The notes beneath the pieces were generated by a model, which had not been told where the DNA came from, did no database searches, and saw nothing but the letters and a program-made list of their open reading frames with translations. This document shows, piece by piece, positions 1-64,000 of a stretch of 64,000 nt of DNA. The position numbers and the translations under genes are program-made. The DNA comes from Heterotrichella gracilis (lineage: Eukaryota > Sar > Xanthophyceae > Tribonematales > Xanthonemataceae): positions 1 to 64,000 of the forward strand of contig JAULBX010019854.1 of the NCBI GenBank assembly GCA_032358255.1. Reading direction: 5' to 3'. The first letter of the stretch is position 1, and each line of letters starts with the position of its first letter.

Positions 1-625
1 CAGGAAAGAGCTGCATGGCGCCGCATGTGCAAGACTGACTGCTAATCTGGCTATTTTGCTGGAATGCATGTAACTAAGTAACTAAGACTCGTTTGCCTGC
101 ACCATATGCATGCATATAACCCCTCAACCGCTTGTGCGACCTTGTACAGCAATGCGAGTCAGTGGGCACCTTTGTTCCACTGCAGGCGAGCAGCTCAGAG
201 CCCGCACCATCTTGCCCCTCCAGACTACACAATGCAGGCACATCTGGCGAGGTCCCAGAGCCTCCAGAGGTCAAGTGCATTGAGGTGGGTAGCTGCAATC
301 GTGAGCAACTTTGCCGGGTGTGTTACAACGTGGGGTACAACGCCGGGTGTGTTAAAACGATCTTGCCAGTTGCAGTGACCACTCAAGACCTCATAGTGCA
401 TGGTGTTCTTCAGCACAGCCCATGCCGTTGGATGACTCTCCACCGAGTTCTCCAATTGTTTGCAGAGACAAGGTTGCGGCTGTTGCAGTGATAAAGTTTG
501 CGCATTCAGCCATCACCCCCTCGCGGAGCAGCCACCTGCGCATGCACACAGCCACAGGTGAGGTACCACAGGCAGGGTACAGTACTACCGCCAATGGCAA
601 AACCTTATCATTATGATACGCCACA
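1..625. other. No gene recognised
   Basis: I find no convincing exon chain here. A short direct repeat of a phrase reading CGCCGGGTGTGTTA or close to it lies near 313-350, and CATGCATG-type palindromes begin near 105. It may hold the 3' flank of the minus-strand gene ending at 626. Confidence 0.4.
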
Positions 626-1389
626 TTAATTTGCCCCAAAATCTGCCAGGGGCACTCTCTCCTCATAGGCATTTATTCTGTTGGCCTCGGACTCCTGAAA
701 ATCATCGTCCTCCTCCACCTCCTCAACTACAGTGTAAAGCGCAAGACACAGATCCCTGTCGCTGCTGGCACTGAAGACCATCTCCAGTGGTTGTTCCTCG
801 TGGTTGCTGATGTTGACAATCATCTCATCTTTAATGAAGAAATACAAGTCGGTCGCCGTGTCCACCCCCTCATACAGTCTGACCCCGACATCATCTCGTC
901 GCCAATTTTTCATACTGGGCACATCTTTTGCCTGTGGGGGTTGCTGGGACTGTCTCCCTATCAAGAGGTCGCTGGCAAACACTTCTTGCAGCAGTGGATC
1001 TTCTGGGACGATGGGTAGGAACTTGACAGGCTGCTTGGGGCGTTGGACCTCTATCTGGTAGCCATGGTAAGGATGGCAGTGCAGGTAGAAGTCCCTAAAA
1101 TGTCCTGGAGCGTACTGCTCCTGTGCGCTGGAGATAGAATCAGCAATTTTCTGTTTTTCTTCCTCTGTGGCATATAGCTTCACAGTGTAGATGCGCGTCC
1201 TCAAGGCGAGGCCCAGAAACTGCATCTGTGCCTGGTGACAAGGCAGAAAAGGGTCAGCTGGACTTGGGGGGCCAAAAGGAGACAAGGCTGGACTGTAGCG
1301 GTGCAAAATCTTACTTGTTCAGGTCCCTCGATCACCAATGCACGTAAGGGAACCCTGCAGTAGTCGACCAAGCGCTGTGTCCAGCGACG
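626..1389 (-). CDS. Conserved-looking protein, unknown function (3' exons)
   Basis: Two 3' exons can be read with confidence on the minus strand: 1389-1315 (25 codons, starting RRWTQRLVDYC) and 1225-626 (199 codons plus stop), joined in phase 0 across a GTAAG..CAG intron. The encoded segment is soluble-looking, with a motif ALRTRIYTVKLY followed by a Lys/Glu-rich helix, a His-rich stretch (DFYLHCHPYHGYQ), and an acidic tail (VVEEVEEDDDFQ). No transmembrane helix, signal or catalytic motif is visible. Upstream exons are not resolved; an Ala/Arg-rich open stretch near 1762-1620 could encode an organelle-targeting N-terminus, but I cannot join it. I do not recognise the family. The long open exon, good splice sites and balanced composition make a real gene likely; the function is open. 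Confidence 0.6.
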
Positions 1390-2738
1390 CTGGGTGCCTG
1401 GGTGCCTTGCGCAAGACCGTTGGTGGGCAACTTGGTGGGCAAAAGAGGTGCACCCATGGGTTCACGGTTGCAGTGAGGAAGTATAATAGTTCCCGGGTAT
1501 TTAAAGCGTTAAAGGTGCAGAAACCAGGTGCACAGGCCAGCAGGTGAAGGTTTGCAATAAGCTTGGGCGTCCGGTGCATGCATGTGTGCGAGCGGACTGC
1601 TGGCCTAGCGTATTCCAGGACGGAACTTGACGGCGAGTTACAGGGTATCGATAAAAGAACACCGATACCAACACTTGACGAAGAGCTGGCCCAAAACTGT
1701 GGCTGCCCTTCCTTCCGCGAGAGCAAGTCACGCGCAGCAGCAACAGCACGCAGCAACAGCACCCAGCAAGGGGGCGTTCGAGTCGGCTGCAGTCATGATG
1801 AAAAGAAGAGAAACATCATCATGGCAACGCAAAGCCTTTGCCAAAGGCAGCTTGCAGACTGTGCATAGGCGGACTGTCGACCACAAGCGTTGCCCTGGCA
1901 AGCGCCACCCCGCTCTATGCTTTGGCAAGCTTGGTATCACATCTTGTTGCCTAGTTTGGGAATTGCTAATAGCCTGGGTTTCTTATCACATAAAAAAGTA
2001 AAAGAAAGAGAATAAACGAAGAGCGAAAACAAACCCAATTCCGGAGGATCAGTTTAAATAACCTGATGCCAACGGCGGCAGACACCCCTACGAAAAGTCA
2101 GACGACGTATAACCCATCATTGCATGGAGGGAATATGGCGCTAGTGCCAAGCGATACCACAGTCCATACCATGATCCACACTGTGGGCGCAAAAGAGATG
2201 ACGGGTTTCTGAGTAAGTGAAGATATATTATATAATATATTGCAGCACAGCAATAGGGCACACTTTTGAGCTTGACTCTCTATGTTATGCCTTGAGGCTG
2301 CCAGCCATGCAAATCATTTCTACCCAAAAGCAGAAACCACTTGTCCACCAGTGCACGCATATACTGTATATGTCTTGAGAAATAAATCTTGTGGCATTGC
2401 GTCCCGTGTTATATTCGGGTTCATATTAGGCTCAAGGGGGTCATGCCGCATAATACACATGTCGCACTGGCTTAATTCTTAACTTAATTTAATTATCAAA
2501 TACTTTACTGCTCTGTCACACGGATGCTTAGTCACCCGTTAAATGTGTTGCACAGGCGCACTGCTGCATCTTGAAAGTACTAAAAAAACCCTACAAATTT
2601 CACTGCTCCACGCCTTAGGCATTAACCTTCACACCAAATATATTCATCAGGCCGCCAATTCAGTAGGTGGCAGCAAGAGTAGACATTATGGATCTTAGTC
2701 GGAACGGTACACTGGCCTGTAAACTACCCCCAATTATG
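1390..2738. other. Intergenic or upstream exon region, no gene resolved
   Basis: This probably contains the 5' end of the minus-strand gene ending at 626, but I could not fix its exons. Between about 1980 and 2740 the sequence is AT-rich (for example TATATTATATAATATATTG near 2223) and has no exon-like open stretch. Confidence 0.35.
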
Positions 2739-3501
2739 TCACCGGATGTCCAGCTCTTGCTGCAGTTCAGCCACGACTGCCACTACTAGGTGCCTGTTCT
2801 CCAGTGGCGCTTTCCGGATGCACAACCCAAACAGGCGCCGTAGGCGGAAGTCATCAAAGATCCCGTAGGTGATGATTTCTGACATGAGTGCGCTCTTGAT
2901 GGCTGAGTAGCTGGTCTTGCACAGGAAAGCAAATTCAGGGGTGGGGGTAGGCTTGGGGGAGGCCATCGACGCAGGCAAGTGACCTGGAGTTGCGCACACA
3001 CAAGCATGCTTAAGCAATCGTTACCACGCATTCGGTCAAGGCCTTGTTTTTTTCCGAAGAGGCTAAACAGGGTGGAATCCAGTCCATACCTGAATGCCGC
3101 ACTTGCTGCAGTCTGTCAGGTGCACGAGTTGTGTTGCTGCGCGTGCTGAGCGCTCTGCAAGGCCGTGACCGGTGGTGGCTGATGTCTTTGGAGGCTGTAC
3201 TGGGTCTCCGTAAAGAGTTTGTGCAACTACATTGGTTGGAGGATGCCTGCCTGTCTAGACAAGCTTGGTGCTTGCGCTGCAGTAAAGATTTCCTGTCCAG
3301 TTCCGCTATTCGCCGGTACATGTGATACAAATTGCTGAGGTGGTTGAGGCTGGTTGTGTCTGTAGTAGCCTTACGAGCTGCCCTGATGATATAAAAGACA
3401 GTATGTATCAGTCTGTGCAGGTGGCTGTACAACCTGTGGGACAAAAACAGCTCATGCATATGTGCGGTTGCGTTTCCAAGGCGTGAAGACGCGCTTTGCA
3501 T
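2739..3501 (-). CDS. Possible SPATA7-like ciliary protein (C-terminal part)
   Basis: The last exon (about 2983-2739) encodes a segment reading SALMSEIITYGIFDDFRLRR and then LFGLCIRKAPLENRHL, ending VVAELQQELDIR and stop. This resembles the conserved SPATA7 block, in which a helix leading to an I-x-x-G-L/I-F-x-x-x-x-L-x-x-L-F pattern is followed by a short helix and a hydrophobic-charged tail. Upstream, 3501-3010 is open in one frame with a helical piece (HMYRRIAELDRKSLLQRKH) that could match the SPATA7 N-terminal helix, but introns there are not fixed. SPATA7 is a ciliary transition-zone protein in animals with homologues in ciliated protists. The match is short and judged by eye from memory of the family pattern, so the name is tentative. 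A ciliary role would agree with the DNAAF5 gene at 58-62.5 kb. Confidence 0.38.
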
Positions 3502-5026
3502 CCTGATTGTTGTTACCTGTTCCTTGATAGGCGACTGGGATTGTGGTTGTGCTCTTCAGTTGAGGAGACATCGCATAGTGCCCTATGTCTCTGGACACGT
3601 TCCATATCCTATACCAGTACAAGTGCACTATCCAGTGAGCTGTTGACCTAGCCAGGGCTTTAATAGGCTCGTCCCCATCCAAGCACAAAATGCAGTCCTC
3701 ACCTGTTTGCCTGGCTTTGGCGGCATGTTGTGCTTGCTGTGGTAAAGTGCAGGTTACTGCACTGTAGCAGCCTCCCTTGAGTCAGCTGCTTTTGCTGGTC
3801 GCACCCAGTTGCAATTTTTTCAATGTGCGTGACCAGGGTGCGTGACCAGGCTAGCGACGCTATTTGCAGTATGCGTGCCAAGCAGCAGAGGAGCTTCTAA
3901 TTTTCTGCTCAATGGAGTGGTGTAGTTGTGGTTGGACCAGCCCTCTAGCTGTGCGCCTTGCACAAGGTGTGGAGAAAGCTGCTGCACGTCCAACTGCAGG
4001 CTGTCGAGTTGGGCGGCATGCACCGCATGCAGACACCGTTACGGTGACCGCAAACAGGGTCTGTACTAAACAGCCAACAGCATCTATGTATATCTTGCAG
4101 CAAAACAAGGGCTTTGCACTTCACGATGGTGAACCCAACCGTTGTAAATTGCGGCGATGAAAAAGCCGCCTCCCGCCGAAAACGGTGGTCGACGGTCGGT
4201 GGACGGTGGTTTCCGCACAGGCGGGCGGTGCCTAGGGTGCAAAATTCTGAGTTTGTTGTAGCGTCAAAGGCCTATCAAATAGCCAGACGAGCATACACTC
4301 CAGAACTCTATCCCACCAGCAAATGAACATTGGACGCTCTCAAACAGGCGGTTTCCGTTCCTTCATCCGCCCACCGGTCACCCGCACTTCACCATCTCGC
4401 TCGGACACCCTAGCCTGCTCAGAGAAACCCCAAGCAACTGTATACTGGTGCGTTGGGCGGCAATGCCGTATATCACGCATAGGAAGGTGTTTATGTTTGC
4501 TAGGGCTTGTTGTCGCGTGTTCAGGTCCACAGTCTAGCGGTCAGTTGCTGCACTGCCATCAAAGTTGGGCATGCAATGCGGGGGAATATGCAACAGGTTG
4601 GCCTGTGGCAGCCTCCCTCTCGCCATATGAAGGGCCCGCTAGTTTTACACTTTCTTCCTATCATACCTATACATAAATTGCCTATGCTTCTTGAAACTGC
4701 GGCTGTGAAACGCTCTGCAACACAGTTTGCGGCATACCGGTGCACCAATGATTGTGGGCGACAGGGCTACGTGCCGAAGGGAGAATTGCACGTGGTACTG
4801 CAAAGGTTCCAAAGCCGCCGCACAGTAACATTGATTTACATTGCACCTTAAAGTCCACACTAGCAGTTTCAAGTGAGTCTCAAGCTTTGGTCATCGCCCA
4901 AGTGTTTTAGTGTCGTTCAACTTATTGGGTGCTGGCCAACTAGGGTTATAAATCCAGATCCCTGTTCACACGGCCTGATCTTGCCGTAGGTTCGGCCAAA
5001 GCTTGTGTTCAAGTTCAAGTGCCACG
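3502..5026. other. Intergenic region upstream of the alternative oxidase gene
   Basis: No gene resolved. Several open frames of 60-120 codons exist on both strands, but none has splice-supported continuation or recognisable protein features. It presumably contains the alternative oxidase promoter at its right end. Confidence 0.4.
4945..4954 (+). promoter_or_regulatory. TATA-like element of the alternative oxidase gene
   Basis: GTTATAAATC lies about 75-80 bases before the ATG at 5027, a plausible distance for a core promoter with a short 5' leader. Nothing else confirms it. Confidence 0.3.
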
Positions 5027-7761
5027 ATGCTGCGAGCCCTCGCAAGATCGACAGCTGGCTCGGCCCTGTCGCGGATGGCCTTCCATGCGCCAGGAAGCTT
5101 GGGGCCTGTTACTAAGGCAACAGCAGCGTTGGAGCAGCTTGGCGCTGCCAACTATACGCCAGTGGTAGTCAGGCTGTTCAGCACGGTACGTAAACGTGTG
5201 TTGACTAGGTGACCACCAACAGGTAGCAGGCTGGCAGGAGGCACCCACCTCTCCTTTCGAGACCCTTGCCCTTAGTCATCATTACTAGGGTATCAGCTTT
5301 AGGGCATAGGGTCTGCGCACAAGGTGCCGCACCGTGGGCCATGGGAAGGGGGGAAGTGCATGGGTGCAGCGTCTCCCTTGATGCCTCAATACAGCACACT
5401 CTTCCTTTCTCAATAAACGCCTCTCCACATGGCGACTACCACTACAACTTACACCCCCCCTATAATATCAAGGCGCACCATGAAACCTTTGGCTCACGGT
5501 ACTGTCCCTTGACCTGCAGCACCAGAAGGCAGCTGCAGAGGCAGCACCCATGGCGGAGGAGGCTCCTGTGCTCCCGGCGGCAGACCATGGCAAGAAGTTT
5601 GGCGATGATGGCTTTGTGGCCATGCACGGGGGCCTCCAGCAGAGCACAGCCCACCCCGAATCCTACTGGCTGATGCAGCCTGTGTACAGCAAGGAGTACA
5701 TCGAGTCCATTGTCCCAACACACAAGCCACCTGTCAAGGTAGGTGTTTAGCAGTTGCCAACCGCTGCCCCCTGCCCTGCCCTGCCCTGCGCTGCAATTAT
5801 TGGCCAGTTCTGGTTCTGCCGTTTTCTGCTTCTGAAACCTTACCCTCCATTGTGATATACCTGTGCGGCCTATAAAGGGCGCTTTTGCCATGACCCAAGG
5901 TGAAACTCAGCACTTCTCACAGGGGCAGAATGTCAGGCATGCTGTTGACAACATTATGTCTGTGTATGCTTTTTGTGTCATCGTGCTCTTAACAACGCGT
6001 CATGCTGCTTCTGCCTAGCACTCCTAACACCGCTCCCACCCCGTGTTGCAGCTAAATGAGAAGATTGGCTTCCACGCCATCCAGGCGGTGCGCAGGACAT
6101 TTGACTACTTCACAAATTACGGCCCCAACATGAAGGAGTCGGACTGGCTGCGCCGCATCATCTTTCTGGAGACAGTGGCAGGCGTGCCCGGCATGGTGGG
6201 AGGCATGCTCCGACATATGAGGTGACGACTGGGACACACCGTAGATCCTGCTTTCCTGCTGCCCTATTTGCCACAGTCTGTCCAGCAGCACATTGTTTTT
6301 AACTTTTTTTTTTAAATTTGTGCACTATGGCTGCAATGATTGTGTACAGTTGGAATGAAAATATATCTGGCACTTTCTTGGCTGGAACAAATTTCCCTGA
6401 CTGTGTGCCGTACACACTTCAACTCTGGGATAATTGGCATGCTGGATCATTGGCAAGCACAAACAAAAATATATCTGGCATCCATAGCCTTACTGACCTG
6501 CACAACCCCTTCCTTCACAGGTCTCTTCGCAGCATGAAGCGCGACAACGGGTGGATCCACACGCTGCTGGAGGAGGCCGAGAATGAGCGCATGCACCTGC
6601 TCACGTTCCTGCAGATGCGCCAGCCGGGGCTCATCTTCCGCAGCATGGTGCTGGTGGGACAGGTGGGGGAAGTCATGTAGGAATAATGAATTTCAGTAGG
6701 CCACTGTGCAACAAGGCAAAATGCCAGTCGAATTGCATTGAGAAGTGTTGCCACTCAGTGGGGGGCGCGTCCACCTTGGCATGGCATGCAAGTTGGCCGC
6801 CTCAGTGAATACGTAATGCTTGCATTGCATGCACAATGCTTCACCCATGGGCTCACCAGATTGCATACTTGTGTTGTACACCTGGGCGCAAGGACGGACG
6901 TGGACTGCAGTATGATTTTAATCGGAAGCAAAAACATCCCTATTTTATGAGCATGGTACCAGAAGGTTGATGAATACATTTTCAATTAAGTGTTTTGACA
7001 TGCCCTTCTGTTCCTCCCCGTCCAGGGCGTCTTCTTCAACGCCTACATGCTTGCCTACATCCTTTCCCCAAAGACCTGCCATGCAGCGGTTGGGTACCTT
7101 GAGGAGGAGGCCGTGAAGACCTACACCCATGCAATCAAGGACCTGGAGGAGGGCAAGCTGAAGGAGTGGACAAACAGGGAGGTGAGTGGTTGCCGCCAGC
7201 AGACTCGTTGGATGCTGCATCTAGTGTAGGACTGCTTGCTTTCAGGGTCATTAGTATTTGTTAGTCCCAGCATTTGCTGCCAGGCTTGAACATGCGGCGC
7301 AAGCAGTTGTGTCTTGACACTGTGTGCACCATCTGTTAATCTCATGCATGTAACTTGGACAGCTCATGCCACAGTGGCCCTGGGCCTAGCTATGCATTAC
7401 GAAGGCACCTTGAGCACAGGAATATGGTATACGACAGTGGAATTGAATGCACATTTCAACGAGCAGCAGTGATGCTGAGCAGTGTTGCAATGGCTGCGCC
7501 CATTGCTGCTGGAACAACGATGTTGGATGCCTTGCACTTGTGTGGCTCTCTGGCAGCAAGGTGGTCATTGTTGCTGTGCATGTACAGGTTCCGGTGATCG
7601 CCAAGCGCTATTGGAAGCTGGAGGATGATGCCACCATGAGGGACCTGCTGCTGGTGGTGCGTGCTGACGAGGCATGCCACAGCCACGTCAACCATGTGTT
7701 CTCTGAGATGAAGGCCGATGAGACAAATCCCTTTGCACCAGGCTCTACACTGGTGCACTGA
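5027..7761 (+). CDS. AOX1: Mitochondrial alternative oxidase
   Basis: This encodes the ubiquinol oxidase of the inner mitochondrial membrane (matrix side), which reduces oxygen to water and bypasses complexes III and IV. Six exons: 5027-5185, 5520-5738, 6052-6221, 6521-6662, 7026-7181, 7588-7761; phases agree and give 339 residues. The first exon supplies an Arg/Ala/Ser-rich targeting peptide ending VVVRLFST. The core is complete: the conserved entry [20 protein letters not shown], then all six di-iron ligands, in [10 protein letters not shown] (Glu), [11 protein letters not shown] (Glu, Glu-x-x-His), LEEEAVKTY (Glu) and [11 protein letters not shown] (Glu-x-x-His). Between targeting peptide and core, no cysteine is visible that would match the redox-regulatory CysI of land-plant enzymes, as expected for algal forms. 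The start is the only ATG giving a presequence. The identification is very secure. Confidence 0.97.
6357..6480. repeat. Spaced direct repeat in alternative oxidase intron 3
   Basis: The phrase AAAATATATCTGGCA occurs at about 6357-6372 and again at 6465-6480, 108 bases apart, both inside the intron between 6222 and 6520. It looks like a small decayed tandem duplication. Confidence 0.55.
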
Positions 7762-8679
7762 GCAGCCCAAGCTAAGCAGCCAGTAGCATTCTACGAGGGC
7801 TCTCAAGGGCTGATTGTCAAGAGACAACGCGTAAACCTTTGAAACTGTTTGCATTAGGCGCATATCTGGTATTTGTGAGCGCTTGATATGTCAGGATGCT
7901 CAGCGTCCATCACTTGTGGGCAGTTTGTAGTGCCATGTGCCTTCCAGATGCAGCATGTTTTCCTCAATGCTGCCTTCGGGGTGTGAACACCTCAGCTGTG
8001 TCTTTGCGGCATCACCAGCGCAGCCTTCCTGTTAGTGCACTTAGTTATACTTTTCTTGTCACGTTGGTTGCTGATTGATCTGTCGATCTGGGTGGTTTTT
8101 CAGTGCACACGTGGTGTAGGTCATACAGAGTGTGGACATTAATTCTACAGACCGCGACATCCATACACAGAATTACTGCACACACATTTCCGAGGGATTA
8201 TAGCCTATGTTATTACTGATACTGTCAGTTTATGTCTGCTAATATTAGATCATAAACATGTACGCTGCATAAATATCTCTAGACTTTTTGTAGTACCCTG
8301 GAACGTGCTATGCGGGTGGGTCAGCTCATTTTTCCATCAGTCCTCAGATCCGTTGGTAGGTTGAACAGGTGGGTGTTTTACTTCGCACCCATCATCGGCT
8401 GCACTCCAGGGGGCTTGCGTGGGAGTACGCATACCAAATAGAAGTCACGCGTGTCGATGCGTTTGTTATTAGTGGCATATACTATGCAGCATATACCGCT
8501 TCCGCGGGGACACAGTATGGGTGTTGTAAGCCACAGTGCCACTGTACAACATGTTGTCTGTCAACAGCCCCTGGGTTGAGTCACTGGGTTGCTGTCATTC
8601 CGGTGAACTGCAGTGCAAGAAGGTTGGGATGGACGTGGGCGAGACTTGCACATGTCTGCAGCCTGTGAGTATGTACTGC
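7762..8679. other. 3' flank of AOX and unresolved sequence
   Basis: It contains the 3' untranslated region of the alternative oxidase gene and possibly upstream exons of the plus-strand gene that ends at 10426. I could not identify a start codon or a complete exon chain. Confidence 0.35.
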
Positions 8680-10426
8680 AGGACTTGGTTTCAAGAAGCA
8701 ATTTGTGGGCTCACTTCAGCAGCTGTCGTTCTACGAAGTCCCCCACACATGCCATGCTCGGGAAGTGAAATCAACTGCCAAGTTTGTGGCGCAGGTGTCT
8801 TGGGCCAAGGGTCCAGACAGTTTGTCACACAGATCTTATTATAAGACTTCACCTCCTCAACGGGGGCGAGACATCGGTGTGGGGTGCAACATCTCGATGC
8901 ATGCACATGCATGCATGCATAAAAGCCATTGTTTTGTGGGAACTTGATGTCATACGTGGTGCATGAAAGCACTTATAATTCACTATTGATTTTGTAATAC
9001 CCAACACAACACGAAAAGTGGTTTTGCAGTGGCCTAGCTAGCGGTATTTACCCAGCTAGCAAAGTTCGTACCCCCGTTTCATTTTCATATACGCTGACCC
9101 TCTTGGATCCCTCAGAGATGCCAGGCGTGCTCGTGCTTATAAGAGGAAGCTTTAAGAGGGTTTGGGACTAACACCAGTTGTAGAAATATCTGCCAGCGCG
9201 CCTGCGTTACGCTGTGTTGATGCCCTTGTGCCAATTGCACGGTTCCCTATCATGCCTTGCAAGCGCTTGATTCACGTTGAGAAAGAGTCATGGTGACCCT
9301 CAACCTGATCCCTACGCTGTACAGCGTTGCCGGAAGTGTCGTAGGATTGTGCCAAGGGGCCTGGTTGTTCGCTGCTTTTTTTGCAAACAGTCTCAGGCAT
9401 GCCCCCAAAGAAGGGCTGAGGAAGCTGGCGTTTGGCCAGCAGTGCCAGCAATTGAGCACCCCCAACGAAGGCGCCGTGAAAGTGGTGCGGTGTTGGAATC
9501 CCTTTTGCGATTTGGTTAGCTGGGCGAGCTGGCGCTCTAGCTGGAGCGCATCTCACACATCCACATCTTATTAGTAATCGTCTCCGTTGTCCTCCTTTTG
9601 AACACCTTATTGGTTCAAACTCATGTGGTTCAAACTTCTAGGTGTAGACTTCTGGTCATATGCTCTTTTGATTGGCAGTGTGAACGAAGTGCCTCTCATC
9701 CTAATACACTCACCAGGCTGTTTGGAGAAATAAACAGCGCCATGATCTGTGCACAACCTGCGTTGTGCTGGTACAGGCTGAAGAGCCAAGGGCTGAAGAG
9801 CCAAGGGCTGCACTCGTGATAGAGGCAGATTCCACTCCTGCTGCCCTGCCCGATGTTGGTGCTAGCACTGGCATAGGGCGTGTCAGTGCTATCCCTGCCC
9901 TCGAGGACACCCCAGGTACATCAGGGCCAGGCACGCCACAGCCAATGGTTGAGGAGCCTCTGTCAACACCTGCAAGAAAGGTAGTTCTTCAGCGCGCCTT
10001 ACACAAAAAGCCTACTTGCTGTCTGGTTAGGGAAACCTTACCTTCCTTGCTGGTGTTGTACCGAAGGTGGATGTGTGAATGGCGTTAATATTAGACTTTT
10101 TGACGTGACCCTGACGGTGGTGTGCTGCAATACGGTTATGCAGGTTCCTCCCGTTGAGTCAGACCCCAGCGACGTGCTGACGGATTTGTGGTTCGGGACA
10201 CCATCACCAGAGGCCTCCAAACAACGTGTACCGGTATGTGGTTGTCAAAGCACTGTTGGGTTTGTGCAGACGTGCAGATGGGTGCACTGAGGCATAATTG
10301 GATCACCACGAATTTTGTGGAATTTTGCAGGCTGTTGCGAAAAATTCAAAACCAAAGAGGGGCTCGTCCTTCATGAGCAGGATTGGTTTGGGGAGCAAGA
10401 AAAACGCCAGAAGGCCAACAGCGTAG
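8680..10426 (+). CDS. Unrecognised protein, 3' exons only
   Basis: Three phase-0 exons with good splice sites close a reading frame: 9777-9980, 10144-10233 and 10331-10426 (stop TAG). They encode a Glu/Pro/Ala-rich disordered tail that begins with a near-perfect EEPRAEEPRA duplication, has a small acidic-aromatic motif (SDVLTDLWFGTP), and ends in a basic segment (SFMSRIGLGSKKNARRPTA). An exon-like open stretch at about 8680-8793, flanked by a CAG acceptor and a GTGTCT donor and encoding LSFYEVPHTCHAREVKST, may be an earlier exon. Exons between 8.8 and 9.77 kb are not settled. The style, with disordered repeats and a basic end, resembles the gene at 12.5-17.9 kb, but I see no sequence match. 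Function unknown. Confidence 0.45.
9110..9520 (+). pseudogene. Possible decayed coding segment with a zinc-ribbon-like motif
   Basis: Read on the plus strand, 9118-9292 looks protein-like (ARRARAYKRKL, then LGLTPVVEISASAPALR) but has an in-frame stop. A second frame (9277-9519) carries RCRKCRRIVPRGLVVRCFFC, a Cys-x2-Cys-x13-Cys-x2-Cys pattern as in zinc ribbons. The broken frames suggest a decayed gene or mobile-element fragment. The competing frame 9290-9574 is equally long, so this is a weak call. Confidence 0.2.
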
Positions 10427-12475
10427 GTGGCGCCGGCGTTGCTCGGCTTTGTAGGCAACAATTGGGCAGCCATAGCCATCAAGTTGAAGGATGATTTACA
10501 CACCATCCTGCATACATTTGCCATTGCTAGTGCAATACTAGATTGTTTGGCTTGCATGTTTCGTGCCACACTTTGCTTAAAATAATTGCTTGACTAGACT
10601 GACGTTCTTTTTGTTCAACCATACTGAAAAGTCCAGTGCATGCTTTGCTGTCACATAGATAACCCTAGGGTCGGAATCAACTTCCTAGCAATTAACGAGC
10701 CTGCATATTTTTGTTATAAAAACTCACTGTGAAAGCCATTTCAGATCATCAATCAGTATGTACATTAGGCAACAAACTTTATGCTGCACTGTGAAGCACG
10801 TCGATAGTACCATCTACACCGTTAAAATTTCGTTGTTGGTCATGCACCTCCAGCAAAACTTATTCGTTGCAATCAGTAATATGCCATAATACTATTGCTG
10901 TCTACTGTGTGCACAGGGCGTTTCAGGCATGTGCTCTGCATCTGCTGTTGTTTCGAGAGGGGGTCTGTAACCCATCTCCATCATGCTTGGTAGTTGAGAC
11001 AACGTTGCGGTACAGGTTAGGCTGTGCGGCAATTCCAGCAATTACAGGCTGTGCAGACAGTGCTACAGGGGCACACAGCATGCGCGCTGATACAGCAACT
11101 GATAGTAGTATGAATGACTGTACGAGCAGGTCAATTCCACGTTACAGCATGTTCTTGAACAAGGAGTGCGGATGTTTGTTGTAACCTTGGTACGTCTCTC
11201 AGATTGAACATTGGTTCACCATTCACTGGTGATGTAGCCTGTCAGTGGACATGGGTGTCAACCTGTCCAAGCTTGTTGAACATGTTGTGCAGGGCGCATC
11301 GCTTGAGGGTGCGTGCCGATCTGTGCAGCAAATTGCTAATAACATGTCATGCAAAATTGCAGCAGAATTTATCCAACATTTCTGCGCAAAAAGGCGCGTC
11401 GGAGAAGCTGCATGATTGTGCACTTGCGGGTCTAGCCGCAAAGTTTGCTCCTGGAACAAGAGCTGGACTTTACTAATAAAATTGTTGGTAGTAATTATTC
11501 AAAATGTATATCTCAGCCACTGTGGTTTTTCCTTCTTTTTAGGCAGAATATGCCACTGCAGCAGCTGACCTATAAAAATTGTGCGACGCGTGTACATGTA
11601 CAGTGGTTGATAGCCTATGTTACACAAGTGACCACCGGCATAATGGTGTATTTACAATGGATCCAATTGTCAACAATTGGATGCACACTCACGGGATGAT
11701 GCCTGTGGCACTGACAGTGTACCATAGCGCATGCGCATAAACCACGACGCCAACGCTTCTACTCAGTAAACAGTTACGACATAGGTACCGCCGTAACAGA
11801 AAACCAGAAGAAACCTCGGGCCGGCTGAGTAAGATTACTAATCAAATCAGGGGGAATGCAGCACGTCGTCGACTATCCATAATCGTTTGGCGCCCCAATC
11901 ACTTGCCAATTGGATCACCTCCAGTTAATATTCCCACCGCATAAACACTTGGCAGGCTGCAGCGCATGTGGCCTGTACTGGGTCACCACTGTTTACCATC
12001 CTAAAGTCAAAGCTGGCAGCAACCCAGCATCATCAACAATCCACATGGTGACAACACACACTACTAGGATTGCATTGCAATCAAAAGGGTAATGCACATG
12101 CAGGCACGCTGCACCCTAATCTGTGGTTGCAGCCCCCAACATCCCGATCTACAACGTCATGCTTGCAATGCATTGTCACACACCATCATATTTATTGGCA
12201 GCCATATCTGAGCGCACCCTCCAAACCCTGGACAGGCTCTCAACAAATTGTCTCACTGAGGCATGGCCAAAAGTGTCAAGAGGCACTTGTAAATGGAGAC
12301 AGTAACAAACAGCAAAAAATCCTCAGTGTCAAGCTACAAAACCTATTTTCATAGAGCACTAATCAGAGCCACTTCTATTGGCATTCTACAGGTCACAACA
12401 TACCACCATCGCTTCATTTCTCCCTCCATCATTATCACCCCTTCCAACCAATCCAACACAATCCAACGGCATCCC
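10427..12475. other. Intergenic, no gene resolved
   Basis: No convincing exon chain. One short plus-strand frame (from the ATG at about 11250; VNLSKLVEHVVQG and CRSVQQIANNMSCKIAAEF) looks protein-like but ends after about 54 codons and has no splice-supported neighbours. The region between about 10.6 and 10.9 kb is AT-rich. Confidence 0.4.
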
Positions 12476-15400
12476 CTATGCCAGCGTCTTCTGGATCTTG
12501 TGGGCCATCCTCACAAAGGGGTTCCTTGTCTTCTTCTTCTTCTTGCCACCCGCAACAGCACCTGGGGCTGACTGGCTGCTGGAGGTGGGAGTCCCAGTGG
12601 CTGAGCTCACTCCCGTGGGGGTTGCTGCAGCTCCGCGGCCCTGGGTGCGCGCCCGCTCCGCCTCCTCTGGAGACATGCCCAGGGGGGTGATAACAGGGGC
12701 CTCGGAGGGCACACGCACCAGCTCTGCGAGGTGAAACCACACACACTGACGTTAATACCGGTTGCAGTTGCAGTGGAAAGCATGGGAGCGGGCAGCAGCA
12801 CAATCGCATTGCCTTGCTGCGTACTGAAGGGCACTGCTGCGTACCGCAGGGCATTGTAGAAGGGCCATTGCAGTGCCCTACAGTGCGCACCAAGGCAATG
12901 AGACTGTGCTGCTGGCACTCAAAAATTCATGCAAAATATGACTGGGGAGTCAGAAGGCTCTAGTGTATGTTGGAAAGGTTGACAACAAACAGAAAATTCC
13001 TGGCACAGGACTGCAAGTACAAAACACTTCGCTGATACCAATTGCAGCTCTTGACTCATTTTTTGTGTGTGGGGGCGTTTTGTTTCCATCACCCTCATGT
13101 TGCACGACATAGTACAGTACCTGTACTCTGCCCTCAGGCTGAAGGCACCGCTATTATAGCAGGGTCTTCAGGGCAAAGGACATGTACCGTACTGTGACAT
13201 GCAACATTAGGGTGATGCGCACAGCAAACAGCACGCACATGCCGCATCATGCCTGCCAGCTCCCAAAGTGTCACAATAGCAGATGCATTGCCCATGGGGC
13301 CTACAAAAAGATGACCTAGACTGCGCATTACCTTCTTTTGGCTCAGTCACATCTGCCTTGCTTGGCTTCATTGGCTCCTGCGCTTCTGGCTCAGGGATGG
13401 ATACACCCACAATGCGCTCTTTGCCCTCACCAGCTCCAGTGACCTGTGCAGCAGATGGAAATTGTGTGTTTGACCAACTTGGCATTTAACTACCCTGTCC
13501 AATAGTCACTACATTGTCGATGTAGAACCATTTTCACCTACGGTGACCAGCATAATGCACACCACGCAATCAGCACCAGCTGTAGTAAACTCAAATGAAC
13601 CTGCTCCCCTATGCTGAAGAATCTCAAAGGCTACAGCTTTGTTACTCCAAAGGGGCAAGGGGAAACTCGGCACATTGTTCTCGACCCGATCACCCCCTTG
13701 GCATATGAAATCTTTTATAACTTGTAGCAAAAAAGTGCCGAACCCGTTTTGCATCGCCCTTGCTGCAAAAAGCGCTGTACTCATTTCGAAGATGACCGGA
13801 ATCTGATCCTTGCCACTCAGCCAGCAGTTGAGGCACTGGTCAAGGATCAGATGCCACCGTCACCCGAAAGAAGTACAGCGCATTTAATAGCAAGGGCAAG
13901 GAAAAAGGAGCCAGAGCTGCAGCGAGGCGAGTGCAAGTGCTCGCTTCTACACTACCATGATGTCAACCATTAAGCATCAGCATTGCACCCACCTCTTCAG
14001 GCTCGGTCTTTGGCGCTGCGATCCCTTTGCGCTCCACCGCCACGGGTGTCGTCGCTGCCGCCTCTGCAGGCACCGTCTTGTGGGTTGGCTTCTCAGCATC
14101 GTGTGTGGGGACTGGGACAGGTCCTGCCTTGCCAAGCGGTGCTGGTGTCACATCGGAACCAATGCGGGGTTGCTCCACACACGCTGCCATGGGCGCTGCC
14201 TGCAGTGGCTCTTCAGCTTTGGCGCTGATGGGGGCGTTTGGCAGCTCTGCCTTGCGCTCAGCAACTGCATCAGCAGGGTAAAATGAACAGTGGGTATGGG
14301 TGAAGGGTGTAAATGTGTTTCAAGAACGACTTATCTACAACATGGCAAATTGAAAGTGTGCCACACTGGAATGCACACTGTTGATGTAAATTCATACCAT
14401 GCATTGTGGCTGTCATATTCAATGAAATTGGCAAAATATCAAGTTAAACAAGGGCTGGCGCCTGCAGGATTTCTAATAAGACGCTATGTGTTATAATCCA
14501 CTAAAGCTAAATCATCCTGCATTGCATTATTAGGCCCTATGCAACTACAACCCGTCTGATTTGTGTCAGCTCTGCTATTTGATCATTTTGCATGACATTT
14601 CATTGAAAAATATTGCTGTTGGATGTGACCCCAGCAGCCAGTAAGTTGCACGTACCAGGGACATATGGCTCTGCTCCCTTCTTGTTCTCTGCCGCCTCAT
14701 CGAGGTTCTTGTCCACCTCCCTGCTCATGTCCCTCACATGGTCCAGAGTGCCCTGCACCTCAACAGGGCGCACATCTGATGCAGGGCCTGTAGGCTCCAT
14801 CTCCTGCAAAGGGGCACAAACGGGCTATGGCAAAGCAGACACAAATACTGTACTGCAGAGACAGGTTGCTGGAGTACTAGGTCAGCATTGGGGCACACAA
14901 TTGTAGTGGGCTTTCTGTAAGCCCATAACAATATTTACCTTCCCAAAAGTGAAATCCTGACTACTAGCAGTGCTTGCAGGGCAAAAGAAATCACTGCCAG
15001 TGTGCTGTGCTAACAAGGCCTCCGGTGCAAGCGAGCTGGTCATGGATTTGGTGTCTTCATCCAGCGCATTTAGCTGAATGGCAAGCGCACGCACACTCAG
15101 CCACTCAGCACTGCTCAACTGCACCCACACGGCAGGTGCAAATGACATTTAGGGACTGCCAAAGGACTGCGGACTGCTAAAAACTTGAACGTGCATGCTG
15201 AGGTGCCATGTCTTGTGCTGCAAAATTCGCATTGGTGCTGGGAGATAGAACGCCAAGTTCCGCCTTGGAGAAAAGTAATCGACGTTGCGTAATTCAGAAC
15301 AGGGGAGAGATATTTCAAAAATGTGCAACCAGCCTGCCACTCTGTGGATTTACCTTCTGTGGAGCAGCAGCATCAGCCTCCTTTGCTCCCTCGGCCTGGC

Positions 15401-17874
15401 CTCCATATCCTCCAACAGCAGCTGCAGCTCCAACTGCAGCTCCAGTCACTGCAGCTGCAGCCCCAGTCACGGTCTCAGACACTGCATGGGTGGCGTAGCT
15501 GGCAGCATCCGAAACCGCCCCAGTTGCATAGCTGGCAGCATCCGACACTGCCCCAGTCGCGTAGCTGGTGGCATAGCTGACGTTGTCCATCATGCGCTCA
15601 GGGAAGGTAGGCTTGGGCTCAGTGACAGCCGCTGCAAGGGTGCCATCAAAGGAAGGTGGCTGGGGCACTGGGGCAGTGACTGCAGGCAACAAAAAATAGT
15701 AAGACATGTAGCAGTACTTCAAATACCGCAGCAAGCATGCGCATGCAATCAATGGGGGCAGCTGTACCGAACTGTTAGCAGCAGCTGTTGCTGCAGCTTG
15801 TTCACCAGCTGTTTTGTGTCATGTTCTATCACCCAGCACCCTGAACCGCAGCTCACCAAGGATATCAATGCTGAAATCTTGCTGCAACTAGCAACAGCAG
15901 CAGCAGTAGCAGCAGCAGCAGCACCAGCAGCAGCCAGTTTCCAGCATACTACCGTTGGCGAGTTGCGGATCATGGTGAAGAATGAAACATAGAACACAAA
16001 CCAACCGTACATGCCTATGCTCCAGTATTTGACAACGTTTCCTCTCTGTCACCAACCAGCACTATGGGTCATTTTTGTGGAAATCTAGGCTAAGTGTCAT
16101 TACTGCTCGACATCATTTTGAGCAATACTTGTTCATAACAGGCTGCAAAGAATAAAAACACATTTCAAGGATAGCAAAGACGCTTCGTGAAACAGTTCCT
16201 GAGCAAACTCTAGACCCTGCCACGCACCTGGTGGCACCTCAGGGGCTGGCTCAGGTTTGGTCTTGGTCTTGAATGCAAACGACCCAGCTGCGCGTGGAGG
16301 AGTCCTGTCAGGTGACCTCTCAGGAGTCTCGACTGCCCTGGCCGCTGCAACCAAAACCACAATAGAATTGAGGACATTACATGCGAATATCCTGCATATA
16401 TTCAAATTGAATGAATTGCACGTTGGATGTTGTTGCAATCAACAGCGCCGCAAGCCATTCTGTAGCCTGGATTTTAGGGCAAGGGGTAGGGTTTTTGAGT
16501 ACATGCCTGTGTGCGGCGTGTATGCAGGTGGGCATTATCCGATTGAATCGGCGCCATGCAGTGTATCCGCTTGTGGGATCTTGTTAACTCACCAGGGGGG
16601 TAGGGACGCTCAATTGGGCGGTCTGGTGTGAAGGGCGTGGTGTGCAGGATTGGCTTCATTGGCGTCGCCTCAGGTTCTCTGGCCCCCTTGAACGACTGCT
16701 TCAGTGTCTCCTCTGGGTGGTACACAGCCTGGATTGTGGCGGGTGGAGACTCTGGCCCAGGGCCTACAAACATGACACGTGTCAGTTGCAGGCCTGCAAA
16801 ATATTATTTTCTTGACCAGTGCGTGCCTAAATATTTTACTGCAACAGGGCACCAGCATGAAGTCTGGCTTAAAAATATGTTTTCGCACGCAGCCCCTGGG
16901 GTAAGTGCCTCCCATCAAAGCAAACTGTTTGTGTGAGGGCCATGCGTGAGTGGAATTCATGGCAGCAGTGGTGCGCTGTGGTTGACCCCACATGGCAATT
17001 CATTCATGCATTGACCCTTCACTCCAGTTTTTACGTCTAATTAGGAACAAGGGGAATCACTGGAAGGGTGCCCAGTGGCCATCACCCTACATGCTACATG
17101 CATGCATGTGGGGCGCGCACAGTGACTGGTTGGTTCCACTGCGCAGGTAGGAGGTAGCAGGTAGAGCCAGCCATTAATTGCAATACCCCGGGTGCGCCAT
17201 GCGGAAAGTGTACACAACTGAGATGTGAAAAGGTTGGACCCCGCATGGCATGCTCAAACTGCCGGTGCACTTCTGCAGGTGCAACTCGCTCAAAGGGAGT
17301 GACAGGGGCTGCCATGCCATCTGCCACATGCACCTATGCAGGCTGCAAGCAGGGCGCATGCATTTAAATTGATGCATTACCAATACCATCTGCTGAGCAA
17401 CCCACCATTGTAAGCTCGGATTCCTCCAGTTGATGCAGGCAGCTCAGTGAGACGCTCCTTTTGCCCACGCTCCTTCAATTTCTTCTGCTGCACCCCCTCC
17501 GCGCCTGTCAAGAGTTTGGTGACTCCATAGGGCCCAGTCAGCACATGCAGAATCTCCTTGGTGGCCCATAGGGACCCCTGAATGCTGGCAATGCCCCACC
17601 CCAGCACCACAAGGAATGCACCCAGGCTGTACTCAAAGATTGTGAAAGGGAGCAGGACTGTGTCAAAGATCAGCGCCGTAATTGACCGCATCTTGAAAGC
17701 GATTTTGCAGCTGCTGAAACTGCAGTAGACGGCGTCCAAAAGACAAGAAAGAGACGAGGTCAAGTTATCACAGTCCCACGGCACCGCTGCAAGAGGCCTC
17801 TGGCGCTCGTGTAAACCAACTATCTGCCAAGAGGGGTTGGCGGCCCTGGCAAAGGGTTTCGACTTGATAGCCAC
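12476..17874 (-). CDS. Membrane-anchored, disordered protein with LEA-like 11-residue repeats
   Basis: Ten minus-strand exons join in phase: 17874-17406, 17320-17240, 16763-16593, 16344-16228, 15679-15354, 15118-14939, 14803-14656, 14264-13993, 13443-13332, 12723-12476, giving about 707 residues. A downstream ATG at 17691 (MRSITALIFDTVLLPF) would give about 646. The N-terminal exon has one hydrophobic segment or a hairpin (LLPFTIFEYSLGAFLVVLGW) followed by a Lys-rich stretch. The rest is low in order-promoting residues and rich in Pro, Ala, Glu and Thr. Exon 5 carries SYATGAVSDAA twice in tandem plus a third variant (SYATHAVSETV), the 11-residue spacing of group 3 LEA proteins. The C-terminus is basic (KKKKKTRNPFVRMAHK). 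Most internal introns are phase 1. I do not recognise an orthologue; a stress-related membrane or lipid-surface protein is only a guess. Exon 2's donor (GTCCAA) is weak. Confidence 0.7.
12791..12916. repeat. Long intronic hairpin 1
   Basis: Arms 12791-12837 and 12868-12916 are imperfect inverted copies (GGCAGCAGCACAATCGCATT pairs with the complement of the segment ending at 12916). The left arm also contains a 20-base tandem pair beginning CTGCGTACTG and CTGCGTACCG. It lies in the intron 13331-12724. Confidence 0.75.
13087..13218. repeat. Long intronic hairpin 2
   Basis: Arms of about 60 bases face each other: the left begins CATCACCCTCATGTTGCACG near 13088 and the right, read on the minus strand from about 13218, begins CATCACCCTAATGTTGCATG. 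The loop is a few bases near 13150-13157. It lies in the same intron as hairpin 1. Confidence 0.8.
13757..13902. repeat. Long intronic hairpin 3
   Basis: Left arm 13757-13829 and right arm 13831-13902 are imperfect inverted copies: GCCCTTGCT..GCGCTGTACT..ATCTGATCCTTG is read on one strand and, from the other end, on the opposite strand. The tip is almost loop-less near 13830. It lies in the intron 13992-13444. Confidence 0.78.
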
Positions 17875-19164
17875 TCTAGTGGACTGAGATAACTTGCCCT
17901 TACCACCACCGGAAACCCTGAGCTATGTCCAAGTGACGCCGTCAAGGTGAACGCAACTGCGGTGTAAGGGTACAGCTTAGGCCCTTGCCGCAGAAAACTT
18001 GGCGTCGGCCTTGGAGCCGTTTTGCGCGGTGACACTGACTACGTGTCGGAAACTTGCAACAGGTGTTCGTCTGGCTGTAAACTTTGCGCCTAAACGGGGC
18101 GTGCTCATACACTGCGCACGTTCGTGAAGAGATGGATACAAACGCAAAACAGATTGCGGAGTTGCGAACCCACTAATAAGCCTAAGCCCTCTCGGAGATG
18201 CCCTTCCTCCTCCTTGATCGATCGCACGCTCCGAAAGGCAACCACCGAATAGCGGACACTTGCCATTCAGGTCCCTGGGAAAACTTTTCACGTGGACCCA
18301 GATGGCCTTGACTTTGTAGGGCACTGGTGCACACATGGCGCACATGCGCACGCACAAATCAGCTACCGTGGCAGCCCCCCTCCCTGTGGCAGCTGCATGG
18401 AAACCACGAGGAAGGAGCACTGGAGCAGCGCTGCACTGTACGGGACAACCCCGGGACGCGATTGGTCCACAATTAACGCAAGGCAACCGTTGCAACCGAC
18501 CCTGGCCAAGGGCTTTATCAGTGTTGATGGGCACCCTATCTTGGGCATTGCCAAGTTGCTGTTACAGCAAGTGATCACCACCGTGGGGTTACTAGTGGCT
18601 TTAAACCAGACTGAGTGGCAGGTTGACGGTTGCAGCAAGGATATGCCAGAGGCTGTAGCCTAGGGTAAAGCTTATGCCACAGTGTGTTCAACATCACAAC
18701 GGCATGACGTGTAGCATCATGCACTGCCGCAGAAGCATGCACTGCCATGCAGGACCGTAGGTTGCATGTTACAGAGATGTCTATTGTCGCATATGCCACA
18801 TGTTCCCGCTGCCTCATTGACCTTGAGATGGAATGTCATGATGGTATGTGGCCCATGTTGCATTATTATTTGGTCACACTCGGGTCAGCGTGTCCCTCCA
18901 CCTGGCCAATTTCTCAACCCACGCCCCCAACCTATGCACCCAAATCCCCGTGACTGCTGCCATGGCGCTCCAGGGCTGCTGCCACTCCTCCTCACCCACC
19001 ACACCACGCTGCCCACCGCCATACACCACCTTCCTTCTCTCAAACTTTGTGAGAGACGGAGAAAAGGTTCCACACAGCGATGTGCATGGCTGGCGCGTGG
19101 ACTTAATGATGTCAGCCCTCGTCGGCATCACATGCCGCCAGCATCCCCTCCCACCACCACCACC
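17875..19164. other. Intergenic between two minus-strand genes
   Basis: This holds the promoter side of the LEA-like gene and the 3' flank of the helicase gene. Long open frames occur on both strands (for example minus 18534-17977), but composition and lack of splice context suggest chance. A Pro/Thr-coding plus-strand run near 19140-19200 is the antisense of the helicase tail. Confidence 0.4.
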
Positions 19165-22100
19165 CTACACACCCACCGCACCGCCCTGCCCACCAGTGCC
19201 AGCACTGCCATACTTCTTTTTCCTCCTCACGTGCTTGGTGGACACCGCTTCTTGCTCAGCGATCCGCATGGATGCCGCGCGCCGCGCCGCATAGATCTTG
19301 GTGATGTTTTTTAGTGCCTCCCGCTCGTCCGCCTCGAATGCCGCCAGTTTGCCACCTGTCACCTCCTCGATGCTATGCAGCAGCTCGATGTCGTACTGCG
19401 TCACAAAGCTGAGCGCCCAGCCCTGGAGGGGTGCGGTTTTAGGGTTAGTGGGGAGGGATACATGGTGTGCCAAAGCTAGCTGATCCAGCTGTATTGTTGG
19501 AAAATATTTCAATATAGTCTTGTAGCAGAAATAGTAGGGTGGGTTGTAATTTCAGGTTTAGTGGGGAAGGGTACATGGTGTGCCACAGCAGGGCTAGGCG
19601 ATGCTGTACCAGGCTGGCTGCTGATGTGGCTGTAGTGCTGGAATGCATTGACTTCCTTTCTAATGACTACTATGCATGCTGCAAGATATTTTGATGAAAA
19701 TTTTCTGCTATTTGAACAAATATGTAACAACGTTCTAGATAATCAAAGGCTAAGACCCTTCACACGGCATGAAGACAAACCAGCATTGGCACTCCGTACC
19801 TGACAACAGTTTTACATCTCCAACAAGAGAATTATATATGGTAAATCAACAGCCCCATTTGTCCTAAAATTCGATTGGCCCATATGCTCAGCTATTCGGC
19901 AGCTCACCTTCCTGCCAGCACGCGCGGTTCTCCCCACTCGGTGCACGTAGTCTCTGGGCGCGATCGGCAGATCAAAATTGAGCACCAAATCCACTGTGGG
20001 TATGTCCAGCCCTCTGGCCGCCACATCAGTGGCCAGCAGGATTGGCACCAACCCTGATTTGAACTTGTGCAGTGCCGCCGTGCGCATGGATTGTGGCTGG
20101 TGGCTGTGCAGCGCTGTGCAGGAGATCTCCAGCTCATCCAACAGCACGCTCATCAGATGGCAGCCCTGGGGCAAACAATAATAATGTTAGGCTGATGCCA
20201 GTGCTCCTTGCTATGTACCAAAAAGTCTAAATACTTTTCAGAATTATTCAGACATAACATGGGGCTGAATGTCAGCAATTGCTGTCTGTGTGCACGCAAC
20301 ACTGCAATTATCAAGACATAATTGCGTGTAAATGAAACACTCAAGAAAGCAAATTACATGAACATAAGGATGAGCAGAATCGGTGCGGATGGCTGTCCAA
20401 GTAATGACGCGCCTTGACATCAGCAGCAGCGCATGTGGGCCACTGTCTTCGCCCTCACCTTGCACGTCGACATGAAGATGATGGCTGATCGCACTTTGAG
20501 CTCCTCCAGAGTCTGCAGCAGGTGGTACAAATACACCTCCTTCACCTTGGCGGGGATGAACAGGTACTGCTGCTTCACACCAGCTGCGGTCTCCAGGCCA
20601 GCGTAGGCCTGGAAGTGGTACGCATCCTTGAGGGAAGCCTGCGCAGCAGTGCATTGCATATAAAGGTACACAACCCACGTACAAAATATGCATTGCCATT
20701 GTAACATCTCCTAAGTACAGTACGCTGGGCCAGGCAAGGCCACGGCAGGTCAGGTACATGGGCTTTGCACCATTGTTGTGGTTTTACTGCTTGAAGAAGT
20801 GATCTTCTTGTTCAGTACTGACTGTGCCGCATGGCCCACCCACCTGCCGCAGCGCCTGGATCGGCGTGGTCATTGTCGCGCTGAACAGCAGCGTCTGCCG
20901 CTGGGCTGGCAGCGCCTGCAGTATGGTGCGCAGCTCGTCCTCAAAGCTTGGCTCCAGCAGCCTGTCTGCCTCGTCCAGCACCAGAAAGCGGGTGTGCTTG
21001 AAGGCAGGCACCAGGTCAGACTCGTTGTCAAGAATGTCCTGCAGGGGTGGGCGGGGCTCGGTTATGAAATAAATTTTCCTTATTTTATTAATTAACGCCC
21101 TGTAAATTTATGAGACGATACAGATTTTCAGGTCTAATTGCATTACTGACTTGAGATGATGTTCAGGTGCAGAATGGGTGATACCACTACGGATTATTTT
21201 TAAATGTTGCCATGGAGTGTTTGATTGTAATGCTGATGCCCTGGGTCGCCACCCACCTTGAGCCTACCGGGCGTTGCCACCACCACATGAGGCCGCTTCA
21301 TGAGCGCCTTGGCCTGGGTCTGAAGGTCCATGCCGCCGATAATCACGCAATCCTGCACATGGGCCACATGTAACAGCAAGATCCACCCTCATGTGCCCCA
21401 CATGGTGCACCCACATGGGCAGTGCATCTGTGCACATGCTGCATGCTGGGGACATTGTAATTGATTGCATGCAAGTTTGATGCGTTCCTGGTTGTCAAAC
21501 CAAGTGCACAGCCGCCGTTGACAGGTATACGTTTTTGCATTGTAACATTTCCAAAGCAGAATTTGGCTAACATGCTGATAGCAGCTGCATGTGGCATACA
21601 TCCCCCACTCAGGACATCATGCTGCATCACACGGTGACATGGCTGTGCATGTGCGTTGTGCGACATGAGCTGACGGTGTGTGTATTGTCCTTTGGCTGAT
21701 TGATGCGTACCTTGAGCGCCATGCCTGCGCCAAGTGCTTTGAATTGGTCAGCCAGTTGGAATGCAAGCTCCCTGCGCACCAGTGGCACATGCACCTCAGC
21801 AATGGCAAGCCAAGAAATTTGGCTGACATGCATCGCCGGACCACAAAAGTAACAACAAATCAGCACCTGCGCCATGGAAGCGCAACAGTGGTTGCCGCGG
21901 CATGTGCGCATGGGTGTTTATGCTTGCTGAACACCTTCCTGGGTCCGCTGAATGCCATCAATGTGCAGGGGTTGAGACTGGAAGTTGTGACGATTTGCAC
22001 AGCACACATCCTGCTCAGCTTTCAAAGCCAGGCCATTTATGCTACAGCCTTGGCCCAACTGCCTGAGCCCCCGCCACTGGTTGCCCATACCCCAAGCGTG

Positions 22101-22855
22101 CCACCCACCCACCTGGTTGGGGTAAGCACCAGTGCGTACACTCCGAAAGGATCCTTTGCCAACTTCTGCAGGATGGGCAACGCAAAGGCGGCTGTCTTGC
22201 CACTACCGGTGTGCGCAGTTCCGATTACATCCCTGCCCGCCAGAATGGCAGGGATGCACCCTCGCTGGACCTCTGTAGGCTGGACCATACCCAGGGAGTG
22301 GCACACCTGCACATTTATGCGCTGGTCATGGCCTGGGTACGACCGTGTGGCGTGCGATTGCAGGGCAGGTTGTCTAGCGGGGTCATGACAGGGGGCTCAG
22401 CTATTTGCATGCATATGGTCACCAACTGCAATTGTTGAAAAGCAGGCTGCCGCACCCCTGGAAGCAAAAGATAGACACCTTCACATGTTCAGCAGTACCT
22501 GTACAGGCCAAAAGCTGCATACAACCAGTGCACCCGCTCTCACCTTGTCGAGCCACTCTGACAGGCCTAGCTCTCGGAAGGACCGCGCCTCAGGAGCCTT
22601 CTCCACGAGCTCACTGATAACCGTGTGTTCCTCTTGGGCTTCAGGCTCCGCTTGCCCGTTTTGGTGGCTGACTTGCTCCTGGTTGGGTTCGGAATGGTCT
22701 GCTGCTGCCCCACTCGTTTGCCGGACGACGACATGCTCTGTAGCGGTCTCTGGGACGGAAGACTTCCGCTTCTTGTTCTTCTTGCGCGAAGAAGACGTAA
22801 ATAGTGAGAACCCTTCGTCAACGACGCCCTCGTCTAGTGTGCCACCGCCGTCCAT
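19165..22855 (-). CDS. DBP8: DEAD-box RNA helicase, DBP8/DDX49 type
   Basis: An ATP-dependent RNA helicase, probably nucleolar; DBP8/DDX49 acts in maturation of small-subunit ribosomal RNA. Eight exons: 22855-22544, 22306-22113, 21771-21711, 21352-21257, 21038-20844, 20638-20459, 20165-19908, 19422-19165, giving 517 residues. An acidic/basic N-terminal extension ([12 protein letters not shown]) precedes the core. Visible motifs in order: Q motif ([16 protein letters not shown]), Walker A ([10 protein letters not shown]), TPTRELAFQ, GG and TPGRL, DEAD in [15 protein letters not shown], the strand [20 protein letters not shown], and [10 protein letters not shown]. The short C-terminal domain ([17 protein letters not shown], then a KKY-containing tail) fits DBP8/DDX49 rather than longer subfamilies. 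An upstream in-frame ATG at 22933 is possible; 22855 is preferred because it opens directly into the acidic leader. All catalytic motifs are intact. Confidence 0.93.
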
Positions 22856-23521
22856 CTTGTGAAAGTATAGCGAGGGAAGGCGGCGATGCAATGTGCTGGG
22901 CGAATTGCTACTGCTTGCAGCCACTACAAACAAAGCTGCCGAGCTTTTCGACTAACACTGTTACGCAGTCTGGGTTGCTAGTAGCTCTGTTAAGCTCGCA
23001 GTCGTGGGTCTTTTAACTGCACTTGACAATAGAGTGGCTGGCATGGGAGTAGCAACTTTTTTAGCGGCAGTTTGTGAGCAGGTAATATTGTTGAGGGATA
23101 TACAGAGGCAGATACACTTGTTTCCATGCACGTTGTTCACTGACTGTTCCTAGTACGCACACTGGCTGTTAACTCTAGTGGGTTGTTTTTGTATTGCCAA
23201 CTTTTGCATGCATGCATATACGCAACTGGTGAAGGACTTGACTCCAAGTGGGCCGAACCTGACTCCACTAGTTCCAAAATCTTACCATTTTGTGTATCAA
23301 GCACAAGCATTTATTTGGTGTGACAGTGGAGTCCGCATATGTATTGGCGATTGCAGGGCTGGTGAAGTGGGAACACTAAACACTAAGTCACTTTGCAAGG
23401 AGTTATGTGTATGTGGGGATTCCGCTCAAGCTAGGCTTACCCCAGTTGTATTTTGTATCCGGTGAGCCTTGCGCACCCTGAAGCGAACTTCGCATGACAG
23501 AGCATTAGGCAAGTAGCACCA
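22856..23521. promoter_or_regulatory. Divergent intergenic region between helicase and WW-domain genes
   Basis: The two genes start about 667 bases apart and face away from each other, so this stretch must hold both promoters. It contains CATGCATG near 23208. I see no clear TATA element. Confidence 0.4.
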
Positions 23522-26500
23522 ATGGGGCAACTCGGGAACCCCAGCCACACCCCAGCCACACATGGCTGTCTCAGCACTGGGCAGCTTCGTATACAGCTGG
23601 CACTGTCAGTGTCAGCTGCAGCCCATAGGGACTCGCAGGTGCTGCAGCGCTTGGCCAACAGAAAGTCACCTCTACTGCACCGCCAGCCTGGGTTGCTCAC
23701 ATGGCAACGCAGGCCTCAAAAGCGGTGCATTGCGCGTGCCGCAAGTGTGGAGAGCACCCTTGACGAAGGTATGTGCACGCGGGGCTCTGATGCAAGCATG
23801 TAAAACACATCCGCTCCGTGGCCGGTGGACGGAATTGCCCAATCGTGTAATTTATATATTGTATTGTCGGGACATGGTCGCATTGTACAGCGGTTGTTTT
23901 TGTACAGCGGCAATTGTTAATCCATTAATGTGAGGTTCTATCCCAGTCCTTTATTGAGTGTCCTAAGCTCAACGTGCCAAAAATTCAACACCCCCATGAG
24001 ACCACGTACTGTGCGAGCTTGCTCCCTTGGTATGGCATATTGCAAGGTGCGGGAGTGACAATTGCGGCTGCTGTGATGTGCAGTGGTATCCATGGTGGAG
24101 CTGCCCAAAGACCCTACAGGGTTCCAGGTGATCGACCGGCACAAAGCAGAGATGGTGGGCACGGTGCAGCAGGTAGGGGTTGCCACCCACTTGGGCTTGC
24201 CACAGGCATTCCAGTGCACAACCTGCTGCAATCTGTGCAATCTGCTGCACATCATCTTCTGCAATCTGCTGCAATCTGCTGCCTGCCTGTCATGCATCCT
24301 TGATGCCCTAGCTAAGGTATCCTCGGATGATGTCACAGCCACATTGGATTCGCAGTCACATATTCATCGGCCATTTCTATCTGTGTCCACCGGGTCGGAC
24401 CCCACAGGGATGCTGTTGGAATGACTGGGGATCTGCTTTTCCAGGTTGTGTATTTTTCCGAGGACGGCTCCCAGAACCCACTCCTGCTGGTCACTAAGCG
24501 GGCGCAGCTGACCGGCAGCCAGCAGATTGATGTGGAGGAGCACAAGATCCCGTATGTGCCGCAGCTGGTGGAGCGGGTTGATGTGGCCAACCGGATACTG
24601 TACTACTGCATCCCCGAGGGGCTGTTGGAGCTGGGCAGGAGGAGGCTGCTCATTGATTACCTAAGGTGCATGCACGAAAACTGAAGAAGTCGAATTTATA
24701 GCAGATGTAGGATTTTAGTCGAAAACAAAAATAAATTGATTTTTAAATTTTGTTAATACAAAAGAATTCACACTTTTAAAAATTAATTGTTCCAGCCATA
24801 TCAGCGGCCTGCCCTAGATGCATTGCACATGCCAGCCCAATTTTGCATTGCTTGCACTATTTCTTTGCCTTCTGTGAATGAGCGTTTGTGCATGCACTGC
24901 CTGCGATGCGGTCAGCGCCTCACATGTAGTGATTCCCTTCCTAGAGTGCGTGTCTGAGCGCATTACTGACCGGCAGCTAAAAACCCTAACGCAGGGTTGC
25001 CATTGAGCGCCACGCGCAGCCCGCCACCAGCCGCGTTGCACGGGCCGCAGGCGTGAAGACCATGCCCTCCCGCGCCCAGCTGATAGCGGCAGGAAGGCAG
25101 GATCTGGTGGAGCACGTGGCGTCAGCCGGGGGCTTCATGCAGGTGGGTGTTGATGATGTGGTGGTGGTGGTGGGTGGTGGGCGGTTTGTAGGGGTTAATT
25201 GTTGTGGGTTGAGGGTGATCACTAAGTGAGTGAGCACTAAAGGTGAGGTGGTGCAATCCTTTGGCGATTACATGTGCTTTAAATAATTGCTGATTGTTGG
25301 CAGGCATTCAACAAGTTTTTATGCATCTGTTGATCAGTTGTTGCAGGTGGCACATGAGCTGGGAGTGCGGTCCCTTCGGCGACTTGCGGGGTTTATTTGA
25401 ATGCGGGGTTCATTTGAATGAATGGTTCATGATTAGTCATTCAATGATTGTGCTGTATACATAGACGCAAATTATCTTGAAGTAAATTTATCTGCAGGTG
25501 GCACATGAGCTGGGTCTGCGTTCCCTTCGGCGACCAGCGGGTTACTGGCACGATCCATCCAACCTGGATTTGGAGCTATCCATATTCGTGTCCGCACACT
25601 GGTCGACCTTAGTGGACACCGACAGCGACGAGGAGTATTATTACAACCAGATAACGGGGAGGACGACCTGGGACCCGCCCAACATGCCGCAGCGCATCGA
25701 GGTGGATGACCAGGGCACGTTCATGATCATTGAAAACGAGGAGGACAGGGTCATGCCCCCCAGGAGCAAGCTGTTTGCAGGTTCGTGCGGACTGCAGCGG
25801 GCTTTGCATCAATATTCTGTTCTTCAGGTGTTCTGAAGACCCGCCTTGCACCTGCTGATAATATGCCCTCCTCACCCCCCCACATCAACCCCATGCTTAC
25901 CCCCAAGTCTTCCCTGCAAAACCCTGTCCTGCCAAGACTGGAGCAAACTTTGTCCTCAAGAGATCTTGTCCCAGTCGAGTAATTTTGCTGCAAAAGCCAG
26001 CAATTGCTGTTCCCTTGGCTAAACCTTGCCTAGAATGTGGCTAGTTTGGCCGCCAAACCTTGACCAAACTATTGTCCTTTCCACCATCAGCTGGGCGCTA
26101 CGACCTCCACACCGCCATCTTGACACACGGGGGGTACCGGGAGACTGCTGAGGCCCTGGGCAGAAGGATGCTGTGGCCCTACGGGAAGAGGATCCCCAAA
26201 AACCGCCTCCCTGCAGCCCTGCGCACCTTCATAAGCCAGCAGGGGCTGGATGAAGAGGAGCTGCCCACTGATAAGATGCTGTATGAGCTGGAGAGGGGGG
26301 ATCTGGTGGAGGTGGGTACACCTTTTGCAGTCTTTTTGCTAAGCATTGTGGTGAAATGTGCGTATTATTGACAACAGCACAGTCCAACCTCAAGAAGATG
26401 GTCAGTGTAAACCCTAAACCCTAAACAGGTCTCAAAGAGCGTTGGTGCGGGTGATCATGGTCCATGCCTTGGTTCATGAACACACACTTAAGCCGAAGTG

Positions 26501-27116
26501 CACAGGCAGTGCATCTACACCACCAAACCAGGCAAGGCTCGCATTTTGCCACAAATGCGGTGTGGAGCGACCCCACTGGTGTGCGCCGTTTGCAGGCCAT
26601 TCAGCGATGCGGTGGGCGCAATGCAGTGGCGGCTGCCATGGGACTGCGCACGCCCAGGCGACAGCGCCACATGTGGCGGGATGTGGACTCTGTGGTGGCA
26701 GAGATGCGCAAGTTCCTCAGGGAGCGCACTGGGTCTGCTCCCCAGGCGGGCTGGCAGCTGCCCACGCATGCAGACCTCATACAGGCAGGGCGCATGGACC
26801 TGCGATACGCGCTGCAGGTGAGGGGGTTGGCTGGGTGTAGGTACCTTGGGGTTGCCATGCATTTGTTTAGAGTAAGGCGCCTGCTCATTTTGAACATTAA
26901 AAAGATGACATCCAGATGCATTGGATTACATCTTGTAAATCATGTAAAATGTATGCACACTTGGTAATAATTATTGTGAATTTTGCGCAGATGCATGGAT
27001 CCCGAAAGGTTGCTGACCTTATGGGCATGACGATAAGCAGCAAAGGAGCGCACAACAGGGGGAAGGGGCTGTCGCAGGAGAGGCCACATGGAGAGCAAGA
27101 AACTGCACATGTTTAG
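23522..27116 (+). CDS. Probable plastid protein with WW domain and four AGR-DL/GG helical repeats
   Basis: Eight exons join in phase: 23522-23768, 24084-24172, 24445-24665, 24995-25142, 25498-25780, 26091-26311, 26596-26817, 26991-27116, giving 518 residues. The N-terminus is rich in Ser, Arg, Gln and Ala and ends KRCIARAASVE, like a plastid transit peptide. A WW domain follows in exon 5 (HWSTLVDTDSDEEYYYNQIT..WDPP). Around it are four copies of a helical unit of about 30 residues with the pattern A-G-R-x-D-L-x8-G-G-x3-V-A-x2-L-G: LIAAGRQDLVEHVASAGGFM, LFAAGRYDLHTAILTHGGYR, YELERGDLVEAIQRCGGRNA, LIQAGRMDLRYALQMHGSRK. Exon joins fall between or inside units in a regular way. I believe similar repeats occur in plant and algal plastid proteins but cannot name the family. 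The regularity and the WW domain suggest protein or RNA binding; this is inference. Confidence 0.75.
25341..25391 (+). repeat. Direct copy of an exon start lying in the upstream intron
   Basis: The acceptor and first codons of exon 5 (25491-25541) are repeated here about 150 bases upstream with few changes, including the TTGCAG acceptor and the codons for VAHELG and RSLRR. In this copy the frame runs into a TGA stop soon after, whereas the real exon continues open. Confidence 0.85.
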
Positions 27117-28608
27117 CTGGTACTAGTCTGCCATTGGAATGTGTCCACCCTGCTTCTACACTATCTGGTACATGTATCTTTAGGAATATTTGGGCAACCG
27201 CTGGCTGGAAATGTTAGGGCAGAGGCCGCCTTTTTCCTGCAATCTCAGGCAAGCCCTGTATATTTATTTCCAGCCGCATCTCTTGGCCTGCCACTCACAT
27301 GGGCTTATGCCTGGATCCGATAGTATCATGCTGCTCAATTATTTGCCTGGGCCCATTAATGCAGCGATAATCGTTTTGGAAATTATTTTGGACCTGTTAA
27401 GGTCATTGTTGAGGGTTGTCTGCTATACTTCGTCATCAGCCAATGTTCAAGGCCAACTGTTCCAATTACTGTATGTTGTAGCAATTCTCGCAACGTATTG
27501 CCAGCCACTTGAGTCAACAAGCGATGAGCGTTTCATTTTTGCTATACCAGCTAATGGCATAGCTAGCACCCAGCTGCCGTAACGGTTGCAAATAAATCCA
27601 TGAATATTTAACTTTACAACCAAACGGTAGACTGTAGCAGTGTCCCATTGGGCTGCACCATCTGTTCTTACACATGCTGTTATAGCTTGTATCAGTCCGT
27701 CATTGACAAAGTCAACATTCAAATTGGCCGCAATTGGATGGTGTTACCAGACTGAGTGACAACTCCAGAGTCAAATTGTACAATGCCTGCAACGCAAATT
27801 TTGCAACAATCGCATTAATAATTGCCGTCAAACTTTTGATCAAATGGAATTCGTCGTCAACGCTCTCGCAATCTAAATCATTATGCCTCAGGTTCCAAGA
27901 ACCGAGAACATCCAAATACATCCTGTGTACATCAAATCCTACCACGTCACGCGCATGTGGACAGTACTATACTTCAAGTGGCACGTGCACGTTCAACAAT
28001 ACCGATCACAATACAGGTGTGGTACCCGAAGATAGGCGTAGCCACTCACAATTGTCCTGAAGCACTGCTCACTACCAGTCGTCAGCCAAAAGCTGCTGCA
28101 GCTGATTCATGTGAACATCCAAATGCAAAAGAAACCTGCCCTACATGAGGACGCTGTTAAGCTGTGCAGGAAGTGATATGAATTTATGCCTAGCAAGCTC
28201 CATTGTCGACTACCCCCCCCTTGTACAAAAGCAACTGGTGCAATCAGTGCTGCGTATACTGCAGCACATCTACTCTACAGCACATATACAGCAACTTGTA
28301 ACAAGAAACAATGCTAACGTGAGACAAAAGAAACAGGAACACTGCATCGCCAGGATGTCTATCCATGTCAAGTTTGGCCAGCTACACATAATTCAGCAAT
28401 GCCAAACAAATGTTTCACCCACCCAAAAGTCACCAACACCAACATGCAAATGATAAGCCACATTCCCCTCTGGAGCTGTTGCGTCACTGCAACTCCAACC
28501 ACTGCACCATCTCAGCCACTCTCCTTCCCTCCAACGTGCACCATTGCCCTGTTAATTGCCCACCAGCATACCCATCCACCGTCACCGTCACACAGGTCCT
28601 GGCATGCT
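27117..28608. other. Intergenic, AT-richer stretch without a recognised gene
   Basis: Minus-strand frames between 27945 and 27447 look slightly protein-like (for example ALYNLTLELSLSLVTPSNCG) but are broken by stops and lack splice sites. Part of 27.4-28.0 kb is AT-richer than its neighbours. Near 28.5 kb lies the 3' flank of the VTT gene. Confidence 0.35.
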
Positions 28609-30298
28609 TCAGTCGATGCCATCCACCTCAGCCAGCGCTTCTCGGGCAATCTTGTTGATGTACCACACTGACGTCAGGGTGGCCACCAGCCCCAAGGCGA
28701 TCTGCCATGGGGGCACCCCGCCCAGCACCATGTTCTGCTCCCCGCCGTGGTCCAATAGCGCCTTGCTATATGTGCCAGCTGCCACGTAGGCAAACGTGCC
28801 TGCGCATGGGCAAGGGTGCAACGTGAGGACAGGAGGAAGGTGCATGGCCTGGCTGCGATGTGGCCATGCAAGTTTGTGTGTGTGCCAGAAAAGAGAAGGT
28901 TGGTTCCATGTCCTGTGTTCCTAAATGTCCCTTCTAGGGTTTCTGCGCATGCGCCTTTTTGTATTTGACCGCCAAGTAAGGGCAAGTCACGCACTTGCCG
29001 CACACCGACAGCCGCCCCACACCACCCACCTGGCAGCATGCCAACCCACGACCCCAGCACATATGGCACCAGCTCCACCGACGTGAGGCCATATAGGTAG
29101 TTGGAGGCGGCAAAGGGCAGCAGCGGGCTGAGCCTGAGCAGCGTCACTAGCTTGAAGCTGTCCTTGCCAAGCGCCTTGTCAATGGCGTTGAACTTTGGGT
29201 TGCGCTCAGCAATGGCCACCACCTGTACCAAAGTAAAAGAAGGCGTGTTTGCAACTGACGTCAAGTGGATATTATATGCGCCCTGTGCAATGGCCCCCTA
29301 CCCAATTAACAAAGATGATACTTCCAGTGCACGGAGAACAGAGGTACTTCCAATGCGCCAAGCTAATAGTTATGAGGCAAAGTGGTTGCAAAGTTAGGAG
29401 CTACCAAGTTGACGTCAGCGAGACTGAGGATGGCTGTGGACATCATGGGCATGCCTGTGGGCGCTCACCTTGTCTCGGGCCAGGTAGCGCGCAATCAGGA
29501 ATGACAGTGCTGCTGCCGTTGTAGCAGCCACTGACACCACCCCTGTGCCCACCATGGGCCCGAATATCACCCCTGCTGTCATGGTGAGGGGGATGGCGGG
29601 CACTGCCAGCAGCTCCAGCAGAACATATACCCAAAAATATGCAAGGTAGCCCAGCGCCCCGTGGCTCTCCACCGCCACGATGAAGTAGTCTATGAAGGCT
29701 GATATCTGGTCTTTCAGCAGGTAGCCCCCGCCTGCCAACACTGCAAAGCCTCCCAAGACTGTGATTGCTGCTGTCACCTGGGGCTGCAACCCACTCGTGC
29801 TAGGGCTGCTGTCCTCCTGGGAGCTGCTGGCTGACGGACGAGAGCTGGTGCTTGTTTGTTGAGCAGTCCTGCAAACAGCATGTGACAGGTTTGGGCTTTG
29901 CATGCGACAGCGCAGCAGGGGGGAATATACCCATGAGCCTGACCCTAGAAGGCATGAGAAGCTGCCAAAAGGCGTGCGTACCGATGCTCAAGCTGGTGGG
30001 TTTTGCCAGGCCGGTGGCGCTCGTGGTAAGACAGCGTGGGCGCGGCCACACCGAGGCGGGACTTCCGCCTGGAAGATCCATTGTTATCGGAGTGCTGGGC
30101 AGATGTCAAGGTGTTGTGCACTGCACGACACCGTGCCCTCCCAGCGATGCCCACGCCAGCCTGCAGTGCAAGCACGTTGAAGTCATTCCGTGTCTTACGT
30201 AAAGCTAGGATAGGTTTGCACCACACACACGTCCAGGGCAGTGGCTGGCTTCTCACCAGGCATCGCTGTTGTGGGCAGATGGGCGCAAGTGATGGCAT
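28609..30298 (-). CDS. VTT/SNARE-associated (DedA, TVP38/TMEM64) family membrane protein
   Basis: Four exons: 30298-29982, 29868-29469, 29222-29030, 28799-28609, phases agreeing, 366 residues. The first exon and start of the second give a long Ser/Arg-rich N-terminus (MPSLAPICPQQRC..), which suggests a plastid transit peptide. Then come hydrophobic segments and the VTT signature: AGVIFGPMVGTGVVSVAATT with a following FLIARYLARDK, and the second half LLRLSPLLPFAASNYLYGLT with YVLGSWVGMLPG. A last helix (VLGGVPPWQIALGLVATLTS) is near the end. VTT proteins include bacterial DedA and eukaryotic TMEM41/VMP1/TMEM64, linked to lipid scrambling and membrane homeostasis. The plant-like TVP38/TMEM64 branch with a plastid leader fits best. 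The start at 30298 is chosen because phases close exactly and it opens a leader-like sequence; an in-frame ATG at 30361 is the alternative. Confidence 0.88.
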
Positions 30299-31566
30299 GC
30301 CGAAGGCACCAGGCACGGCCAGGTATCGTCGTGTGTCTTCAACCCAAAACCAAATTTGCACGTTATGCTGCAGCAGACAAAAGTGTGGGCAGGAGCTAGT
30401 GGACAGTGGTCGTTATACGTTTGGATGTTTTCGAAAAGGACGCAGCTGCGTTCAAGCTGCCCGAGTCGAGTTGGCCCTGCAACGCTAACGAAGGCTACCA
30501 AATAGACAGTCCAGGAGGAAAACAAAGCGATATGCGAGGCGTACAGGATCCCTTTTGTGACGGGCCACGGCATCGAGTTTGGCAAAAGCTTCTGTCAGAT
30601 CGCAACAGCAGCTGATTGCCAGCGCAGCTGGCTCGCCTCATCCAAAGCTTCGAAGGGGAAGAGAACATGCCCCTCCCCGCTCATCGGCTTCACGTGGACA
30701 CCTGGCCTTCCCCTGGTTGGAAACAGTGTGCAGTAACCTGGCATCCTGGCCACTGTGCACATGCACTTTGCAACCACAAGATTGCACCTCATGAAACTGC
30801 TGGCACCAACAGTGCGGACGTGTGGCACACCACCTTGATGCTTTCTGCTACCCATCCACACACAGCAGGCGCAGCGAGGTGTAATGCCCAAATCAATTGA
30901 CCACATTACACGCATTCAACAGCCATACTAAAAACAATAATCGCAGCTCTCGAATGATTTGCATGCGGTGACTTCACGATGGCATGCAGTGGCATGGCAG
31001 TCTGACGCTGCCCGCTGAACACCATGATGCAGCGTCCACTTTGACGGCTGATATACGCGCCATGGGCGCAAAAGCCAAACAAGCCAAAGGCAACAAAACA
31101 GCTGCAGGCTGCAGCCACAACTTCCAGCTCCAAGATTTTGCAGTACACTTTTGCTTCCTGCTAAATAAAGTTGGATGGCAGTGCTAATTGGATGACTGTA
31201 CAGAGCAGCTATTGGATACAGTGGAACGTGGCTACGGTCAAGCCGCAAGATAAGATGCTGTGACAAATTATACCACTCTCTCCAACTAATACCACACTCT
31301 CCAGCTTTGCGTGTTTGAGACTAGCCACTGTGTGCAATAACCGTGGCTGAAATTACTGCAAGCATCCAGCGCAGCACATGCATACGCCAACACCGCTGGA
31401 TGGGGCCCCAGCTCAGCTCTCCTTTTGCTTTGTGCGAAGGCTGCACAAGCCATGGTTGCCGACGCAGCACAGCGCTGCAACACCCCTCAAACCGCCCCTT
31501 TGCACCCCCGCGCCCAATTCAAAGGCCTATTTCCTCTGGCATCCTTCATAGCCCAGCAGCAGCTGC
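30299..31566. other. Intergenic, no gene recognised
   Basis: Competing open frames lie on both strands (for example plus 30406-30615 and minus 30585-30253), with no splice-supported chain and no family motif. It includes the promoter side of the VTT gene and the 3' flank of KAS I. Confidence 0.4.
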
Positions 31567-34500
31567 TTATTCCTTGAATGGCGCAAAAACGCACACCGAG
31601 TTGTGGCCTCCAAACCCAAAGGAGTTTGAGATCCCTGCCGTGACCTCCAGTTGTTGCTTGACGTTGGGCACAGTGTTCATGCCCGCAACCTCGTCGATGG
31701 GGTCATTCTGCACAGCCAAGCAGGCAACATCAGTGCATCGCCACAAGGCCTGGCACACTTTATCAGGGCAACACATGCGCACATGCTGATCACAGGCAAC
31801 CCAATCAATGCAGCAACAAAACCATTCCACTGCAACGCAACGCCACACGTGTGATACGAGATGCCGTACACTACTCTCCCCCCCCCTTGGAATAGAAAAA
31901 GAAAGGGAAGAAAAAAATACTTCAAGCAGCATCACCCACCTGGTTGATCGACGGGTGCACCCAGCCAGTGAGGATGGCCTGGATGACAGCCACCGCCTCC
32001 AGACCACCTGCCGCGCCCAGGCAGTGACCAATCATGGACTTGGTGGCGTTCACTGCAATGCCGTCTGTGTTGTGGAACACCTTCTTGATGGCGTTCACCT
32101 CGGCAATGTCGCCCACCAGGGTGGAGGTGGCGTGTGCGTTGATGTAGTTCACCTGGAGGGGTATGGGAGAGGGGTTGAGACCACTAATGAGGGTATAAGA
32201 AGGGGATGAAAATCCTGCGGAGGGAGTATGCACGGGATGAAACTTATGTCAAGGGTGAAGGTATGTATGGGTGCCAAGTCCATGGCAAGGAACAGCACAC
32301 TAACAAAATACAACTAAAATAACCACCGTTGGTGATCCACCAATACATCCAAAACCCCACCGCCACCATAGCAAGCAATGCAGAAAAATCCTGCAATGGC
32401 TATTGATGGCGCCCGTAAATCCCCCGCACAGCGCTCCTTGCTTAAAGACTACCCTTTTGAGGGTCAATTTTTATAGCCGCAGGTACATGCACGCCACACG
32501 CCATGTGGTAGCAGCCAAATGCACCATGCCATGCCGCTCATGCACGCACCATACCACCCACCCCAGTTGTTAAAAGACAGGGGATACCACCTGTTGCATT
32601 TCTTTGCTATCCCCCCACCCTTGACCAATGCGCCTGTTCAAGGACAGGCTGCGTGGTAATTACTTCTATTACTTCAAAACCACACCACCCACCCACCTGG
32701 TCCCGGTCGATGGCGGCATCCTTCAGTGCCAGCTCTATGCAGGAGGACACCCCCAGGCCGTCCGCGCGTGGGTCTGTCATGTGGTAGGCGTCGCACGTCA
32801 CAGCGCCACCCATGTACTCACAGATGATGTTTGCCCCACGCGCCTGAGAAATACACAACCGCATTTACAAGAAAGGCTTCTAAGCCCAGCACAGGCTTGT
32901 GCCACATCATCGACATGGAGATACAGACGAGGGGGCATAATCTGCCTAGCGTTCTACGCTGGGAAAAAACTCCTGGAGCAAGGGCACGAGCACTTTAAAC
33001 AGAAGGTAAGCAGGGCAAGAGCTGCATGTACAGGAGGTAAGCTAGCATGAACAGAAGCCAAGCAGGGCAGGAGCTGCGTGGATATCAGGTAAGCAGGAGG
33101 CATTCAGCAGGCCATGGTTCCGATCCCACCTGCGCATGCTCCAGGGACTCCATGACCAGCACGCCCGCGCCCTCGCCCATGACGAAGCCATCGCGGTTCT
33201 TGTCCCAGGGACGGGAAGCCTGCTGAGGGGTTTCGTTGCGGGAGGATAGAGCCCTGCGGAGTGGCATATTGAAATCTGATATATATTTTTGAATGAATTT
33301 CTCTGTGCACTGAACACTACAACACCACCTGTGCTGGCAGGCCCACTTTTAGTTCCTAAATTACTATCTACCATTCCCCATACGTTCTTTCTTGAAGCAG
33401 ACTTGCACATCACTTCTGTGATGCACCCATGCACATGCAGTATGATAAAATTGCCCTGCACAGCTACATGGACCCCGCACATGGAATGCTGCCCCACCTG
33501 CAGGCAACAAAGCCGCCCAGGCCCACAGGAATGATGGGTGCCTCCGACCCCCCCGCGATGACCACGTCAGCGTCCCCTTGGCGGATGTGGTTGGCAGCTG
33601 CCTGGAAGCAGTAGTTGGCTGTGGCGCAGGCTGTGGAGATGGAGTAGTTGGGGCCCATGAAGCCCTGGTCGATGGCCAGTAGCGCACCTCCCCTGCAGCA
33701 CAAGCCATGGGCATGAGATTGGGGATTTATGATCACATGCATTTCCATGATGCAATTAAGCAAAGTGGCAAGGTATCCTTCTGCCACCACATCGCGCAGA
33801 CTACTTACATACATGCATGCCAACAGGCATTGCATTAGCTACATGCATTCGAGCTATGCAGCCAGATTAGCAGTAAGACCAGCCCCACTGTGGCTCTATC
33901 CAGGCATTGCCAACACCATTCATCATTGGGTTTCCTGCCGAGTGAGGGGCACGCACATGTTTGTGATGGCGTAGGGGATGAAGAAGGGTGACACCTTCTT
34001 CACACCCTTCTCAACCAGGGCCTTGACGTTGTCCTGAAAAACCGTCAGGCCACCCATGCCTGTGCCGATCAGCACACCCACGCGCTGCTTGTCCACCGCC
34101 TCGTAGCCCTGTGGGACAGGAGGAGCAAGGTTTGGACACAGGCGCCTTGGCGTTTCCTTCCGCCAATGCCATTCAAGCAGAAGGGTTTTGTTTGGGTTTA
34201 GGGTTTTGTTTGGTAGAATAGGAAGCAACAGCCAGAGGTACCATTTGGAATGGTACACGCAGTGCCAGAAACTTTGGTGGCACAAGCTTGTATAGGGTCG
34301 ACAGCTGTGGGCAGAAATTGACTGTGCCGCCAGCCTGCATGTAATTTCATCTAGCCAACAGCCACCGAGCAGCAGGCCGAAAATGATAAGGCAACAGGCT
34401 GTGCGGGAGGCCGTTGAAGTGGCACATGCAGTACCCAGGACAATATTTGGGGACGCAGGGTTTGTACAGGGTTGGCGGAAAGTTTGGCAGTACTGCTGTA

Positions 34501-35772
34501 ACACACTGAACTGACTGTGACATGGGGCTAAATCCTGGTAAGGCACTCATAAGCGCTCCAATCCAATTTATAACCCTCACGGATTCCCCTATACATCCAG
34601 ATCCAGCACTTTGACCCCGTGTACGCTTATAACCACGGCACTGCATGCCCAGGTTTGGGGACTGGGTGCGTGGGAGCATTAGGATATACTTTAGGGTAAA
34701 ATATAGGCTACCTCTGGGTTGGCCTCCTTCTCCAGTCCAGCCATGCGCAGTGCCTTCTTGGCGCTGACTATCGTGTAGGAGATGCAGTCGTCGTACCGCC
34801 GGGCGTTCTTCTTGTCAATCAGCCTGCAACCATCGACAAAACGTTAATGGCGCTCTCCACAACACAACGTTGTGCTCTGGCATAGACAGGAAGCGTTCTC
34901 CATAAAATGTAGCAATCTTAGCAGCAACTGGGTAGTGTATATTTCACTCACCCTTCGTTGTCAAAGTCCTTGATCTGTGCAGCAAACTTGGTGGGGAAGT
35001 CTGAGGCATCGAACCGGGTGATGAGCTCCACACCGCTCTTGCCCTCCAGAAGGCTGCACACGTGTGAGCAAGGAAGTAAAGTGAGGAGGAGAATACAAGG
35101 TTATAATATATGTTCTAGCAATGCAGAGACAAAAAATGGCTGGCACCATGGCTGGTGGGGTGCCATGCACAATAAGCATCCATGCATGCAGCATCGTTTG
35201 CAGCTAATCAACAGTTTGGGGTACGTTGTGGGGGCCTGCAGACAAAATTGGTGTACGTACGTGTTGTAGAAGGTGTCAACGTCGTTGCCAAACACCGAGC
35301 AGATGCCCATGCCAGTGATGACAACCCGTTGTGAGGGGTCCTTGGTGGCTGCCGCGCACACCCTCAAACCTGCGCGTTACCAAGCCCACAACTGATTAGC
35401 CCAGCACCCTTAAAAACGACAATGAGTTGCATAGGAGTAGGGTCGAGGTGCGCGTTGGGCAATGCTAGCAGCAAATGTTTGCTACCGCAAAGTTATATCT
35501 ATGCACTTGCTTTCTGCATCGGCAGGAATGCTATTGGCGACTAAGCTTCAATGCGGGAGTACTCCCTGACACTCGCCACATTACTGTCGACATCTGCAAT
35601 AGGTGTGGGCGACAAGCACATGATCTGGTGTCGTACCTCTCCTAGACACCAGAGTCACTTTGCGGCATGTTACTGGTGCACGGCTTGGACCCGCCACAGA
35701 GTTCCTCCTAAGACCACTGAACGAGCTGATCTGAGTTTGGGGCGTTGTGCCTGCGCAGAATGTGGACGCCAT
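31567..35772 (-). CDS. KAS1: Plastid 3-oxoacyl-[acyl-carrier-protein] synthase I (KAS I)
   Basis: This condenses malonyl-ACP with acyl-ACP in plastid type II fatty-acid synthesis, elongating C4 to C16. Ten exons: 35772-35637, 35369-35261, 35053-34952, 34823-34712, 34108-33957, 33692-33498, 33253-33130, 32843-32697, 32152-31940, 31707-31567, giving 476 residues. Exon 1 encodes a Ser/Thr/Arg-rich transit peptide ([14 protein letters not shown]..) ending before [20 protein letters not shown]. The catalytic Cys is in [12 protein letters not shown], and the two His are in INAHATSTL and [20 protein letters not shown] closes the fold. Phrases such as [29 protein letters not shown] and [19 protein letters not shown] match land-plant KAS I more closely than KAS II. 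The gene is complete and intact. Introns hold small duplications (see 32999-33080). Confidence 0.96.
32999..33080. repeat. Tandem duplication in a KAS I intron
   Basis: A phrase reading ACAGAAGGTAAGCAGGGCAA with GAGCTGC after it at 32999-33025 recurs about 53 bases later (33052-33080) with few changes. Both lie inside the intron 33129-32844. Confidence 0.7.
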
Positions 35773-37158
35773 TGTCCTGCCGAAGTGGATTGCGTCTTGG
35801 AGCGTGTGTTGCGGAAGTGTATTGCACTCAGATACAAAAGGCTAAATACAGAAGGCTTGCGTGAAAGAAGCTTTGATACGTTAACCAACGCCCACTGCCG
35901 CTACGCTACTTCAGTGGATGGGCTATGCATTTGACGCACATCATCCTTGGCACAGTCAGTCTTGCCAACGGTGACTAGAGAACTAGTCGAGACCGTCAAC
36001 AAGTGACGTGGTTGCCAGGTGGCATGTGCAGGTGCGACTTCCGCCGCGCGCCGCCGCATCAAATTAAGTTTGGATCAGGTCATTTGAATGGTCATCGTTA
36101 GCTGATCCAACTGCTCACCACACCAGTGTCAGCACAGTGGAGTCTCTGTCGAGCAGTGAGTTTGCAGAAGAAGCCTTGTCGCCCACTTTGCAACAACAAA
36201 ACGCATGGCTAGGGCGCAATATGAAATGGGAAGTGCGCATAGGATGCTGGGACCCGTAAAAGAGGGCGCCCCAGGGTGGACCTGAGTGCACGGTGTGGCA
36301 CTTCAGTGCAAAAAGCAGCAGCGCCCATTCAAAAAGATTTATCACAACACGCTTGCTGTGTTGTCCACAAACAGGGACTGCTACACATGGTTTGCAAATG
36401 TCAGACAGCGCAGTGGTGGATGAATACAATGCTGGCATCAATAGCCAGCCAAAAAACGCTTGAAAACCAGAAAAAAGCTGCGCCAGAGGCATTATTGGTG
36501 TCGCTGAATAGTGACCCATCGCTATGCCTGTACAGCGGTCGGGGCTACAAAATAGCTAGTGCTACAACATACCTAAGCACGGTGGCGCCAAAATGGGCAG
36601 TGCAGCTGCCGCCCCCGCATGCACTCCCAGGCCTTGGCATCTGCACCGTTACCGCCATGGCGGGCAATGCCCCCCCCCTTGTCCCCCCCCCCTCTCCTCA
36701 ATCAACCAAATAAAAGCGCTCAAGTATATGAACAACAGCCTAGCAATTGCCCGAGTGCAAAGCAGGCTGTTTGTGTGTCAATGTGCTACCTTGTTGCCCC
36801 TCCTCCATCAATGCTATGCCAACCCTAATGGTACTCAAAACCCCAATGCTGCCCTGCCCATGTTAATCACCATTGCGCTCTGCCACTGCCCACAGCCGTG
36901 CCTCTCCCTCTGCCCCCTCCCCTTGTGCAACACCTCACAGCAGGCCCCCTCCCCGCGGCTACTAGCCATCCCGCCCTGCTGCTGCTGCACCTCATTCCGC
37001 CCTTGTGCATCTCGCGCAGCTCCTCGTTGAAAACACACGCTCAAGTGTCACGAACCCTCCAAATCTCAGCAAAGCCTTGCAACAACCAGGCTGTTTGGCT
37101 GCCAACTGTGCCCCCCTCGCTGCTGCACAAGCCTGGTTATAGCCGCCCCAGCCGTCGC
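35773..37158. other. Intergenic between KAS I and phytoene synthase
   Basis: Several long frames (plus 36276-36713, minus 36519-36115) have no domain or splice support. The right end holds a partial copy of the phytoene synthase 3' end (see 36935-37034) and C-rich runs near 36670-36690. Confidence 0.4.
36935..37034. repeat. Partial direct copy of the phytoene synthase 3' end
   Basis: The segment ending GCGCAGCTCCTCGTTGAA at 37013-37030 repeats the coding tail at 37215-37232, offset by 202 bases. Similarity extends left over the CTGCTGCTGC stretch and beyond with more changes. It lies outside the gene, downstream of its stop codon at 37159. Confidence 0.75.
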
Positions 37159-39473
37159 CTACTTGCTCAGCATTGCGCCCTGCCGCTGCTGCTCCTTATC
37201 CGCCTTCTGCATCTTGCGCAGCTCCTCGTTGAACAGCGCCGGTGCCTGCGCGCGAATGAGCGCCAGGGGCAGCGAGGCCATCTTCTTCCACTTGCGCACG
37301 TACGCCCGCTGGGTGAAGTTGTTGTAGTCGTTGGCCTCGATGGAGTCGAGGATCTGGCGGTACAGGATGAGCGCAGACCTATTGCAGGAGAGGGAGGTGG
37401 TCAGGATCCAGCAGCAAGGGGGCCATGCATTTATAATCTGTACTGCCTGCCAACTCTGCAGGCACATGAGTGAGGTGGCCAGATTAAAAGTGCTTCCTAC
37501 GGTGCAGTAACAACGCCTAAATGTATGCCAAGGAGGTATGCAGCAAATCATATGCAGCAGATGCCCACCAGAGGACCAGCATGACCTCATTGTGCACGCC
37601 TGCGCGCTGGGCATGCCGCAAGCAGTACAGTTGATAGGAACCATTCCTAGGCCAAACATCGATGGTGGAAAAATTGTCAGCAACAGGCGCGAGGCATGCA
37701 CTTAGGGACCATGGAGCAAATATGAAAGCAGCTTACCACACAGGCCAGCGGGCGTTGATATCCAGGTAGTCCACCCCTGCCTCAGCCTCAGCAAAGTACT
37801 GCCTGGCACGCGCAATCTGGAACGTCATGAATGCCCTCCAGCGGTCATCGATTTTGCCCGTGGAGGTTGCAAACATGCCGCGAATCACCTGCAACAGCGT
37901 TGGGGCACTTAGTGGCCATCGTTGACGCAAAAACTGGTCTGCTGGTATTGGTGCAACAATTGCTGCAAAGCCCTGCAATTCCACTCCATTAATTGACAGT
38001 GCTTCCAGACATCTAGTTGCAAGCCAGAAAAAGTAAGGAAGTACGTGCATTCCAGCGTAGAGCCAGATACAAGCGTTACTGTTGAGTATATTGCATTTAC
38101 GTCCTTTGCAGTGACCCTTGACTGCGCCTGTGCTGATGCGTACCTCTTCCTCTGCGATGCCAAACTGCTCCAGCTCATCCAGCGGCACGTAGATGCGGTT
38201 GCGCTCCGAAGCGTCCTCGCCCACGTCCCGCAGGATGTTGGTCAGCTGGTTGGCGGTGCCCAGGGCCAGCGCCGCCTTGTACACCTGGTCAAGAGGGCCC
38301 TGCAACCACGCACAGTACCGTCAGTCAAGCAGGGGGTGGAAGGTGCCTGCCACAGAGAGAGAGTGTGTGTATGTGTGTGTGTGCGCGCGTGCGTCAGGGC
38401 ACAAAGCCACTGTGGTTATTTGCATTCCCTGCAAAAAAGCAATACTGCACTCGGCCTGGCAACTACCTGCCACTGTGATTTGAGGCTAGGCCCAGCATAA
38501 TGACTGCAAGGCTGCTGTCACAGTGTGCTGATTCCAGTGCTGCCAGTGGTCAGGCGATGATAGCATGCAGTTGACCAAGCTTTCCTACACCAGCAGGGAG
38601 CGTACCGTGTATCCTGGGTCTACCCCCATCACTGGCGTGGTCATCAGCCCCACGGTGCCAGCCACCTTGTAGCAGTACTCATACAGCTCGTCAAAGTTGT
38701 TGTAGCGCGACTTGACCAGGTCCATGCGCATGCCGTCAATCATGTCCCTGAAGGGCTGGATGTCCACCGGGAACTGCTGCACGGTGTCTGTGAGGGCGGC
38801 ATCGAGGATGTCGTAGGGGCGCCCATCAAAGATGGCTTCCAGGCGCTCATCCCACCGGTCCAGTGCCTGCGCCATCCATACAAGAGTGGTCAAGACAGCG
38901 CAAGCAAGGCACAGCTGCTGGGGCTGTGAAGGATGGCAAGGCAGTTTTGCCAAGAACCATGCAAAGCAGACCCGGTCCTGCAAGTATGTGTGTGTTGTGG
39001 TCTAACACAGGTGTGGCAGTACTGGTGTTCATACGCACCGCTGGGGTGATCCTGGAGGCGTTGGGGCCATCCACTAGCTCGTCTGTTCGCCTGCACCACA
39101 CGTAGATGGCCCAGATAGCCTTGGCCTGCTTTGGGGCCATGAGCTGGGTTCCTAGGTAGAAGGTCTTGGCATACTCCGCGGTCACATACCCACACCGCTC
39201 ATACGCTGCATCCAGGGTGGACCCCCTCCACTTGTGGCACTGTGAGGGTGTGAAGTTGCTGTACTTCTCAATGGAAATCCGGGTTGCATGCTCCTCTATC
39301 TCCTTGCCAGTCAGTTTCCCTCTGCTGACAGCTGCAACCTCCGCAGGAGTGGGCATGATAACCCTAGACCCAGATCCAGTGGCAGCAGTGGCTGTGCAGC
39401 GGATGACATCGTTCCTGTGCAACGGCCGCCGAGAGGACACTCTGAGCCGTTGGGCGCTGCCTGTTGCCTTCAA
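37159..39473 (-). CDS. PSY: Phytoene synthase
   Basis: This condenses two geranylgeranyl diphosphates to phytoene, the committed step of carotenoid synthesis in the plastid. Five exons: 39473-39039, 38866-38606, 38299-38144, 37888-37737, 37378-37159, giving 407 residues. The N-terminus ([18 protein letters not shown]) is a plastid transit peptide. The two Asp-rich substrate-binding motifs are present: DELVD in [19 protein letters not shown] and DVGED in [19 protein letters not shown]. Other family blocks are [10 protein letters not shown]-like ([14 protein letters not shown]), [12 protein letters not shown], and the C-terminal [20 protein letters not shown] followed by NFTQRAYV. The length is typical. 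It could be confused with squalene synthase, but RTDELVD, the transit peptide and the C-terminal block are specific to PSY. Confidence 0.97.
38360..38397. repeat. GA/GT microsatellite in a phytoene synthase intron
   Basis: A purine run GAGAGAGAG passes into GTGTGTATGTGTGTGTGT and GCGCGCGTGCG, in the intron between 38605 and 38300. Confidence 0.8.
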
Positions 39474-40900
39474 ACTCTTTGAAGTACTGGCCGAGCAGCT
39501 TTCCAGAGACCTGCGGATTGGTGGATATGCTCAGTGGGCGATGTCAACCGCTAACGTCTCGACACATGCATGCTAGCTACGCACCTTTGGTTGAAGCCGC
39601 ACATTGACGCAGCCCTGTCCATGGTGAGCTAAGGCTTCACAGCAGTAACCAGTTGCAGTACTGGAAACCCACGATGGGAAGTAAGAACCCGTTTTCAACT
39701 TTGTTCTGCTTAGTGGGCCATGACTAAGTTGGCGAACCCCAACCAGCGGAGCAACAGGCACCACGACTAGACGCGCACAAAGTCTCAGAGGCAAGTACCA
39801 GTTACAACAGTCGCTATAAGCGAAGAGGAGAGCAAGATTGCAGCTGTCTGGGTGGCGCATTTGCTTGCAAAACAGCTAAACTCTACCACTTTCTAGCGAG
39901 CAAAGCTTGCGCGGTTCAGTAAAGTGCCAAATGGCAAAAGTGCAGCTCAGCCGCACGCCCTCAGCCACTCAGCGCCGACAAAGGCACCCGAGGAATCCGA
40001 CCACACCCTTTTGCCGCCGCCGGCGGCACCGCTCCGATCCTAATCGCTTCTAATCAAACCTGATTATCAGGTTCAATTCAATGAATTGATTTAAAAGCCC
40101 AGACAAATCGCCAAAAGCCCAAACCTGTGTGAATATACTGTCACAAAGTCCTACGCAATGCATGAACAGCACAAGGAGTGAATCACCTTGAGGCAAAGCT
40201 TCAACAGTTGCTTGCCGATGGCTTATGACCACCTTTTACCTATGACTGCATGGCTGGTGGTGTGTGGCTGGCTGTACAACACGTGTCACTGATAGGATAC
40301 CCACATCGCATTCAGATTGATAGCAGTCAAGCGCACTGCTGCCTGCTGCAATTGCTGCGTGCTTCAGTTTCAACAGGTAGACACACAAGCATTAAATCGC
40401 AAGTAACGCTGTTTGTGCCGTCTACTTCGAAGCAGCACACCATTTGAACTACCTTCTCAGAGTCAAAAATGTTCAACAGCGCCATTGCCCTGTTTAGCTC
40501 AGACAAAAATATTGGAGGCTAAAACGAAGCACCCATGTGCGATTGCCAGCCCATCCACGGATGGATGAGATCAAGCGCAGCAAACAAGCTAATAGACAAA
40601 TTACCCTGAACCACTTTTCTGCACCATTACACCTGCATCCCAAAGCCCCAACACTGTGAGGTATGCTGCGAGTTCACTATTGCCCGGTGCGCCTAAAACT
40701 GCGCCTGTGCTACCTGATTGTTGCAAAAACAGCACCCAAAACAAGCCGATGCCCTACAAAGAGGTTGCACACAAACAATGTTCACGCATGTCCCCTCAGT
40801 GCCCAATCACTGCAGTTCCATAACATGCATTCCAATCATTGATAAAAGCAGATGAAATGCATTCTGGTAGCGCCGTGGCAAACATCGGCTGGTGTGTCCT
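39474..40900. other. Intergenic between phytoene synthase and CLPTM1
   Basis: No gene recognised. It holds the phytoene synthase promoter side and the CLPTM1 3' flank. A short tandem phrase AAAAGCCCA occurs twice near 40092-40121. Confidence 0.45.
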
Positions 40901-43900
40901 CTACTTGTCCTTCTTGACCCCCGCTGATTTCCCAGCATCCCCGGCATTGGCAGCAGTTGCGCTGCGGCCCTTACGCTGGCGCAGGGGCTCCTCCGCCCCG
41001 TCAGCAGCGACAGCTGGCGCCCCATCAGCAGCGGCGTCATCGCCTGCTGCAACCTCCTCAATGAGCGTCCCAGTCCCTGCCACCAGCTCGGCAGTGGCGG
41101 GCGCATCCCCATCCACCTGCTCTGCCGCGTACCTGCAGGGCACAGTAGATCACAGTCACAATCAAAGTAAAAGATGGTCCCAGTCATCATCGGCATAAAT
41201 GCCTTGTGCCTCTGAAGGGAAAATAACGGTTGGATGGCATTGCTGGTATGCAGGGCATTGTGACCATGTGTGGCGATGGTGCCGCCAGTCAAGTGCACAG
41301 GGTGGGACTATGCAATCAGCGCAAAAGCATTGGCGGCAAATACTAATAATTTGCCCCGCATGTGGCTTTGTGTGCTGCAGACATATAATGCCGTTGAATT
41401 GACTTAGGTTTTCTATTTATATATATGAGCAAAACAACAAGGATTTATTCAACAAAGCAGCCAAAGGCGCCGTACCCAAACTCGTTGGCCCGGGTCGGGT
41501 CCACGCGGTAGATCCAGCGCTGGTAGATGTACACCAAGAACACAATGTCATCCCTGAACACCGACAGGCGGTGCATGAGCGGCATCTTGATCACAAACGC
41601 AAACAGGTCGTCGATGATGGTGTTGAGGAACTTGTAGGTCATCTGGCGCCAGGGGAGGTGCGCCACGCTCTTGAGCTTGTAGTTGAGGTACAGCTGCAAG
41701 GAAACAGCAGTGCGCATTTGTTGGAAACGCATCCCGCTTGGAGTGTCGAACTTGCACCAAGCTCTTACCCAGCCGCTTCATTTTAGTGCGCCACCAGCTG
41801 TGTGCACAGTAGGGCTGCTGGAACGTATGCAGCTGATCAGCAGCTTTGTGCGCAGCTGACCGTGCTGATTGCAAGGCTACTATTGAAAAAAAGCATTATT
41901 ATGATTTATTGTTTATTGGCTTCACAGCCACCAGCTGGCCTCACCTGTGGGCACATGAGGATGAAGCCAAAGGTGTACACTGCTCCCACCAGGGAGCTCA
42001 AGATCCAGCTGTACCAGCTCTTGTGGGACTCATACATCAGCGAGTAGACTGCGTAGCAGAGGATGAGTGGGTACAGCACGTAGGACAGGTAGACCATGGC
42101 CTGCTTGTCGTGCTCCTTGGTCTCGCTGTTGGAGTAGGACTGCTTGTCCTTGAAGTGGATCTTTGGGATTGGGCCCGACCTGCAAGAGCGACGTGCATGG
42201 TAAAATTGCCCCAAACTGGTGGAGCAGCGTGCATGTGGCAAGGGTTTAGGGTTCCAATTTAGGGTTACGGGTTAGGACGGCTTGCCCTTAAAGTGGATTA
42301 GGGGAGGTTAGCCCCGACCTGCTTCTTTTGTAAACCTATTTTTGCATGATGCCGCGCATTGCTCTGCACACCTCCGCTGCAAGAATGCTTGCCTTGTCCC
42401 AGCGTGTTGTCTATGATTTGACTGAGGTGCGGCGGATACTCCTTAGTCGTACTCTTATGCACTTGGAATTCCTTGGCGCATGCCATACATGATAATGCGC
42501 ACTGTGAATCATGGGAATGGCCCACCTGTCGATGGTGACATCCATGGCCTTGGTGATCTTCCAGAACTCAATGAACATGCCCACGAATGAGCTGGCCAGC
42601 ACCACAAAGCTGGTCTTGTTGTCCAGCAGGTACAGGAAGATCACAACCTGCAGCGCACTTATATTAATCAATTAATATAAAAATTACAATGTTTATAAAA
42701 ATCTATAAATTAAGGGTGAGCCATGGGCACCACCAACCGCAAGGCTGTACAGATGCAACCGCTCTCACACGTCACCAGCACAAGCGCACCGACTATCAGT
42801 TCAACCGCAACTGTGTGTTATGCAAAATTCATGGATCACGTCCATACGTTACATCATGTGGATGAACCCCACCTGACAGAGAGCATTGTGTGATGCAAAT
42901 CATATATTATATCCATGCAATGCGTCACGTAATGACCCCCACCTGGCAGAAAGCATTGATGAGGATGGTCCTCACTGACAGCCCCTCCACATTCTTCTTG
43001 TCCTTCCAGAACCCGATGTCATTCTTGAACGCCAAGATGTCAAACACGGAGTGCAGCATGCTGACAGCCATGGTCACAGCAAGCAGGATCGGGTTGCCCT
43101 CCAAGAACACCCGCTTGACCTCGTCAGACTCGCCATCTCCCATAGCACCAAATGATCGCTGCACCACACACGGGACTACTTGGCACCAACTCTGCAAGGA
43201 TGACTGCTAATCTGGCAGTGCTGCTGCCATGCATGTTACATAGCGCATGCTGTCATGGCCAGCCAACACAATTCTCGCCCACAAGATAACAGCGTTTGGT
43301 GACTCGACAGCCTTACTGGCACTGGCCATGGACCATTGTTGAACCCAATGAGACTTGCGCCTTGCGAGTGGACCCTAGGGTAGGGTAATTGATGCGGCGA
43401 ATGGGTACCCATAAGGGCGGCAGTGAACCCTAAAATAGGGTGAATGATGCAGCGTTAGCGCACTCGAGGTAATCAACCCACATTACCCAGTTCCATGCGG
43501 TGGCTAGCACATCTATGGAAGGCAGTGCCTGCAATTTATACAGGGATTGCTTGCCATGCGTTGATAGGATACGTTGCCATGCCATGCAGTGCCTACCTGC
43601 ATCTCGAAAGACTGCTCCATCTGAGTGAGGATCATGAACCACCAGCCCTTGGTGTGGGTGAGGGTCATTTGGATCTCCACTTCAGACACAGTCTCGTTCA
43701 CGGGGATGTACCAGTCCTTGAGCTCCCAGAAGTAGTTGAACCACACAACGGGGTAGTACTCCATGTTGGCAACATCCAGAGTCATGTGCTCCCTCAACTG
43801 CAAGGGTTTGGGTTAGGGTTTACTCAAGTGGTTCAGTGAGCAGTCATGCAGCTGCATGCACTGGTGGATGAGCCCACATCAGTAATATGCGCAGCATGGC

Positions 43901-44922
43901 AAATCAATTGCGGGTCTCAAGTGGTTGCATGACCTGCCATGCAGCTGAATGCATCCTGAAGGGCTCACAGGAGTTGAACACACACGCATGGCGGCACAGG
44001 CGATTGCACTCACTTGCGGGGGGATGTTGCGCGCTGGGTGCTTGTTGAATTCCTCCACAAACGTTATCGTGATGTTTGGCCTGATGTACGACAAATACTG
44101 GCGTGGCTGCTCTGCATCTGTGCTGTTGTACTTCTCTCCGGACAGGAGCTTGACCCCTGTCTGGTTCTTGCGCTCTGGCATGAACACGTTCAGTGCTGCA
44201 CAGGCAATCCAGCTGTAAAAAAAACGCCAGAACGTGTATATGCACGTCAGCAGCACAGACATAGATACATCCACAAGCAGGGAACAAGGCCACTTGTACT
44301 TACCTGTGGTTTTGTGGAAGCCAGCCACGCTGTCATAATAGGAGTCCTCGGGATCGGGTGAAAACCCAGCGCGGGCGAAGAACACGTGTGCAAAGGCACT
44401 TGCATTGTTCTGGACAGCCTGCAACACACCAAGAACTGAGCAGGTGGAAGCACACCTCACACATGCATGTTGGGCAGTGGCGAATCAGTCATGACTAATG
44501 GCCAATGCATGAGCGCCCACATGGGAGGCGCAATGCATCAGGCAAGACTTGCTTGTACGCACCTCGGATGGATGGTACTTGTACGTGTAAGTACGGTCCT
44601 TGTCGGTGGCCAGCGGCACCCCCTCCTCTTGCCACACCAGCTCCGCACTGGATGTCATGTCTTTGAAGCTGGAGAACGTCTCCTGCTCCGAGACGTACAC
44701 CCACACGTCCACAAGGTCGCCCTTCTGCAGCTTGGGGAAGAACATGTCGCTCCTCTCCATGGTCTTGGGCGTCTGCTGACCGCCAAAGAAGTTGCGCATA
44801 AGCCACCACATGAAGAGCATCCTAATAATGCCTCCTATGAAGTTGGGTGGCTGTGGCGCTGGGGCACCGCCTGCAGCAGGAGGCCCCGCTGCGGGGGCTG
44901 CCACAGGTGCCGCTGGAGGCAT
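40901..44922 (-). CDS. CLPTM1: CLPTM1-family multi-pass membrane protein
   Basis: Cleft lip and palate transmembrane protein 1 family; members sit in the ER and plasma membrane and in animals control receptor assembly or lipid scrambling. Nine exons: 44922-44563, 44418-44304, 44195-44014, 43797-43597, 43158-42943, 42647-42526, 42179-41945, 41693-41476, 41132-40901, giving 626 residues. A Pro/Ala-rich start (MPPAAPVAAPAAG) leads to a first hydrophobic segment, a large lumenal domain (FFPKLQKGDLVDVWVYVSEQ, NMEYYPVVWFNYFWELKDW), then the membrane region with hallmark phrases: SVFDILAFKNDIGFWK, FVVLASSFVGMFIEFWKIT, YAVYSLMYESHKSWYSW, LKSVAHLPWRQMTYKFLN, LFAFVIKMPLMHRLS, DDIVFLVYIYQRWIYRVDP. The last exon adds an acidic/Ala tail ending GVKKDK. 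If intron 8 is retained, the protein ends soon after NEFG with a short alternative tail (AFGCFVE). The start codon gives the family's usual N-terminus; an open upstream frame looks untranslated. Confidence 0.96.
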
Positions 44923-45349
44923 GGTTACAAGCTGGTGCCTGAACGGGTTGCCAAGAAGGAATCGCGATTGAAATACAAGCTGATCAGTGGCGGCCTGCAC
45001 CAGGTAGATCACCACCTCGATACTCGCCCAAAAGTATGCTACACGCCCGATATGTTTTGTAGTCGTAAAAACGCTATACAACGGCAGGTTGGCACCTCCG
45101 GTTTGTTTTGTGTGCAGAGTTTTCCACGTATTTGAAAAACGCCCATCACTTATGCACGTGCACGTGCAACCACGTGCATACCGCGGCAAACAAACCAGGC
45201 CCGCTTGTGTATAACGCAACCAAAATGTTTGCCCTCTGCTTTCTCCTTAGCAGACTGAGACAATCAGGTCATACCTGCTAGTTGCAGCAGCGATAGGACG
45301 TGTCACTGCTGGGTACCGTGGCGAGGCTAATCTCTGGGTCCACTCCACA
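44923..45349. promoter_or_regulatory. Divergent promoter region
   Basis: CLPTM1 and the Ser/Pro-rich gene start 428 bases apart on opposite strands, so their promoters share this short interval. CACGTG-type palindromes (GCACGTGCACGTGCAACCAC near 45154) lie near its centre. Confidence 0.4.
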
Positions 45350-48300
45350 ATGTCGGGGGCAAATGGTGAGTGGGTACCTGCAAAGTGCTGTTTGTCACGC
45401 CCACAAGGCTGTCACGTTTTCCAAGCGTGACATGCGCTGACGCCAACTGTTTCGTGCTTGCAGAGGGACACAGCGAGAACCCCACCCCTTCACCATTGCT
45501 ACCCCCTCATGCTGATGCCATGGGTGACATAGCCGTGCCTGAGGTGGAGTCAGGAGGTGCATCAGGCGCAGCTGCAGCTGATATTGACCTGCCCATGCCT
45601 ATTTACAGAAGGGACTCCGCAAAAGAGCTGCTGCGCAGCTCGGTGTTTGGTGGCGCCAGTGGGATCCTGGCCCAAGCTGAGATGGAAGCTCACAGTGAGC
45701 AGGCAAGGCGGACCAGCTTGGAAACAAGGCTTGGTTCAGCTCGGGAGTTGCGCACAGAGGACCTTGGGGGCCCCTCATCGTCCCCCGTAGGACACCTGGA
45801 CCAAAACCCCTCACAGCCCATGTCAGAAGCACCGCTGGAAGCTGCACCAATTGCAGAGGCACCAGCCACGTTGGAGGAGATGAGGTTGAAGGACTCTGCA
45901 AAAAGCCTTCAACCAGCTGCCAGTGGGCCCAGCACCAGCCAGGTGGCACACTCACCTTCGGCCAGGATGCAAAGCCCGTTCCCAGCCTTCACCCGCACAA
46001 CAGGGCGCGGGTCTGACAACGATGATGACATGCTCACTCCACACTCGCGCAGAGGCAGTGGCACCACAGGGCGCGCAGACTCACCTATGCATGCACACGC
46101 CTCAAGGTCAGGATCTGGGTCACTGTTGGAGGAGGCGAGGCGCTCGATCCTCCCTGCACTCCGCCCAGACAGCCCCATCCGCGCCCACTCCCAGCGCCTG
46201 GATTCCGGAAGCACCTCCTCTCTGGAACCGCCAACGTCACCTGTGTTTGGGTCACCTTCAGTCACGCTGCTCCAGGCCCGCAAGGCAGTGCGGAAGAGCC
46301 GCGATGGGCAGCAAGCAAGCTCCAGCAAAGCTCCCAGCTTGGAACTTGAAGCAGGCCCGTCTGGGACAAGCCAGGTAACCTGCCCTCTGGCACCCACTGC
46401 TATTCCGCCGCATATCAGTGCTATTCCACTGCAAATGTTGCAGATGTTCTGTACGAGGCTCGACCTGGCCTGCCCACTGAGGCTGTGCGGTGTGTTTTGC
46501 AGGGCGCACCCAGCAGCCCTGTGCCTGAGCACCTGTTGGCAGAGTGCACCTATGAGAGGGCGTCAAGTTTGACAGAGGTGGGTGCTCACAGCTGCGGTTC
46601 TGGCATGCACTGGCTGTTGCTGCATACCGTAATGCCAATGCCTTGTCCTGCTGATGCGCACCATATAGTGGCAAACATGCCTTCAGCGATGGATTGTAGA
46701 TGCAATCTGCCACTGCATATTTGTCACTCGAGGTTTGGTGGCGCAGGCGCGGCGTGTTGTGCTGGCATCACTGGCTGATGACCCCATGATCGGCACCCTC
46801 CGCCGCCGCTCGCACAACCTCAGTGAGGAGCTGCCGCACGACTCGGATGATGATCTCCAAGGGCTGGCGCCACCGCCCATCGCCACCAGTTTGTTTGGTG
46901 AGTCGTAAGGCAATGCACGGGTGGTTGCGAGGGAAATACAGCAATTTAAACAAATGCTAGATATAGGTCCTGGGTGGCTGGGGATTTGGTCCTTCTTGCC
47001 AGTGTTTATGCATCAATGAACATTATTCCTGGCCCATCGAGATCTTTGTGGCAATGTGCCCGATATGTAGTGCCTCAATGCCAAGCTTGCTGGTTATGAA
47101 TATCACCCACACTCTTCATACAATCAGCACTGGCAATCACATCTCTGATTCACGCCAATGCATGCACAATGGGCTGCAACGCACCTAAGTGATTGACAGC
47201 TGATGCCTCCTGGTCATGGGCATGTACACTGTTGGTTCAACATAGGTCTCCCCTCCCCAACCCGCAACCTCCATGCATGCAGGGCGATCCGATTCCTCCC
47301 CCTGGGAGGCCCCCTCCCCCTCGCTGCTGTTTGCGCGTGAAAGCATCGGCAAGCCGATGTCCCGCGGCGCATCCGGCCAAGACCTGACAATGACCAGGCA
47401 GGCAACCACAAGCAGCCACCACTCAGCATCCCTTCCATTGGGCATGCTGCGCGACTCCCCTGTGAGGGAATCGCCCCTTGCAGCGCCGCCGCAGCCAGAG
47501 GGGTTCCAGCGTTTCCATTCTCTGAGCAACACTGGGGACTTTGCCACGCCGTCCCTGTGGGAGGCCAGGCGCGTGGTGCTGGGGGCCACCAGGAGGGGGG
47601 TGTCAGCGGATATGAGCGATGCAGCGCAGGTGAGGGCGTTTGGATGGACGCAGTCTGTTGTGAGATGAAGCACTTGGATTACTGCATTATCATGGAAGTT
47701 GCCAGCCCTGAGTGGCTGCATGAAATCCATGGAGTGGGCATTGCTTTTTTAAAGTGACACTTAACATGCATGTTAGCTTGATTACATTTATTAGCATCTC
47801 AGGCATTTGAGTTGCAGCGCTGGCACAGCATTCTACACTCGCATGGGAGTTGACCATGGCTATCTGTGCCTTGAGCGGGATGATGCTTTGACCACCAAGC
47901 AGTGCACTTGCCTGCATGGACTCCTTGACCCGCACAGCGGTATCAAGCGGATGCATCCTTTCTAGGGTGCGCATGTATCTGTTTCTGGAGCACACCCACA
48001 ATCAGTTTCTCACTGATGTTCCCCGGTCCCTATGGCAGAGTGCCTCGCCCCGCGAGCAGGTGTTTTACCGACGCCACACCGACACTGGATTGGCCGCTGC
48101 CTCCCTCCGACATGACACCCTGCGTAGGGTGTCGCCCCAGCCGCCAACAGAGCCTGTGCCCATAGCGCCTGCTGCTGCCCAGGAACTCCAGGAGCTGCGC
48201 TTAGGTAGGCTGATGGGCTGGTGGTATGCAGCCTGGTCTGTGTCACAGCGTCGCTCAACAAGATGCCCCAGGGGTCCACCCTTGCAGGGATAGGGGTTTG

Positions 48301-49352
48301 CACACAGAATGCAAGGGTGTGGTGTGGGGTTTGGGTGATTGGGATGGGGCAGGTGTTGGTGGTGTAACACCTGGATTGGGTGGGCATTGGCCCTGTTTAC
48401 AGGTGCTGCTTGGGTATTGGACAGATAGGCAAGCCCTAAACCCTAAAGCAGGCATCTCCCCCTCCTCCTCCTGCAGGCTCACCGACACCTGGCAGTGCTT
48501 TCAATCGGAGGGTGGACTCTGCTTTCATGCGACGGGCAGCACAGGCAACAGCCACACCAGTACCTGCCCAGCTTGAGACAGCGGATGAGGCGGCGGATGA
48601 GCCCGACTCGCCTGGTGAGGCGCCTGCATTTGTGCGGCGCCATGACTCTGCGCTAGACCCGCTGGTGGAAGCGCGGAGGGCTGTGCTGCAGGTATGCAAC
48701 ATGCTCCGCACGCCTTGGGATGCAGGCGCTGCTGGAACTTGCTGTGATCTTGTGTCCTACTGCATGGCATTGTGTCCTATGACTCCCAGATTATTATCAT
48801 TATCATTATCATTATTCATTTTGTCTGGAAATGTTATGTGGTTATCCATTCCTCCACTTGTCTCCTGGGCATGCAGCACTCTGTCCATGCATGCATGCTG
48901 GAGGTTGCCATGAACTTATGGTTGGTTGCAGCTAATGGAGGTGCTGCATCTTTAACCCTAAAACCTTGGTACCGTGGCTGATTGCAGCAGGCAGGGCTGT
49001 TTGAGTGTGCAACTGCAGCACAAGGTACATGTAAAACCAGGCGTGTGCACTACTCACGTCCTTGTTGCCACCAATGCAGGACCTTGCAGACCACCCTCGG
49101 CCTAGGGGTCCGCCAGATGAGCCCGACTCACCTGAAGTTGCGCCTGCATTTGTACGTCGCCATGACCCGAGGGGCATGGTCAGGAACGACTCGCCACTGG
49201 GCCATGCTATTGGCTCAGCGTCCGAGGCTCAGTGGGAGCCACTCAGGTCTGGTGGGGACTCGGCCATGGGATGCCCTGTCCCCACTGAGGAGGATCTCCA
49301 GGCAGTGGACCAACCCGAACGCAGTGGGGACTCTTTCACGGAATGCACATGA
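45350..49352 (+). CDS. Ser/Pro-rich disordered protein with recurring EARR-x-VL motif
   Basis: Eight exons join in phase: 45350-45365, 45464-46374, 46503-46577, 46747-46897, 47283-47629, 48039-48204, 48477-48691, 49080-49352, giving 717 residues. Exon 1 encodes only MSGAN. The protein is rich in Ser, Pro, Arg and Glu, with many S-P and R-x-x-S sites that look like kinase targets, and has no membrane segment or known domain. A short helix recurs: LEEARRSIL, LQARKAVR, ARRVVLASL, LWEARRVVLG, VEARRAVLQ, usually at exon ends or starts. Exons 7 and 8 share a longer copy, DEPDSPGEAPAFVRRHD and DEPDSPEVAPAFVRRHD, implying exon duplication. I do not recognise a family. It may be a phosphoprotein or scaffold; this is inference from composition only. 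Confidence 0.75.
48789..48818 (+). repeat. ATT/ATC microsatellite
   Basis: A TTATCATTATCATTATCATT run lies in the intron between 48692 and 49079. Confidence 0.8.
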
Positions 49353-50018
49353 GGGATCGAAGGGTTTGGGGAATCGGGGCGCGGTCCGGGCTCAGGATCC
49401 TGCGCCTTGACCAAGCACTTGCTCCATGCTGGCATGACCAGCAGGATGCACGAATGAATAAAGGCCATGGTTTTCAAGCCTTAGGTGGAGCAGATGTGGG
49501 TTTCCTGCGCAGTATACTTAGTGTGGTGTATTATACTAGAGTAGCAAGGAACTCTTAGAGAGTGCAAACTAGAGGCCGAATAGCAACATCAATGCCTTCA
49601 AAGGCCTCGCAGATGGTCCACCAGTCAAGAGTTGATTATGTATTTAAAAATTGCTAAGGCCTAGCTTGGCACAGCGTTTTCCCCCTTAGTAAACATATGG
49701 TGAACAATACTTTTATCACAGCCTGATGGGCATACCTATGATGGGAATATCTGCACAATAGTGAAAAGGCGGTGCCAATTTGCAATGTACCGTTCCTTCT
49801 TTCTGTGACACCCAAGCCATAGGGTGTGCAGACAATCATTGGTTCCTAGGAGCTGACAGTGTAAGGTGGTGGCTCAACGAGCAGGATACAGTAGCAAAGC
49901 ACCTCGGACATGCAGGCTGGCATGTAGTACACGCCGTAAGTTACGGTCCCCGTTAAACTTACCCGGGTCCCACCGGGTGGCTCAACTGCTGCTGCCCTTT
50001 GCTCCTGGCCCCCAGGTT

Positions 50019-50053
50019 TACCGCCCGCGAAGGCGCACCGCCCGCGAAGGCAC
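50019..50053. repeat. Two-copy tandem repeat
   Basis: ACCGCCCGCGAAGGC occurs twice in a row with one or two spacer bases. Confidence 0.75.
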
Positions 50054-50196
50054 AGCGCATGAACCGACTACCTAGTAGTACAGACAGCAACACAGCGTGC
50101 TGTAAACCCTAAAGACATGCCGCATGCATGCCACATCAAAAGTTTTGGCAAAAAACTTAAACCTTACCTTTGCTTACCTCAGTGTCTATCTGTCTT

Positions 50197-50256
50197 GGCT
50201 TCGACACCTCACTCCGGCTTCGACACCTCACTCCGGCTTCGACACCTCACTCCGGC
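50197..50256. repeat. 19-base tandem array
   Basis: GGCTTCGACACCTCACTCC is repeated three times head to tail, with a degenerate fourth copy at about 50298-50313 after a related spacer. Confidence 0.9.
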
Positions 50257-50817
50257 CATGGCAAACTCTGCTCCGGGTTGGCCACTTGGACGACTCCGGC
50301 TTCGACACCTCAGCTGGGCTTGACCTCCTCCCCGGTAATTGCACCCCTTGTTCGCCACGTCATCCTCATTCTCCGAGTTCATGCAATGTTGTTGACAACA
50401 TTCATGCAAGACGGAAAAAACAGACTAACCCCATAGCTATTTTCCCTCTCCCCCAGAACCTCAGAAAGAAAGAGACAAACAAAACGCCCCCCACACAGGC
50501 GATACACCACACGCCAGCAATGTTGAAAAGCACAGACAGGCCGTGTGGTAACCAGGGTACGTACCCTAATAGCATATAAAACCCTCGTAGTTGCGCAACT
50601 ACTTAGGGGCCTTCCGCAGTGCGCGCGCGTGTGTGTGTTTGGGGGGCGGGCAACCATCATTCGGAATCTGCTCAGGGATGCACCATCTGATCAATTGTGG
50701 GCTGCACAAAAATTCACAAAATTTCATGTATGGCCATCAGCATAACCCAGGGACCCCAGCTGAATTGCGTCCCTTGTCCTGGGCACTCAAAAGTGCATTG
50801 GGTGGACTTTTCTTGCT

Positions 50818-53800
50818 TCAGGTGACGCCGAGCACAATGAACACCACCATGCACACCACATAGGTAATGATGAACACGTAGCGCAAAACGTAGTCAACCA
50901 GCTTTGCCACCAGCTTCCATCCCCGATTGTACTCTGTTTGGACCGCTTCGTGGAAGTTCCTGCATGCAGCAATAAAAAATGACTATTGGCAGTGATCACG
51001 AACATTCATGATAAGCCAGTGTGCCAGCCTATGGCCACAGGAAAAGCTATATGGCCCCTGTGCGATTTTTTCATTCATTGCAGTGATACGAATGGCGATT
51101 TGGGCAAGCACGTTGCCTTTCAAGCATAACTTTCCAGTGGGGTTATCAATGCTGTGCGGCACGCCGCGGCGCTGGTGCCATATCCACTCACCTGGGATCA
51201 GGGCCGCTGTAAACATCCCCGTCTGCTTCCCTGAGAACCCCCATTGCCCGCAGCTCGTGATCTGTTCTCCCAGAGGTAATCCCGACTGCCTGCCTGTCCA
51301 ACCCCAGGATGACAAGCAACCGCGCAGCCAGGTGCTCCATGCGATAGTGCTTGAGAGCGTTTTCAACCGCTCGCCTCACAGCGCGCATGAGTGGGTAACT
51401 GGAGTAAAGGATTTCCTGCGGCATGATTTCAGCCAAATTCCAGTGAATCATCCATGCATAACCCTTAAAAGGGCTCGTAATAATGCCAATCTGTACCACA
51501 ATTTGGTGGTACCCGCACAGCGGCGCACACACAGTTGATTAAAAAGTCCAGAGTGAGGCAACAAATTTATGGCAAATAGGCCCACCTCCAGCAGATGCCT
51601 CATTTTCACGACATCCGAAGCCGCAAAGACATCCTGAAAAGCTTTCATTGCAGGGTCTGGTGGTTCCATACGCTTCTTGGATCCCTGTGGACTTGATTCC
51701 TGGAAGCCATATGTCATCATTGATAAAAAATAGTAACACAATGTACAAACCCAGCCCTGATGAAAGGTCTGCAGAATGAATGCCACCTGGAATTTCAAGG
51801 CATACTGTTGACCAATATCGTAGACAGACAAATAAAATGTGAAACATGCTATCACACATTAGCAAATATCTGATGTTGTGGGGTTCCTTAAAACGGTTGA
51901 TTTGAATGCCCTTGCCATGTTGAGCCTCCCAAGCTGGGTGCCTATTGCTTTGAACCGCTGGCGAGGATTGGTACTGCTTGTGGGTGGCAAAGTACCGGTG
52001 TCAGATGCAACCGATTCAGTGGCTGTTGGTGCACCACCATTGGGACTGACTGGATGGCCAACATGGGAAGGAGCTGCTTTGCCAAAAGACTCTGCAATGG
52101 CCTTCTCAGAAGAGGCAGGGTAGTCAGTAACTGAGTTCACTTCAATTACTGATTCCTCTCGCATTGTCGGCAGGGTTGCGCTGATGTCATCCTGCACAAG
52201 AGCAGTAGCCCCACTCCTCAAGTTGTCCCACAGCATTATGCACTGTGCCATGTACCGCATGGATGCAAATGCACTAATGCAACATTAGACACTTATAAAT
52301 TATAATCCATATTAAAAGATGTGGAACACCTAGACCACTGAATCTCTCACCTCCTGAGCCTGTCCTCGCCAACATTGCCAGCGCCTGCGCCGGCGGACCT
52401 TTCTGGAGCTCTTGTCCACACTGTCTCGTTGTGTGACCTGCTGCTCCACCATGCGCATCTCCAGGTAGACAAGGAGCTTGGTCCAGTCTGATTGCTCCAC
52501 ATACAGGCGCCATGTGTCACCGACTGAGCGTGCACTGAACCTGCAAACATGTGAGGAAAGTTGCAGAATCTGGCCATAAAAAGACATGAGCATTCCACAC
52601 ACTGTACACGAAGTACTCCATGTAGATCCTGCACATGCACAGGACATATCCTATCCCCTATGCACGCATTCTCAGTACAGAAGATGGCAAGCTCTCTCCA
52701 CATGCAGGATCCAGCCAGAACGTGGTAAAGCCAATGGCAGTAAGAATGGCCTGCAGTGCGTGGAAGCAGACATCAGGGAGGTGACACCTAAATTGTGGCA
52801 CCTAAATTGTAGGTACCGAGGCAGTCCCAGAACATCTAGGCCAGGTTTGCTTTTGAAAATCAGTATACAAACAACTGCAATAAAAAGCTTGCCAAAGTGA
52901 TACCTGCGGTACCAGGATCTTCACAGCATACAGCACAGACGCCCGCTGCACTGAGACGCTGTACCACAACACCGGCCAGTAGGAATCATCAGGGCAGCAT
53001 GGATATGCTGGATACTCGTGGCGGGTCACATTCACGCTGCGGATCCTACAGCACACAGGGCCATGTTGGGTAACGCACATCAGGATGTCTGCTACAGGAC
53101 AAAGGTGGCCAGCACACAATGAGATTGCAGCAAATTAATTAGAAACTGGCTGCATGCAATCCAGCAAAACCGCCGCATTAGCAGTGAGCTTTGCAAAGCG
53201 GCACCAAGCAGAATTGTGGCAAATCCTTGATGCCACAAGTGCATTTTGTGGTCGGAGGCGTACGTGTATTCATCATATTCTGGCGATGAGCTTGTGATCT
53301 GACTGCCCCCAAGGGAATAGCCTGCACCATTGGCATGTAGCTGCACATAGCGGGGGCTGTACACCCAGTCGCCAAATTCAAGTGAGAAAGTTATCCGCCC
53401 GAATGGGAAAGTCTTCAACCCATTCAGGTCACAAGCGGCCACCACAGGGCCATTCCTTGACCAGCCGATGGTGCCATCCGAGCTAACTTGAGTGCCATGG
53501 TTGTCAAGCTGGTTGGTGAGGCTCTGGACCCCATTCCACAGGGTGATCTGAGGGATCCAGATATCCAAGTCCCCCCTGCACGTGCAATATACATTGCAGC
53601 CAGATAGTATCATGTTCCAATAGTAATTTCCAGACTGCAGCATGACATCTGGGTGGCTATACTGGCATGCATGCACATGGAGCAGAGATGATGCCACTTA
53701 CGCAGTTCCATCACTGGAAAAGAACCACATCCTGCTTATTCCTCCCCATTCTGATTCGTTCCATGTCAGCCTTGGGTCTTGCCACGCCAAGCGAAACCAA

Positions 53801-54596
53801 ACCAGTACCGTGACTTGGCCCTGCACGCAAGGTAGATGTTGCCAACAATTCCATGGAACCTGAATTGAATAGAGCCGCCAATCAATGCATGCATTCAATG
53901 CAAATGAACCTCGATCCTTTTGCTCACGGGCAGAATGTAATTTGAATATACTGCCAGTGAGATTCAATACATTGCGAAGTCTCCCAAGCCCACAATGTAC
54001 CAATCTCATTGACTGACAATGCAAAGGTGCACAGCACCGAATTGCCAGAAACGTACTACTAGCATTAGCAGTAATGGCCCACCTGTAGCAGGTCTACTGC
54101 TATGATCTTCTGGAATGCTATCGTCAGGGTCACATCCGCAGGTCCGCCTGAAGCCCTGTAAGGCCAGTCAAACTTCTCATAGCCATCCAGGAGGTACTCC
54201 TGCAGCTGTGTCTCCACAGTCTTGGTGCCAGGAGACAGCCCCCCTGCAGAAAATGGTGTACCTTACCAATATAGGCTAGGCACCAAATCATCCGAGGCGC
54301 TGTTGCTTGTGGCATGAGGCGCCAGGCCTAGCTTGAATTTGAAAGGCATAGAACCGCCCTGTAGAATTTTCAGCTATGAAAGAATGCAAAGTGTAGCTGA
54401 CAACACCAAGCCAACCTGACACATTCTGCGGTGAAGACGGCGCCTGGAGCAGCGCCCTGCCCTTGGATGATTGAGCGGCTGCCTCCCTGGCAGAGCAGCC
54501 AGTCTCCGCTTGTGGGTACCTAGTGCGGGGTGGTCCTCCCTCCCAATACTGCTGCTGCTGCTGCTGCTGCTGCAGTGTCTTGAGCCTTGGTGGCAA
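50818..54596 (-). CDS. Pentameric ligand-gated ion channel (nicotinic/pro-loop type), pore region not found
   Basis: Exons readable on the minus strand: 54596-54416 (Gln run and disordered leader), 54243-54083, 53859-53702, 53575-53264, 53045-52904, 52750 to about 52680, about 52544-52341, 52191 to about 51890, about 51711-51588, about 51418-51194, and about 50962-50818. The extracellular domain is clear: LQEYLLDGYEKFDWP, VWFRLAWQDPRLTWNESEWG, LDIWIPQITLWN, CDLNGLKTFPFGRITFSLEF then GDWVYS, and loop C YPAYPCCPDDSYW. M1 follows (YAVKILVPQ + AILTAIGFTTFWLDPACGES), and M4 closes the gene (LVDYVLRYVFIITYVVCMVV). Between them lies a long Arg/Ser-rich cytoplasmic part. The Cys-loop lacks its second Cys. 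I cannot find M2 and M3: after GES-LPSSVL the frame reaches a stop, and only about 135 bases separate it from the next exon. The gene may be broken, misassembled or divergent. No secretion signal is visible in exon 1, so a 5' exon may be missing. Confidence 0.82.
54548..54573 (-). repeat. CAG repeat encoding glutamines
   Basis: About eight CTG units (CAG on the coding strand) lie in the first exon assigned to the ligand-gated channel gene and encode a Gln run. Confidence 0.85.
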
Positions 54597-56027
54597 GTTG
54601 TGGAGGTTGGTGCCGCCGACTCTACCCTCACTGCCACCCCTGGGTTGTTAACTGCCTAGTGCGGTATGGAGTGAGGCAGACAAAGCCAGGCAGGCCACCC
54701 TGGGGCATGGTGGGGTTGCATTGGGGTACATGGCACGCCATTGGTGTACATGGCAGTGTTACAGGCAGGTATGCAGGCATTGAGTGCACAGTTTATGCAG
54801 AGAAATAGCCTCGGAAGGTATATGAACCTCTGCTGGTGGTATGCAACTGCAGAGTGGGTGAGGATGGCCAAGCAACGTGACCTGGTTGCCCTGCTTAGGC
54901 AGCAGGTGGAGTATACCCCTATGCCTTATGGCCTCACCAAATGGATAGCATGTAGCGACAGCTGGCTCCAGCGATCTTTGTGTGTTCAATGCCCTTTTGT
55001 ACCAAGTTGTTGGCAACCATGACCCAGATGGCTCAATAACTTCGGTATAACCTTGCATGCATTGGTACTTTATTGAAATGGATGGGGCAACAGGAAAAGA
55101 TTTGTAGCCAGGAGCAGGCGCAAGAGCTAATGCTGCTCTCCAACGCAGATTCTACTCAGTGCAAGTACCAAGCACCCATGTTTGCAGTGTGGGTCTGTGT
55201 GTGGCATGCCACAGAATGTCGTGAGTTGAACGGACTTCACTAGGCAGACTGTGGGTAGCCCCGCAATAGGAATAGGCAAGCCTCGGCAAGTAAAGGCCAC
55301 CATGTACCTGAAAGCTTCGACCCGGACCACTACAACCCATTGGGGTTCCACATAGCTCACTCGAGAGTTCGGCAGGTTTCTCGAGCTTTCCAAGTCTACT
55401 TCAACCACAGTTGTGTACCGGTAGACCCACAAAGCACTTTGTCACAGACAGCAGATACCGTCTCCTTTACGCAGCGTACTGTTTGTTCTGCTCAAGTGTA
55501 GTTGTTCTTGCTAAGTTGGGACGGGAGGGCACGATAGCTACGACTGACCAACTTTTCACTGACGTGTGGAACAAAGAGTGCATACTGGCAAGAGCAAGAT
55601 TGATAGTGTCCACAACGGGGTTAGGCTCAAGGTGAGGGACGCGCATACGTTAGATGAGTATGCATGCATTGTTCGATGCATGCATGCATCTGCATGCAGG
55701 CAGGTTTCTGGGTGCAAGTCAGGACACCTGTTTCTCTAGGCCAGTGGGTAGCAATTTAATTAAGCTGGCAAACCCTATACACTTCCTGACTTGCAATTGG
55801 TGGTGCATGCATATATACTGTTGGGCGCATGTGATGCATGCTAATGGTTTAATCAGTTATGAAGTGCAACTCTTCGTCTTTGCCCACGTCTTCAGATAAA
55901 GAATGTCTAGAACCTATTTTGTCACCTTGGTGCAGTAGGTTTCGCTTGAGTAGTATCTTACACTGTCTCATGTGCAGCCGTTGACTGCAAGGCATCTAGG
56001 CAGGGACCAGTGGGAGGCAGTGCAGCT
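54597..56027. other. Intergenic between channel gene and CXIP4-like gene
   Basis: The two genes diverge from this region. It may contain a missing 5' exon of either. Dense CATGCATG palindromes occur at 55663-55698. A GGTACATGGCA phrase recurs near 54726-54750. No other gene seen. Confidence 0.4.
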
Positions 56028-57016
56028 ATGGAAGCCACGCTGAGAGCACAAACAGGGCAAGGCGCTCTAGCAAACCGGCAAGCAGTTGCAGGAGAGGGAT
56101 CGCAAAACCCAGGTACTTATTCGACCCAAACCTTTCTGGCGGCGTGGAACACCCAAGGCTTGACAGGATGTAACCAAGCCCCGTTGAAGGCAACCTAGTT
56201 GTTTTGGTAGGTGTTCACGCTTTTTCCCTGGTCCAGGTGCTCATGACGCAAGCTTGAATGACTACCAGAGCCTTCTTGCGCTTGCGCGCTCGCAAGGGGC
56301 TATTGGCCAGAACCGGGGCGCCTGCAAGCGTTGTGGACAGATAGGCCACCTGACCAAACAATGTATGAACCACTTGTCCATACACTACAAGGACCCAACT
56401 CAGGTATGTGCAAGGCACGCTGCTGCGCGTTGCAGCTACTTGTGCATCCTACCAATAAGAGTTTATCTATAAATACCGTAGTTACCAAGAAAGACTCCCA
56501 AGGACCAGCCTGTTCCAGACCATTTTACCTTAATGCCACCAGCCCTACCAACTCTCACCTAGGCCAGCGTTGCAATGTATGGTTCTCAGTGCCTGAGCTG
56601 ACTCGGAAGTGTGGTTTGGCTATGGATTGCCAGTACGTTGCTTGCCACTGCGCGTGTTCAGTCACTCGTTTTTCTGTTTTATTTCTCTTAGGTTGTCACC
56701 TTTACAATCACTGCCCATGCTGTAGGGTGGTCTGGAACCTGTGAAAGCTGCTGCGGCTGCATCAGATGTATCATCCGATCTCAGCAGTGATTCAGACAGC
56801 AGCACCAGCACCAGCAGCTCTGACCGCAAGCATAAGAAGGGCAAGGACAAGAAAAGGAAGCACACCTCGTCTGGGAAAAAGCACAAGGTGGAGAAGAAGC
56901 ACAAGAAGCACAAAAAGGAAAAGCGGCATAAGAGCGAGCACAAGCACAAGAAATCACACCGGCAAAGCAAAGACAAAAAGGCTCGGCATGGGAAATCGGG
57001 GTCAGGTTCAGATTGA
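56028..57016 (+). CDS. CXIP4-like CCHC zinc-knuckle protein
   Basis: Three exons, 56028-56112, 56237-56403 and 56726-57016, join in phase to give 180 residues. Exon 2 carries the block DYQSLLALARSQGAIGQNRG followed by a CCHC knuckle, CKRCGQIGHLTKQCMN, which matches plant CXIP4 and animal SREK1IP1-type proteins. Exon 3 starts GGLEPVKAAAAASDVSSD, passes through a Ser/Asp run, and ends in a Lys/His/Arg-rich tail (KKHKVEKKHKKHKKEKRHKS) that should be a nuclear signal and RNA-binding tail. Such proteins are nuclear and linked to splicing; the Arabidopsis member was found as a partner of the CAX1 exchanger. The open frame continues upstream of the ATG to an acceptor at about 55978, so a further 5' exon with the usual N-terminus may exist and the true start may be earlier. 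Confidence 0.85.
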
Positions 57017-58089
57017 CAACTTGCGACACAATTTTAATTTAACCACCTTATTGAGATCCAGGGCTGAGCTTGCTTTCATCAGAAGTGCGTTGGAAGCCCT
57101 GTTTGTGAGGATGGGTCACTTGCACCATGGAGGCAACTCTAGTTGAAGCCAGTTCAGGCAAATGGTCAGCACTTATGCTGCATGTCCCGGTCCCAATCAT
57201 GATGGTTGACACAGCTTTGTCTTCAGCACATTTTCCAGTTGAATGTTCCATGTTGGCCGATGGATCTCTGGGGTTTTTTCAAGACAATGCGTCACGTGAT
57301 TCTGCCAGTGTTGGTGTATGGTTACCATGATACAAGGTATTTGTTGCCAAAGACAGTGCACAGAGTAGAATTTTGCAAGTAGTCAACAATGTCTGCGCAG
57401 TCAACACTGGCTGCTGCCTGGCCTGTGCGTGTTCCAACATTGCTGGCTGTGGTGTGCCGCCGTGTATGGGGGCGTTTTGTTCATTTTATCTTGCCGCTCC
57501 CAGGCTGGGAGTTTACGCGCAATGACTTACCACTTCCCAATGTGCCATCGTTGTACATCAAATTACTTTCATAATTCAGTGTGAATTTAAACGCAATTGG
57601 TTAACAATCTTTGATGTACATCGATGCCATCGATGCCATGGATTTCACTTTGGCCTTTTATTATATTTTTAAAATGTTACCAATGATTGTGCTTGCAAGC
57701 CTAGTGCATACTATGTACATCAATATATTATTGATGCTTCAAAAGTCAAACCACTATTGATATGTAATACAATACTATTCTGAAGCAGGCGACTAGAAAA
57801 TTTAAACCCAAGAATTGCAACAGCGCTGGTGCGCACCGGCAGACTCTGGGAGTCCATGCATCTAGACATGTCAATGGGCCTGCAGGCCCCAGTCTAGGCC
57901 GGGTGACAACCGTTGTCACCTGGTGTGACAGGTGTGGCGTACGCAAAAAACTGACAAATGTTCAACAAGAAAGCTCATAATAAGTTATTGGAATGTATAA
58001 ATTCCCCGTTAGACAATCGGCTAAGAAACTGCTGAGGTGCACGCAATGCTGTGCTACATTCACTGAAGTTTGCCTGTTGAACGATTTTT
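57017..58089. other. Intergenic between converging genes
   Basis: No gene recognised. The right part (57580-57780) is AT-rich. It holds the 3' flanks of the CXIP4-like and DNAAF5 genes. Confidence 0.45.
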
Positions 58090-61000
58090 CTATATGCACA
58101 GCTGAAAAGCTAGCTGTCGAATGTCATGGTTGATGTCAAACTGGCTGCACTCCTTTAAAGCTTGCTGAAGTTGGCTGCTATGTAGCATATGCAAGAAGCT
58201 CCCTGGAACAGGCTGCATGCATTTGTCGCTAGAATGCAACTGCAACGGCTCAAGCTGATCACTGATGGACTCCAGAGGCGCTGCTGAACTACCTACTTCT
58301 GGTGTTGGATGTTGGTGTTGTCCTTCTCCAAGGGAGCTGATTTGCTTCAACAGACTCAGCGCCGCCATTCGCACGTTGCTGCCCGTTGGGCGGGCACCGG
58401 AAGTGTCCCTACAGGTGGCACATTAACATGTTAAATGTGCACAGGTATAAGGCTCTCCTATAGTTCAACTTATAGTAGAGCGTTATACCAATTCAGTGAA
58501 GGCACACTGCCTTGGCAGGGACCTGTTCCAATGGCCATTGCAAAAATGCCCACCAACGCGCACAGTCTACTTGAGAATGGCAAATGGAACCCTTTGCTTA
58601 CCTGATAACCCGAGTCAACAAAGGTAGATGGGCTGAGATCAGGTTGTGTATTGCTGCAATACTGGCAGAACATCTTCCCACCATCCAGCCCATGATGTGC
58701 AGAGCTGCACACCCCAGTTGGTCCTGGCTGCTTCCAGCAGAGTCTGTCACTGCTTGATCAACAAGTTGAAAACCATGGGATGATGATTCTGAATCTAGCT
58801 GCTCCAGCCAAGGTGCAATAATGCCAAGAACGATCTTGTTTACGCAGTCCATTGTGACCAAATCTTCATGCTCAAATGGCAAGTGAAGGATGGCAGTTGC
58901 AATAATGTGCACAATTTGCGTTCTGCAGTCTGCAGTGCCATCCATAGGTGGCCCATCAGTAGCGCTATCACAAGCTGTTAACGTTGCATTTGACAGCATT
59001 TGCAGCACTTGCTGAATGACGTTTGCACCATGCACCTGCACCATGCATGCACTGTTTTGAACACCCACCAACACCCAGTGTGGCCGCATTCCACCAACTT
59101 GCTGCATCATGAATCAAGTGCAAAGAGATGACCATTGTGCGCGGCAATTCAATACTTGCCTTGTAGAATGCCAGCGCAGGCCCATTCACATTTTGCGGCA
59201 GGCTGGCAGTGGGCAATGTCTGGTACAACACTCCACAGCGAAGATATGCTGTGGCTGCATTTGAGGGCAACAGCAACCGAAGCACCACAAACATGTCTTG
59301 CACCAGGTGTAGACCATTATTTCGAGAATATTTTTGTAGCAGTTGGCAGCCATACATAGCGAGCAGCTCATCTACATCTTGTAATGCGCATGCCAATGTC
59401 AGCTGGCTCATCAAATCCTCCACCTGAGCAAGGCATAGAAGTAATTACCCTAGTCTGGTAGCTCTAAAAGCACGTTGCGCAGGGCTTGTGTCACACCACA
59501 GTGGCAGTGGCAGGTTATCCGCAATTTGCCCCAGTCATACTCAAAGCAACAAGGGCACTGGCATTAGGTGCACAACTTACCTTTTTAGCATCATCCATCG
59601 CCGTGGATACAGGCTGCAGGGGGAGCATCGCCCTGAAAGACATACATACCGCCAACCAAGCCCCGGCAGCTGATGCACACTGCTCAGGATGATTCACAAA
59701 GAGCGATCTGCACAAGGCCATTGCAGCTGTGCGTATGGTTGCATCCCTTGTCTGGAAAATGGTGTGGTCTGAGAAAATGCTCAGCAACTCCCCAACAATA
59801 GTTTCTGCTGACTGCTGTCTGGCACCTGTGCGCGATTCGGAGCAGCATATCAATACAGCGCATCAATTCAATTCAGAGCAATTCAATATTGATTGGCATT
59901 ATTTAAATCATGCTCATGCAACCTGCAAGAATCACAATGCTATGGCGTCTAGAGTTGCAAAGTGCTCGGGGTGCAAAGCGTAGCTTGACAGGACAGCACC
60001 TGATCCGTGTACAAGTGCATCCAGCATCCATAGGGCTGCAGCTCTCTGACCACTTGCAGCAGTGATATCTGCTGCAACTGGCACCAGTACAGGCAAGTAG
60101 GAGTCGGGACTGACAAAGCAACCAATTGTGCAGCAGCAGTCCCTCAAACCTTTCTGCAGGATGGATATCTCCATGGCCTGCATATGCGATCAATGCCTTT
60201 TGATGATTACTGCTCAACTGCTGTACAAAATAAATGCTTTCAACAACTTCAAACCCTCAAACTAATCACCACTCTTGACAACCCAATACGTGAAAAAATG
60301 ATCCACTCACCTCCATTATGGTTTGCAAAATCTTTGGCAAATGCCTGCCAACATAGTCCTCAAGGAAGGGCAGCCAGGCATGTAACAAGTGGACAGTACG
60401 GTCCCTGTTGGTGTCTTGCCAGGATTTGAGCTCTGTACAAATGGCTGATGCCATTGCTTCAGAATGGTTTTGTACCAACAGCTGTGTTCCCAGCCTTGGC
60501 CGGCCCTTGAAGGCCGTTGGAAACCAGCTGGGGAGCTTACCATCTGCAAAAAGGCATGCATACTAGATCACATCCTTCACATAAGCAGAATGGGTTCATT
60601 GACCGATTGTATGGTGACAGGTGGGATCCTGTGCCCCCGCATTTCCTATTCCTTATGTTTTCCCCCTATTTTCTTTCAATTTTTGACAAATCCTCACCTG
60701 TCCCGTCACCGTACAATCGGTCAATGAACCCATTGGGTTGCCACCCAGCAGCATGGGCCTCGTGTGGGAGGTAGCGAAGAGTGTCTTTGAGATCGTCCAT
60801 GTGCTCTAGCTCATATGCCTGTCCAAGCTGCTCCAGTATGTCCATTGACAACTGGCATATGCTTGGACAGGGGTCTGTGAGCCCGCTGAGCACATATGGC
60901 ACCAGCCAAGGGTGGAAATCATTCCTCGCATCAAGTTTGAGCATGAAATCTCCAACCATCTCCATGAATGCGTCTCTGACCTGCATCCACAGCATCCATG

Positions 61001-62545
61001 GAATGAGTGAAATATGCCATTACCGCAAATTGACAATTCCTTAGGGGGGATGCGCAAGCTTCTTACAACAAAAGCCTGTCAAGGTTTTAAAATAATCCCA
61101 GGATTTACCTGCTGATTACCATCGGTTGCAAGTTTGCCACAAAAGTTGACCCTCGTGTCTTCACCATAAAATGCTTTTATTGGAACAAAATTAGGGTCGA
61201 CAAATCCTGCCATCTCAAGAATCATCTCATGGGCACCACAATGCATCAATGCTTGCACTGTCTTTATTGCTGCAATCCTGACCTGCACCCAATGCAATCC
61301 TTATTTTTAATGCATCTCTGCTGCTAGCAATTGATGCATGTCTCACAATGTCGCAGCAAATGCGCATCCTACCTTATGACGTTTGTGTGTTGTGAGTGGG
61401 ATAAACTCTGCAGCCAGTGCTTTACTGAGGCTGTGCAGACGTTTTCCAAGGATGTTCACAAGGAGCTGCATTGTTGAGCATGCGGCCAGGCACACTTCAT
61501 GGTACGAATCATGACATCCTGACTTGACAATCTCACAGACCTCGGCTGCGTATGCATCTACTGCCTGCATGTGGAACAGCACGCAGCTCAATTGGCCACA
61601 GCAAGTTGCTGCAAGAAATAAAATTTGTGATGATAACTTTACGTGAAAATTCCCTCAAGCAACTGTTGTCATAGCGCGCAAAGTGGCGAAGGTGGCTGGG
61701 TTGTGGTTTCTGGTTTACCTGGTCAACTTCTTCAACCAACCTCTGACACAGGCGAAACAGCTTCAATCGCAGCTCCTCACTTGGCTCACGGGGTCCCTGT
61801 GCAAACACGAATTCCATCATAAAATCAAACCAGAGTGAAGTCAGTATACTGGCAACTCATTGCTCTTGATGCGGTTACCTGTCCTGGGGCAGTGCGGAGC
61901 AATCTGTCTTCCAGGGCTGGGACAACGTATGGCAGGACAGCAAGCGTGCTGTCAGGAACTTCCTGCATTTTGTGGAGGTGGACGGGGTTGAAAGGGACTG
62001 TATAACTCTCAATGAATGACTTCTTTTAACGGCCACTGTTCTCACCTGCACAAGCAGGTGCAAGAGAGAAACTGCCTGCTCCCTGATTGGCTCCGATGCG
62101 TCATCAAGCCTCCTCACCAGAGCCTTGCCTAGAAAACTCTCTGTTGCCTCCTGGAGGATGTCTCCACTGCCCAAATTTCTTTTCACCACACCCTAAAATT
62201 CAAAGAGACCATTTAAATCAAGCAGACTCTACCAAGCGAAGTTGGACTTGATCTATACAATGGCTGAGCCCTCACCTGGATGGCGCTGATGGACTTCCTG
62301 CGTGTGTTCACCTCTCGGTCCTGCAGCCCAGATAGATCCATAGCTAGCTGCTGATGCAGCTCCTCGACACTTTGAGCAACTGTGGCCCCATCGCTGGGTG
62401 GTGCAGGCTGCTGTGCTGGCAGGTCACTGGGATAGGGTGCACATGCCGCCTGAATTGCGAGGTTGGGCTTGGAACTTTTGAACCCAACCCTTTTTAAGGC
62501 AGCACCGCTATTCAGTTGCAACCATATTGCTTCGATGTTTGCCAT
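58090..62545 (-). CDS. DNAAF5: Dynein axonemal assembly factor 5 (HEAT-repeat protein)
   Basis: A cytoplasmic HEAT-repeat factor (HEATR2) needed to preassemble outer and inner dynein arms of motile cilia. About 13 minus-strand exons: 62545-62276, 62192-62046, 61965-61879, 61798-61720, 61565-61373, 61283-61110, 60981-60698, 60541-60314, 60178-59932, 59826-59582, 59424-59160, 59038-58602, 58409-58090 (edges approximate), about 950 residues. HEAT units are visible throughout, for example RLDDASEPIREQAVSLLHLL, and VRIAAIKTVQALMHCG. The family-specific centre is clear: DPCPSICQLSMDILEQLGQA followed by MDDLKDTLRYLP, then RPRLGTQLLVQNH with HLLHAWLPFLEDYVGRHLPK and CFVSPDSYLPVLVP. The start at 62545 (MANIEAIWLQLN) opens a short leader before the first repeat. 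All exons are open and phases I checked agree, so the gene looks functional. It implies that the organism makes, or recently made, motile cilia. Confidence 0.9.
60589..60734. repeat. Inverted copy of an exon end inside the following intron
   Basis: Bases 60589-60621 (AATGGGTTCATTGACCGATT and onward) are an inverted copy of 60701-60734, which is the 3' end of DNAAF5 exon 7. About 31 of 33 positions agree. The transcript could fold into a stem of about 33 pairs with an 80-base loop that contains the exon's own 5' splice site. Confidence 0.88.
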
Positions 62546-63126
62546 CGTATGTAGGGTGCTTCCCGCACTACCTGCTCATGAGGGTCATGTTATGCTACAC
62601 CCCATTGGTCATTCTTACGGCATGTGGATGTGGACGCTGTCCTGATGCACCGTCCCGCCAGTAACGGCAGCATACAGTTAATGGCTTCCGCTGTTGTGCA
62701 CATGTTATCCATAGGTATCCTGTGAGTAGTTGTGCAGGTCAGATGAGCCAGGCGATAGCCCACTCATATGCCCTCGCCCACCACACGTGACTGTTGCTGC
62801 CCGTCCATGTGTTTGCAAACGGGACAAAATAGCTGGTATAGAAGCGACTGTACACAACAACTTGAAACTCTGCAAAGTCTTTGTTGCGACTTGTATCCTG
62901 TATTTCGTGTCGAGCGTTGCTGGCGGACCCTTCGCGAGGCGTCTCACACTGTGCTGCAGCTGACACCGTGAATTTAAACCTGCAGGAAATCTGCTGGAAC
63001 TTTGTTTGCTGGGTAGCAAGAGTACTTCTACACTGCTTGGATACACTTTGGGCGTTGACGTTCTTGACCGCATATATGTGACAGACCAATAGAGTCAACA
63101 CATACCACCGCACTGGTGGCACAAGC
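62546..63126. promoter_or_regulatory. Divergent intergenic region
   Basis: DNAAF5 and the thioesterase-like gene start about 580 bases apart and face away from each other. Open frames here (for example minus 63073-62705) lack support. Promoters of both genes must lie here. Confidence 0.35.
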
Positions 63127-64000
63127 ATGCAGATCAACAGGCTGCTGCCGCGGGCTTTGAAGCCAGCCCTTCGCCCCTCTGAGGGCTGGCAGCGGGTGCA
63201 CAGCCACAGCGCAGCCCTCCAACCAGGCAGCGTCGCCAGCAGCAGCCAAGCCAGGACAGCACCTGCAGCCTCCAACCACAGCAGCGGCTCCTCCAAGTGG
63301 TGGACAGCTGCCTCCCTGCTGCCAGCTGCAGCAGCTGTGTTTGGGGGGTCTGCCTTGCTGGCCTACTCCCAGCAACGGCAGCAACTTGTGGTCCTGCCCA
63401 GTGGGGAACCAGGATCTGCTGCGCCTGGTACCTCCGCAGTACCAACCAGTTGGGCTGAGGAGGTGGCGCTGGACCAAGGGCTGCTGCAAGTAGTGAGCAC
63501 GCAGTCGCTGCTGGACCACCAACACCCTTTCTTGAAGGACGACCACATGGTACGGGTACCTATTGGTGATTTTACTGTACATATACTAGTGATGTAGTGT
63601 GGGCGCACCTGGCATGCATATCACATGTTTGGGTCCAGCTCGCATCTGGCATGCATATCACATGGGTAGGTCAAGCTAACCCTTCTTGGGCGCCATTGTT
63701 CTGTACATTGAGTATGCATCGGCAATGGATTAATTGCACTCTGAAGAACCTGTAACACCTGTGCGTGTGCTTGCAGTTCAGTGCAATGATAAAAAGCGGG
63801 CAAATACTAGATATGAATGGGTATTTTGCCCGGGAAGACAAGGCGTTTTACAGCGTGGTGACTCTGGGACGGTAAGTGTACAATTGTTCCTGCATTCGTA
63901 GCGCATATTAGTATGCCACAAATTTGCGCCTTGTCTTCCCGGCCATAGTGTGATGCCCATATTATTGTGCGCCATTAATGGCTGGGAACCAGGTGGGCAG
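63127..64000 (+). CDS. Possible mitochondrial hotdog thioesterase-like protein (5' exons, runs off the window)
   Basis: Two exons are readable: 63127-63549 and 63777-63871, in phase (GTACGG donor, TTGCAG acceptor, GTAAGT donor); the rest lies beyond the window. The first exon starts with an Arg-rich leader (MQINRLLPRALKPALRPSEG) and has one hydrophobic segment (AASLLPAAAAVFGGSALLAY), as in inner-membrane-anchored mitochondrial proteins. After a linker come HPFLKDDHMFSAMIKSG and the second exon's FAREDKAFYSVVTLGR. This order (HP.. start, short helix, strand ending in LG) resembles the lead-in to the PaaI-like hotdog domain of fungal and algal thioesterases, where a PGIVHGG motif would follow. 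That motif is outside the window, so the family is provisional; the existence of the gene is well supported. Confidence 0.55.
63608..63664. repeat. Direct repeat in intron
   Basis: CTGGCATGCATATCACATG occurs at about 63608-63626 and again about 38 bases later, in the intron between 63550 and 63776. Confidence 0.85.
63830..63942. repeat. Inverted copy of exon sequence in the next intron
   Basis: CCGGGAAGACAAGGCG at 63830-63845 (exon 2) is repeated in perfect inverted form at 63927-63942 in the following intron, spanning the 5' splice site at 63872. A weaker match extends further. Confidence 0.85.

Follow-up and report, generated by a model that had tools for sequence, protein, structure and literature searches.

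A vicinal pair of cysteines in loop C is taken as the mark of animal acetylcholine-binding subunits. Among algae, a Cys-loop channel of Chlamydomonas reinhardtii, a green-algal pentameric ligand-gated channel (pLGIC), was reportedly described by Mukherjee in 2015 and modelled on the Torpedo receptor. The article by Jaiteh et al. (2016, PMC4795631) records pLGICs in chlorophytes and both Cys-less and Cys-loop genes in protists, places two Cys-less ciliate genes within the cation-type clade, and gives the Asp of the FPxD motif as present in 93% of 561 sequences; the word 'vicinal' is absent from its main text. An algal pLGIC is already a known kind of gene. In the accessible parts of the open-licence literature searched (including PMC4795631, PMC11085791, PMC8634148 and PMC13232294), a nicotinic loop C with a full aromatic box was not met outside animals.

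The receptor gene described here lies on the minus strand, at 54243-50818 of a 64,000-nucleotide stretch of DNA from the alga Heterotrichella gracilis (contig JAULBX010019854.1), which as a whole is referred to as the window. The original prediction, made from the letters of this stretch, was an acetylcholine-type binding site on a pro-loop channel scaffold of the prokaryotic kind, in a host labelled, putatively, a green alga.

Locus, exon layout and host genome

The receptor gene is split by introns, the splice sites of which were read in the sequence, and the most 5' exon modelled is E2. The features are the following.

54083..54243, minus strand: exon E2, N-terminal helix and first strands (GLSPGTKTVETQLQEYLLDGYEKFDWPYRASGGPADVTLTIAFQKIIAVDLLQ); AG before, GT after, open frame
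53702..53820, minus strand: exon E3, loop D Trp (VLVWFRLAWQD); AG/GT, phase matching both neighbours, alignment with nicotinic rows
53264..53575, minus strand: exon E4, loop A (TLWNG), loop E stretch, Cys-loop stretch (CDLNGLKTFPFGRITF) and loop B (GDWVYS); open frame, splice reading
52904..53045, minus strand: exon E5, loop C, pre-M1 Arg and start of M1 (IRSVNVTRHEYPAYPCCPDDSYWPVLWYSVSVQRASVLYAVKILVPQ); open frame, splice reading
52979..53005, minus strand: loop C motif YPCCPDDSY; read directly and compared with prokaryotic and animal rows
52694..52750, minus strand: exon E6, remainder of M1 (AILTAIGFTTFWLDPACGE), 3' end uncertain; phase matching E5, alignment with nAChR M1
52541..52693, minus strand: 153 bases at the expected place of M2-M3; three frames, none like M2 or M3
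52351..52540, minus strand: exon E7, basic and hydrophilic stretch of the inner loop; acceptor GTTTGCAG, no donor that keeps the frame found upstream of it
51895..52242, minus strand: exon E8, low-complexity inner loop; phase fits, donor GTTTTA weak
51586..51699, minus strand: exon E9, inner loop; splice reading
51192..51415, minus strand: exon E10, inner loop, likely helical ahead of M4; splice reading
50818..50959, minus strand: exon E11, M4-like hydrophobic end (WKLVAKLVDYVLRYVFIITYVVCMVVFIVLGVT) and stop; direct reading

As assembled, the gene encodes the binding domain and M1, followed by a long inner loop and then an M4-like end, with exons E2-E6 accounting for a 263-residue piece. Exon E4 has an alternative candidate donor about 24 bases downstream; when the unspliced genome was searched with the Pfam profile of the pLGIC ligand-binding domain (PF02931), the match fell within this exon, at 53317-53571 (E 5.3e-9). 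A Pfam scan of the E7-E11 translation gave no match, and the end of exon E11 resembles, as judged by eye, the M4-like stretch of a second pLGIC gene found on contig C346 of the same assembly. Downstream of the receptor gene, at about 50197-50256 of the window, a unit of 19-20 bases (CTTCGACACCTCACTCCGG) occurs three times in tandem. A neighbouring gene on the opposite strand (56188-57016, plus strand) encodes a zinc-knuckle-like stretch (CKRCGQIGHLTKQC) followed by a Lys/His-rich stretch, and may resemble splicing-factor-associated proteins.

Pfam matches were obtained for four of the ten window ORFs scanned, namely two phytoene synthase pieces, a VTT domain and a CLPTM1-like piece. The phytoene synthase exons (PF00494; 37739-39530, minus strand) lie about 11 kb from the receptor gene and speak for a host of the plastid type that makes carotenoids. 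In tetranucleotide profile, seven stretches of the window correlated at 0.80-0.91 with four stretches taken from contigs C346 and C85, and at 0.27-0.44 with two taken from contig C331. Both the phytoene synthase exons and the tetranucleotide make-up, which is like that of C346 and C85, uphold the earlier statement that the contig is not of animal origin.

The PF02931 search of the 68.5-Mb assembly returned a single place, the receptor gene itself; this is not a census, because other pLGIC genes that it missed were found by a transmembrane query. One of them, at about 3252-7087 of the piece C346:17000-26000, is an intron-bearing pLGIC gene with FPFD and an M4-like stretch, in which the profile picks out M1-M2 and M3; its likely loop C exon contains, by eye, no CC. 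The other intron-bearing gene, at about 3935-6272 of the piece C85:94000-103900, has FPFD and M1-M3 by profile, with an intron directly after M1 (LDKQSLGER) and M2-M3 in the following exon; its counterpart of the loop C exon was not identified for sure. The 596-kb contig C331 (36% GC) has a foreign tetranucleotide profile and carries a bacterial-looking pLGIC frame, and because this frame is uninterrupted and looks bacterial, the assembly seems to include bacterial contigs.

Binding-site residues of the ligand-binding domain

The match of the spliced domain to PF02931 spans positions 1-214 of the 216 in the profile (E 4.1e-32; 111.8 bits with a cut-off of 26), well outside what chance would give, which bears out the claim of a near-complete pLGIC extracellular domain. 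Loop C, YPCCPDDSY, has the vicinal cysteines and the two flanking tyrosines of nAChR alpha-type subunits, and its spacing, Y-x-C-C-x4-Y, is nicotinic, as had been claimed, and equals that of Torpedo alpha1, the corresponding spacing in alpha3, alpha7, ACR-23 and AChBP being x3. The tryptophans of loop B (GDWVYS, at FPx+12 as in nAChR) and loop D (VWFRLAW) were likewise correctly recognised, and both stand in open frames. Loop A carries a Trp (TLWNG) at the position where nicotinic rows carry Tyr, a residue that the first reading had overlooked. Inspection of the aromatic box (Tyr A, Trp B, Tyr C1, Tyr C2 and Trp D in nicotinic receptors), which had been proposed as a check, found aromatic residues at all five positions; the two loop C residues were taken from the motif because the loop C columns of the alignment are unreliable. 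As far as the sequence can tell, it is clear that the domain combines a complete nicotinic-type aromatic box with vicinal loop C cysteines. The alignment also shows the Pro that is invariant in the FPxD loop, as well as the pre-M1 Arg (SVQR).

The loop that names the family departs from its canonical form. Cys1 is shifted by one residue relative to FPF and the position of Cys2 is occupied by Phe, so that the two cysteines 13 residues apart typical of Cys-loop receptors are not found and no canonical disulfide can form; the single out-of-register Cys had been described in the original prediction, and rightly so. The FPxD motif reads FPFG, whereas Asp stands at this position in 82 of the 86 aligned rows and Gly in two, including the algal gene.

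Prokaryotic sequences for comparison came from 88 loci, gathered by a GLIC/ELIC scan (35 loci) and by a PF02931 search, which gave matches in 12/12 chosen genomes and, among genomes of sampled phyla, in 1/400, 7/398, 11/294, 1/301, 15/367 and 9/196; the samples of 400 and 301 genomes seem to cover one phylum, as their first match-less genomes are the same. These loci yielded 80 distinct sequences, some of them partial or doubtful. Between FPxD and the pre-M1 Arg neither CC nor even two Cys was found in any of the 80, and the tryptophans of loop B and loop D were each absent from all 78 prokaryotic sequences compared; loop A carried Tyr in five and Phe in 21 of these. A count of aromatic residues over five columns (at most three of five in the 78 rows) was set aside because the loop C columns are misaligned even in nicotinic rows, and loops A, B and D alone were used.

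Placement among animal and prokaryotic channels

A database search had been suggested as a way of finding whether the exons belong to another family. Among PDB sequences, 22 distinct entries matched at E <= 1e-15, all of them nicotinic subunits or the betaine receptor ACR-23, and the match extends to residue 263, i.e. into M1 of exon E6. In phmmer comparisons with the algal domain, five nicotinic-family rows scored 63.5-71.0 bits, 5-HT3A 44.2 and AChBP 36.1, the best of the 80 prokaryotic sequences reached 33.8 bits, and three anion-type rows scored 18.1, 28.5 and 31.6, one prokaryotic row thus standing above all three. GLIC and ELIC gave no phmmer match at E <= 10. Identity to the algal domain is 26-28% at best.

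Three trees were calculated, all from the binding domain and M1, with one algal gene, animal and prokaryotic rows and no other protist rows; the C346 and C85 genes were excluded because their gene models are incomplete. The 59-row tree groups the alga with seven animal cation-type rows (100/98) and separates animals and alga from prokaryotes (98/93). The corresponding supports were 99/97 and 97/92 when loop C and eight long rows were left out, and 100/98 and 98/96 for the corrected sequence under another aligner setting with loop C removed. An AU test rejected a grouping of the ten animal rows without the alga (p 0.025). The AU tests, the first two trees and the counts of CC and of Trp in loops B and D were made with a query containing an extra Thr (EYTTIR for EYTIR) and an extra N-terminal Gly; Pfam, PDB and phmmer scores and one tree were rerun on the corrected sequence (EYTIR), and the results agree.

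Both score and tree position show the binding domain, on the sequences compared, to belong with the cation-type Cys-loop receptors of animals (nAChR, 5-HT3, AChBP). The trees with animal and bacterial channels, a check that had been proposed, support membership in the superfamily, in each case within the cation-type clade, and do not support a prokaryote-like grouping or the scaffold reading based on it. Since scores and trees place the domain in this way, the missing disulfide looks secondary, and the tree suggests that the Cys-loop disulfide and the FPxD Asp were both lost secondarily. The absence of a Cys-loop disulfide alone does not mark a prokaryote-like channel.

The alga does not branch within the nAChR rows, and in all three trees, with weak support, it falls outside all seven animal cation rows; this position is likely but not firm, because the grouping of the seven rows without the alga received 98/81, 94/64 and 93/34. 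The algal branch is long (1.58, 1.32 and 1.43 in the three trees, about 1.3-1.6). Of the stretches returned by alignment scans for relatives, eight from GTDB genomes and 23 from viral contigs, none was confirmed, nor was the one stretch that a protein scan of viral contigs returned; the non-animal eukaryotic relatives obtained were the two other genes of the same genome and none besides.

The missing pore and the nature of the gene

Of the four transmembrane segments, the assembled locus has M1 and the M4-like end, without the M2 pore helix, and because M2-M3 are absent no pore is shown for the algal gene; the original prediction had overlooked this absence. A pore profile (M1-M3, built from 78 prokaryotic sequences) detected no M2-M3 elsewhere: its highest score was 5.4 bits, at 22956, in the window translated in six frames, and 4.5 bits in contig bases 64001-81214. 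The two other intron-bearing pLGIC genes of the genome scored, with their best pieces, 30.6 and 26.6 bits against the identical profile. In its three frames the 153-base stretch between M1 and the next exon was no more like M2 or M3 than shuffles were, and an nAChR beta2 M1-M3 query, run without a positive control, found nothing in the genome. The sequence GESLPSS after M1, resembling GDLLPSS of the C85 gene, was considered as a relic of the M2-M3 linker and rejected, as 345 of 1000 shuffles scored equally high with an M3 profile. The absence of M2-M3 fits a gap in the assembly, and it fits the loss of an exon or a recent lesion as well. An exon missing from the assembly is the most likely of these, because the reading frames are open on both sides of the gap, for about 263 codons before it and 338 after it.

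By a small measure, we consider it probable that the gene encodes an algal pLGIC subunit with a cation-type domain and a nicotinic-type site, belonging to a presumptive amine-gated cation receptor, whose M2-M3 exon is missing from the assembly. Five such subunits would most likely form a membrane receptor, and the putative ligand, a small cationic amine such as acetylcholine, choline or betaine, would sit in the box between subunits; loop C would close over the bound amine and a cation pore would open.

A pseudogene is rather unlikely but deserves to be taken seriously; the M2-M3 exon of a nicotinic-like channel gene would have been lost recently and the remainder would be in decay. This reading agrees with the missing M2-M3, with the failure to find any GT donor that connects E6, the M1 exon, in frame with the strong acceptor at 52540, with FPFG in place of FPxD, with a gene model that begins at E2 without a start exon and with the weak donor after E8; however, the codons on either side of the gap are open, and GT/AG and phases fit at the other modelled junctions.

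That the closest scores all come from animal nicotinic-family rows, and that the placement outside the animal cation rows is weakly supported, would also suit a transfer of the domain from an animal to the alga, by which the loop C cysteines would become uninformative on the age of the site. Such a transfer appears improbable, as an AU test of the alga placed with the five nicotinic rows speaks weakly against it (p 0.038), and a recent event is opposed by the low identity (26-28%), the many introns and the host-like tetranucleotide make-up.

Twelve GT-AG joins across the gap keep the frame by using other, weaker acceptors, and the binding-site residues are retained with the coupling Asp gone, as might be found in a pore-less membrane sensor consisting of binding domain, M1, inner loop and M4, an anchored counterpart in kind of the soluble acetylcholine-binding protein; but the strong acceptor would be unusable in frame and we know of no such sensor, which leaves this reading quite improbable. 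Hardly credible is a prokaryote-like pro-loop channel with a loop C made nicotinic-like by convergence, for although the disulfide is missing and the C346 and C85 genes are matched by a profile that is mostly prokaryotic, the phmmer scores, three trees (of which two leave out loop C), the loop B and D tryptophans (each 0/78 in prokaryotic sequences) and a PF02931 match from profile position 1, compared with 4 at the earliest in prokaryotic matches, all stand against it.

It may tentatively be proposed, as a possibility we rate below even, that the ancestor of the algal gene and of all animal cation-type receptors had a nicotinic site with vicinal-Cys loop C and full box, that the site is older than animals, and that lineages including that of 5-HT3 later lost the Cys pair. 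If an algal gene with nicotinic loop C and box does lie outside the animal cation receptors sampled, the nicotinic site would predate nervous systems, and its age could be tested by expressing the algal domain. The suggestion that the gene bears on how the nicotinic site arose thus stands as a lead, of which the single gene, the long branch and the missing pore are the weak points.

Among known systems, the Cys-less and cation-type pLGICs of protists and chlorophytes (PMC4795631) are, by their description in that article, like the algal gene in kind of gene and of host. The prokaryotic pLGICs (GLIC, ELIC and their kin) have in common with it the fold family of the superfamily and the lack of a Cys-loop disulfide, but differ in CC (0/80), in the tryptophans of loop B (0/78) and loop D (0/78) and in their best score of 33.8 bits. 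In comparison with nAChR subunits and the Caenorhabditis elegans betaine receptor ACR-23, outside which it branches in the trees, the alga is without the Cys-loop disulfide, has FPFG for FPxD and a loop A Trp for Tyr, and lacks M2-M3 as assembled; it shares with them the loop B and loop D tryptophans, the two loop C tyrosines, the vicinal cysteines, the pre-M1 Arg and the M1 Pro.
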